A stretch of DNA of 41,675 nucleotides from Candidatus Aquidulcis sp. Lineage in GTDB: Bacteria; Chloroflexota; Anaerolineae; Anaerolineales; UBA4823. Location: assembly GCA_020723385.1 (NCBI GenBank), contig DYIZ01000042.1:1-41675 (forward strand), given 5' to 3'. Numbering within the stretch: the stretch's first letter is position 1; each line of letters opens with the position of its first letter. The translations under genes were made by a program, and so were the position numbers. This document shows positions 1 to 41,675 of the stretch, piece after piece. Below the pieces are notes generated by a model, which was not told the DNA's origin, ran no database searches, and saw only the letters and a program-made list of their open reading frames with translations.

Positions 1-188
1 GGCTGGCTGCCGATGCCCTGGCCGATAGCCGAACAGAAATAGATATTCGGAGCGTGGGTGCGGCGCGCCAGCAGCAAGGCGGCGGCGGTCATCGGGGTGG
101 CTAATCCCTGGATGACCACATCGCCGTCAATGATTTGGCGGGCCATGCAGACGACCATGATTTCGTCGGGGGTGGGAGGAACGGTCAT
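1..188 (-). CDS. CoA-transferase subunit B-like protein, N-terminal part (runs off the window)
   Basis: Only the first 62 codons are in the window; the gene continues past base 1. The translation begins MTVPPTPDEIMVVCMARQI and continues with an I-DGD-VV-QG segment, an ATPM-TAAALLLARRTHAPN stretch and a FCSAIGQGIG segment. The order 'MVV.A...I.DGD....G...A..A..LA.RTHAPN' is typical of beta-type subunits of family I CoA-transferases (glutaconate or 3-oxoacid CoA-transferase subunit B type), which move CoA between carboxylic acids in the cytoplasm. The substrate cannot be read from this piece. Its ATG shares one base with the TGA of the dehydratase upstream (TGATG), so it is very likely translationally coupled to it and in the same operon. 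Assignment to the superfamily is fairly secure; the subunit type is less so. Confidence 0.72.
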   Translation of the reverse strand, partial: MTVPPTPDEIMVVCMARQIIDGDVVIQGLATPMTAAALLLARRTHAPNIYFCSAIGQGIGSQ

Positions 189-1144
189 CAGTGATCAGTA
201 ATCAGTCGTTCACCGGTAATCTCTTCGAAAACTTCCGGCTGGATATTACCGCCCGTGACGATAAGCACTGCCGGGCGGGAAGGGGCTTTCCCGGCGAGTA
301 TCGCCGCCAGCCCGACAGCCCCCGAGCCTTCGATGGTTTCGCCATAAACCTTCCAGGCGTGGCCGATGGCCTGGGCGATCTCTGCCTCGGTCACCAGGAT
401 GATCTCATCAACCAGTTGGCGAACGATGGGAATAGTCACCGCGCCGTCTTCGACCGCGCCCGCCAGGCCGTCGGCCAAGGTTGGCAGGTCGGGAACGCTG
501 TCCTGGCTGCCCCGGTAGTACAGGGCGTGCATGAAGGCTGAAGCTTCGGCCTGGATGCCGATCAGGCGCGGCTTGGGTGAGAGGCGCGCCAGCGCGACGG
601 CAACCCCAGCAATCAGTCCCCCGCCGCTGACCGGAACCAGCCAGGCCGCCTGGGCGGATGCGGGGCATTCGGCCAGGATTTCCAGGGCTACCGCGCCCTG
701 CCCGGCGATGATCTGTCCATCGTTGTAGGGTGAAACCCAGGTGAGGTTGTTCTGACGGGCGAAGGCCAGCCCGGCCTGTTCGGCGTCGGCGTAGCCGCCG
801 GGAACCAGGCGCACCTCCGCCCCCAGGGCGCGCATGGCGGTGATTTTAGCGGGTGTGGCGTGTTCGTAGCTAAAGACGATAACTGGCGCGCCAACCAGCC
901 GTCCAGCCAGCGCCACCCCCTGGCCATGGTTACCCGCCGAGGCAGCCACCAACCCGCGCTGGCGTTCCCAATCTTGCAGTGAAAGAACTTTATTGAATGC
1001 GCCGCGCGCTTTGAACGAGCCAGTGACCTGCCGGTTTTCCCATTTGAAGTACAGGCCGTTTTGGGCATCGTGGGTGAGCGGTGTCTTGCAGACGTGCGGG
1101 GCGATACGCTCCGCTGCCTGTTCGAGCCATTCGTAGGGAATCAT
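188..1144 (-). CDS. Threonine/serine dehydratase-like PLP enzyme (fold type II)
   Basis: A 318-residue PLP enzyme of the threonine ammonia-lyase/serine racemase group, which would deaminate L-threonine to 2-oxobutanoate or L-serine to pyruvate in the cytoplasm. The Schiff-base lysine lies in the TGSFKARGA motif (Lys44), the substrate loop SAGNHGQGVA follows at about residues 69-78, the glycine-rich phosphate cup is VSGGG near residue 170, and a GSGAVGLAA motif is near the C-terminus. The chain stops after the catalytic domain, so it lacks the ACT regulatory domain of biosynthetic IlvA and resembles catabolic TdcB-type enzymes. The ATG overlaps the stop of the phosphodiesterase gene by four bases (ATGA). 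Its last codons and stop lie in a tract of three heptanucleotide repeats (189-209). Serine racemase activity cannot be excluded. Confidence 0.88.
   Translation of the reverse strand: MIPYEWLEQAAERIAPHVCKTPLTHDAQNGLYFKWENRQVTGSFKARGAFNKVLSLQDWERQRGLVAASAGNHGQGVALAGRLVGAPVIVFSYEHATPAKITAMRALGAEVRLVPGGYADAEQAGLAFARQNNLTWVSPYNDGQIIAGQGAVALEILAECPASAQAAWLVPVSGGGLIAGVAVALARLSPKPRLIGIQAEASAFMHALYYRGSQDSVPDLPTLADGLAGAVEDGAVTIPIVRQLVDEIILVTEAEIAQAIGHAWKVYGETIEGSGAVGLAAILAGKAPSRPAVLIVTGGNIQPEVFEEITGERLITDH
189..209. repeat. Heptanucleotide tract (CAGTNNT)3 at a gene end
   Basis: Three consecutive 7-base units, CAGTGAT, CAGTAAT and CAGTCGT, cover the last codons and stop of the dehydratase gene and abut the start of the CoA-transferase gene. 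The unit resembles the short tandemly repeated heptamers described in cyanobacterial genomes. It is one of several degenerate heptamer tracts in this window. Confidence 0.6.
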
Positions 1145-1893
1145 ACAGCCTCGGCCAATGTTTGCCGGGCCAGGAGGGGATCGTCAGTGAAGATGCCGTC
1201 AACACCGGCGTCAAACAGGCGGCGCATGTCGGCGGGCTGGTTGACGGTGTAAACGAAAACCCGCCGCCCGCTGTGATGCACTCGCTCGATCAGCCGGGGG
1301 GTGACATCGCCCAACTCGGGATTGAGCGTCTGGTGGGGGATGATGCTTCCCAGCCAGGAACGGGCCAGTGCGCCTTTCGACCCGGGGAACGCCAGCAATC
1401 CGATGGGGACTTGGGGCAAGCGGCGGTGGGCGCGAATCAGCGCCAGCGGGTTGAACGATGAAAACAATACACGGCTTTCGAGACGATGACGCTTTACCAG
1501 CTCGCAGACTTTTCCCGGGAGATCGTCGGTGAGGGAGGCATAATTGGTCAGCTCGACGTTGATGATCGTGCGCTGGCCAACGGCTGCGAAGACCTCATCC
1601 AGCGTGGGCAGCCGCTCGCCTTTGAAGGCTATGTCGAAAAAGGAACCCGCATCGAGTTCTTTGAGCGCCTCCAGGGTCAACGATCCCACGCGGCCTTCGC
1701 CATCCGTGGTGCGCTCGACAGTCTGATCGTGGATGACGATCACATGACCATCGGCGGTCAGTTTGGCATCCAGCTCGATGGCATCAGCATTGTGCTTAAG
1801 GGCAAGCTCGAAAGCGGCCAAGGTGTTCTCAGGGGCGTGGGCGCTGGCGCCGCGGTGAGCGATGAGGGTGGGGCGGGGGAGGGTGGGGAACAT
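1141..1893 (-). CDS. Glycerophosphodiester phosphodiesterase family protein
   Basis: A 250-residue GDPD-family TIM barrel, which hydrolyses glycerophosphodiesters to sn-glycerol 3-phosphate plus an alcohol. The catalytic and metal-binding signature is complete: HRGAS with His13-Arg14, PENT at 21-24, Glu40 and Asp42 in the IELDAKLTADG strand, and His55-Asp56 in IHDQTVERTT. The length matches the short cytosolic bacterial members, and there is no signal peptide. It is the first gene of a run whose members overlap (stop at 1141 inside the start of the dehydratase). No Shine-Dalgarno is visible; the 37-bp gap to the upstream AAA+ gene consists almost wholly of heptamer-like repeats, so it is probably co-transcribed with that gene. 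Substrate preference is unknown. Confidence 0.92.
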   Translation of the reverse strand: MFPTLPRPTLIAHRGASAHAPENTLAAFELALKHNADAIELDAKLTADGHVIVIHDQTVERTTDGEGRVGSLTLEALKELDAGSFFDIAFKGERLPTLDEVFAAVGQRTIINVELTNYASLTDDLPGKVCELVKRHRLESRVLFSSFNPLALIRAHRRLPQVPIGLLAFPGSKGALARSWLGSIIPHQTLNPELGDVTPRLIERVHHSGRRVFVYTVNQPADMRRLFDAGVDGIFTDDPLLARQTLAEAV

Positions 1894-1930
1894 GGCAAAT
1901 CAGCAGATGAGCAAGTCGGCAAATGGGCAA
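1894..1930. repeat. Heptamer-like tract filling the gap between two genes
   Basis: The whole 37-bp spacer between the AAA+ ATPase stop and the phosphodiesterase ATG is made of degenerate 7-8 base units around GCAAATC/GCAAGTC/GCAAATG on the plus strand. A related GCAAATG-type tract sits inside the cyclase gene near 9000. No ribosome binding site is recognisable within it. Confidence 0.55.
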
Positions 1931-3310
1931 TTATAACTCGACGAAGTAGGCGTCACAGGAGGCGTCAATCAACTCGCGGGTCATCACCGGCTCGACGGAT
2001 AGGTAGTGGGAGATGTCGAGAATCTGGTCGCACAGGTCTCGAGGGTGCGAGGCGCGCAGTTTGCGGTTGCGCTTGATGTACCATTCCTGGAGCAGATAGG
2101 CCAATCCCTGGTCGGTATATTTAACGCCTTTGGCAGAGGCTACACGCTTGAAGATTTCGCGGTATTCTTCGAAGGATGGGTCGCCAATCTCAATTTTGTG
2201 GCGCAAACGGCGCAGGAAGGCTTCGTCAACAAGGTCACGCGGCGGCAGGTTGGTTGAAAAAACCACCAATACATCGAAGGGTACTTCGATCTTGCGGCCT
2301 GTATGCAGGGTGAGGAAATCAATGCGATTTTCGAGCGGGACGATCCAGCGATTGAGCAGGTCGCGGGGACGCACTTGCTGCCGTCCGAAGTCGTCAATCA
2401 ACAGGATACCGCCGTTGGCCTTGACCTGGAAGGGGGCTTCATAGAATTTGTTGACATCATCGAAAACCAGGTCGAGGCCGGCCAGGGTCAGCTCACCGCC
2501 GGTGACGACGAAGGGGCGGCGAATGCGCACCCAGCGTGGGTCGCGCCGGACGCCGGGACGCAGGTTGCCGGTGCCGCCGGGGGTATGTTGGTCGTCGCCG
2601 GCAAGCTGGTGGTTGACGGTGTCGTACATCTTGATGACCTGCCCGCCGACTTCGACCGCGTAGGGGATGTAAATGCTCTCACGCAGCATCATGTTGCCTA
2701 GAGAGCGCGCCACGCTGGTCTTCCCATTACCCGGAGGGCCATATAGAAAAATGGATGTGCCCGAATTGACAGCCGGGCCGATACGCTGGAAACTTTTTTC
2801 GGAGAGGACAAGGTGGGAGAGCGCCTGGCGCATGACGCGATTGGTGATGGTCGTGCGGCCTGGGCTTTGGCGGAGCACACCCTCGTTGTAAACCTGGATG
2901 GGGACGGGGGCTGGCCCGGCATACTGGCTGCGTTCGAGGGCTTCCCGCGCTCGGGCAATGCCAGCGCCTGTAATGGCGTATTGGTAAGCGCCCTCTCCCA
3001 GGCCCATTTGGGAGGATTTGACCTCGACATATTTCTCACGCTTGAGCGCATCGAGGATCTGATCCACGACGCCGCTGAAAGGGAGAGCGATCTCCTCGGC
3101 AATTTTGAAGCCGGTGAGGTAGCCCTGGAAATAGAGGATTTTCAAAGCCAGGTCTTGCAGCCAGAGCTGGGATAAGCCGGTATCCTCGATGCGGGAAATG
3201 TTAGGCGGGACAAAGACGCCGCCGGAAGTGGTTGCGGCTCCGCCGGGCGCCTGCCTCGGCTGTGGAGCGGCCGTAGCCGGGCCGGGTTTGGGCTGCTGTG
3301 GGATATTCAT
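1931..3310 (-). CDS. AAA+ ATPase with proline-rich N-terminus and winged-helix-like domain
   Basis: A 459-residue AAA+ protein of unknown client. Residues 1-35 are Pro/Ala/Gln/Gly rich and probably disordered. Residues 45-130 look like a helical or winged-helix domain ending in the segment YAITGAGIARAREALERSQY. The ATPase core follows: Walker A GPPGNGKT at 191-198, Walker B ILLIDDF at 302-308, a sensor-1 asparagine in FSTNLPP (354) and an FLRRLR arginine pair at 365-370. Proteins of this layout occur widely in Chloroflexota and Deltaproteobacteria, usually annotated only as AAA family ATPase. The start is supported by GGAGGTGA six bases upstream of ATG. An extended -10 lies about 70 bp upstream. 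Cytoplasmic; the role (remodelling of a complex, possibly envelope-related) is inference only. Confidence 0.85.
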   Translation of the reverse strand: MNIPQQPKPGPATAAPQPRQAPGGAATTSGGVFVPPNISRIEDTGLSQLWLQDLALKILYFQGYLTGFKIAEEIALPFSGVVDQILDALKREKYVEVKSSQMGLGEGAYQYAITGAGIARAREALERSQYAGPAPVPIQVYNEGVLRQSPGRTTITNRVMRQALSHLVLSEKSFQRIGPAVNSGTSIFLYGPPGNGKTSVARSLGNMMLRESIYIPYAVEVGGQVIKMYDTVNHQLAGDDQHTPGGTGNLRPGVRRDPRWVRIRRPFVVTGGELTLAGLDLVFDDVNKFYEAPFQVKANGGILLIDDFGRQQVRPRDLLNRWIVPLENRIDFLTLHTGRKIEVPFDVLVVFSTNLPPRDLVDEAFLRRLRHKIEIGDPSFEEYREIFKRVASAKGVKYTDQGLAYLLQEWYIKRNRKLRASHPRDLCDQILDISHYLSVEPVMTRELIDASCDAYFVEL

Positions 3311-3379
3311 AATTGCTCACCTCCACGGGATGAACGGGCAAAAATCAGTTGGCGACACGATTCATTGGGTTCTGAGTTG

Positions 3380-3388
3380 ATTATAGCA
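3380..3388 (-). promoter_or_regulatory. Extended -10 promoter element for the AAA+ gene
   Basis: Read on the minus strand, this is TGCTATAAT, a perfect extended -10 (TGnTATAAT). No good -35 hexamer lies 17 bp upstream, which is normal for extended -10 promoters. It sits about 70 bp upstream of the strong ribosome site and ATG of the AAA+ ATPase gene. Confidence 0.55.
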
Positions 3389-3494
3389 TAGGCATCCGGT
3401 GAAAGCGGGAAAAGAACCCAATAGGGAATGCCTGTTAGGATGTTAGCAATGATAATTGGTGCCGAGCATTCAAATATTCACTTGATTTTGCCTC

Positions 3495-3524
3495 TTGCGA
3501 ACATCAGTCAAAATGTGCGATAAT
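3495..3524 (+). promoter_or_regulatory. Putative sigma70-type promoter of the 1659-residue protein gene
   Basis: TTGCGA (3495-3500) and GATAAT (3519-3524) are separated by 18 bp. They lie about 45 bp upstream of the start codon, which has a strong ribosome binding site TAAGGAGGA at 3557-3564. The rest of the 258-bp divergent intergenic region shows nothing else recognisable. Confidence 0.45.
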
Positions 3525-3568
3525 GATATATCGTAATCGGGCTTGACGGACAACCTAAGGAGGATTTC

Positions 3569-6500
3569 ATGGAATACATTCATCAATCTTCAGCAGATCG
3601 AGGCGGCTGGCGACCGGCCATACGTTCGCTCATCATCGTTGCCTGTTTTCTAATACCCCTTGGATTGTTGGTTGCCACATTGAAAGCGGTGAATGCGGCC
3701 GTTGTTGTTCAGCGGGCGCCTACAGCCTGGATTGATGGTACAGTTTTTGGCCCCGGTTTTGAGCTGATCCCTGAGTCTACGCACGTGCGTTTGTATAAGC
3801 TATACCCGAATGGTGCGTGCTGTGAATACAATGATGCATTGGTAATGGCATTTGCGGGCACGGGCAGTTTCTCGATCCCGACAGAGCCATTAGCGCCTTA
3901 TTTGCCGGGTACGTTTTATATTCAGTCCGAGGCAGAGAATATGTCGCCGTGGGAACGATCAGTGCCGCAGCCGATATATATCACCAGCACGAATATTGCC
4001 TATGTCTCACCCGCAATTCGGCTGACTTATCCGAGCTTCGATGGGATGGTCTATACTCCCGATTTCCAGCCAGTCATGCAGTATGGCGATGTTAAGGTGT
4101 TTTGGCCTGGACTTATCGGGATGTTCCCAGCCGCGCATGGACGTTACGATGCAGGCGTTTCCTATAAAGTTGGTGGCGTGCCTGCTGGAACATTCATTCT
4201 GCAGGCCATGCCGCCGGCGGATTCAATATATGACGCTTCGGAGCCGGTCACTGTAACGGTGATTGATGGCTCACAGTATAGCCCGGGCGGTACTCAAATA
4301 ATGCCTCCAGTTTTGTTGACAGACCCTGACGTTATGGGTCTGGTGTTATATCCTGGCCCGCTATGGACGCCAGCGACCTGGATTTCTGAAAGCGGGATGA
4401 TTATTGGGTCAGCCCGAGTCAACTTGCACCAGATGGACCCAGTAAACGTCAGGAACCGTATAACTGCATCGAGCGGCCAGTATGGTTTTGGCTTCAATCA
4501 CGCAGGTCAACAATATCAACTCTGGGCCGAGCCGTCAGGTGTCATGGCTATCACGTATACGAATTCGATACCTGTCTCTTTCACTTACACCGGGATTACG
4601 ATAACTCAAAATTTGACTCTCACTTACCCCAGTGTCCAAGGGAAAGTATTCGATCCTGAAGGCATATTAGTCAGCCAATGCGTTTCTGTCCGGTTGATTG
4701 ACCTGGCCTTTCATCATGTGGCTGTGGAGGATGAATACTGCGGCGGGACAGATGAGCTTTTCCGGTTGGGTGGTGTGCCCGATGGCTTCTATTACTTGGA
4801 TGCCACCACACCGGCCGGCGCGCCCTATTTGACGCCCTCCATCGTGTATATCACCGTGACCCATGGCAGCCAATACGACCCGCTGGGAATCCAGTACCAG
4901 AATCTTCAATTCCGCACTGCGCCGTTAACGGTCTATGTGACCAATGGCAGTCGAGCCGAAGTCAGAGTATGGAACGATTTCGGATTTGTGGCTCGGCAAG
5001 AGATAACGCCTCCGGGTCCCGCGCTGTTCGATGGATTGTCAGCCAATACAACTTATTGGGTGCAGGCTTGGCCTCTAGGAGCCGATATTCCCGAATGGGC
5101 GAATTCGCTACAAGTCCCCATCGAGATTACGGGCATTGGGCAGATCGTCAACCTGGCTTTTCAGCCGCCAAATGTGACCGGCGAAATCTTTGACCCACAA
5201 TATGGCCCTCTCCCAGCCGCTAATCACTATGGCGTTCCGACTTATCCTGCGACAGTTTTGGTGATGCCTGTGGGTGCAGGCGATCCTATGATTGGGCCGA
5301 CGAATGATGCAGGTCTTTTTAGCCTGAACTTACCAGCCGGTTCTTATAGGCTCGAAGCCTATCCAAACGCCTCCAATGGGATCACCTTGACTCGATCCGG
5401 GAGCATCACGTTCACTGTGACCGCGCCAGCGACGATACTCCCACTCGATCCGCTCCGCCTGACTTACCCATCTATCCGCGGACGGGTGTTGGACCCATTC
5501 GGGCAGCCAATTTTGACGATGGTAGATTTATGGAGTGCAAATCTGGATTATTTCGATAATGGCAGTTCTTCATTAGGGCCGGGCGGGCAGTACTTCCAGT
5601 TCGGCGCGATGCCTGACGGTTTGAATTATGTTCAGGCGCAGCCGCCAGAATCCAATCCATTTCATTACGGTTCGTCTGAAATCTACACTTTCACGGTTTT
5701 GCCGGACAGCCAATATGTTTTCACGGCTACCCAGACTCATAGCCTGACACTTACAACCGCCAATTTCATCGGCAGGCTGGAATATCCGCCCACCTTTTCT
5801 GACCACTTTGGGAATCCTGTGCCAGAGGTGGATGTTTTGCTGAGAGATGCTTCTTCGTCCTTTTTAGATTGGGCGGTAACAGATTTCGACGGTAATTTCT
5901 ACTTTAGCGGTTTGCAGCCCGGCAGTTATCAAATCGTTTTCTACCTGCCGCCTGAACTCTCGCTCGATTGGGAAGCCCCCTTTGGCTATGACAATGAGTT
6001 TACCCTGGTCACAACCACGCAACAGATCAACCGGGTTTTCACATTGGACTATGCCAGCCAGACTAAATGGCTGTCTGGAACAGTTACATTCGAAGGCGGC
6101 GAGCCAGTGATAGACGCGCGTGTTGTGGCCTATCATCAAGCCTCAAGCCAATGGAAAACCATCCTCACAGATATCTCGGGTAATTACTCGATGCCGCTTG
6201 GCCCAGGGCGGTGGTTTGTTTGGATCGAGCCAGCCGTCGCCAGCGCAAACTGGTACTTCAACCAGTCGTGGGGCCAATGGATAGACTATACCCTGCCTCC
6301 CCAAATAAACGAGCCGCAGTTTGCTCATTTCACGGTTGCCCCGGCAATTTTCTATCGTGTCATTGGAACAGTGCTCGATCCAGCCCTGGCGCCGCCGCCG
6401 CTTGGCTCAACGACGATACACTTGTGTACCGATAATGGCACGTGCTTCGCGGGGCCTGGCGATAATACCGGTGGTTTTTCGATAGATGTGTTGCCCGGAA

Positions 6501-8548
6501 GCTACCATGTTTGGGTTCAAGTTGACTCGACCACCGGGCTTTTGCCGCCCCTCGATAACGGTTTTATCATCAACGTGACCAGCGACACCAGCCTCGATCC
6601 GATAATCCTGCGGGCCCAGGCATCCCGCTCGGCCCAGGTGAGCGGGCAGGTAGTCAATATCGCCACCGGTTTCGGTGTGCCCGGAGCAGTCATCGAAGCC
6701 TGGACAGACAGCGGCGATTGGGTCACTGCCACGACCGATACGGCTGGTTATTACAATCTGTATTTAGCGCCAGGGTTCTGGCACGGCAGCCTGTGGCTGT
6801 CGGAAGCCCAGGCGCAAAATTGGTTCGTCCTCCCGCCGCAAGTGAAAGAAGGTTATGTTGGCGAAGGCGAAATCGTCACCGATGTTAACTTTGTGGTTCG
6901 CTACCGTGATGCACAGATTCAGGGCTTTGTCAGCGATGACCTGGGAGGCCTGGTCACAGACACGGTGGCTGTGGCTTATGCCGCTATGTGCGATACGATT
7001 GATTGCTGGATGGTGGACGTGGGAATGGTCATGGGTGGATACTTCGATCTGCATGTACCTGGAAATGTCACTTACACCGTAGGGGTCTGGCTGCCCGGTA
7101 ATGATTATTTACCCGGCGATCCCGTCTCTGTCCCCGTGGCTCTTGGGCAGACAGTTCAGAATCTACAATTGACGGTAATTCCGGCGAGAACCCGCATCCA
7201 CGGAATTTTGGTTGACCCGGAGCAAGGGCCGGTGCAAATAAATGCCGCCGTCTTTGCCAGCGACGGACAGCACTGGGCTGAAGATTACCTGTGGCCGGAA
7301 AAAGACCCCTATGAGTTTGATCTTCGCATTCCCACCCCGGTGACGAATACCCATTGGGCGGTTGGCTTGTGGGTAGACCCGGCAACCGGATACGTCGCTG
7401 CCCCGGATATGCCCTATGATGTTGAGGTCGGGGCAGGGATTACCAATACCGAGCCGATAACTCTCTACGTCAGACGGTTGGATGCCACGATCACCGGGAC
7501 AATCACCCTCGATGGTAATCCTGCCCCCTACACCTGGGTTTACGCCCGGGGGATCGAAGACACAACCGGCGAGGGGCTGACCTTCGAAGGGATTTCCAGC
7601 CCCGACGGGACTTTCACCATTACCGTCGCCTCCGGCAGCTACCGGGTGGGTGCATACCTGCCTGCCAATCTCTCTGCTGACTACTTCGCGCCGTCTCCAG
7701 TGATTTGGACCACTGCCGCCAACAACCCGGTGAGCCTGGCCTTCACGCCCAAAGGAGAGATCGAAATCAGCGGAAGCCTGGCGATCTTGCCCACCGGAGC
7801 CATCACGGACACCGCTGTTATTCACGTTTTCGGCGCTTCAGAACTCGGTTACGTCGAAGTCACCGGCACCCTGGCGGGCGGTTATCACCTGTCAGCAGCC
7901 CCCAACACCCGCTGGACATTGTGGGCCGCATACGAAGACGCGGCCACCGATACCTATTATCTCAGCCAGATTACCTCGGTCGAGGTTGAGACAACCACAG
8001 TGACCGGGATCAACCTGGCCCTGGCTGGAGCATCGGATGCACTGCCCGACGCCCAATGTTGGGTCTTTGACTCGTCGCAGCTCATGCGCCTGAACCTGCC
8101 GGGGAGCGGCGGCCAGCCTGGGCCGGTCGTGACCATTCCGGCGGGCGCGTTCCCGGTGGATGGACAGGTGTCTGTGTGCGCCACGCCGCGTGTCGCTGTC
8201 CCAGGCGGCAACGACCTGATCGGCTTTGCCTACGAGCTGGAAGCGCGTGACAGCCAGGGTAACCTGATCACTGAGGATTTCAACAAGAAAGTGCGCATCA
8301 GCTTTTACGTGGATCCCGGCCAGCTCCCGCCAGGGGTTGACCTGGCCAGCTTACAGGTTGTGTTCTTCTCCACCTCCCGGCAGGAATGGGTGGCATTGGT
8401 AGACCTTTACATTGATCCGGTGACCGGGTTGGTGACCGGTACGACGCAGCATTTTACTAAGTTTGGCGTCAGAACCGGGTTCGCAGGAGAAGAAGAGGGT
8501 TATTACCTCTATCTGCCTGTCGTTGTCAGAGATACAGGGAGCCGATAA
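3569..8548 (+). CDS. Large exported protein with about 14 Cna-B/carboxypeptidase-regulatory-like modules and C-terminal YLPVV tag
   Basis: 1659 residues. The N-terminus has basic residues and a hydrophobic stretch (about 19-44, SLIIVACFLIPLGLLVATL), a signal peptide or anchor. The body repeats roughly every 90-110 residues a pattern G-x-V-x-D-P...(G/P)...V-x-(L/V)...G-x-F...(L/V)PAG-x-Y, seen for example in FDGMVYTPDF, VQGKVFDPEG, VTGEIFDP, IRGRVLDPFGQ, LSGTVTFEGG, VSGQVVNIATG and ITGTITLDGNP; about 14 such starts can be counted. This is the carboxypeptidase-regulatory/Cna-B prealbumin-like fold. A C-terminal module (about 1490-1640) resembles ZU5-like beta domains. The chain ends in YYLYLPVVVRDTGSR, a variant of the C-terminal tag shared with other exported proteins here. 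Start chosen by TAAGGAGGA five bases upstream. A terminator follows, so the gene is monocistronic. No enzymatic motif seen; a surface stalk or adhesive is inferred. Confidence 0.85.
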   Translation: MEYIHQSSADRGGWRPAIRSLIIVACFLIPLGLLVATLKAVNAAVVVQRAPTAWIDGTVFGPGFELIPESTHVRLYKLYPNGACCEYNDALVMAFAGTGSFSIPTEPLAPYLPGTFYIQSEAENMSPWERSVPQPIYITSTNIAYVSPAIRLTYPSFDGMVYTPDFQPVMQYGDVKVFWPGLIGMFPAAHGRYDAGVSYKVGGVPAGTFILQAMPPADSIYDASEPVTVTVIDGSQYSPGGTQIMPPVLLTDPDVMGLVLYPGPLWTPATWISESGMIIGSARVNLHQMDPVNVRNRITASSGQYGFGFNHAGQQYQLWAEPSGVMAITYTNSIPVSFTYTGITITQNLTLTYPSVQGKVFDPEGILVSQCVSVRLIDLAFHHVAVEDEYCGGTDELFRLGGVPDGFYYLDATTPAGAPYLTPSIVYITVTHGSQYDPLGIQYQNLQFRTAPLTVYVTNGSRAEVRVWNDFGFVARQEITPPGPALFDGLSANTTYWVQAWPLGADIPEWANSLQVPIEITGIGQIVNLAFQPPNVTGEIFDPQYGPLPAANHYGVPTYPATVLVMPVGAGDPMIGPTNDAGLFSLNLPAGSYRLEAYPNASNGITLTRSGSITFTVTAPATILPLDPLRLTYPSIRGRVLDPFGQPILTMVDLWSANLDYFDNGSSSLGPGGQYFQFGAMPDGLNYVQAQPPESNPFHYGSSEIYTFTVLPDSQYVFTATQTHSLTLTTANFIGRLEYPPTFSDHFGNPVPEVDVLLRDASSSFLDWAVTDFDGNFYFSGLQPGSYQIVFYLPPELSLDWEAPFGYDNEFTLVTTTQQINRVFTLDYASQTKWLSGTVTFEGGEPVIDARVVAYHQASSQWKTILTDISGNYSMPLGPGRWFVWIEPAVASANWYFNQSWGQWIDYTLPPQINEPQFAHFTVAPAIFYRVIGTVLDPALAPPPLGSTTIHLCTDNGTCFAGPGDNTGGFSIDVLPGSYHVWVQVDSTTGLLPPLDNGFIINVTSDTSLDPIILRAQASRSAQVSGQVVNIATGFGVPGAVIEAWTDSGDWVTATTDTAGYYNLYLAPGFWHGSLWLSEAQAQNWFVLPPQVKEGYVGEGEIVTDVNFVVRYRDAQIQGFVSDDLGGLVTDTVAVAYAAMCDTIDCWMVDVGMVMGGYFDLHVPGNVTYTVGVWLPGNDYLPGDPVSVPVALGQTVQNLQLTVIPARTRIHGILVDPEQGPVQINAAVFASDGQHWAEDYLWPEKDPYEFDLRIPTPVTNTHWAVGLWVDPATGYVAAPDMPYDVEVGAGITNTEPITLYVRRLDATITGTITLDGNPAPYTWVYARGIEDTTGEGLTFEGISSPDGTFTITVASGSYRVGAYLPANLSADYFAPSPVIWTTAANNPVSLAFTPKGEIEISGSLAILPTGAITDTAVIHVFGASELGYVEVTGTLAGGYHLSAAPNTRWTLWAAYEDAATDTYYLSQITSVEVETTTVTGINLALAGASDALPDAQCWVFDSSQLMRLNLPGSGGQPGPVVTIPAGAFPVDGQVSVCATPRVAVPGGNDLIGFAYELEARDSQGNLITEDFNKKVRISFYVDPGQLPPGVDLASLQVVFFSTSRQEWVALVDLYIDPVTGLVTGTTQHFTKFGVRTGFAGEEEGYYLYLPVVVRDTGSR

Positions 8549-8563
8549 CCTGTTCATTTTCCC

Positions 8564-8606
8564 TACTACCCCGTTTGTGATTTTGCACAAGCGGGGTAGT
8601 TTTTTG
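8564..8606 (+). terminator. Rho-independent terminator after the 1659-residue protein gene
   Basis: A 14-bp stem (CTACCCCGTTTGTG pairing with CACAAGCGGGGTAG, one G-T pair) with a short A/T loop is followed immediately by a run of six T. It lies 16 bp after the stop codon, a textbook intrinsic terminator. Confidence 0.9.
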
Positions 8607-8664
8607 TTGGTTAAAAGTTGCCTGAGTCGTAAATCCCTTGTCGGCTGATTTCAGTCAATTAAGG

Positions 8665-8670
8665 TACAAT
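8665..8670 (+). promoter_or_regulatory. -10 element close to the start codon (possible leaderless transcript)
   Basis: TACAAT sits 6 bp upstream of ATG 8677. If used, transcription would begin at or next to the start codon, giving a leaderless mRNA. A -35-like TTGTCG at 8638 is 21 bp away, too far for a good promoter. The only SD-like bases, AAGG at 8661, are 12 nt from the ATG. Confidence 0.35.
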
Positions 8671-8676
8671 GACAGC

Positions 8677-11600
8677 ATGGATGACAAGCAACGAGCACTG
8701 CTTCGTTCCATCAGCCCTTACGTACCGGGTTCTGTATTTCAACGGGTTTGGGCTGTTCCGTCTTCTGAAGTTGTGTGGGAAGAGCGGCGGGAGGCTGCTG
8801 TACTGCTTGCCGACGTCTCTGGTTTCACTGCCATGTCGGAGAGTCTGGCTCGGATGGGGAAAGAGGGCGCTGAGGAGCTGACTCGCGTTCTCAATGCTTA
8901 CTTTACCACAATGGTTGATCTGGTTTACGAATTTCGGGGCGAGGTAGTCAAGTTTGGCGGTGATGCAATTACATGCCAGTTTTACGGAGAGCAAGCCAGC
9001 CAATCAGCAAATGAGCAAAATGTGGGCATGGCGGATGCCCTGAGGCGCGCTTGTGCCTGCGCCCTGGCGATGCAAGCCAGGATGGGCGAATTCCACGCTG
9101 TGCAGACCCGCGCTGGTGTCTTCGAATTACGGATGAAGATCGGTATCAGCGCTGGAACCGTACTATCTTTGAGTGTGGGTAACCGGGAGAATGGGGCAGA
9201 GTGCGTTTTGACAGGCCACCCACTCGACGAGATGGCTTCAGCCGAGCACCACGCCGCTGCCGGCGAAGTGTTGGTTTGGGATGATTGCCTGTCGGGCGCG
9301 GGCGTCACCTGGAATGATCTGGGGATTGTCGTTGAGCCAGCCTGTGAGGGCTTTCTTTCCGTAAAGACTCTTCTCGGCAATATCAGTTGCCCCCCAAAGC
9401 CTGATATGGAATGGGATGCCCTGGGAAATGAGAGCGCGGAACAAATCATTCGACAGTTGTCGCTCTACATGCCATCCACCGTGTATGCGCAAATCATCGA
9501 GGGCCAGCGCCTGTTCGTGGGCGAGCATCGCGACGTTGTCAGTCTGTTCGTGAGTTTCGCCGGGCTGGATTACGACAATGATCCGTTAGCGGGACATAAA
9601 TTACAGCAGTATTTCATTGCAATGCAAACTGTCATCCACCGTTATGGCGGGCGGTTGAACTGGATCAGCGCTGGCGACAAAGGCAGCCTGATGCATCTCA
9701 TCTTTGGCGCGCCAGTGGCGTACGAGGATAACGAAGAACGGGCGGTGGGCTGCGCCCTCGAGCTGCGTCGAGAAGTTGCTGTGCTGCCATTCATTACCAG
9801 CCAGCGCATCGGCATCGCCTCCGGGCCGGTCTTCGCCGGAGACGTTGGCTCCGACCGGCGGCGGGGCTATACAGTCATGGGGGATGTGGTCAATCTATCT
9901 TCCCGGCTGATGCAGGCCGCTCGAGCTGGCGAAATCCTACTCGATGAGCGTACCGCCCGCCGGGCCGCAGATGAATTCGTCTGCGAAGCGCTCGCTCCCA
10001 TTTCAGTCAAGGGCAAACGGGAGCCGGTTCCTATCTGGCAAGCTGTCGAAACTCGCCAGGATACGAGGACATTGGGGGAGAGCGCGGCGAAGCGCCACAC
10101 CTCGCCGTTCGTTGGGCGAGAGCCTGAACTGGAAAAGATCGGAATTATCCTTGCCCAGGCCAGGGCCGGTCACGGGCAGTTGCTGGTAATTTGCGGTGAG
10201 GCAGGCGTCGGAAAGAGCCGCCTGGTGGAAGAGTTGGTAGTTCAGGCGCGTCGGGAAGCGATGCTTGGTTACGGGGGCAATTGCTATGCTCATGGCGTGC
10301 AATCCCCTTACTTGCCCTGGATCGGCCTGCTGCATGCCCTGTTCGGTCTCGATGTGGAGCAAAGCGGGGGGCGGCTCGAACGAATCGAGCAAGTGATGGC
10401 AGCCGCCGATCCCGAATTGAAGGATTGGGCACCGTTGATGGGGCAGCTTCTGGGGCTGCCCGCGCCAGATAATGCCTTGACGGCTGTGCTGGATGCCCAA
10501 CTGCGCAAGCAGCGCATTTTCGATATCATTCTGGCGCTGCTGCGGGATCGAGCAGAGCAAACACCCCTGCTGCTGCTGATTTTCGAGGATGTGCATTGGG
10601 CTGATGCTATCTCGCTGGAACTGTTGAATTATGTGGCACGCAATATCGCCTGCGACCGCATCTTGCTGGCCGCCGTTCATCGGCCCACCATAGAAATGGT
10701 CGAATGGCAGCGCTATGAGTATTGCACCTCGTTCACGCTGACAGACCTGCCAACAGAAGATGCCCTGGCGCTGGTGAAGCTCAAGCTGGGCATGATGGAT
10801 GTGCCCGAAGCGTTGCAAGCCTTGATTCTGAGGGGTGAGACGCATATCAATGCCTTTTACCTGGAAGAGATGGTCAACGCCCTGATTGACCGGGGATACC
10901 TGGCCCCGAAGGGATCTGGCGAAGGGTACGAAATCGCTGGCGACCTGTCGAAGGCCGAGCTGCCCGGCAGCATCCAGGCCCTGGTGATGAGCCGCATTGA
11001 CCAATTGGACGAGAGCAGCAAGCTGACTGTCAAAGTCGCCTCCGTCATCGGGCGGACGTTTTTATACCGCACCCTGCATGATATTTACCCGGTCGAGATC
11101 AGCGGTGAAAAGCTGCAAGGCAACCTGGAGCGTTTAAGCCGCCTCGACCTGACCCCGCTGGATCGCCCGGCCCCGGAGTGGGAGTACATCTTTAAGCACG
11201 TCATCACCCAGGAAGTGGCCTACGAGACTTTGCTTTATGCCCACCGGCGGTCACTGCACCACCGCGTAGGGGAGCATCTCGAACGAGTTTACGCCGGCAG
11301 TCTGGGTGAAATCTACGATCTGCTGGCGCATCACTATTTTCACAGCGGCGATGCTGCAAAAAGCTGGCATTATTTGGTTTTGGCAGGCGACCAGGCCAAG
11401 TCGCGCTATGCCAACGAGGCGGCCACCGCACATTACAGGCTGGCGTTGTCTATCGGCGGTGATAATCAGAGCCTGTATCCCGTCTATGAATCTCTGGGTG
11501 ATGTTTATCACCTGACCGGGCAATATGAACCGGCCATGAAAAGCTACCAGAGTGCGCTCGACTGCAAGCCTGCGATTTCCCTTCGAGTGGCAGAGATCCA

Positions 11601-12714
11601 GCGAAAGATCGCTAAAACATGGGAGCTTCAAGGGCATTACGATGATGCGGTAACATATCTCGACCTGGCGCGTGCCAGTCTGGGAGATGAACGGGATACA
11701 TTAGAGTTGGCGCTCATCTACAAAGATTTGGGCGGGATCGCTATGCAACGGGGCGATTACGATCTTGCTTTGCAGTTTTGTGCCAAAGGGTTTGGCATCT
11801 CGACCAGACTTTCTGACGACAGAGAGAGTCAAAAGGTTATCAGTGACTTAGAGCATATTCTTGGCACGATTTATCAACGCAAAGGAGATTTGAGCCAGGC
11901 AATCTTGCATTTCAGTACTTGTATTGAGGCGAGAGAAAATCAGGGTGATTTATTTGGGATGGGAGTCACCTATAACAACCTGGCTGCTGTCTATTGGGGT
12001 CAGAGTGATTTCAACCTCGTGACCACCTACCTCCAAAAGAGCCTGGATATCTGCCGGAAAATTGGCGATACCTATGGAACTGCGATGTGCTATAACAATC
12101 TTGGCGCCGTTGGCTATACCACTTGTGATTATATGCCGGCGATAGAGTTTTATGAAAAAAGTTTGGAAATCAGACTGAGAATCGGCGATTTACAGGGTAT
12201 TGCCGATGTCTATAATAATTTAGGGGAGGTCCATCGTACGCTGGGTAATTACCAGGAGGCTCTTCACTACCTCTTGGAAGCCGTCAAACTCTTCACCGAA
12301 CTTGGCGACAAGATGACGTTGATTGACGCCTACAAGCTGCTGTCTGAAGTCTCGCTCGAATTGTGCGAATTGAATAACGCGCTCGATTACTGCCAGCGCG
12401 CCTTGCTGCTTGCCCAGGATCTCGGCAACCGCGAATACGAAGGCATTGCCCAACGTGTTCTCGGGCAGTGCCTTTTCGCCTCCGGTCAGGCCGGAGACGC
12501 CCGGCTTCACCTGCAAGACAGCGTGAAAATTCTGGAAACCACCGGCAACCGGCTCGAATTGGGCAAAAGCTGCTACGAGTTTGGCCTGGCGCTGACCGCG
12601 GCGGAGCCAGAATCTGCCCGGCAACAGCTTGAAAAGGCCGCCGCGATCTTCGAAGAGGTGGGGGTCACTGTCGAGTTGGAAAAGACTCGGGCTGCGTTAC
12701 AACAGTTGCAATAA
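8677..12714 (+). CDS. Soluble-adenylyl-cyclase-like protein: two class III cyclase domains, AAA ATPase and TPRs
   Basis: 1345 residues with the layout of mammalian sAC (ADCY10) and its bacterial relatives. Cyclase domain 1 (about 38-205) carries both metal aspartates, Asp46 in LLADVSGF and Asp96 in VKFGGDA, but no transition-state Asn/Arg pair. Cyclase domain 2 (about 285-445) has lost the first metal aspartate (Ser293) but keeps AGDKGS (Lys335), YTVMGD (Thr399) and NLSSR (Asn406, Arg410). The two halves are therefore complementary and should form one catalytic site. An ATPase follows with Walker A GEAGVGKS at 507-514, then a TPR solenoid from about 945 to the end. Predicted to make cAMP in the cytoplasm. 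Lys92 matches the bicarbonate-site lysine of sAC; the partner arginine seems replaced by Ala187. A TTG 13 codons upstream is a possible alternative start; ATG 8677 is preferred. Bicarbonate control is inference. Confidence 0.9.
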   Translation: MDDKQRALLRSISPYVPGSVFQRVWAVPSSEVVWEERREAAVLLADVSGFTAMSESLARMGKEGAEELTRVLNAYFTTMVDLVYEFRGEVVKFGGDAITCQFYGEQASQSANEQNVGMADALRRACACALAMQARMGEFHAVQTRAGVFELRMKIGISAGTVLSLSVGNRENGAECVLTGHPLDEMASAEHHAAAGEVLVWDDCLSGAGVTWNDLGIVVEPACEGFLSVKTLLGNISCPPKPDMEWDALGNESAEQIIRQLSLYMPSTVYAQIIEGQRLFVGEHRDVVSLFVSFAGLDYDNDPLAGHKLQQYFIAMQTVIHRYGGRLNWISAGDKGSLMHLIFGAPVAYEDNEERAVGCALELRREVAVLPFITSQRIGIASGPVFAGDVGSDRRRGYTVMGDVVNLSSRLMQAARAGEILLDERTARRAADEFVCEALAPISVKGKREPVPIWQAVETRQDTRTLGESAAKRHTSPFVGREPELEKIGIILAQARAGHGQLLVICGEAGVGKSRLVEELVVQARREAMLGYGGNCYAHGVQSPYLPWIGLLHALFGLDVEQSGGRLERIEQVMAAADPELKDWAPLMGQLLGLPAPDNALTAVLDAQLRKQRIFDIILALLRDRAEQTPLLLLIFEDVHWADAISLELLNYVARNIACDRILLAAVHRPTIEMVEWQRYEYCTSFTLTDLPTEDALALVKLKLGMMDVPEALQALILRGETHINAFYLEEMVNALIDRGYLAPKGSGEGYEIAGDLSKAELPGSIQALVMSRIDQLDESSKLTVKVASVIGRTFLYRTLHDIYPVEISGEKLQGNLERLSRLDLTPLDRPAPEWEYIFKHVITQEVAYETLLYAHRRSLHHRVGEHLERVYAGSLGEIYDLLAHHYFHSGDAAKSWHYLVLAGDQAKSRYANEAATAHYRLALSIGGDNQSLYPVYESLGDVYHLTGQYEPAMKSYQSALDCKPAISLRVAEIQRKIAKTWELQGHYDDAVTYLDLARASLGDERDTLELALIYKDLGGIAMQRGDYDLALQFCAKGFGISTRLSDDRESQKVISDLEHILGTIYQRKGDLSQAILHFSTCIEARENQGDLFGMGVTYNNLAAVYWGQSDFNLVTTYLQKSLDICRKIGDTYGTAMCYNNLGAVGYTTCDYMPAIEFYEKSLEIRLRIGDLQGIADVYNNLGEVHRTLGNYQEALHYLLEAVKLFTELGDKMTLIDAYKLLSEVSLELCELNNALDYCQRALLLAQDLGNREYEGIAQRVLGQCLFASGQAGDARLHLQDSVKILETTGNRLELGKSCYEFGLALTAAEPESARQQLEKAAAIFEEVGVTVELEKTRAALQQLQ
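8998..9024. repeat. In-frame GCAAATG-type heptamer tract inside the cyclase gene
   Basis: CCAATCAGCAAATGAGCAAA is built of 7-base units like those in the 1894-1930 spacer. Here it is translated (QSANEQN), in a loop just after the GGDA strand of cyclase domain 1. Confidence 0.45.
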
Positions 12715-12717
12715 TTT

Positions 12718-12827
12718 GGCTCTCCCGTTTCCAACGGGATGAATCCCCAGATTTGGGGTGTGTGGGAGTGTGTAGCACTCCCACATACCCCAAATCCGGG
12801 GTATTTCCCGCTGAAGGCGGGAGAGCC
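12718..12827 (+). repeat. 110-bp palindromic element with nested hairpins, copy 1
   Basis: The element starts 4 bp after the cyclase stop. Its ends are a 10-bp perfect inverted repeat (GGCTCTCCCG / CGGGAGAGCC). Each end can also fold locally (CCCGTTTCCAACGGG and CCCGCTGAAGGCGGG). The centre is a 26-bp stem with two mismatches around a TGTAG loop (12745-12770 with 12776-12801). A second, inverted copy lies at the window's right edge. This is the architecture of a REP-associated or MITE-like non-autonomous element; it may double as a terminator for the cyclase gene. No target-site duplication is obvious. Confidence 0.8.
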
Positions 12828-13070
12828 GAAATTTGAACTTGTGGGACTGTCATTCCGAACCGATTGCGGGCGCTTTTCCAACAATGTCAGCCATGATAAA
12901 TGGGCTTCGCCTGCCTGAAAAGAGGAATTTGGGGTATTTTGGCGGTGTGAATTGGAAATTGATAGCTCAACGGCGGGTGATTGTGGTGTATAAATAGTTT
13001 GAACAAATCATGAACGGCATATCATTGGTGGAATAGCTGCAACTGTTTTCATCCAAAAAGGGAGGCTCTG
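12828..13070. other. Intergenic region before the beta-helix gene
   Basis: About 240 bp without a convincing gene. It contains an A/T-rich TATAAA at 12989-12994 that might be a -10, but there is no well-placed -35. A stretch AATTTGGGGTATTTTGGCGG near 12927 resembles one arm of the GGGGT-type palindromes in this window. A strong ribosome site AAAGGGAGG (13057-13065) precedes the next gene. Confidence 0.4.
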
Positions 13071-14633
13071 ATGGAGAAAAAACCGTCTCAGTGTGCTCTT
13101 GCCATTTTCTGCGGCGCGGTGCTGGCTTTGACTGCACTTTGGTTGTGCAGCTTGCAAGCAGCCCGCGCAATTGGAGATATCCGTTACGTTGCCCCGCCGC
13201 CAGTTGGAAATGATAGCGGAAATTTCTGTGGGTCATTTTCCAATCCGTGTGCTACCCTCCAACATGCAGTTGACGTAGCCGCTCCCGGCGACGAAATCCA
13301 GCTCGCGGGCGGCATCTACACCCGCTTCGGCACGCTCGCTGAAATCACCAAAACAATCATGATTACGGGCGGGTACAAATCCGATTTCACCCTCTCCGAT
13401 CCGGATCAATACCCAACGGTTTTGAATTCACAATCAAACGGATCTGTAGTCAGTGTTACTGCCGCAGGGGAAGTATCGTTGGCCAATCTGACAATCATCC
13501 AGGGCCAGGGCACAAGCAATTGCGGCGTTTTCGGATGTGGCGGGGGCATCTACGCCCAGGATGTCAGGTTGATAGTAAAGAACTGCATCATCTCGGACAG
13601 CCTGGGTAGTAAAGGCAGCGGGGGATGGGGTGGCGGTATCTACGCCAGCAACAGCCAAGTCACGATCTTGAACAGCCAAATCATCAATAATATCGGCGCC
13701 GATGAAACGGACACCTTCGGCCGCGGCGGGGGCGTCAGCATCTCAGGCGGCGAATTCATCCTTCGGGAGAGCAAAATCTTGGGCAACGTGGGACACACTT
13801 CCCACGCCGGCAGCGGAGGCGGAATCCACCTCAGTGGGGTGACTTATGCTGAAATTCTCTCGAATACCATCTCCGGCAACCGGGGCAGCCTGGGCGATTG
13901 GCGCAGCGACGCCGGGGGCATCTGGATTGACCACGCTGCCTCGGTGCTGATCGCTGGCAACCGCATCGAAAATAACAGCACCAGCAGCCATCTCACCAAC
14001 GGGGCTGGCTACGGTGGAGGTGTGTACATCTGGGATAGCCGCGTCACCCTGGATCGCAACATTATCACGGGAAACTCGAGTGGCTCGTGGGTCAATGCGC
14101 TGCGTCCCGGCGGCGGGCTTGCCATCCAGGGTAACCAGCCGGTCACGCTCACCAATAATTTGATTGCCCATAACTCTGGCGGCAGTTACGGCGACGGCGT
14201 CTACGTTGGCCTGGGTTGGGGGCCGGTGGGTCAGACCTTGCTGGTCAACAACACCATCGCGGACAATGGCGAGACAGGCATCGTCGCATCTTTATATGCC
14301 AACCTTTCGCTCACCAATAACCTGATTTCCGGCCACGATGTTGGATTGGTCACCTACCAGCCTTTCACCGGCACGATTATTGCCGACCATAACCTGTTTT
14401 GGAATACCACAGATCCGATCATCGGCAGCAACGCCATCCAGCAGTTTCCTCGCCTCACAGCGGACTATCGCCTGGGGAGCGGCTCGCCTGCCCTCGACGC
14501 CGGCTTGACCATCCTCTGGCTGGCGGTAGATTTGGACGGCGAGCCGCGTCCGCAAGCGGGGTTTTACGATATTGGGGCTTACGAGGGCGAAGAAACCTTG
14601 CTAATGATTTACCTCCCACTGGTGCGAAGATGA
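13071..14633 (+). CDS. Exported right-handed beta-helix protein with C-terminal IYLPLVRR tag
   Basis: 520 residues. Signal peptide at about 8-34 (AIFCGAVLALTALWLCSLQAARA). The mature part opens with a DUF1565-like segment (RYVAPP..., NPCATLQHAVDVAAPGDEIQLAGGIYT). It then shows many parallel beta-helix rungs of the NosD/pectate-lyase type: GGIYAQDVRLIVKNCII, GGIYASNSQVTILNSQI, GGGVSISGGEFILRESKI, GGVYIWDSRVTLDRNII, LTNNLIAHNS. It closes with the common end module SPALDAG...DLDGEPRP..GFYDIGAYE, and the tag MIYLPLVRR is the very C-terminus. Strong SD six bases upstream of ATG. Its stop overlaps the next ATG (ATGA), so the lipoprotein gene is coupled to it. Secreted or surface-bound; no catalytic residues identified. 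Confidence 0.87.
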   Translation: MEKKPSQCALAIFCGAVLALTALWLCSLQAARAIGDIRYVAPPPVGNDSGNFCGSFSNPCATLQHAVDVAAPGDEIQLAGGIYTRFGTLAEITKTIMITGGYKSDFTLSDPDQYPTVLNSQSNGSVVSVTAAGEVSLANLTIIQGQGTSNCGVFGCGGGIYAQDVRLIVKNCIISDSLGSKGSGGWGGGIYASNSQVTILNSQIINNIGADETDTFGRGGGVSISGGEFILRESKILGNVGHTSHAGSGGGIHLSGVTYAEILSNTISGNRGSLGDWRSDAGGIWIDHAASVLIAGNRIENNSTSSHLTNGAGYGGGVYIWDSRVTLDRNIITGNSSGSWVNALRPGGGLAIQGNQPVTLTNNLIAHNSGGSYGDGVYVGLGWGPVGQTLLVNNTIADNGETGIVASLYANLSLTNNLISGHDVGLVTYQPFTGTIIADHNLFWNTTDPIIGSNAIQQFPRLTADYRLGSGSPALDAGLTILWLAVDLDGEPRPQAGFYDIGAYEGEETLLMIYLPLVRR

Positions 14634-16144
14634 AAACTTTCATAGCCCGTCACTCGTGCAAACATATCAGGCCACATTCCAGTATGAGAAGCGATCGCTT
14701 GTTGATCGCTTTGGCTTGCCTGGGATTGCTGGTTTTAGCCTGCGGCTTAAGTACCTCACTGGGTGACGCCTCGACCCCATCGGCTGTGGTCGCTTCTACC
14801 GCGCCGGGAGCGATGCCGCCTCCCGCGGGTACGGTTACACCCGTCGGGACCGATGTCTACCTCCCCATCGTGCCTTTTCCGCCGATAGATGTTCCATCCC
14901 TCTGCGCTGATCCACAACCCCCGTTCATCACCGATTTCGAGGCGCGTCAGGTTCCCTCTCTGCCAGAGCCGGCCGCGCGCCTGCCCTTCCGCGACCCGGT
15001 CTTCGGCGCGTGCGTTGTGCGTGTCACTGACCGTTATACCGATATTGCCTCCGGCGACGACTCTCTCGGGCTGAAAAACGAATACTCCCGCGTGCAATCG
15101 TTCAATGCCGACGAAAGCCGCATCCTGGCACGCGGCATCGCCGGGACGTGGTATCTCTACGATGGCGTCACTCTCCAACTCTTGGGCCAACTCCCCTTCG
15201 GGGGATCGGTTGACCCCCGTTGGGATGCCGCTGACCCTGACCGGTTGTATTACTCCGAAGAAACCCGCCTGATGTTGTACGATCTCGTCTCGCAGCAGAC
15301 GAGCATCGTTCACGAGTTCGCCAACGACTTTCCCGGCCAAACGCTGGCCGCGGTATGGTCGAAGTACGAGGGCAGCCCCTCGATTGACGGCCGCTATTGG
15401 GGGTTCATGGCCGAAGACCAGGATTGGAACACCGTGGCGTTCCTGGTTTACGATCAGCAAACCGATACGGTGATCGCCAACCGGGACGTGCGCGGCGTGC
15501 CGGGTGTGGACAACGTTGACAATGCTTATATCAGCCCCCTGGGTAATTACTTCATCGCCGATTTCTCTGACTACTACTGTGAGCCGGGCCAGCTCGGCTC
15601 GGACGCGGCCCCCTGCGGTTACATGGTTTACGACCGCAATATCCAAAACGGGCGCGGCCTGCTGCGCATCTCCGGGCACATGGATTTGGCGCTCGACGCG
15701 CAGGGACGCGAGGTGGCTGTTTTCCAGGATATTGACACCGATCACATCTCGATACTCGACCTGGCCTCGGGGGAAGTGACCCCGCTCTGGCCGATTGATT
15801 TCAGCTTCACCTCGATAGGGCTGCACATCTCCGGGCGCGCCTTCGACCGCCCGGGATGGGTGGTCGTCTCTACCCACGATGGGGATACCGCCTCGCACAC
15901 CTGGATGGACGACCAGGTTTTCCTGATCGAGCTGACCCCCGGCGGGCGCGTCGTCCGCCTGGCGCACACCCACTCGCTGGTAGACGAATCCCAGGAGCAC
16001 GATTACTGGGCGGAGCCGCACGCCAGCGCCAATCACGATCTGACTCGCATCCTGTTCACCACCAACTGGGGCCGCTCCGGCACGGAGGAAGTGGAAATGT
16101 ATATGATCGAGCTGCCGCCAGATTGGGTAGATCTGTTGCCCTGA
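14630..16144 (+). CDS. Putative lipoprotein with beta-propeller-like repeats
   Basis: 504 residues from the ATG that overlaps the preceding stop (ATGA). A second in-frame ATG at 14684 (MRSDRLL...) could be the true start of a shorter, more typical signal peptide. The hydrophobic run ALACLGLLVLAC ends in Cys38, a plausible though not perfect lipobox. Then come an Ala/Pro/Thr-rich linker, an internal YLPIV (77-81) that matches the C-terminal tag of neighbouring proteins, and a body with beta-propeller-like repeats (ADESRILARGIAGTWYLYDG, DPDRLYYSEETRLMLYDL, SPLGNYFIADFSDYYCE, DITRILFTTNWG-like). It resembles oligogalacturonide-lyase/WD-like propellers, but no catalytic assignment is possible. 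It lacks the C-terminal tag and ends ELPPDWVDLLP. The 3' end plus downstream DNA is duplicated at 17777. Confidence 0.75.
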   Translation: MKTFIARHSCKHIRPHSSMRSDRLLIALACLGLLVLACGLSTSLGDASTPSAVVASTAPGAMPPPAGTVTPVGTDVYLPIVPFPPIDVPSLCADPQPPFITDFEARQVPSLPEPAARLPFRDPVFGACVVRVTDRYTDIASGDDSLGLKNEYSRVQSFNADESRILARGIAGTWYLYDGVTLQLLGQLPFGGSVDPRWDAADPDRLYYSEETRLMLYDLVSQQTSIVHEFANDFPGQTLAAVWSKYEGSPSIDGRYWGFMAEDQDWNTVAFLVYDQQTDTVIANRDVRGVPGVDNVDNAYISPLGNYFIADFSDYYCEPGQLGSDAAPCGYMVYDRNIQNGRGLLRISGHMDLALDAQGREVAVFQDIDTDHISILDLASGEVTPLWPIDFSFTSIGLHISGRAFDRPGWVVVSTHDGDTASHTWMDDQVFLIELTPGGRVVRLAHTHSLVDESQEHDYWAEPHASANHDLTRILFTTNWGRSGTEEVEMYMIELPPDWVDLLP

Positions 16145-16240
16145 GTCAATCCTCTCTCGCATTGTTCTGGGCTAATTCATGAAGTATCAGTTTGGAGGCA
16201 AAAGGAGGTCAAAATATCCAATTCGCGAACCTGGCTCGCT
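16109..16240 (+). repeat. Segmental duplication, copy A
   Basis: From the codons for ELPPDWV at the end of the lipoprotein gene, through its stop and spacer, into a ruined gene start, this segment aligns with 17777-17906 (shared 21-base block GAGCTGCCGCCAGATTGGGTA, then CTGTTGCCCTGAGTCA, CTCTCGC, GTTCTGGGC and a matching start region). Confidence 0.8.
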
Positions 16241-16264
16241 ATCTTTTCCGGCGAGGTCTGGTAG
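16214..16264 (+). pseudogene. Ruined 5' end of a paralogue of the 17882 protease gene
   Basis: Seventeen codons, reading ISNSRTWLAIFSGEVW then TAG, match the start of the metalloprotease at 17882 (MSNLRAWLVF). The start codon has become ATA and the frame closes at once, although an AAAGGAGG ribosome site is still present upstream. The remaining bases to 16382 show no gene, only the strong SD TAAGGAGGAG of the next one. Confidence 0.7.
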
Positions 16265-16382
16265 GGGATCACAGGGCAAGACGGTTTTCTGCCATACTCA
16301 TCTGCCTGCAAAAGCGTTCTGAGAGCAGTCGAAGAGGTTTTTATATCGAAAAGTCAGTTATCGTATTCTGTAAGGAGGAGAC

Positions 16383-17714
16383 ATGTTGACCAAGAAATTA
16401 TCCCGCATTCTGGCTGTCTTGATCGTGGGCATCGCTCTGTTTTCGGCGGCGCACCCGGCGGAGAAAGCCATTGCCCACATGCCGGCTGGCCGCCAGTCGC
16501 AATTGCCTTTCCAACCGGAGATCGCCGCATCGCTCCCCGGCCCCGGGATCATCATCTCGGAGCGCGAGAGCGACGAGTACAGCCCGGCCATTGCTTACAA
16601 TTCCAACCACGATGAGTATCTGGTGGTCTGGGAGAACATCTGGTCGGGCGGGCATCACGATGTCTACGCCCAGCGTGTCGCTGGCGACGGGCGATTGTTG
16701 AGCTGGTTTGCCGTCTCGTCCAATTCCAACAAGCAGATGGAGCCATCGGTAGCCTACGACCCGATTCACGACCGCTACTTGGTCGTATTCCTCTACGATG
16801 TGTGGGGTAACGGCAGCGATTGGGATGTTTATGGGCGATTCATCCCCTGGTATGGTCCGGAGGCTGGCCTGACTGATTTCACGATTTGCGATTTCACCAG
16901 CAACCAGGGGCACCCGGTGGCGGTCTTTGCTTACTCGCAGCAGGAATTCCTGGCGGCATGGGCGAACTTCCCTGCTGGTCAGCCCAGCTACATTAGCGCC
17001 CGGCGCATCTTCGCCGACGGCAGTGGTTCGCCTGCCGGCCCCTTTGTCGTATCGAGCGGGACGGAAAGCCGCGACTATCCGGACCTGACCTATAATCTGG
17101 CGCGCAACGAATACCTGGTGATATGGGATGTCCTAAAAGCTGGCAGCGCAGTGGACATCTATGGGATTCGCCTCTCGGGTACTGGCGGTACGTTGACGGG
17201 CGGCACTCCCTCCGTCACGGGTGAGTTCCCCATTGCCGGGTGGCCGGCAATCGAGGAGAAGCCAGCCGTGGCAGCCTGCTCTCAGGCCGACCAATACCTG
17301 GTGGTCTGGCAGTCTGACCAGAATACAGGCAATTATGCCATCTATGGCCGTTTTCTCGATGGAGATGCGGCTTTGGAGAATGTTTACCTGATTACCGATA
17401 CCGCCGCTCCCCAGGTCAATGCCGATGTCGCCTGCAGCGCCGGCGGTGAACGCTACCTGGCGGCCTGGCAGGATCAATACGCGGGCGGGGAGTTTGGCAT
17501 CTGGGGACGCCAGATCTTTCCGTCTGAAAGCATGGATGAAGAATTCGAGATCTATGGCCCGCGCCACAATGCCGACCGCCAATACCCGGTCTTAGCAGGG
17601 GGCAAAGTCAGCTACCTGGCGGCCTGGGAGCACGACCGGGACGAAGGGACAAACCTGGATATTTTCGGGCGGCTGCTGCGATACGCAGTCTACCTGCCGC
17701 TCATCGCCCGGTGA
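16383..17714 (+). CDS. Exported repeat protein (YLVVW...DIYGR repeats) with C-terminal VYLPLIAR tag
   Basis: 443 residues. Signal peptide at about 5-32 (SRILAVLIVGIALFSAAHPAEKAIA). The mature chain repeats a unit of about 50-60 residues with the pattern [S/P]-x-A-Y-(N/D)...(D/N)-x-Y-L-V-V-W-(E/Q/D)...D-(V/I)-Y-(A/G)-x-R, for example AIAYNSNHDEYLVVWENI, SVAYDPIHDRYLVVFLYD, DLTYNLARNEYLVIWDVL, QADQYLVVWQSD and YLAAWQDQ. These are probably blades of a beta-propeller. The last repeat runs directly into AVYLPLIAR and the stop. TAAGGAGGAG lies just before the ATG. Flanked on both sides by the duplicated segments, suggesting the gene sits between products of a tandem duplication. Function unknown; secreted or surface. 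Confidence 0.8.
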   Translation: MLTKKLSRILAVLIVGIALFSAAHPAEKAIAHMPAGRQSQLPFQPEIAASLPGPGIIISERESDEYSPAIAYNSNHDEYLVVWENIWSGGHHDVYAQRVAGDGRLLSWFAVSSNSNKQMEPSVAYDPIHDRYLVVFLYDVWGNGSDWDVYGRFIPWYGPEAGLTDFTICDFTSNQGHPVAVFAYSQQEFLAAWANFPAGQPSYISARRIFADGSGSPAGPFVVSSGTESRDYPDLTYNLARNEYLVIWDVLKAGSAVDIYGIRLSGTGGTLTGGTPSVTGEFPIAGWPAIEEKPAVAACSQADQYLVVWQSDQNTGNYAIYGRFLDGDAALENVYLITDTAAPQVNADVACSAGGERYLAAWQDQYAGGEFGIWGRQIFPSESMDEEFEIYGPRHNADRQYPVLAGGKVSYLAAWEHDRDEGTNLDIFGRLLRYAVYLPLIAR

Positions 17715-17812
17715 TCCGCATCTACGCCTCGGACGCCATGCTGCCTGATCAGACTCTCTGCGGCGTGTTCACCCTTGAGCTGCCGCCAGATTGGGTAAGT
17801 CTGTTGCCCTGA
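17711..17812 (+). pseudogene. Orphan C-terminal gene fragment (YASD...ELPPDWVSLLP)
   Basis: Thirty-three codons beginning at a GTG that overlaps the previous stop. The first part (IRIYASDAMLPDQTLCGVFT) resembles residues about 880-900 of the downstream protease (IRVYASDGLLTASATGGAFT). The last part (LELPPDWVSLLP) copies the C-terminus of the lipoprotein at 14630-16144. It has no signal peptide or domain of its own and looks like the scar of a recombination between paralogous genes. Confidence 0.65.
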
Positions 17813-17906
17813 GTCATCTATCTCTCGCTACGTTCTGGGCCATTCAACGCAAGTTCGGTTTGGATACCACAGGAGTTTGAAATGTCCAATTTGCGCGCCT
17901 GGCTCG
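17777..17906 (+). repeat. Segmental duplication, copy B
   Basis: Counterpart of 16109-16240. Here the upstream gene is only a fragment while the downstream gene start is intact (ATG 17882, MSNLRAWLVF), the reverse of copy A. Confidence 0.8.
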
Positions 17907-20900
17907 TTTTTCCATTTGCTGTTGTTGTGATCCTGACGGCAAGTCTTCTCTTTTCGCCCGACTTTGTAAAAGTCGGCGCATCGCCTCATACACTCTACAC
18001 CCTGGAAGGCCGTGTCTTTGCCGGGAATGTGGGCAATGAAACAACGCCTGTGGCTGGGGTTACGGTTTCGCTTTATGGAGCGAATAATTCCTATCCCGAT
18101 CCGGGTGTATTCATCCGCAGCGCTGTCACCGACGGAAACGGGTGGTATGGGCTGAATATCGAAGAAGGCGATCCTGCCTATGAATTTTACAAGATCATCG
18201 AAACGGATCTGCCCGGCTACGACTCGGCTGGCGCTACCTCGGTGGGCGGCGTGGTGCAAACTGCCAACTGGATCGAGTACGTGATCCCGCTGGAAGGGAA
18301 AGTGCTCACCGGTAACAAATTCTGGGACTTCGCGCCGGTTTTCACACCCACCTCGACCCCAACGCCAACTTCGACTCAGACGCCCACCCATACTCCCACC
18401 GCAGCTCCCCAAATCTGCCAGGGGCGTGTCTTCGAGGGCGAGGTCGGCGATGAGGGTCATCCCCTGGCGGATGTCGTTGTCGAGCTGTACGTCGCCAACG
18501 GCCCCTATCCCAACCCCGGCACACTGCTCCACACCACAGCCACCGATGGGAACGGCTGGTACAGCCTGCCCTGCCCGGACGGCTACGAATTCTATGCCAT
18601 CCGCGAGACCGATCCACCCAACCATATCTCCGTTGGAGCGGCTTCGGTTAGCGGCATCGTCCGCGGGTATAACTGGGTCGAGATCGCCGGGCCGTCGCTT
18701 GGGGGATTAGACCTCAGCGGCAACAAGTTCTGGGATCAGCCGGGCGTTCCGACCCTCACGTACACGCCGACCCCCACCCTGACCGAGATTCCCACTTCCA
18801 CCCCCACCCGCACCCCTACGCGCACCCTCACCCCCACCCAGGTCGCCCTCGATTTGCAAGTGTCTGCGGTGGAGCTGACTCAGGGCATCCAGTGCAAAGG
18901 CAACGCCTCGGGCTTGTGCGCCGACAACGCCGTGCCGCTCATCGCCGGCAAAACCACTTATGTGCGGGTGTATGTCAAAGTCAATGGCGTGACGGTGTCG
19001 GTGGCGAACGTCACGGCCAACGCCGTCGCCAGCACAACTGCCAGCCCATATATTCTCGCCACCAGCCTCAACGCGACGATCACCGCCAAGCTCAGCCCGC
19101 AGCGCTCCCAGTATTCCGACACGCTCAACTTCGTTTTCTCACCCTGGGATCTGGACGAATCCGGGTCGCTGACTGTCACAGTCAACCCCAACCACACCGT
19201 TCCGGAATCGAATTATTCCAACAACTCCAAGACTGTCACCCTGACCTTCAAGGATACCAACCCGCTGGCGATTGTGCCCGTCTGGGTGCAATACAAATAT
19301 GGCGGGGCGAACAGCTATGTCGCCTCGAACATGCCGCTCTGTCTCGAAGATTACACGCTGAATCTTTTGCCGGTGGGGGATGTCGAATGGCACACGCTGT
19401 CCGGGCCGCCGCTGTCGTGGACGGATCAGATTTCGACGGATGCTCAATGGGGTAAGATGCTGCAAGCCATCCGGGATTTGCGTACCAAAAACTGGGCTTG
19501 GAATCTGACCAAAGCCCCGTGGGGGATTCACTACTACGGGATGCTGCCCTTCACATTGGTGGAGGGCAACGCCGGGTTGGGGGATTACCCCGGCTGGTCG
19601 GCCATCGGGCGCGTCCCGATGAGCCACGAAAACCTGGAAGACGGCGCCGACATCCTCGTTCACGAGCTGGGGCACAACTTCAACCGCCAGCACGCCCCCT
19701 GCGGCGTAGACGATCCCGACCTAAGCTACCCGTGGCCGAACGCCGCTCTGGGCGATTATGGCTGGGACCCGCAAGCGGCTGGCGGGGGAAAAGTTATGAA
19801 TTACCCGTCTGGCTACGTCGTTTCGGCCATGTCCAGCGATGTGATGAGCTATTGCCAGGATGAATGGATCGGCGAATACACCTATCGCGGTATCCTGAAT
19901 TATCGCGGCTCCTGGCCGGCGCTGACCGCTGGCGGGTTAGCTGTTGCCACACCGGCGCTGCGCCTGCCCGCGCAGACGCAGCCCTACCTTTTCGTTTCGG
20001 GAATGTTGGGTGAACCGCTGACCCTCGACCCCTGGGCCATCCACGAAGGCCCCGAGGGATTCTTCGACGACCCCGGCGAGGGCGATTTCATCCTGAGATT
20101 GTTCGACTCGTCTCATCAGCTCCTCTTCGAGCGGTATTTCTACGCCGAGGTGAGCAAGCCTAGCTCGATGCCGGGCGAATCGTCCTCTCCAACGGCTGGC
20201 GAGCAATTCAGCTTTTACCAGGTCGTCCCCTGGAACCCGGCGACGGCTTTCGTGCAAATCTGGCATGCAGACGATATGCTCATCGAGCGCGCCGCCAGCC
20301 CGCACGCGCCGTCTGTCGAGCTGTATGCGCCGGCTGGCGGCGAATTTTGGGCGGCCCACGGCGATTATCTCATCGAGTGGGGCGCGTCTGACGACGACGA
20401 TGATCCTCTCTGGTTCGATGTCGCCTTCAGCCCGGATGGCGGCGCAACCTGGCAGGTGATCGCCACCCGCTTGCAGGACACCTACCTCGAAGTGCGCGGT
20501 GACCAGTTCCCCGGCGGCGGTGCAGCGATGATCCGCGTTTACGCCTCCGATGGCTTGCTGACCGCCTCAGCCACCGGGGGCGCGTTCACCATCGAGCCGA
20601 AACCCCCGATGGTGTACATCTCCCTGCCCCAGGATGGCGCGGTGATCCCGCCGGGTTCACTGGTGTTCCTGAATGGTCACGCCACCGATTGGGAGGATGG
20701 CCCCCTGTCCGGCGGCTTGCTCCAGTGGCGTTCGGATCGGGACGGAGAGCTGGGTTCTGGCGAGCAGGTTCTCGTCACGCTCTCCCCCGGCTGGCACGAG
20801 ATCACCCTGACCGCCGAAGACATCCCCGGCAACCCGGCGGCGGTGAGTGTGCGTGTGTATGTCGGATACCGCCTTTACATGCCATTGGCGCAGCGAGAGA

Positions 20901-20914
20901 TGCCGTTTCCATGA
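17882..20914 (+). CDS. Exported metzincin-like metalloprotease with SdrD-like, CARDB and Ig-like domains
   Basis: 1010 residues. Signal peptide about 7-34. Two related SdrD-B-like modules (about 38-150 and 177-287; both contain VTDGNGWY/ATDGNGWY, ...TSVGG/ASVSG... and GNKFWD) are each followed by a Thr-Pro linker (about 155-175, 294-320). A CARDB-like domain (about 322-457) precedes the catalytic region: HELGHNFNRQH (His594, Glu595, His598, His604), the HExxHxxxxxH zinc signature, with a possible Met-turn DVMSYC at Met655. C-terminal Ig/PKD-like modules follow (FDVAFSPDGGATWQ; SLPQDGAVIPPGSLV). The end, YRLYMPLAQREMPFP, is a divergent form of the neighbouring C-terminal tags. Start supported by CAGGAG and homology with the ruined copy at 16214. 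Probably a secreted or surface zinc endopeptidase; substrate unknown. Confidence 0.87.
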   Translation: MSNLRAWLVFPFAVVVILTASLLFSPDFVKVGASPHTLYTLEGRVFAGNVGNETTPVAGVTVSLYGANNSYPDPGVFIRSAVTDGNGWYGLNIEEGDPAYEFYKIIETDLPGYDSAGATSVGGVVQTANWIEYVIPLEGKVLTGNKFWDFAPVFTPTSTPTPTSTQTPTHTPTAAPQICQGRVFEGEVGDEGHPLADVVVELYVANGPYPNPGTLLHTTATDGNGWYSLPCPDGYEFYAIRETDPPNHISVGAASVSGIVRGYNWVEIAGPSLGGLDLSGNKFWDQPGVPTLTYTPTPTLTEIPTSTPTRTPTRTLTPTQVALDLQVSAVELTQGIQCKGNASGLCADNAVPLIAGKTTYVRVYVKVNGVTVSVANVTANAVASTTASPYILATSLNATITAKLSPQRSQYSDTLNFVFSPWDLDESGSLTVTVNPNHTVPESNYSNNSKTVTLTFKDTNPLAIVPVWVQYKYGGANSYVASNMPLCLEDYTLNLLPVGDVEWHTLSGPPLSWTDQISTDAQWGKMLQAIRDLRTKNWAWNLTKAPWGIHYYGMLPFTLVEGNAGLGDYPGWSAIGRVPMSHENLEDGADILVHELGHNFNRQHAPCGVDDPDLSYPWPNAALGDYGWDPQAAGGGKVMNYPSGYVVSAMSSDVMSYCQDEWIGEYTYRGILNYRGSWPALTAGGLAVATPALRLPAQTQPYLFVSGMLGEPLTLDPWAIHEGPEGFFDDPGEGDFILRLFDSSHQLLFERYFYAEVSKPSSMPGESSSPTAGEQFSFYQVVPWNPATAFVQIWHADDMLIERAASPHAPSVELYAPAGGEFWAAHGDYLIEWGASDDDDDPLWFDVAFSPDGGATWQVIATRLQDTYLEVRGDQFPGGGAAMIRVYASDGLLTASATGGAFTIEPKPPMVYISLPQDGAVIPPGSLVFLNGHATDWEDGPLSGGLLQWRSDRDGELGSGEQVLVTLSPGWHEITLTAEDIPGNPAAVSVRVYVGYRLYMPLAQREMPFP

Positions 20915-20967
20915 TCTACCTTTACTTCGTCTGACTGTTGCGGGAGCAGGCATAGCTTGTGACGCAC

Positions 20968-20985
20968 CGGGCGTAAGAAAGCCCG
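20968..20985. other. Small hairpin after the protease gene
   Basis: CGGGC and GCCCG flank an 8-base purine-rich loop about 55 bp after the stop. There is no T-run, so terminator function is uncertain. Confidence 0.3.
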
Positions 20986-21025
20986 TTGCTGCTTGCGCTA
21001 TCCTGTTTTTTGATAGAGTAAGGTT

Positions 21026-21145
21026 CAGTAGATGAAAATTTGACGACAAAGGCGCGTTGAGCGTAGTCGAAACGTGCATTTCTGGCGGAAAAAGGGGCTT
21101 CGACTGCGCTCAGCCTGCCTGTAAGCCCGAAATTTTCATCTACTG
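21026..21145. repeat. Nested inverted-repeat (REP/MITE-like) element
   Basis: A perfect 16-bp inverted repeat (CAGTAGATGAAAATTT at 21026-21041, complement at 21130-21145) encloses a second imperfect inverted repeat, GTTGAGCGTAGTCGAAAC (21056-21073) and GCTTCGACTGCGCTCAGC (21097-21114). The inner motif recurs in a hairpin at 23624-23662. No ORF lies inside. It is probably a non-autonomous mobile palindrome. Confidence 0.7.
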
Positions 21146-21176
21146 AGGTTGGAAAAAGTGGATGGAATGTGCCTGA

Positions 21177-21404
21177 CTCTGTCTTAACGCGAAAGTTTCA
21201 TGCCCGACGGTGGATGCGCCGCCCGCAATTGTGACGGTGAATCACAACCTGATTGACGGCATCCGCGGCTACGAAGACGAGGTTAACGGCGACGTTCGCC
21301 CGCGGGATGGAGACAACAATGGATCCGCCATCCACGATATCGGCGCGGATGAAGTGCTGATTGACTCAAATAAGATATTTCTACCAATCGTGATAAACCA
21401 ATAG
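21177..21404 (+). pseudogene. C-terminal remnant of a beta-helix surface protein, keeping the FLPIV tag
   Basis: An open frame without credible start (GTG 21210 is internal) encodes VNHNLIDGI... then DGDNNGSAIHDIGADEVLI and ends IFLPIVINQ. The DIGA(D/Y)E segment and HNL motif match the C-terminal end module of the 520-residue beta-helix protein at 13071. No signal peptide or helix rungs remain, so this is the tail of a lost gene. The preceding REP-like element ends about 30 bp upstream of the open frame and may mark the breakpoint. Confidence 0.7.
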
Positions 21405-21421
21405 GAAAGGATCAAACAACG

Positions 21422-23137
21422 ATGAACTACAAACTGGTCTCGATCACTATTCTGATCTTTCTGATGGCCATGACGCTGGGAGGCGAAACAGCCCTGGCCG
21501 ATGGGAACGCCCCGGCGGCTCCGCTTGGCGCAGGCTTTACTTACCAGGGCCAGCTCAAAGATACTGGGGGCAACCCGATCACTTCCACCTGCAATTTCCG
21601 CTTCAGCCTATGGGATGCAGTTTCTGGCGGGAATCAACTCGGGGCGAACAGCGATGTGAACGGTGTTTCGGTTGCGGGTGGCTATTTTGCTGCCCAGGTG
21701 AATGGCGGAAACGAGTTCGGGAACAGCGCTTTTAACGGCAGCAACGCCCGCTGGCTGGGGGTGGCGGTGCAATGCACGGGCGATGCTGGCTACACGGCGC
21801 TGACTCCACGCCAGCCGCTCACCCCGGCGCCCTATGCCCTGTACGCCCCCGCGGCCGGCAGCGCACCCTGGAGCGGGTTGAGCGGCGTCCCAGCCGGTTT
21901 CGCGGATGGGGTGGATAACGACACCATCAATCATTGGGGCGCGACCTGGAGCGGCACTGGCACCGGTCTGACCCTTTTGGGTGGAAGTGAGGGGCTGTCT
22001 GCCACAGCTAGTGACACTGGCGTGTACGGTTATGCCACTGGGAGTAGCGGTGGTACCAGCGGCGTATATGGGAAATCTGACTCGATTGGTGGGCACGGCC
22101 TGACTGGGGTGGCATCTGCTTCTAGTGGAACCACTTATGGCGTGTATGGCGTGTCTGCCTCGAGCGGAGGGCGTGGCCTGGCCGGACATGCTTCGGCTGC
22201 CAGCGGAACCACCTATGGCGTGTATGGCCTATCTGACTCGACCGGGGGAGCCGGTGTGTATGGCGAGGCCCCGAATTGGGGGGTTGAAGGGGAGGCCACT
22301 GCAACGACGGGCTCACCTATCGGCGTACTAGGCCAATCCGTAGCGCCTGGCGGCATCGGGGTGTATGGCAACTCGCCGGGTTACGGCGTGTTTGGTAACT
22401 CGAATTCGCCTGAGGGCTATGGGGTGTACGGCTCTAGCCTTGCCGTTGCCGTGCAGGCTATGGGATATGGCAGTGGCGCATCCCATGCGGCACTACGGGC
22501 TGATAACAATTCCACAAATGGCGTCGCCGCGTATTTTGTGAATAGCAGCGGCTATCCAAACACAGAATATGACCAGAACGGCAGCGGCACCGTGCTCGAT
22601 CTGCAAAACGGCGGCGATGTGGATGGCATTGGCGGGGGCGATTTCATTGCCGGTTATAGTCAAAACTCATCGTTCGATATGCAGTTTCGCATTACCAGCA
22701 GCGGTCAGGGCCGTTCCGATGTCGGTTGGACCACTCCTGCGGAAGATTATGCCGAAATGCTCCCCGCAGTCGAAGGCTTGGCGCCGGGCGATGTGTTGGT
22801 CATTGGGCCGGATGGGAAGCTGATGCTCTCGACGCAAGCCTATCAAACCAATGTGGTGGGCGTTTACTCGACTCAGCCAGGCTTTATTGGCGGTTACCCG
22901 GTGGATGGCCCGATTGCAGGTACAGTCCCCCTGGCGATTGTGGGCGTTGTGCCGGTCAAAGTCAGCGCCGAGAACGGCGCGATCCAGCCCGGTGACCTGC
23001 TAACTACGAGTTCAAACCCCGGTTATGCCATGCGCTGCGAGGGGGCGGACCAATGTTTCGGGCGTACAATCGGCAAAGCGCTGGAAGCACTCGATAGTGG
23101 TACAGGCGTCATTTTAGTGCTGGTGATGCTGCATTGA
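21422..23137 (+). CDS. Exported GVYG-repeat protein with C-terminal autoprocessing-like domain
   Basis: 571 residues. Signal peptide about 5-26 (SITILIFLMAMTLGGETALA). Residues 35-140 form a domain common in such proteins (GFTYQGQLKDTGGNPI...FRFSLWDA..., LTPAPYALYA). Then come many GVYG repeats (GVYGYATGSSGGTSGVYGKS, GTTYGVYGVSASSGGRGLAG, GTTYGVYGLSDSTGGAGVYG...), likely a triangular beta-solenoid as in tail-fibre-like proteins. The C-terminal part, WTTPAEDYAEMLPAVEGL followed by APGDVLVIGPDGKL, resembles the region next to intramolecular-chaperone/Peptidase_G2-type domains; this is tentative. Unlike most exported proteins here it has no terminal YLPLV tag and ends VILVLVMLH. An AAAGGA site lies about 11 bp before the ATG. 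Surface fibre-like role inferred. Confidence 0.75.
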   Translation: MNYKLVSITILIFLMAMTLGGETALADGNAPAAPLGAGFTYQGQLKDTGGNPITSTCNFRFSLWDAVSGGNQLGANSDVNGVSVAGGYFAAQVNGGNEFGNSAFNGSNARWLGVAVQCTGDAGYTALTPRQPLTPAPYALYAPAAGSAPWSGLSGVPAGFADGVDNDTINHWGATWSGTGTGLTLLGGSEGLSATASDTGVYGYATGSSGGTSGVYGKSDSIGGHGLTGVASASSGTTYGVYGVSASSGGRGLAGHASAASGTTYGVYGLSDSTGGAGVYGEAPNWGVEGEATATTGSPIGVLGQSVAPGGIGVYGNSPGYGVFGNSNSPEGYGVYGSSLAVAVQAMGYGSGASHAALRADNNSTNGVAAYFVNSSGYPNTEYDQNGSGTVLDLQNGGDVDGIGGGDFIAGYSQNSSFDMQFRITSSGQGRSDVGWTTPAEDYAEMLPAVEGLAPGDVLVIGPDGKLMLSTQAYQTNVVGVYSTQPGFIGGYPVDGPIAGTVPLAIVGVVPVKVSAENGAIQPGDLLTTSSNPGYAMRCEGADQCFGRTIGKALEALDSGTGVILVLVMLH

Positions 23138-23225
23138 GAGCTTTAAAAGTTTAAGAACAGGTAGTAGCGAGAGATCGAAAGAGAGAGAATAGCTACTCTC
23201 TACACCCAATTCTGGGAGGCTTTCT

Positions 23226-23504
23226 ATGAAAAGGATCATAATCTATCTTAGCGTCATCATCTTGCTGCTCCTGATAACCAGCATCGCCCTGGCCGCAGGG
23301 GGGTATAACTTGTCGTGGTGGACAGTGGACAACGGCGGCGGGACGAGCGCCGGAGCAGGATATACTTTGAGCGGGACGCTCGGCCAACCCGATGCCGGCG
23401 CCATGAGCGGCGGCAGCTACCGGTTGGAAGGCGGCTTTTGGGGCGGCGGCCTGAGCGGTGTATCCGAACAAAAGATTTACTTGCCTTTGGTAAGACGAAA
23501 TTAG
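23226..23504 (+). CDS. Small exported protein (92 residues) with C-terminal IYLPLVRRN tag
   Basis: The chain is a signal peptide (about 1-23, MKRIIIYLSVIILLLLITSIALA), a single Gly-rich beta-type module (YNLSWWTVDNGGGTSAG, YTLSGTLGQPDAGAMSGGSY, LEGGFWGG) and the terminal tag KIYLPLVRRN, with almost nothing else. Homologous short modules ending in the same tag are familiar to me from Chloroflexota genomes, but I know of no function. SD GGGAGG lies 7 bp upstream of the ATG. It is the smallest tag carrier in the window and a convenient reporter of what the tag does. Cell-surface or secreted location is inferred. Confidence 0.8.
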   Translation: MKRIIIYLSVIILLLLITSIALAAGGYNLSWWTVDNGGGTSAGAGYTLSGTLGQPDAGAMSGGSYRLEGGFWGGGLSGVSEQKIYLPLVRRN

Positions 23505-23571
23505 GATCGCTCAACGGGAACGATGAAAACTCCATCGAGAAAGGTATAAAGGCAATGGAGCATAACTCGCT

Positions 23572-23613
23572 ATTACGTTGGTCGAGTAGGCGTTTTTTGC
23601 CGTAATCGAGACC
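23572..23613. repeat. Imperfect palindrome (GGTCGAG...CGAGACC)
   Basis: ATTACG (23572-23577) can pair with CGTAAT (23601-23606), and GGC/GCC flank a T-rich loop. GGTC and GACC lie on the flanks. It belongs to a pair of palindromes between the mini-protein gene and the SRPBCC gene. Confidence 0.45.
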
Positions 23614-23623
23614 AGACATTGCG

Positions 23624-23662
23624 CCAAAACGCTGGTTTCGACAAACTCAACCGGCGTTTTGG
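23624..23662. repeat. REP-like hairpin abutting the SRPBCC gene start
   Basis: CCAAAACGC (23624-23632) pairs with GCGTTTTGG (23654-23662), one mismatch, then GGTT with AACC around an 11-base loop. The apex, GGTTTCGACAAACTCAACC, is the same motif as the inner repeat of the 21026-21145 element (GTTGAG..TAGTCGAAAC). Confidence 0.65.
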
Positions 23663-23668
23663 TCACCG

Positions 23669-24136
23669 TTGATAGCGACTTATGCGGTACTGCGTATAAA
23701 GATTACGAAAGAGCTCCGCACAGAAATCGAGATCCAGGCCTCGCCTGAAAGAGTCTGGCAAATCCTCACGGATTTAGACAAATGGCCTGAATGGAATCCA
23801 TTTATCCATCATGCCATCGGCATGGCAAAGGCTGGCGAAAAGGTGGATATCACCGTGCAGTCAAACTCGAAGGAAATGACACTGCACTGCACGGTCGTCA
23901 AGGTGGAGCCAAACCGAGAGTTGTGCTGGAAATACCACGTTGCCTTGCCCGCTTTGTTTCAGGGTGAGCACAGCTTTGTTATCGAACCATTGGGAGAGAA
24001 CCGTGTGCGCTTCCTCGACCGGGAAATATTCAATGGGTGGCTGGTTCCCTTGCAGGCCAAAGATATTGATACCCATTCCCGGCGCGGTTTTGTGGCGATG
24101 GATCAAGCCCTCAAAGCCAGAGCCGAGAAAAGATAA
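23669..24136 (+). CDS. SRPBCC/polyketide-cyclase-type lipid-binding protein, start uncertain
   Basis: 155 residues in the open frame. The START-like helix-grip signature is clear: LRTEIEIQASPERVWQILTD followed by LDKWPEWNPF near residues 34-43, a central KVDITVQ/TLHCTVVKVEP beta sheet and a long C-terminal helix (RRGFVAMDQALKARAEKR). Family members bind hydrophobic ligands or act as cyclases/dehydratases; the ligand is unknown. There is no ATG or GTG before the domain; the only start is TTG 23669, seven bases after a REP-like hairpin, with no Shine-Dalgarno. The usual start would fall near the LRTEIEI strand, so the original 5' end may have been replaced by the repeat insertion. It lies 33 bp before the cytochrome operon and could be its first gene, or be poorly expressed. 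Confidence 0.75.
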   Translation: MIATYAVLRIKITKELRTEIEIQASPERVWQILTDLDKWPEWNPFIHHAIGMAKAGEKVDITVQSNSKEMTLHCTVVKVEPNRELCWKYHVALPALFQGEHSFVIEPLGENRVRFLDREIFNGWLVPLQAKDIDTHSRRGFVAMDQALKARAEKR

Positions 24137-24169
24137 ATCCGATTCCCGTCAGGCTTGAAGGAGTTATCC

Positions 24170-26140
24170 ATGTCCCTTGCATACACAAGCAAAGGAAAAG
24201 GATCGCGAGTTGCCTGTTGGGGTTACTGCGGCGCCAGCCTGGTACTGGCGTTTGTTTTGCTTGGCTGGGCCTGGATGAGGGCTGAAGCACAGCGCGCCCC
24301 GGCAGAAACACCTACAAACGCATCACCCAAATATTCGAGCTGCGCCATTGCCATCACATCCGACGGCAATACCTTGCTGGTTGTCAACCCTGACTCGAAC
24401 TCGCTGACATTCGTGGATACTGCCAGCCAGGCAGCGATAATAGAGTTGCCAGTTGGGATTGACCCCCGCAGTGTAGCCGTCTCAGCCGATGGGGATACCG
24501 CATTCGTGGCGAATCAAGGCTCCGATGATCTCTCCGTGATTGACCTCCCCTCGCGGGCGGTGGTAGCCACCCTCGGGGTTGGCGACCGCCCTGTGGGAGT
24601 GGCCGTCTCCCCCGGAGGGCGCTTCGCAGCCGTGGCAGAGTCGGGCGCAGACCAGATCCGCATCCTCGATCTCCATGATTTTTCGACGCTTGCCATCCTA
24701 CCCGTCACCGACCGGCCCTATGGGCTTGCATTTATTCCCGGCAGCTCACGGCTGTTGGTCACCCACCTGCTCAACGGAAATGTCACCGCACTCACCCTCC
24801 AGCCTTTCAGAAATTACCTGCCGCTCGTGACAAATGGCCTGACATTGGGAGATTCGAGGCTGATTGCAGAATTCTCAGCCCTCCAACCTCCAACCTTCAA
24901 CCTTCAACCTTCGACCCTCTCCACCTGGCCCAACGTTGCCCCTGCCCCCGCGGTGATCGTCAACGCCGCCGGGACACGCGCCTACCTGCCGCAGACGATG
25001 GCCAATGGCCTGGGGTCGAACACTCAATTCGATACCACCGTGTTTCCCAAGGTCTCGGTGCTCAACCTGGAAACGAACACCCACCAGACCTCCGAGCACA
25101 TTTCGCTGCCCGAAACCGACCGCCCGGTGGGATTACCGTGGGATGTCGCCCTGGCAAAAAATGACACTGAGCTATGGGTGGTGAACTCTGCCAGCAACGA
25201 TGTTTCGGTGATTGACATCAGCAACCCGGCGCATCCCACCCGCGCTGCTAACATCCCGGTGGGTGACAACCCGCGCGGCATTGTGCTGGCGCCAGATGGC
25301 AGCGCCGCGTATGTGAACAATACCCTGGCGGGCACAATCAGCGTAATAGATGCGCAAACTTACACCGTCACGCAGGTGATCACTGTCACCACCATCCCCC
25401 TGCCGCCGGCCCTGCTCGATGGCAAGCGCCTCTATTTTTCCAGCGCTCGTACCGACCTGGCGCAGGCGCGCTGGATCAGTTGTAACACCTGCCACATCGA
25501 AGGCGAAGCCGATGGGCGCACCTGGCTGGTGAAGTATCTGGGCAGTGTGCCGCCCGGAGAGCAGCCGGTCATTCGGCGCAATACCACCAGCCTGCTGGGA
25601 ATGATCGAAACTTACCCGCTGCGCTGGTCAGCCGAGTGGAATGAATCCGCCGACAGCGAGTTCAGCGTCCGTTTCGAGCAATTTGGCGGCGGGCTGATAG
25701 CCGGGGCTATGAATGACACCCGCACCGGCCCTCCCAACCAGGGCCGCTCCTACGATCTGGATTGCCTGGCGCTGTTCATTGACAGCCTGTCCATACCAGC
25801 CAGGAATCATACCCTCACCGAAGCCGAACTGCGCGGCAAAGCCATCTTCGAGTCGCCGCAGACGCAGTGTGCGGTTTGCCACCCGGCTCCGTTGTACACC
25901 GACCTGCAGGTTCATGATGTCGGCACCGCCGACGGGCCGGGTGAGTGGTTCGGCCCGTTGATTGACACACCCACGCTGCGCTTCCTCTACGACAGTTCTC
26001 CCTATCTGCACGACGGAAGCGCGGCAACGCTTTATGATGTGCTGGTGACGAAGAATCCCGACGATGAGCACGGCGTTACCTCGTCACTCACCAGTCAGGA
26101 AATGCAAGACCTGCTTGCATTCTTGCTGGCATTGCCATAG
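24170..26140 (+). CDS. Exported beta-propeller (YVTN-type) protein fused to a di-heme MauG/peroxidase-like cytochrome domain
   Basis: 656 residues from the ATG preceded by GAAGGAG. Signal sequence about 18-40. Residues 55-400 hold YVTN-type propeller repeats (LLVVNPDSNSLTFVDT, AFVANQGSDDLSVIDL, LWVVNSASNDVSVIDI, AYVNNTLAGTISVIDA). The C-terminal 220 residues carry two c-type haem motifs, CNTCH (438-442) and CAVCH (567-571), with LTEAELRGKAIFESP before the second and FLYDSSPYLHDG after it, as in MauG/cytochrome c peroxidase-like di-haem proteins. An internal NYLPLVTNG (215-223), matching the C-terminal tags of neighbours, is followed by a translated heptamer tract, so this region looks like an insertion or fusion joint. 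No terminal tag. Ten bases before the next gene: operon. A periplasmic/exoplasmic redox role is inferred. Confidence 0.83.
   Translation: MSLAYTSKGKGSRVACWGYCGASLVLAFVLLGWAWMRAEAQRAPAETPTNASPKYSSCAIAITSDGNTLLVVNPDSNSLTFVDTASQAAIIELPVGIDPRSVAVSADGDTAFVANQGSDDLSVIDLPSRAVVATLGVGDRPVGVAVSPGGRFAAVAESGADQIRILDLHDFSTLAILPVTDRPYGLAFIPGSSRLLVTHLLNGNVTALTLQPFRNYLPLVTNGLTLGDSRLIAEFSALQPPTFNLQPSTLSTWPNVAPAPAVIVNAAGTRAYLPQTMANGLGSNTQFDTTVFPKVSVLNLETNTHQTSEHISLPETDRPVGLPWDVALAKNDTELWVVNSASNDVSVIDISNPAHPTRAANIPVGDNPRGIVLAPDGSAAYVNNTLAGTISVIDAQTYTVTQVITVTTIPLPPALLDGKRLYFSSARTDLAQARWISCNTCHIEGEADGRTWLVKYLGSVPPGEQPVIRRNTTSLLGMIETYPLRWSAEWNESADSEFSVRFEQFGGGLIAGAMNDTRTGPPNQGRSYDLDCLALFIDSLSIPARNHTLTEAELRGKAIFESPQTQCAVCHPAPLYTDLQVHDVGTADGPGEWFGPLIDTPTLRFLYDSSPYLHDGSAATLYDVLVTKNPDDEHGVTSSLTSQEMQDLLAFLLALP
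24881..24915. repeat. Heptamer tract (CTTCAAC)5, translated
   Basis: Five tandem units, CTCCAAC, CTCCAAC, CTTCAAC, CTTCAAC and CTTCGAC, lie in frame in the propeller-cytochrome gene and encode LQPPTFNLQPST. The same unit, in both orientations, occurs at the end of the histidine kinase gene (38601-38682). Confidence 0.75.
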
Positions 26141-26150
26141 GAGAAACCTC

Positions 26151-29100
26151 ATGATGCTCAAGTCCATTCTCAAAACCCTTTTTGCCCAAATTTTGCCTCT
26201 GATGATAGCGGCTGCTCTTGTCTCGGTGTTCGACAGAAAAACCATGGAACCCAGGCAGCCTGACTTGCCCAACGCAATCGTGTCCGGAGTTGTCCGTCAC
26301 GATGGCAGCCCGGTATCTGGCATCACCGTCCACGTCATTTGGAGCGACGGCAGCCAGGAGGTGACGACTGGCGCGGATGGCATCTACAATGTCAGTGGCG
26401 TGCCCACCGGTGGTTGGATCCAGATTTTCGTCCGCCCGCCGGTGGCCATGCGGCTGGCCTTCCGCAACTATGGCATCAATCCGCTGACTGGCGACCTGGC
26501 GCAGGATTTCGACCTGCAAGACGGCTATCTGCTCGAGGGTGAATTTCACCAACCGGATGGAACATTGTTCGATCGCACATTCTGGTTGCAGGCCAACCCG
26601 ATGAATAACCCGCCCCCGGCCGGCGAATGGTTAGGAGAGACTGTTTTCAATGGTCAATTCCAGGTGGTTCTCCCCCCCGATGAATACCGGTTGACAATTG
26701 ACCCAACGCCGTTGCCTTATTACATGCCGCGCACAAACGTGGATTTGCAGACGGGCGATGTGACCGGCCTGGTAATCACCCTGCTGGAGGAGCGAGAGCC
26801 CGCCGTGCCTACCATCCCGCCCAATGCCAGCCTGATCACGGTCGGCAATCCCAACAGCGATGGGGTCGCCACCGTTTCGGGGTCAGCGGGCGCGGTCGAT
26901 ACCCTGGCCCGTGTGGTGGTGGTCAATCTCGACACGCACAGCCTGGCGCTTACGTATGCCGAAGCCGATGGCTCTTTCAGCCTGGAGGTGTTTGCCCCGC
27001 CCGGCTCGACGCTGTTGGTGAAATATGATCCTGACTACTGGCGCACCGCAGCGCTTTTGAATGAGATTCAGACGGCGACCGGCGCGGTCACCTATCTCGA
27101 GTTCAACCCGCTGCCGGGGGCGATGATCAATGTCGGTGAACCTGCGCAGGGCGCCGGGCACACCCAGGATTTTTTCAGTGCGGGTGGATTTATTGAAGGC
27201 CCAAGTACATCCACACACGGCAAATGGTCGGGTTGGTGGTTGAGCGGAACAGTGGATGCGCCTGCCGGGCCGCCGCTCAGAGTCAATCCCGGCCAGCAGG
27301 TCTCGTTGAATGACCTGGTCGTGCATGTTTATTCTCCGGCGATGAATTGCACTGGCGTTCCCACGACCACCGTGGGAATGGAAGTGGGCTTGAGATACCT
27401 GTTTGGTTTGAATGGCAGCCCCCACCCAACCGGGATGTGGTTTACATCCAATCTATTCACCCCCACTGGCCTACCGATCGAACATGAAGGTGGCGGTGAA
27501 TCTATCTGGATGGGCCATGTTACCTTCAGTAGTTTTACCTGCGCCAGCCTTCACGCTGCCGTTAGCGAGAACAAGGACATCACTTTCACTGTGCCGGTGG
27601 ATTTGCCAGAGGGAACCTATCAGATTGAGGCCTGGCTTGGGGCAAGCGGCGTACCGAAGGCGGATGTCAGCGTCCACCCATTCGCCAGCGTTTGGTATCA
27701 TTCAGCCGAAAACGCCAATATGCCTATCCTCACGGTTGGCGATGCCCAATCGCCTCACATTCCCTGGACGCTGCTGGGCGATTACCCCGTGGACGGCCGG
27801 CGCGGCGTGGGGGCGCGTGAAGATATCGGGGTGTACGCCATGCCCGACCGGGTGGTTTATTCACCGGAACGGTATGTCGTCCCCAGGCTGGATGCTCGCA
27901 CCGGCGAGGCGCTGGTTTACCGGCTGGAACCAGGCTCTCACTGGCTTTCAGCCACCGATCGCCGTTTCCCCAACCCGCCGCGGGTGCAGATCAAACCGGA
28001 TTCGGGCATGCTCACCGTGACCATCCACAAACCAGATGGCACAACCCAGGTGCTTGGCCCCGCGCCGATAGACCAGACCTCCCAGCGCACCCCCACCACC
28101 CAAAGCGGCAGCGGCATCGCCGAAGGCACAGGCCAGATTGCCGATCTGTACCACCTTACCAACGCCGATGATGTGTTCGCCTACAGCTTCGATCAGTATG
28201 GCCGCCATGTGATTACGTTGAGCGGCAGCGTGAAGGATATTTACGGGCGGCCTTATGCGATCCAGGGCACTTACGATCTCGAAGTCGCCCGCGTTCTCGA
28301 CCTGGACTCCGCCCAATTGCCGACGACGCCCTATGTTCAGGGGGATGCTTTTGCCCCAGGGCTGCACGTCTTCCCGCCGGTTCCGGCCCAGGTGACCGTT
28401 GTTTTGACACATCTCCCTTATTCCGACCCAGCCCAGTCAATCACGAGTATCGTTTCCGGCCAAGCCAACCGCTTTGGCTACTTCCAGCCCCCGGCTGGCA
28501 CGGAGATCCGTTTCGACGATCCCGGCGAATTTCGCGTCGACATCACCGCGGTATTTACCGATACCGATGGCACGCTGTGGATGGGCAGCCAGACCTGGGG
28601 CAGCGTGGTCGAGGGGATAGATGCGCTCATCGAAGCCCACGGGCGGCGCGGCATGGATTATCACAGCGATACGATTGACGATATGCCCGCCTGGTTCGAG
28701 GTGTTCAACCTGCCCGCAGAGAAAGTCGGCATCGAGAATTACTACCCCTACTTCAGCGGCGACATTCACTGGGGCAACGAAGACAATGCCCCGGGCGACT
28801 CGATCCACTCGATCATCACCATCAAGGATTTGACGCCAGGCGGGGATATTTACGATCTGATGGTTGCCAACTATCCGCGCTCGCGCAATGGCTTCCGTTG
28901 GCCTCCAGACGATACATCGTTGGCTGGTTTACAAAAACGGCTGGACGTGGGCGAAGCGCCGCTCTTCCTCTCGACAGTCACCGGGCGGGACGCGGGCGTG
29001 TTTCCCGAGCAGATTGACCAGTGGGCTTACTGGTATGGTTCCTCGGAGCGGCCGGATGTCCATGTGCGCGAAATCATCTCCGAAGACAATATGGGCACCG

Positions 29101-30113
29101 CCTACTGGCGTTTCGACGACACATACAATATGCAGATTGGCGAGGGGGCCATGGGCGACCTGCCCGGCGATCTGAAATGGGAGTTTGGCGGGGCGGTCTA
29201 TCGCGTACCGGGGGAGGGCATTGCCGAATATGCGATTTACTCCTCGCTGTGGGTGCTGCTGCCGCACGGCGACCCGGTGGGGGCGCGGGTCACCCCGCCG
29301 TTCCAGTTTGCCGCCGGGGGCATGAACGGCGGACCGATCCTGACGCTGAACGGTGAGGCTATTGACATGCTCTTCCTGCCCAAAGGCGTGCGCCCCGGCG
29401 ATGTGCTCGAAGTCGGCGATACGGTCAGTTTTTCCGGCCACGTCGGCCCGCCGCTCGACAGCCGCGTGGATGTGACAATCACCTCCCCTAGCGGTGTGGC
29501 GCACACCCGTTCCTGGCACGCCAACAAGATCGGCTGGCTGTACGACCCGACCTTTGACTTCGTCGCCAACGAGCCGGGCCGCTGGTGGGTGGAAGTATCT
29601 GTGGAGCACGACCGGCCCTATCTCCCCACCGGGCTGACTCCGACCAGCCACAACACTGGCACGGTGCTGGGAACGGGTGCGGAATACATGTTTTTCGTGG
29701 TCGAGCCACAGTCGCCGCGGCTTCTGCTCACCTCGCCGCAGCCTGGTTTTATCACCTGGCCCAGCGGGCATATCGAGCCAATCCACATTCGCGGCGTCGC
29801 GCCTGCTGGCACGACCGGCGTGCATTACACGATTCATGATAAAGGCATCGTGATGGGACAGGGCACGGTTATCCCTGACGCCAGTGGGGCGTTCACGGTG
29901 ACTTATGACGCTGTATCCTTGCATCAGATTTTCTCCATGATCAGCCTGACGGCGCACGAAGGCCAGTGGGAGGGCCTGGCCGACGAGGTGGAAATCAACC
30001 TGTTGGCGATGACCCCCTCCGGCCCGCGCGCCAACACGGTAACGTTGATCGGCGAGGAGGTATTTGTTGGGGGTCATATCCAACGGGTATATTTACCGAT
30101 AGTCAGGAGATGA
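26151..30113 (+). CDS. Giant exported protein of the cytochrome operon with C-terminal VYLPIVRR tag
   Basis: 1320 residues; ATG 26151 (or 26154) follows GGAGAA. An N-terminal hydrophobic segment (about 5-25, ILKTLFAQILPLMIAAALVSV) serves for export. Residues 40-110 form a carboxypeptidase-regulatory-like module (VSGVVRHDGSPVSGITVHV, TTGADGIYNVSGVPTGGW). The large middle is not recognised; it contains long beta-rich stretches and a conserved-looking region around 860-960 rich in His, Asp and Trp (MDYHSDTIDDMPAWF, YFSGDIHWGNEDNAPGDS) that could bind metal. Near the end are Ig-like modules (VTITSPSGVAHTRSWHANKI, LLLTSPQPGFITWPSGHIEP). The last residues are IQRVYLPIVRR. It lies between two c-type cytochrome genes with almost no spacers, so it probably works with them at the cell surface. 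No haem motif of its own. Confidence 0.78.
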   Translation: MMLKSILKTLFAQILPLMIAAALVSVFDRKTMEPRQPDLPNAIVSGVVRHDGSPVSGITVHVIWSDGSQEVTTGADGIYNVSGVPTGGWIQIFVRPPVAMRLAFRNYGINPLTGDLAQDFDLQDGYLLEGEFHQPDGTLFDRTFWLQANPMNNPPPAGEWLGETVFNGQFQVVLPPDEYRLTIDPTPLPYYMPRTNVDLQTGDVTGLVITLLEEREPAVPTIPPNASLITVGNPNSDGVATVSGSAGAVDTLARVVVVNLDTHSLALTYAEADGSFSLEVFAPPGSTLLVKYDPDYWRTAALLNEIQTATGAVTYLEFNPLPGAMINVGEPAQGAGHTQDFFSAGGFIEGPSTSTHGKWSGWWLSGTVDAPAGPPLRVNPGQQVSLNDLVVHVYSPAMNCTGVPTTTVGMEVGLRYLFGLNGSPHPTGMWFTSNLFTPTGLPIEHEGGGESIWMGHVTFSSFTCASLHAAVSENKDITFTVPVDLPEGTYQIEAWLGASGVPKADVSVHPFASVWYHSAENANMPILTVGDAQSPHIPWTLLGDYPVDGRRGVGAREDIGVYAMPDRVVYSPERYVVPRLDARTGEALVYRLEPGSHWLSATDRRFPNPPRVQIKPDSGMLTVTIHKPDGTTQVLGPAPIDQTSQRTPTTQSGSGIAEGTGQIADLYHLTNADDVFAYSFDQYGRHVITLSGSVKDIYGRPYAIQGTYDLEVARVLDLDSAQLPTTPYVQGDAFAPGLHVFPPVPAQVTVVLTHLPYSDPAQSITSIVSGQANRFGYFQPPAGTEIRFDDPGEFRVDITAVFTDTDGTLWMGSQTWGSVVEGIDALIEAHGRRGMDYHSDTIDDMPAWFEVFNLPAEKVGIENYYPYFSGDIHWGNEDNAPGDSIHSIITIKDLTPGGDIYDLMVANYPRSRNGFRWPPDDTSLAGLQKRLDVGEAPLFLSTVTGRDAGVFPEQIDQWAYWYGSSERPDVHVREIISEDNMGTAYWRFDDTYNMQIGEGAMGDLPGDLKWEFGGAVYRVPGEGIAEYAIYSSLWVLLPHGDPVGARVTPPFQFAAGGMNGGPILTLNGEAIDMLFLPKGVRPGDVLEVGDTVSFSGHVGPPLDSRVDVTITSPSGVAHTRSWHANKIGWLYDPTFDFVANEPGRWWVEVSVEHDRPYLPTGLTPTSHNTGTVLGTGAEYMFFVVEPQSPRLLLTSPQPGFITWPSGHIEPIHIRGVAPAGTTGVHYTIHDKGIVMGQGTVIPDASGAFTVTYDAVSLHQIFSMISLTAHEGQWEGLADEVEINLLAMTPSGPRANTVTLIGEEVFVGGHIQRVYLPIVRR

Positions 30114-30124
30114 TGGAGGCCAGT

Positions 30125-31774
30125 ATGTCTCGCAGGAAGTGGCTTGTGTGTGTCAGCATAGCCCTGACTATCTTTGGCGTAACGCTGGCGCTCTACGCGG
30201 CATCAGCCCGCCCGGCGGTAAGCGCCAGCGGGCTTTCCCCGGGCAACATCGAGGGGATGGTGGTTGATGAGGGGGGTAATCCCGTCGCCGGGGCGACTGT
30301 ACGCATCCAGGCAACGGTCAACAGCACTCTGAGCGGGCCAGACGGCGGCTTTACCCTGGATGGCCTGGCTGAAGGCAACCCGGTGACGATCAGCGCCTGG
30401 AAGGAAGCGTATTATTGCGCCAAAGCCGAGGGCGTGACGCCGCCCGCCAGCGGCATCACGCTCACACTACGCCTCTACCAAACGAATGACAATCCCGATT
30501 ACGAGTGGATTCCCCCCACCGGGGCAAATTCCTGCTACAGTTGCAAACCCGGGGTGACCGACATCTGGCTGAATAATGATCTGCACGCCCGGTCTGGCAC
30601 GAATCCCCGCTTCTTCTCGCTCTACAACGGCACGGACATTACCGGCACAACCGTCATCTCGCCCGGCTATAAGCTGGATTTCCCCGGCACGGCGGGCAAC
30701 TGCGCCACCTGCCATGCTCCTGGCGCGGCGGTTGACGCGCCCTTCACCACAGAGATGAATTTGTTGGCCGGGACAGACCGTGAATTCGGCGTGCATTGCG
30801 ATTTCTGTCATAAGGTGGCAGATGTTTATCTCAACCCGGCGACCGGCCTGCCTTACCCGAATGCTCCCGGCGTCCTCTCGCTGGATGTTCGCCGCCCCTT
30901 CCCTGCTTCACCGCGCTACCAACTCTTTTTTGGCACCTTCGATGATGACAACGTTCCCGAGGAGGATACATACCTGCCGCTGATCGCAAAGAGCCAGTGG
31001 TGCGCCGCCTGCCACCAATTCAGCTTCTGGGGGACGCCCATTTATCAAAGTTACCAAGAATGGCTGGAAAGCCCCTATCCCCAGTTAGGCGTCGAGTGCC
31101 AGACCTGTCACATGCCATCGGACGGCATCATGACCAATGTTGCTCCTGGCATGGGCGGCGTGGAGCGTGACCCGCTCACCATCCACGCTCACACCATGCC
31201 CGGCGCGGCCAGCGAGACGTTGCTGCAAAACACGGTTTCTATGAGCGTGACCACCCAGACGGTTGGCAACACGGTGGTAGTTACAGTAACATTGACCAAT
31301 ACTGGTGCGGGCCATCACGTGCCAACAGATCACCCCGGGCGGCATCTGATTTTGACGGTCGCCGCGATGGACGGGGGCGGGCAGCCGCTGTTCCAATTGC
31401 AGGGGGGGATAGTCCCCCAGTGGGGCGGCGCGCAGGCCGGGCTGCCCGGCAAGGCTTTCGCTAAAGTATTGAGAGATGCAATCACCGGTGAATATCCGGT
31501 GGTCAGTTACTGGAAACAGACCTTAATCGTCAGCGACAATCGCCTCCCGGCTTTTGGACGCGATATTTCGGTGTACCGGTTTGCCGCACCGCCTGGGGGA
31601 GGCCCGGTCACGGTGGATGTCGCGCTGCTCTTTCGGAGGGTCTTTCGGGCCGAGATAGACGCCCGTGGCTGGGATGCGCCCGATATTCTCATGGAGACGG
31701 CGCATAACGATTTGTCCGCCCAGCCCTGGTGGGTGTGTTATTTGCCGTTGGTAACACAGTCTTCAGGGAAGTAG
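30125..31774 (+). CDS. Exported multihaem cytochrome c (one CxxCK, four CxxCH) with C-terminal YLPLV tag
   Basis: 549 residues. ATG 30125 is preferred because GGAGG lies five bases upstream; ATG 30110, overlapping the previous stop (ATGA), is the alternative. Signal peptide about 6-34. Residues 40-115 form a carboxypeptidase-regulatory-like module (IEGMVVDEGGNPVAGATVRI). Then haem motifs: CYSCK (137-141), CATCH (193-197), CDFCH (225-229), CAACH (293-297), CQTCH (325-329). The first motif, with its W...HAR follow-up, sits where c554-like cytochromes have CxxCH-P...W..S.HA; here the ligand position is Lys (AAA codon). A beta domain follows with TNTGAGHHVPT, typical of this family. An internal YLPLIAK is at 283-289 and the tail is CYLPLVTQSSGK. 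Likely an exoplasmic electron carrier or reductase; substrate unknown. Confidence 0.85.
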   Translation: MSRRKWLVCVSIALTIFGVTLALYAASARPAVSASGLSPGNIEGMVVDEGGNPVAGATVRIQATVNSTLSGPDGGFTLDGLAEGNPVTISAWKEAYYCAKAEGVTPPASGITLTLRLYQTNDNPDYEWIPPTGANSCYSCKPGVTDIWLNNDLHARSGTNPRFFSLYNGTDITGTTVISPGYKLDFPGTAGNCATCHAPGAAVDAPFTTEMNLLAGTDREFGVHCDFCHKVADVYLNPATGLPYPNAPGVLSLDVRRPFPASPRYQLFFGTFDDDNVPEEDTYLPLIAKSQWCAACHQFSFWGTPIYQSYQEWLESPYPQLGVECQTCHMPSDGIMTNVAPGMGGVERDPLTIHAHTMPGAASETLLQNTVSMSVTTQTVGNTVVVTVTLTNTGAGHHVPTDHPGRHLILTVAAMDGGGQPLFQLQGGIVPQWGGAQAGLPGKAFAKVLRDAITGEYPVVSYWKQTLIVSDNRLPAFGRDISVYRFAAPPGGGPVTVDVALLFRRVFRAEIDARGWDAPDILMETAHNDLSAQPWWVCYLPLVTQSSGK

Positions 31775-31838
31775 ATTTGGAAAAATTCGATTATACTTTG
31801 GCGACCCCAAAAGTCATTTTCGAAAGGGCCGCCTGGCT

Positions 31839-33458
31839 TTGATCCCTAAATCTAAAAAACGCTTCTCTTTGAAAAGTCGTTGGCAGCGCACCCGCAGCCT
31901 GTTTGCCGAATTCCCCAGCCAGTTCTGGGTGATGGTGGCCGCGGCTTTCATTGATCGCCTGGGCGGGGCGATGTTATTCCCGTTCTTTACCCTCTACCTG
32001 ACCCAAAAATTCGAGATTAGCATGACCCAGGTTGGGGTGTTATTCGGCTTGTATTCCATCACCGGTGTGGTCGGCAGCATGGTCGGCGGGGCGCTCACCG
32101 ACCGGCTGGGCCGCAAGCGGATGATGATCTTCGGGCTGGCGGCGAGCGCCCTCTCGATGCTGTTATTGGGCTTCGTCAACCGGGTCGAGATGTTCAGCCT
32201 GGTTATCCTGGTGGTGGGCGTGTTGGCCGAATCGGGCGGGCCAGCCCAGCAAGCGCTGGTGGCCGATTTGCTCCCCGAGGAGAAGCGCGCCCAGGGGTTT
32301 GGCATCCTGCGGGTGGTGTTCAACCTGGCGGTGGTCATCGGCCCCCTCATCGGCGGGCTGATCGCAACCCGTTCATACTTCCTGTTGTTCATCTTGGATG
32401 CGGTCGCCAGCTCGATCACGGCTCTGATCATCTTCTTCACCCTGAAAGAAACCTGGCGGCCCCAGGAAGCGGGCAAACCGGCAGAATCCATGCTCCAGAC
32501 CTTCGGCGGGTATGGCGTGGCGCTGCGCGACCGGGCATTTGTGTGGTATCTGGCCGCTTCGGCGCTGATGGTCATGGTTTACATGCAGATGAATACCACC
32601 CTCGCAGTTTACCTGCGTGATTGGCACGGCGTGGATGCGCGCGGCTTCAGCTACATCCTCAGCCTGAACGCGGCCATGGTGGTGCTGTTCCAGTTCCCGG
32701 TCACCCGCTGGGTGACGCGTTACCGCCCGCTGGTTGTGATGGCTGCCGGGACGGTGCTCTACGCCGTCGGGTTTGCCATGTATGGCGTGGTCGCCGCGTT
32801 CCCGTTGTTTCTCCTGGCGATGGTGATCATCACGATTGGGGAAATGATGGTCAGCCCGGTAGGACAGGCGATTGTGGCGCGCCTGGCCCCGGAAGCGATG
32901 CGCGGGCGCTACATGGCGGTGTTCGGCTTCAGTTGGGTGATCCCCACCGCGGTGGGGCCGCTGCTGGCCGGGTTGGTGCTCGACAATTTGAATCCCAACT
33001 TCCTGTGGTACGCGGCCGGGATACTGGGATTGCTGGCTGCGGTTGCATTCTACGCGCTGGGCTGGCTGGGCGACCGCGCGCGATGGAAAGCGGTGGATCA
33101 GCGGGTGAAGATTTTGGAACATCTCGAAGAAGGCCGCCTGGCCGCGCAGACTGCCGCGCAACTGCTGGAAAAGGTCGGTGAAAGTCCATGGGTGCGGCTG
33201 GCTCCCGATGCGCCTCCCAGCTCGAGGCGGCACATCCGCATCCGGGTGAATGACCTCAACACCGGCGGGATGAAAATGGACTTGCGCCTGCCGATGGGCC
33301 TGGTGAACACCGTGCTGGTCGCTGGCGGCCAGTTTTCCGCCAACCTGGACACCTTCGATAACCAATCCTTGAAGGATCTAGTCGCCCGCAGCGCCGAGCA
33401 GGGCGGGACTCACGCCCACGAAGACGGCGACAAACGTATAGAAGTGCATGTGGAATGA
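31839..33458 (+). CDS. MFS transporter with C-terminal SHOCT-like extension
   Basis: 539 residues from a TTG start (GAAAGGG about 11 bp upstream; no ATG or GTG before the first helix). Twelve or so transmembrane helices run from about residue 28 to 410. The MFS motif A is present in the loop between helices 2 and 3 (GGALTDRLGRKRMM), and a partial repeat follows the seventh helix. The chain then continues about 125 residues into the cytoplasm: a helical segment QRVKILEHLEEGRLAAQTAAQLLEKVGE resembling SHOCT-like domains, followed by a beta segment RHIRIRVNDLNTGGMKMDLRLP and an acidic tail DKRIEVHVE, as found in stand-alone Firmicute/Chloroflexota SHOCT-like envelope-stress proteins. Substrate not predictable; drug-efflux-like by sequence feel. 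A terminator follows. TATACT at 31792 is a possible -10. Confidence 0.85.
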   Translation: MIPKSKKRFSLKSRWQRTRSLFAEFPSQFWVMVAAAFIDRLGGAMLFPFFTLYLTQKFEISMTQVGVLFGLYSITGVVGSMVGGALTDRLGRKRMMIFGLAASALSMLLLGFVNRVEMFSLVILVVGVLAESGGPAQQALVADLLPEEKRAQGFGILRVVFNLAVVIGPLIGGLIATRSYFLLFILDAVASSITALIIFFTLKETWRPQEAGKPAESMLQTFGGYGVALRDRAFVWYLAASALMVMVYMQMNTTLAVYLRDWHGVDARGFSYILSLNAAMVVLFQFPVTRWVTRYRPLVVMAAGTVLYAVGFAMYGVVAAFPLFLLAMVIITIGEMMVSPVGQAIVARLAPEAMRGRYMAVFGFSWVIPTAVGPLLAGLVLDNLNPNFLWYAAGILGLLAAVAFYALGWLGDRARWKAVDQRVKILEHLEEGRLAAQTAAQLLEKVGESPWVRLAPDAPPSSRRHIRIRVNDLNTGGMKMDLRLPMGLVNTVLVAGGQFSANLDTFDNQSLKDLVARSAEQGGTHAHEDGDKRIEVHVE

Positions 33459-33479
33459 ACACTGGTTTTGATCTGGCAG

Positions 33480-33514
33480 CCCCCCGCTTTTTCGATAGAG
33501 CGGGGGGTTTGTTT
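33480..33514 (+). terminator. Rho-independent terminator after the MFS gene
   Basis: CCCCCCGCT pairs perfectly with AGCGGGGGG around a 10-base T-rich loop, followed by TTTGTTT. It begins about 22 bp after the stop codon. Confidence 0.88.
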
Positions 33515-33520
33515 ATTGGA

Positions 33521-33554
33521 GTGTCACGTCACTGTCACAGCCCGCTGTTATGCT
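33521..33554 (+). promoter_or_regulatory. Pho-box-like direct repeat and -10 for the glycine-loop protein gene
   Basis: GTGTCAC-GTCA-CTGTCAC (33521-33538) is an 18-bp 7-4-7 direct repeat like the enterobacterial Pho box (CTGTCAT-N4-CTGTCAT). Exactly 10 nt downstream lies TATGCT (33549-33554), where the -10 of a PhoB-activated promoter is expected. The same geometry is found upstream of the response-regulator gene (40913-40946). Confidence 0.65.
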
Positions 33555-33665
33555 GTGTGCAATATTATGGAGCTTTGGGAAGTGTATGTTGCGCCAGAAA
33601 ATTGATGGCGACTCACGACAAGTCCCTCGGAGCCAAATCAACTCGATATCCGACAGGAGGACGTT

Positions 33666-36600
33666 ATGTTTCGCAGAGCATCTCACTTTTTCAACTGGAT
33701 TGCCGGGTTAGCCCTGATCTTGGGGCTGGTTTCGCCGTCGGGTGGGCTGGCGCTGGCGGGAGCAGAATCCCTTGCGGCTGACGCGGGCGTCTCCTCTCCG
33801 GCATCCCCATCGGCCACATTGATCACCGCCGATACCACCTGGGATACCGACCAGGTGCTTGAGTCCGACGTGGTTATCCAAAACGGCGCAGTGCTAACGA
33901 TCACCCATAACGTTGTGACCGTCGAGTGCGCCGATGCCAGCCCTTACCCCCTCGGGCGCGACCCGCGCATCGAGATCATCGTGGCAGACGGTGAACTGCG
34001 GGTGGACAATGTCGTTTTCTCCTCTCCGACTATTCCTCCGCCGCCGGGATGTTGGTACGGCATCGAATTTTGGCCTGGAACGGGCGGATATGTGACCGGC
34101 AGCGATCTGGCGTATGCGAAAGTTGGCACTACCATCGAAAATAGCTCGCCGGAGATTTCTGGCAATCTCATCCATTATTTGACGGGTCAGAATGGCAATG
34201 GCGGCGTTGGGCCGGGAGTATCCGGTTCTCCAGGGGAGGATGTTATCGGAATCTGGATTTCCGGCACGCTAGCCGCGCCCAATATTACGGAAAACGCAAT
34301 CACATTTCTCACCGGCGGCGATGGCGGGGCAGGCGCAAACGGGGCTAACAGCATTGCCCCAGGCGGCGCAGGCGGTGCGGGCGGCGACGGCGGCGACGGC
34401 GGCGCAGCTTATGGCATCCGGGTGGAGAGTGGCTCAGCGCCGGTGATTGCCGACAATGAAATCCTGGCGCTCGACGGCGGCGCGGGCGGGGCAGGTGGGC
34501 GGGGCGGCAACGGCGCGCCCGGCGCAGCGGGTACCTCGACTGTGTATGATGGATATCCAGGCGGCGCAGGCGGTACAGGTGGGGGAGGCGGTACAGGCGG
34601 GGATGTCTATGGAATTGCCAGCGAGGCTTCCTCGCCCACTATCGTAGACAATCGCCTGGCCGATTTGACCGCCGGAAGCAGCGGCAACGGCGGCATGGGC
34701 GGCATCGGCGGCGTTGGCGGCCTGGGTTACACCCCATCCAAGAGTCTTGTCCCATTCCCGGATGGCGGCAACGGCGGTGCGGGAGGCGCAGGCGGAGGCG
34801 GTGGTCAGGCCGGTCTGGGTGGATGGGTGTGGGGTGTGAGTGCAAAGTCCAGCGGCACACTGACCGTTTATCGAAACCTGATTGGTGATTTGATAGCTGG
34901 GCAGGGGAGTGATGGCGGGGCAGGCGGGGTTGGCGGCGCAGGCGGGCCGGGAGGCCTGGGCGCGGATACGACCGGAGCAACTCTGCCGGGCGCAGGCGGT
35001 CAGGGGGGCGGCGGCGGTACGGGCGGCTACGGCGGCGTTGGGGGCGATGGCGGTCTTGGCGAAGGCTTACGATTTAGCAGTGTGGGGATGGCTTTTATGC
35101 AGGTCAGTTTGGATGGTAATGTTATTGTTGAAATAACCGGCGGACCAGGCGGGCAAGGCGGTGCGGGCGGCGACAATGCTTCGATGTCGGGCGCGGCAGG
35201 CGGTGCAGGCGGCGCTGGAGCTGTTGGAGGCAATGGCGCTCGTGGAGGCGTTGGAGGTCATGTAATATCTCTGGAGGGCAGTAATATCTCAAATGATTTC
35301 ACCATCACAAATAACTATTTTGCCCGGATGACTGGCGGGGAGGCAGGTCTGGGCGGCGATGGCGGAACAGGCGGCGATGGCGGCGCGGGCGGCAGCGGTG
35401 GGAACACAACCAATCCCGGCCTGCTCGGTCCTGGCGGCGCCGGCGGTGATGCCGGGAATGGCGGCGACGCCGGAAATGGGGAGTTCGCGGGCAGTGTCTC
35501 TATTGTTGCCTTCGTACAGTCATCGGTAGCGCTGATCAATAATACGCTGGTTGATTCATCTGCATCGCTGATGGGCGGCGCGCCTGGTTTGCCTGGCGTT
35601 CCCGGCGCGGTGGGTTTAGGCGGGAATGGCAACCCACTCGGCAGCGATGGAACTCCCGGCGACAGCGGTTCGACTGGCATAATCGGCCTCTATGGCTGGG
35701 CCTACGGCCTGGTGGGCGATTCGGGCGCAACGATCGGCCTTTACAACAATATCATTGTTAATACATCCAGCGCCCCTCCGTTCAATAGCGTGGGGATATA
35801 CCGCGCCAGTGGAAGTTTTAACCACGATTTCAACGATGTATGGAACTGGGCGGTTCGCTACTCGGGTGTTGTTACGCCCACTCACGATTTCAACGTTGAT
35901 CCACTATTCATGGAGGATAAGGATCCCCGCTTGCAGATGGCTTCCCCGCTGGTGGATTCCGCCTGGGATGAGGCTCCCGGCCGGCCAGCAGCCGACCTCT
36001 TTGGCTTGCCCCGCCCGGTGGACGGCAATCACGATGGGTTAGCGCAAACCGACTTCGGCATGTTCGAGCGCACCCCGGTGAGCGTCACGAAGTTGACCGG
36101 AGCGGCTACGGTCGCCCCAGGCGATGTGCTCACGTACACGCTGGTTGTGGATGTGGGCAATATGCTCGACACAACTGTGGTCATTTCAGATACCGCCCCG
36201 GCTGGCACGGTTTTTAACCATCATCTGACTTACACCGATGGAAAGGCAATTGAAGGGCCAGATGGATTCGTCTGGTTCGATAACCTGAAATCTGATGTCG
36301 TCACCGTCACTTTCCAGGTCAGCGTGACCGCCATGAGCGGGACGATCACCAACACGGCGATATTTTGGGATGGCGATGGCATCTGGGAGACGAATCTGGT
36401 CTCGACGACGGTTGCCATCCCGCCCGACTACGGGGTGAGCCTGTCTCCCGGAGCGGCGCACGAATATGCCAATCCCGGTGAGAGTGTGGTTTACACGCTC
36501 ACCATCGAGAATACGGGAAACACGCTGGATAGTTTCTCGACCGGGCTGGATTACGTTTCCTGGCCGACACAGCTTTCGACGGAGATCGTTGGGCCGCTCT

Positions 36601-37427
36601 CCCCTGGGGAAACGAGTACCCTCATTGTCACCGTAACAGTGCCCACGTCTGCGATTGGCGGCGACCTCGACGAGATCAAGGTCTTTGCCGAATCCATCGC
36701 CGATCCTGACGAAGCTGATTCCAGCATCCTCTCCACCGAAGTGCCGGCGTTCTATAGCCTGTCATTGCTGCCGCAGGCGGCAGAACAGGTTGGCAATCCG
36801 GGGGATGTGATGACTTACACGCTGGCCGTTTTCAATACCGGCAACGCCCCTGACAGCTATGATCTTTCTGCCTCCCTGGCAGCCTGGCCAACTTTGCTTT
36901 CGGCGGCCACGCTGGGACCGGTTGCGCCGGGAGCAAGCGCCAGCTTCGAGGTGTACGTGACCATTCCCGAAGGCGCGCTGGATGGCGCCAGGGATGTCGT
37001 GACAGTGACAGTCGCTTCGGAAAACGCCTTTTCGCTGCTGGATAGCGCCGCCTTGACCACCTACGCCGAGATGAATCCGATCATCCGCGGAGTCGCTCTC
37101 TCCCCGGCAGTGGATTCTGGTATTGGGCAACCGGGGGATGAGATCGTCTACCAGTTGACCGTAACCAATACTGGCAGCGTCACCGACACGATTTCGCTTT
37201 CGGCAAGCATCAGTGTCTGGCCGGTGGCGGTCGGCGCATTCCAGGTGACTCTCGGCAGCGGTGAAAGCGCCACCGTGCTGATAACCGTCACGATCCCAAC
37301 ACAAGCCTTGCTGGGCGCATTCGACACCGTGACCATCACCGCCCGTTCGACGGGTGATGTGACCGATACATCTGTATTGACAACGATGGTCCAGTACGAG
37401 CTTTATCTGCCCATCGTCAAACGGTAA
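33666..37427 (+). CDS. Exported glycine-loop beta-helix protein with DUF11/NEW3-like domains and C-terminal LYLPIVKR tag
   Basis: 1253 residues; ACAGGAGGACGTT precedes the ATG. Signal peptide about 10-36. From about 55 to 720 the chain alternates right-handed beta-helix rungs (GIRVESGSAPVIADNEILAL, GIASEASSPTIVDNRLADLT, GVSAKSSGTLTVYRNLIGDL) with long loops of GGx repeats (GGAGGAGGRGGNGAPGAAG and seven or so similar), giving a PE-PGRS-like composition. The helix closes with HDFNVDPLFMEDKDPRLQ and a SPLVDSAWDEAPG module. Residues about 800-915 are DUF11-like (ATVAPGDVLTYTLVVDVGN), followed by three copies of a NEW3/DUF11-like repeat (YGVSLSPGAA..., YSLSLLPQAA..., RGVALSPAVD...). The end is YELYLPIVKR. 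Preceded by a Pho-box-like promoter. A surface or matrix protein, possibly made under phosphate limitation (inference). Confidence 0.87.
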   Translation: MFRRASHFFNWIAGLALILGLVSPSGGLALAGAESLAADAGVSSPASPSATLITADTTWDTDQVLESDVVIQNGAVLTITHNVVTVECADASPYPLGRDPRIEIIVADGELRVDNVVFSSPTIPPPPGCWYGIEFWPGTGGYVTGSDLAYAKVGTTIENSSPEISGNLIHYLTGQNGNGGVGPGVSGSPGEDVIGIWISGTLAAPNITENAITFLTGGDGGAGANGANSIAPGGAGGAGGDGGDGGAAYGIRVESGSAPVIADNEILALDGGAGGAGGRGGNGAPGAAGTSTVYDGYPGGAGGTGGGGGTGGDVYGIASEASSPTIVDNRLADLTAGSSGNGGMGGIGGVGGLGYTPSKSLVPFPDGGNGGAGGAGGGGGQAGLGGWVWGVSAKSSGTLTVYRNLIGDLIAGQGSDGGAGGVGGAGGPGGLGADTTGATLPGAGGQGGGGGTGGYGGVGGDGGLGEGLRFSSVGMAFMQVSLDGNVIVEITGGPGGQGGAGGDNASMSGAAGGAGGAGAVGGNGARGGVGGHVISLEGSNISNDFTITNNYFARMTGGEAGLGGDGGTGGDGGAGGSGGNTTNPGLLGPGGAGGDAGNGGDAGNGEFAGSVSIVAFVQSSVALINNTLVDSSASLMGGAPGLPGVPGAVGLGGNGNPLGSDGTPGDSGSTGIIGLYGWAYGLVGDSGATIGLYNNIIVNTSSAPPFNSVGIYRASGSFNHDFNDVWNWAVRYSGVVTPTHDFNVDPLFMEDKDPRLQMASPLVDSAWDEAPGRPAADLFGLPRPVDGNHDGLAQTDFGMFERTPVSVTKLTGAATVAPGDVLTYTLVVDVGNMLDTTVVISDTAPAGTVFNHHLTYTDGKAIEGPDGFVWFDNLKSDVVTVTFQVSVTAMSGTITNTAIFWDGDGIWETNLVSTTVAIPPDYGVSLSPGAAHEYANPGESVVYTLTIENTGNTLDSFSTGLDYVSWPTQLSTEIVGPLSPGETSTLIVTVTVPTSAIGGDLDEIKVFAESIADPDEADSSILSTEVPAFYSLSLLPQAAEQVGNPGDVMTYTLAVFNTGNAPDSYDLSASLAAWPTLLSAATLGPVAPGASASFEVYVTIPEGALDGARDVVTVTVASENAFSLLDSAALTTYAEMNPIIRGVALSPAVDSGIGQPGDEIVYQLTVTNTGSVTDTISLSASISVWPVAVGAFQVTLGSGESATVLITVTIPTQALLGAFDTVTITARSTGDVTDTSVLTTMVQYELYLPIVKR

Positions 37428-37538
37428 GAATCACCGAAGACAGGGCCTAACCCATGCGATCTGTGCAGAAAAAGCACACGGATGTTCTTTATCCGCAATT
37501 CCAAGAATAGATTTTGTCAGTTCCGCTTTATGCGGGTT

Positions 37539-37574
37539 AGGATCATGGGGCGGCTTTGCCGCCCCCATGATCCT
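37539..37574. terminator. Hairpin between convergent genes (possible bidirectional terminator)
   Basis: AGGATCATGGGGCGGC and its complement (with one extra G-C base) enclose a short T-rich loop in the 157-bp gap between the glycine-loop gene (plus) and the SIMPL gene (minus). There is no T-run, so function rests on position and stem strength. Confidence 0.5.
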
Positions 37575-37584
37575 GTATTCAGCC

Positions 37585-38394
37585 CTATTTCAGCCCGTAG
37601 CTTACGCTCACTTCTGCACGCACCACGATCTGCCCCACGCTGATCGGTGTATCTTCCATTTGCGATGAATCACCCTGCGGGCTGGCGTTGACCATCGTGT
37701 TTTGAGTCCACAGCGCGCTCTGAGTTCCCCACCACGATCCCCAATAATATGAGTAACTGTTTTCGCTGATGGTCAACACGCACCCGGTCTCGGCGCCGGC
37801 TGCCCCGGCCAGGGCGGTCGCTTTTTCCCCGGCGGCGATCATCGCCAGCTCGCGCGCTTGATCCCGGTATTTGCGCAGCTCGCTCGTGTAGAACTGCACA
37901 TCCCAGACCTGATTCGCCCCCGCGTTGAACGCGGCAATGATCACATCATCTGTCAGGCTGACATCCTTCAGCGTGATCGAGACGGTGTTGTCAATCCGGT
38001 AGCCCTTGATATACAGTGATTCATAGGAGTCGTAAACCGGTTGAACGATGTAATAATCGGTGGCAATGTCCTTCGCCTCCACGCCTAGGGCGCGCACCGC
38101 GTTGATCACGCGCTGAATATCCTGGAAATTCTGGGCCTGAACACCCTCCGGGGTGGTATCGTTGGATTCGACGCCAAGCTGGATGAGCGCCCGGTCGGGG
38201 GTGACGTTGACGACGGCTGCGCCGCTGACGTTAACGGTGCGGCTGCCGTCGCACTCGGCGGCTGCCGCGGCGTTGGTTTGGGCAGGCGCGGCCGGTGAAG
38301 CATCTGCAATCGCCTGCGGCTTCCAGGCAGTCAGCAGCACGAAGACCAGCAGCCCGGTTAGAACGCCGTTGAGTGAAGTGAAATGTTGTTTCAT
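37585..38394 (-). CDS. SIMPL-domain (DUF541) exported protein
   Basis: 269 residues from the ATG that follows AGAGGAGA by eight bases; an upstream ATG-like start is not needed. Signal peptide about 8-30 (LNGVLTGLLVFVLLTAWKPQAIA) followed by an Ala/Pro-rich linker. The body is a SIMPL/DUF541 domain: TVNVSGAAVVNVTPDRALIQ, LGVESNDTTPEGVQAQN, VINAVRALGVEAKDIATDYY, IKGYRIDNTVSITLKD and AREKATALAGA-type helix (AAGEKATALAGAAG). The C-terminal loop is rich in Tyr/Trp/Ser (SYSYYWGSWWG). Family members such as E. coli YggE are periplasmic and linked to oxidative stress, but their biochemical role is unclear. Transcribed in the same direction as the two-component genes upstream, though a 283-bp gap with palindromes makes a separate transcript likely. 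Confidence 0.85.
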   Translation of the reverse strand: MKQHFTSLNGVLTGLLVFVLLTAWKPQAIADASPAAPAQTNAAAAAECDGSRTVNVSGAAVVNVTPDRALIQLGVESNDTTPEGVQAQNFQDIQRVINAVRALGVEAKDIATDYYIVQPVYDSYESLYIKGYRIDNTVSITLKDVSLTDDVIIAAFNAGANQVWDVQFYTSELRKYRDQARELAMIAAGEKATALAGAAGAETGCVLTISENSYSYYWGSWWGTQSALWTQNTMVNASPQGDSSQMEDTPISVGQIVVRAEVSVSYGLK

Positions 38395-38402
38395 GGGATC
38401 AT

Positions 38403-38410
38403 TCTCCTCT
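38403..38410 (-). promoter_or_regulatory. Ribosome binding site of the SIMPL gene
   Basis: AGAGGAGA on the minus strand, eight bases before the ATG at 38394. It decides for this start over a reading frame opening 13 codons further upstream. Confidence 0.7.
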
Positions 38411-38454
38411 GTCAAAAGAATTCTATGGCTCATCCAGTTCGAGGATGAAAGAGG

Positions 38455-38507
38455 CCGAATTTTGGGGTGATTGGGCGGCGTAGCCGCCCAATCACCCCAA
38501 AATTCGG
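38455..38507. repeat. Perfect 25-bp palindrome with 3-base loop
   Basis: Bases 38455-38479 are the exact reverse complement of 38483-38507, separated by GTA. The arm reads CCGAATTTTGGGGTGATTGG then GCGGC. Its TTTGGGGTG...TGGG core resembles the centre of the 110-bp palindromic element at 12718 and 41574. It lies about 60 bp upstream of the SIMPL start and may act as terminator, cruciform or mobile palindrome. Confidence 0.8.
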
Positions 38508-38600
38508 ATATTCTTCACATCGAACCTGGAAGAACCTTTCCCTATGAGCATAACACCCCCATGAGGCAGGAGAATGGCAGATGAAGGGCAGTTTTGGGGC

Positions 38601-38682
38601 AGGTTACAGGTTGCAGGTTGCAAGTTGAAAGTTGAAAAGCGTGGAAGGGATACATTCAACCTTCAACTTGAAATCTTCAACC
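38601..38682. repeat. Inverted heptamer tracts downstream of the histidine kinase
   Basis: AGGTTAC, AGGTTGC, AGGTTGC, AAGTTGA and AAGTTGA are followed, after 19 bases, by the complementary CTTCAAC-type units that run into the stop codon of the kinase. Bases 38621-38636 and 38655-38670 can form a 16-bp stem with one mismatch, which could terminate the kinase operon. Confidence 0.65.
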
Positions 38683-40164
38683 GCTGTCACGAGCGACCGG
38701 CAGCCAAAACGTGAACGTCGCACCTTGCCCCTCAACGCTGTGCGCCTCGATTTGCCCGTTGTGCGCCTGCACCAGGGCGCGGGCGATGGATAATCCCAAC
38801 CCGCTGCCGCCCGACTCCCGACTGCGGGAAGCCTCCGCCCGGTAGAATCGCTCGAAGATCAGCGGCAGGTGTTGCGATGGGATGCCAGGCCCGCAGTCGC
38901 TCACCGCGCAGCCGATGCACTCCCCCTCCCGCCGGACAGTCACCGTCACTGCGCTGCCTGGCGGCGCGTGGCGGAGGGCGTTGTCCAGCAAATTATCGAG
39001 CACCTGGGCAATGCGGTCGGCGTCAGCCATGGCTTTTTCGGGCGCTGGCGGCGATTCGATTGCCAGTTGCACTTGCCGTTGAGCGGCGAGGCGGGCAAAG
39101 TGTTCGCAGCGGGCGCGTGCCAGCTCGCCCACATCCACCGGGCGTAATTGCAGGTTCAGCGCCCCGGCGTCGGCGCGGGTCAACACCAGCAGATCGTTCA
39201 CCAGCCGGGTCAACCGGTCGGTTTCGCGGCTCATCGCTTCCAGGAACGGCCCGCGCGCCTCGGCATCGTCTAGCGCACCATCTTGCAGCGTCTCGATCGT
39301 GCCTTTGATGACCGTCAGCGGGGTACGCAGCTCGTGGCTGACATCGGCGACGAATGCGGTCTTGGCCTGGTCGGACTGGCGCAGGCTGGCGGTCATGGTG
39401 TTGAAGGCGTGACCCAGAACGGATAACTCTGATATTGAGGGGTCTTCTGGCACCGATGTGGTGAGGTCGCCCGACGAGACAGCCTCAGCCGCCTGGGAGA
39501 GCTTTCCCAGCGGGCGGGTCAGGCGCCGGGAGAGCAGCACTCCCGTTGCCCCCGACAGGATCAACGCCACAGCAATTGCACCAACGAGCTGCCAGCGGGT
39601 GGCAACTGGCAGCGCAGCCAGGCTGGTCTCAGGCAGCGGGGTGGCGATGTAGACGATGCGGGTCACACTGCCATCGCCGCCGAAGACCGGCGCGGCGGCG
39701 TAAAGCACGCGCCGTCCGCCAGAAACGTTTTCGACGCGGCGGATAGCGGTTGCAGAATGACCCTCCAGCGCCTCGACGATCTCCGGGCGAGCGGTCAGAT
39801 CATCGGGTGAAACGTTCCCGCTGGCATTGCGAGAAAAACTGGGCAGCGGAATCACACGTTGCACCGGGCTTGCCGGCGATGATTGCATCTCGATGACAGC
39901 GGCTCCGGGGTCTTCGAGGATGCGCACGTGAATCCCCGGCATCGAATTCGATGTTTGTGAATAAGTCTCGGTCTGAAGTGAGAGCGGCTGGTTGTCTTGC
40001 AGCGCAGCCGCCAGCAGCTCGGCCTGCGCCAGCAGGTTGGCTTTCTGGGTTTCCAGGTACAGCCCCTCGACAGCCAGCCAGGCGAGCAGGGCGGCAATCG
40101 CCATGCCGGTGAGAATGACAGCCAGGTGCGACAGCGCCAGGCGGGCGCCCAGGGAGGTTTTCAA
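38677..40164 (-). CDS. Sensor histidine kinase (HAMP-HisKA-HATPase)
   Basis: 495 residues. Transmembrane helix 1 about 10-33, an extracytoplasmic sensor domain about 35-190, helix 2 about 192-213, HAMP about 212-265, HisKA with the phospho-acceptor His277 in VADVSHELRTPLT, then HATPase: N-box DNLLDNALRHAPP (around 390-402), G1 DCGPGIP, F-box FERFYR and G2 GGSGLGLSIA. The start is TTG, four bases overlapping the stop of the response regulator (TTGA), with GGAG a few bases upstream. It pairs with that regulator. The overall type is PhoR/ResE-like but there is no PAS domain; the stimulus is unknown. A Pho-box-like promoter upstream of the pair favours phosphate or related envelope sensing (inference). 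Confidence 0.93.
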   Translation of the reverse strand: MKTSLGARLALSHLAVILTGMAIAALLAWLAVEGLYLETQKANLLAQAELLAAALQDNQPLSLQTETYSQTSNSMPGIHVRILEDPGAAVIEMQSSPASPVQRVIPLPSFSRNASGNVSPDDLTARPEIVEALEGHSATAIRRVENVSGGRRVLYAAAPVFGGDGSVTRIVYIATPLPETSLAALPVATRWQLVGAIAVALILSGATGVLLSRRLTRPLGKLSQAAEAVSSGDLTTSVPEDPSISELSVLGHAFNTMTASLRQSDQAKTAFVADVSHELRTPLTVIKGTIETLQDGALDDAEARGPFLEAMSRETDRLTRLVNDLLVLTRADAGALNLQLRPVDVGELARARCEHFARLAAQRQVQLAIESPPAPEKAMADADRIAQVLDNLLDNALRHAPPGSAVTVTVRREGECIGCAVSDCGPGIPSQHLPLIFERFYRAEASRSRESGGSGLGLSIARALVQAHNGQIEAHSVEGQGATFTFWLPVARDSG

Positions 40165-40856
40165 GGGTCGCTCCGATCGAGCTTATAACCCACGCCGCGC
40201 ACCGCTTCGATGCAGTCGGCCTGGGGGTGGGCGGCGCGCAGGCGGGCGCGCAGGCGTTTGACGGCGCTGTCTACGGCGCGGGTGTCGCCGGTGTAATCGT
40301 AACCCCACACTTCTTCCAGCAATCGCTCGCGGGTGAGCACCCGCCCGGCGTTGAGCAGCAGCATGTGGAGCAGGTCGAATTCCAGGCGGGTGAGGTCGAG
40401 GGCGGTGGAGGCCACCGTCACTTCGCGGCGCTCGAGGTCGAGGCGCAGCCCGCCGGGGCCGGTGAAAACCTGGGTTGGCGCGTCCCCCTCGGGCTGGACG
40501 CGGCGCAGCACGGCTTTGATGCGCGCCATCAATTCCCGCACGCTGAACGGCTTGCAAACGTAATCGTCGGCTCCCAATTCCAGCCCGACGACACGATCCA
40601 CTTCCTCGCCGCGGGCGGTGATCATGATAATGGGCACGGCGCTGTCACGGCGCAGCTCGCGGCATACGTCCAGCCCGTCAACCTCGGGGAGCATCAGGTC
40701 GAGCAGGATGAGGTCGGGCGCGCACTGGTGTGCCAGTTGAAGCGCCTGGCGGCCGTCGGCGGCAGTCAGAACTTCGTAATGCGCTTTGCGCAGGTTATAA
40801 GCCAGCAGGTCGGTGACGGCCTGCTCATCGTCTACGACGAGGATACGAGGGGGCAT
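40161..40856 (-). CDS. OmpR/PhoB-family response regulator
   Basis: 231 residues: receiver domain with acidic pocket VVDDE (Asp9-Asp10), phospho-acceptor Asp53 in LLDLMLP, Thr80 in MITARGEE and Lys102 in YVCKPFSVREL; then a winged-helix DNA-binding domain (LTRLEFDLLHMLLLNAGRVL, YTGDTRAVDSAVKRLRARL, VRGVGYKL). It would bind direct repeats as a dimer and act with the kinase encoded next to it, whose start overlaps its stop. No clear SD precedes the ATG. The promoter contains a 7-4-7 direct repeat of Pho-box type, so autoregulation is likely. Naming it PhoB is not justified by sequence alone. Confidence 0.92.
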   Translation of the reverse strand: MPPRILVVDDEQAVTDLLAYNLRKAHYEVLTAADGRQALQLAHQCAPDLILLDLMLPEVDGLDVCRELRRDSAVPIIMITARGEEVDRVVGLELGADDYVCKPFSVRELMARIKAVLRRVQPEGDAPTQVFTGPGGLRLDLERREVTVASTALDLTRLEFDLLHMLLLNAGRVLTRERLLEEVWGYDYTGDTRAVDSAVKRLRARLRAAHPQADCIEAVRGVGYKLDRSDP

Positions 40857-40912
40857 GATGGACTCATGAGGGCGTTGGAGCGCCCACTACGAACAGGTGA
40901 TTTGATTTGCTG

Positions 40913-40946
40913 AGTATATCAAGGAAATGTGGCAGGACGGTGTCAG
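40913..40946 (-). promoter_or_regulatory. Pho-box-like direct repeat and -10 upstream of the response regulator
   Basis: On the minus strand CTGACAC-CGTC-CTGCCAC (40946-40929) is followed after exactly 10 nt by TATACT (40918-40913). This is the layout of PhoB-type promoters and the same as at 33521-33554. A small GGGCG/CGCCC hairpin lies in the leader at 40870-40885. Confidence 0.65.
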
Positions 40947-41092
40947 AGTAGTGCTTCTTCACCCTGAAGGCTTGCCGCTCGATTCTCGGGGTCAGCCGCG
41001 CACCAGAAAGCCATCTCGTTGCCGATTTCCCAGGGAAGAGAGACTGTGATTTTAGAGAATCCATAAGGCTGTTCCTTGAGTTTGATTTTCAT
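40943..41092 (-). CDS. Small ORF (49 residues) coupled to the PUA-like gene
   Basis: ATG 41092 overlaps the TGA of the preceding PUA-like gene by four bases (ATGA). The 49-residue product starts MKIKLKEQPYGFSKITVSLP, continues WEIGNEMAFWCAADPENRAA and ends in SLQGEEALL. It is soluble, without signal or membrane segment, and I do not recognise it. The tight coupling argues that it is translated; the alternative is the remnant of a longer gene. Its stop codon lies inside the Pho-box-like repeat that drives the response-regulator gene. Confidence 0.5.
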   Translation of the reverse strand: MKIKLKEQPYGFSKITVSLPWEIGNEMAFWCAADPENRAASLQGEEALL

Positions 41093-41538
41093 TGAACTAC
41101 GTCTACCTGATCTTTTATTCTGACCTTTTCAATTTGTTCTACCGGCAGCCAATCATCCATATTCCCATAATTGCTTTTATCAATTCGAAACGGCTCCACT
41201 TTTTCCACCCCGCTCACTTCGATCAATACCAGATAGCGCTTCCCAGCCCAGCGATCGAACTGCTTCTTGGTCAATTGCAGCTTATCCTGGCGGCTTTCGA
41301 CTAACCGTGTTGACTCTGCCTCGGTCATCTTGTCCGAATTGAAAACGCTCTCCACCTTAGCCTTTGCCACGATGAGACCTTCCGAGTTGTTGTTGATAAA
41401 GTAGAGGATGTCGCCTGGATTGACTCTGCCGTAAGGCATTTTTCGCCCCGTTGCGCCGCGAATGATCATCGTCTTTTTGTTGGAAAGCAGCGAATCCAGC
41501 TCTTTTGCAACTGCATCAAGGTAGACTACGTGATCCAT
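41089..41538 (-). CDS. PUA/ASCH-like domain protein
   Basis: 149 residues; ATG 41538 is preceded by GGAGAG six bases upstream. The segment MIIRGATGRKMPYGRVNPGD, followed by ILYFINN...GLIVAKAKVESVF, is the beta-barrel pattern of PUA-like folds (ASCH/EVE type), which bind RNA or modified nucleotides. The rest (LTKKQFDRWAGKRYLVLIEV, VEPFRIDKSNYGNMDDWLPV) fits the C-terminal strands. Cytoplasmic. Function not known; RNA or nucleic-acid binding is inferred from the fold only. The palindromic element copy 2 lies about 35 bp upstream of the start, so its promoter is either inside the short AT-rich gap (TTTGAAATATATT) or beyond the element. Confidence 0.65.
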   Translation of the reverse strand: MDHVVYLDAVAKELDSLLSNKKTMIIRGATGRKMPYGRVNPGDILYFINNNSEGLIVAKAKVESVFNSDKMTEAESTRLVESRQDKLQLTKKQFDRWAGKRYLVLIEVSGVEKVEPFRIDKSNYGNMDDWLPVEQIEKVRIKDQVDVVQ

Positions 41539-41573
41539 GATTTTCTCTCCTGTATGTTGCTTTGAAATATATT

Positions 41574-41675
41574 GCTTTCCCGCCATTGGTGGGATATTTC
41601 CCAGATTTGGGGTGTGTGGGAATGCTACGCACTCCCACACACCCCAAATCTGGGGATTCCTCCCGTTGGAAACGG
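41574..41675 (-). repeat. Palindromic element with nested hairpins, copy 2 (cut by window end)
   Basis: The reverse complement of this segment aligns with 12718-12827 almost throughout, including CCGTTTCCAACGGGA, the CCCCAGATTTGGGGTGTGTG arm and the GGCGGGA end arm. The last bases of the outer repeat fall beyond the window. It is inverted relative to copy 1. Confidence 0.8.

Follow-up and report, generated by a model that had tools for sequence, protein, structure and literature searches.

The residue that follows the first C-x-x-C site of a secreted cytochrome from Candidatus Aquidulcis sp. is a lysine, K141, and in homologues of this protein the same position is taken by His, Lys or Met, with accompanying changes inside the motif and in a loop elsewhere in the chain. 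The gene lies in the 41,675-nucleotide stretch of DNA that we analysed as a whole and call the window (GenBank assembly GCA_020723385.1, contig DYIZ01000042.1). Its modelled fold places the protein among pentahaem cytochromes of the ExtKL / Thermochromatium tepidum c552 type and not with NrfA. We consider it likely, with a chance of roughly two in three, that haem I is attached, that K141 is its proximal ligand, and that this represents a natural ligand exchange which tunes haem I.

Fold and family of the cytochrome

The open reading frame contains in-frame ATG codons at 30110, 30113 and 30125, and its stop codon ends at 31774; residues are numbered from the ATG at 30125. The predicted protein consists of an N-terminal signal or anchor, recognised by inspection, a CarboxypepD_reg domain, the haem domain, a C-terminal beta domain and a YLPLV tail (Table 1). 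The original prediction of a CYSCK motif followed by four CxxCH motifs was confirmed in frame, with K141 preceding CATCH, CDFCH, CAACH and CQTCH. A search of the same genome with the cytochrome gave one match at E ≤ 0.001.

Table 1 Features of the cytochrome gene and its upstream neighbours in the window. Row counts refer to the 172 aligned homologues; K and H rows are those with Lys or His at the position of K141.
Feature	Position	Strand	Evidence or remark
Secreted pentahaem cytochrome, 549 aa	30125..31774	+	ORF; AlphaFold2 model, mean pLDDT 88.6; 5ze8, Z 31.2
CarboxypepD_reg domain, residues 42-109	30248..30451	+	PF13620, 41 bits, cut-off 32.3
Haem I motif CYSCK (TGC TAC AGT TGC AAA), residues 137-141, K141 in place of the proximal His	30533..30547	+	
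H154, free His of the W..S.HA-like element WLNNDLHARS	30584..30586	+	H in 158/172, M in 9/172 rows
Haem II motif CATCH, residues 193-197	30701..30715	+	
Haem III motif CDFCH, residues 225-229	30797..30811	+	
Loop 274-281 (DDNVPEED)	30944..30967	+	Sequence tracks ligand state (D275 with K, R277 and V281 with M)
Haem IV motif CAACH, residues 293-297	31001..31015	+	
Haem V motif CQTCH, residues 325-329	31097..31111	+	
A355-H356, free His and neighbouring Ala	31187..31192	+	A in 16/17 K rows, 4/139 H rows
H397, free His of the GHHVPT stretch	31313..31315	+	H in 166/172 rows, gap in 6
1349-aa secreted protein, upstream neighbour in nearest relatives	26064..30113	+	PF13620 over cut-off
Protein with beta-propeller and two CxxCH (CNTCH, CAVCH)	24155..26140	+	Neighbour in some relatives

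Tails similar to YLPLV, YLPIV or YMPLA end seven of the 23 frames of the window (for instance VYLPIVRR and CYLPLVTQSSGK), and the genes concerned end at 8548, 14633, 17714, 20914, 30113, 31774 and 37427. They perhaps represent a shared sorting tail.

An AlphaFold2 model was built from an alignment of 45 rows and evaluated through its fold matches. Its best match among solved structures was the pentahaem c552 structure 5ze8 (r.m.s.d. 2.6 over 337 residues, model residues 125-530, 24% identity), while the matches listed after it had Z below 12 and were mostly to single beta domains. Profile searches gave E-values of 7.1e-32 for 5ze8 and 4.1e-13 for MccSep (9wt8), and a weak match (E 0.0025) to 6i5b, which we take to be OcwA. 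The five haem motifs follow the same order in 5ze8, and the histidines of its W..S.HA, DHSM and PHAMPT elements align with H154, H356 and H397. The two proteins differ at haem I, which is CANCH in 5ze8, and the aligned range omits the CarboxypepD_reg domain of the query. The selenoprotein MccSep, for which no paper was found in the open-access literature, likewise differs in having CIECH at haem I; its selenocysteine appears as X in the printed chain. By reading of the profile alignment, this selenocysteine aligns with H403 (31331-31333), in a column that is variable among the homologues (S, F, A, H, Y and V being commonest).

One pentahaem family comprising ExtKL, Gsu2801 and the PHCs of cable bacteria is proposed in PMC11976967, where small PHCs are described as structurally similar to T. 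tepidum c552 and to the archaeal nanowire AvECN, with haems I, III, IV and V aligned with the four haems of AvECN. Because of this proposal and the matches to 5ze8 and MccSep, we place the cytochrome in the pentahaem fold family and not with NrfA. It shares with that family the fold of the haem and C-terminal beta domains, the order of the five C-x-x-C sites, and three free histidines. The NCBIfam model for ExtKL (NF040886) scored 31.2 bits, below its cut-off of 250.

The parallel to NrfA drawn in the original prediction holds only for the order of the motifs, as NrfA also has CxxCK followed by four CxxCH. In Pfam, PF02335 (NrfA) gave no match to the cytochrome at E ≤ 0.1 and 410.8 bits for the NrfA of the same genome, and on the missing match and the fold partner 5ze8 we reject NrfA membership. 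The NrfA fold has long C-terminal helices; the C-terminal part of the model consists mainly of strands. Neither NrfA nor c554 nor OcwA appeared among the best 50 matches of either fold comparison, an absence that carries no weight against a more distant resemblance. A resemblance of the surroundings to c554-type cytochromes, also noted at the outset, was borne out by the W..S.HA-like element around H154 and by PF13435 (Cytochrome_C554), which scored 21.4 bits, just over its cut-off of 20.8, with the best stretch covering only residues 189-229. OcwA differs in that its open haems lack a CXXCK motif (PMC6703420).

Residues at the haem I ligand position in homologues

Homologues were kept at E ≤ 1e-8, and duplicates were removed based on the last 400 residues, which left 172 aligned rows including a few fragments and frame-broken rows. 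Genomes were sampled at the level of phylum (400), class (396), order (400) and family (38), with matches at the set cut-offs in 7, at least 79, 37 and 8 genomes, respectively. At class level, 40 of the listed places that lacked a locus were fetched, and a further eight genomes of genus g447 were not included.

The column of K141 contains H in 139 rows, K in 17, M in 12 and a gap in 4, and nothing else. The proximal histidines of haems II, III, IV and V are present in 167, 166, 165 and 167 of the 172 rows, the rest being gaps apart from a single A at haem IV. Both cysteines of haem I are retained in every K row and every M row, and C137, C140 and H154 are invariant in the 111 nearest rows, a set without H rows that are short or below 40% identity. 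Since the column is restricted to three residues, and the cysteines, H154 and the other proximal histidines are conserved, we regard haem I as a site at which the identity of the ligand changes and the remainder is kept. Only three free histidines (154, 356 and 397) are nearly invariant over the 172 rows, for five haems.

The concern that the lysine might be unique to this sequence was contradicted by the 17 K rows. As to its conservation in orthologues, K141 recurs but is a minority state beside H, with M as a further alternative. Among the window sequence and its 16 CxSCK relatives, lysine is encoded by AAA and AAG and serine by both AGY and TCN. His to Lys requires two base changes and His to Met three; in a rough estimate based on BLOSUM62, K or M would account for about 8% of changes from H. 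We consider the motif to be beyond chance because K recurs, the cysteine pair is kept and synonymous codon families vary.

Evolutionary history of the ligand

A quick tree was calculated for 124 of the 172 rows (94 rows with H, 17 with K, 12 with M and one with a gap) with the motif columns excluded; eight gappy rows and rows below 36% identity were left out. On this tree the three states need at least seven changes. A single M clade was rejected (p-AU 1.26e-11), and parsimony indicates four changes to M. Lysine occurs in two places, namely in six rows together with the query and in 11 rows of a group that also holds six H rows. A single K clade was not rejected (p-AU 0.339), so that one origin of K followed by returns to H is possible. 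Within genus g408, three rows have CxNCH and one has CxHCM, which corresponds to CAT versus ATG and thus three differences in one codon. N-terminal recombination was considered as a source of M and discarded, as the nearest rows of the N- and C-terminal parts mostly agree; for L135, the nearest row of the N-terminal part is an H row.

Coupled changes in the motif, in loop 274-281 and at residue 355

The residue before the second cysteine is S in all K rows (CxSCK) and H in all M rows (CxHCM), compared to 10 and 11 of the 139 H rows, respectively. We further scanned 494 columns for differences between four M groups (5, 4, 1 and 2 rows) and three sister H groups (9, 3 and 4 rows); the groups were picked from the tree after it had been seen. 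Only columns 139, 141, 277 and 281 fully separated the M from the H groups, and the next column scored 0.44. The loop reads DDxxRRV[ST] in all 12 M rows, compared with sequences such as DDVPQPDT in sister H rows. H139, R277 and V281 occur together in 12/12 M rows and 0/139 H rows. R277 as such is present in 57 H rows, V281 in eight, and both in eight, none of which has H139. Several of these eight rows fall into one large clade together with the second M group (L003, L004, L140, L143). That M group had no sister H group in the scan, and the loop change is supported for the other M groups. In the K rows the loop is DDDN.P.ED without exception, and D275, found in 17/17 of them, occurs in 2/139 H rows. 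With two to three independent pairs for K and four for M, there are too few for a test of coupling. We read loop 274-281 and residue 355 as probable parts of the haem I pocket.

Haem maturation

At E ≤ 0.001, PF01578 matched only a frame of 702 aa and one of 248 aa in the genome, which is 95.55% complete; by their size these are presumably CcmF and CcmC. A 167-aa frame with KCPTKY (L191, 11906-12406) adjoins the CcmF frame and is taken for a CcmE of the cysteine type, in which Cys replaces the haem-binding His (System I*). A cysteine-type CcmE is reported in Chloroflexi (PMC3601427). The search for a dedicated CxxCK lyase of the NrfEFG type, suggested by the original prediction, thus yielded one CcmF-type protein and no second lyase of the CcmF/NrfE type (PF01578, E ≤ 0.001). 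The NrfA of this genome itself has CYSCK and lies beside a frame with four CxxCH motifs that we take for NrfH.

Among 12 genomes with the K state, several of them incomplete, no second match of CcmF length (>600 aa) was found, and NrfA was detected at E ≤ 1e-30 in three (G000, G543, G730) and not in the other nine, so NrfA was discarded as a predictor of the K state. Likewise, an extra lyase was rejected as a companion of the M state, as more than one lyase match in a frame above 600 aa was present in only two (G192, G950) of 12 M genomes. In Shewanella, CcmF is believed to act on CxxCH and CxxCK alike (PMC12285233, PMC6976685), whereas a test protein with CXXCK or with CXXCM, the latter an engineered variant, was not matured by Ccm (PMC4158909). 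Attachment of haem at CYSCK appears plausible because this motif also occurs in the NrfA of the host, which has one CcmF. The predicted maturation machinery would not be prohibitive for a haem at this site.

Gene neighbourhood

The 1349-aa protein encoded upstream shows only CarboxypepD_reg over the Pfam cut-offs, and nothing matched it in NCBIfam at E ≤ 0.01 or in the PDB at E ≤ 0.1. Of 190 frame-searched loci, many of which have short flanks, 14 contain a relative of this gene next to the cytochrome. These comprise K loci (L013, L014, L077, L124 and L125, with L124 and L014 encoding identical cytochromes), H loci (L078, L080, L127, L128, L132, L133 and L137) and M loci (L126 and L130), and all 13 distinct rows fall into the query's subclade of 20 rows. 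The second K group includes seven loci with long flanks (L015-L019, L021, L022), and the gene was found in none of these seven. As the partner stays while the ligand changes, tuning is favoured over a new function within the query's subclade; because of the seven loci that lack the gene, the argument for one shared function is limited to this subclade.

Relatives of the propeller/di-haem gene occur at L014, L144-L147, L149 and L150, with a short weak match at L152, and also at L135, where the homologous stretch shares a reading frame with the cytochrome; together these loci include K, H and M states. The encoded protein scored 146.7 bits (cut-off 1250) against a model of the hydrazine synthase beta-gamma fusion and 31.5 bits (cut-off 443.85) against a MauG model, both far below cut-off, although the architecture is similar.

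Possible role of the lysine

Replacement of His by Lys or Met would shift the potential of haem I. We propose that haem I is covalently bound via C137 and C140, with K141 replacing His as proximal ligand. In the family, His, Lys and Met would then alternate in this role, each accompanied by matching changes before the second cysteine, in loop 275-281 and next to H356. Such a swap may adjust haem I, in its potential or in the reactivity of its sixth site, to the exchange of electrons at the cell surface, and a tuned potential would suit the end haem of an electron wire. A more tentative and more detailed version, to which we give somewhat less than even odds, holds that each of the three proximal ligands would come with its own motif (CxxCH, CxSCK, CxHCM) and pocket loop, that CxHCM would be a natural c-type haem site with the motif Met for the proximal His, and that CxSCK in this genome would be matured by Ccm with a cysteine-type CcmE and no dedicated lyase.

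It appears rather unlikely that the distal side of haem I is open and that the lysine creates an NrfA-like catalytic site for the reduction of nitrite, hydroxylamine or selenite. In NrfA, the catalytic haem is the one bound at CxxCK (PMC8840924), and a grouping of pentahaem relatives regards them as potentially catalytic, with haems that are pentacoordinate (PMC11976967). OcwA, a surface cytochrome related to c554 and NrfA, is able to reduce nitrite, and two of its haems are open (PMC6703420). The small number of nearly invariant free histidines, and the lack of the 1349-aa gene in the seven long-flanked loci of the second K group, would also agree with a reductase. However, haem 2 is the active haem of c554 and of the half of OcwA that resembles c554, although OcwA has a second open haem, number 5, which superposes on haem 1 of NrfA (PMC6703420); by analogy CATCH would be the likelier substrate site here. 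The missing match to PF02335 and the retention of the 1349-aa partner across ligand states in the query's subclade speak against this reading as well.

Less probable still is a loss of haem I, also raised by the original prediction, with the cysteines joined in a disulfide or holding a different metal and the lysine no more than a leftover. The failure of Ccm on the test protein fits this idea, CxHCM could suit a soft metal, and D275 could form a salt bridge with a charged K141 that ligates no haem, which is also a counterpoint to lysine ligation as such. Yet such a loss looks unlikely because both cysteines and H154 are kept and only H, K or M occur at the ligand position; the coupled changes at 139, 275/277/281 and 355 and the retention of K and S through synonymous codon changes point the same way. 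An error of sequencing or assembly, or a local decay in one genome, has a negligible chance, and sequencing error is rejected as the source of CYSCK because CxSCK recurs among 17 distinct homologues that come from many assemblies.

If ligand exchange at haem I is the correct reading, a natural Lys or Met haem c motif would exist outside NrfA and the octahaem nitrite reductases, from which natural CxxCK is known (PMC12285233), and the CxxCH rule would be looser than held. For CxxCM, no natural haem motif was found in the open-access literature. The family would furthermore offer naturally occurring series of almost identical proteins in which a single axial ligand varies, and a test of what decides haem attachment by System I. 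Counting CxxCH alone would then underestimate the number of haems in this pentahaem family.

Two further groups of homologues deviate from the common pattern. Nine rows (L059, L061-L063, L065, L067, L069-L071), several of them from anammox bacteria to judge by their titles, have CKKCH at haem I and Met in place of H154. Six longer frames (L170, L171, L174-L177) contain 7-11 CxxCH and apparently consist of tandem pentahaem units; L170 and L171 each carry one CxHCM.
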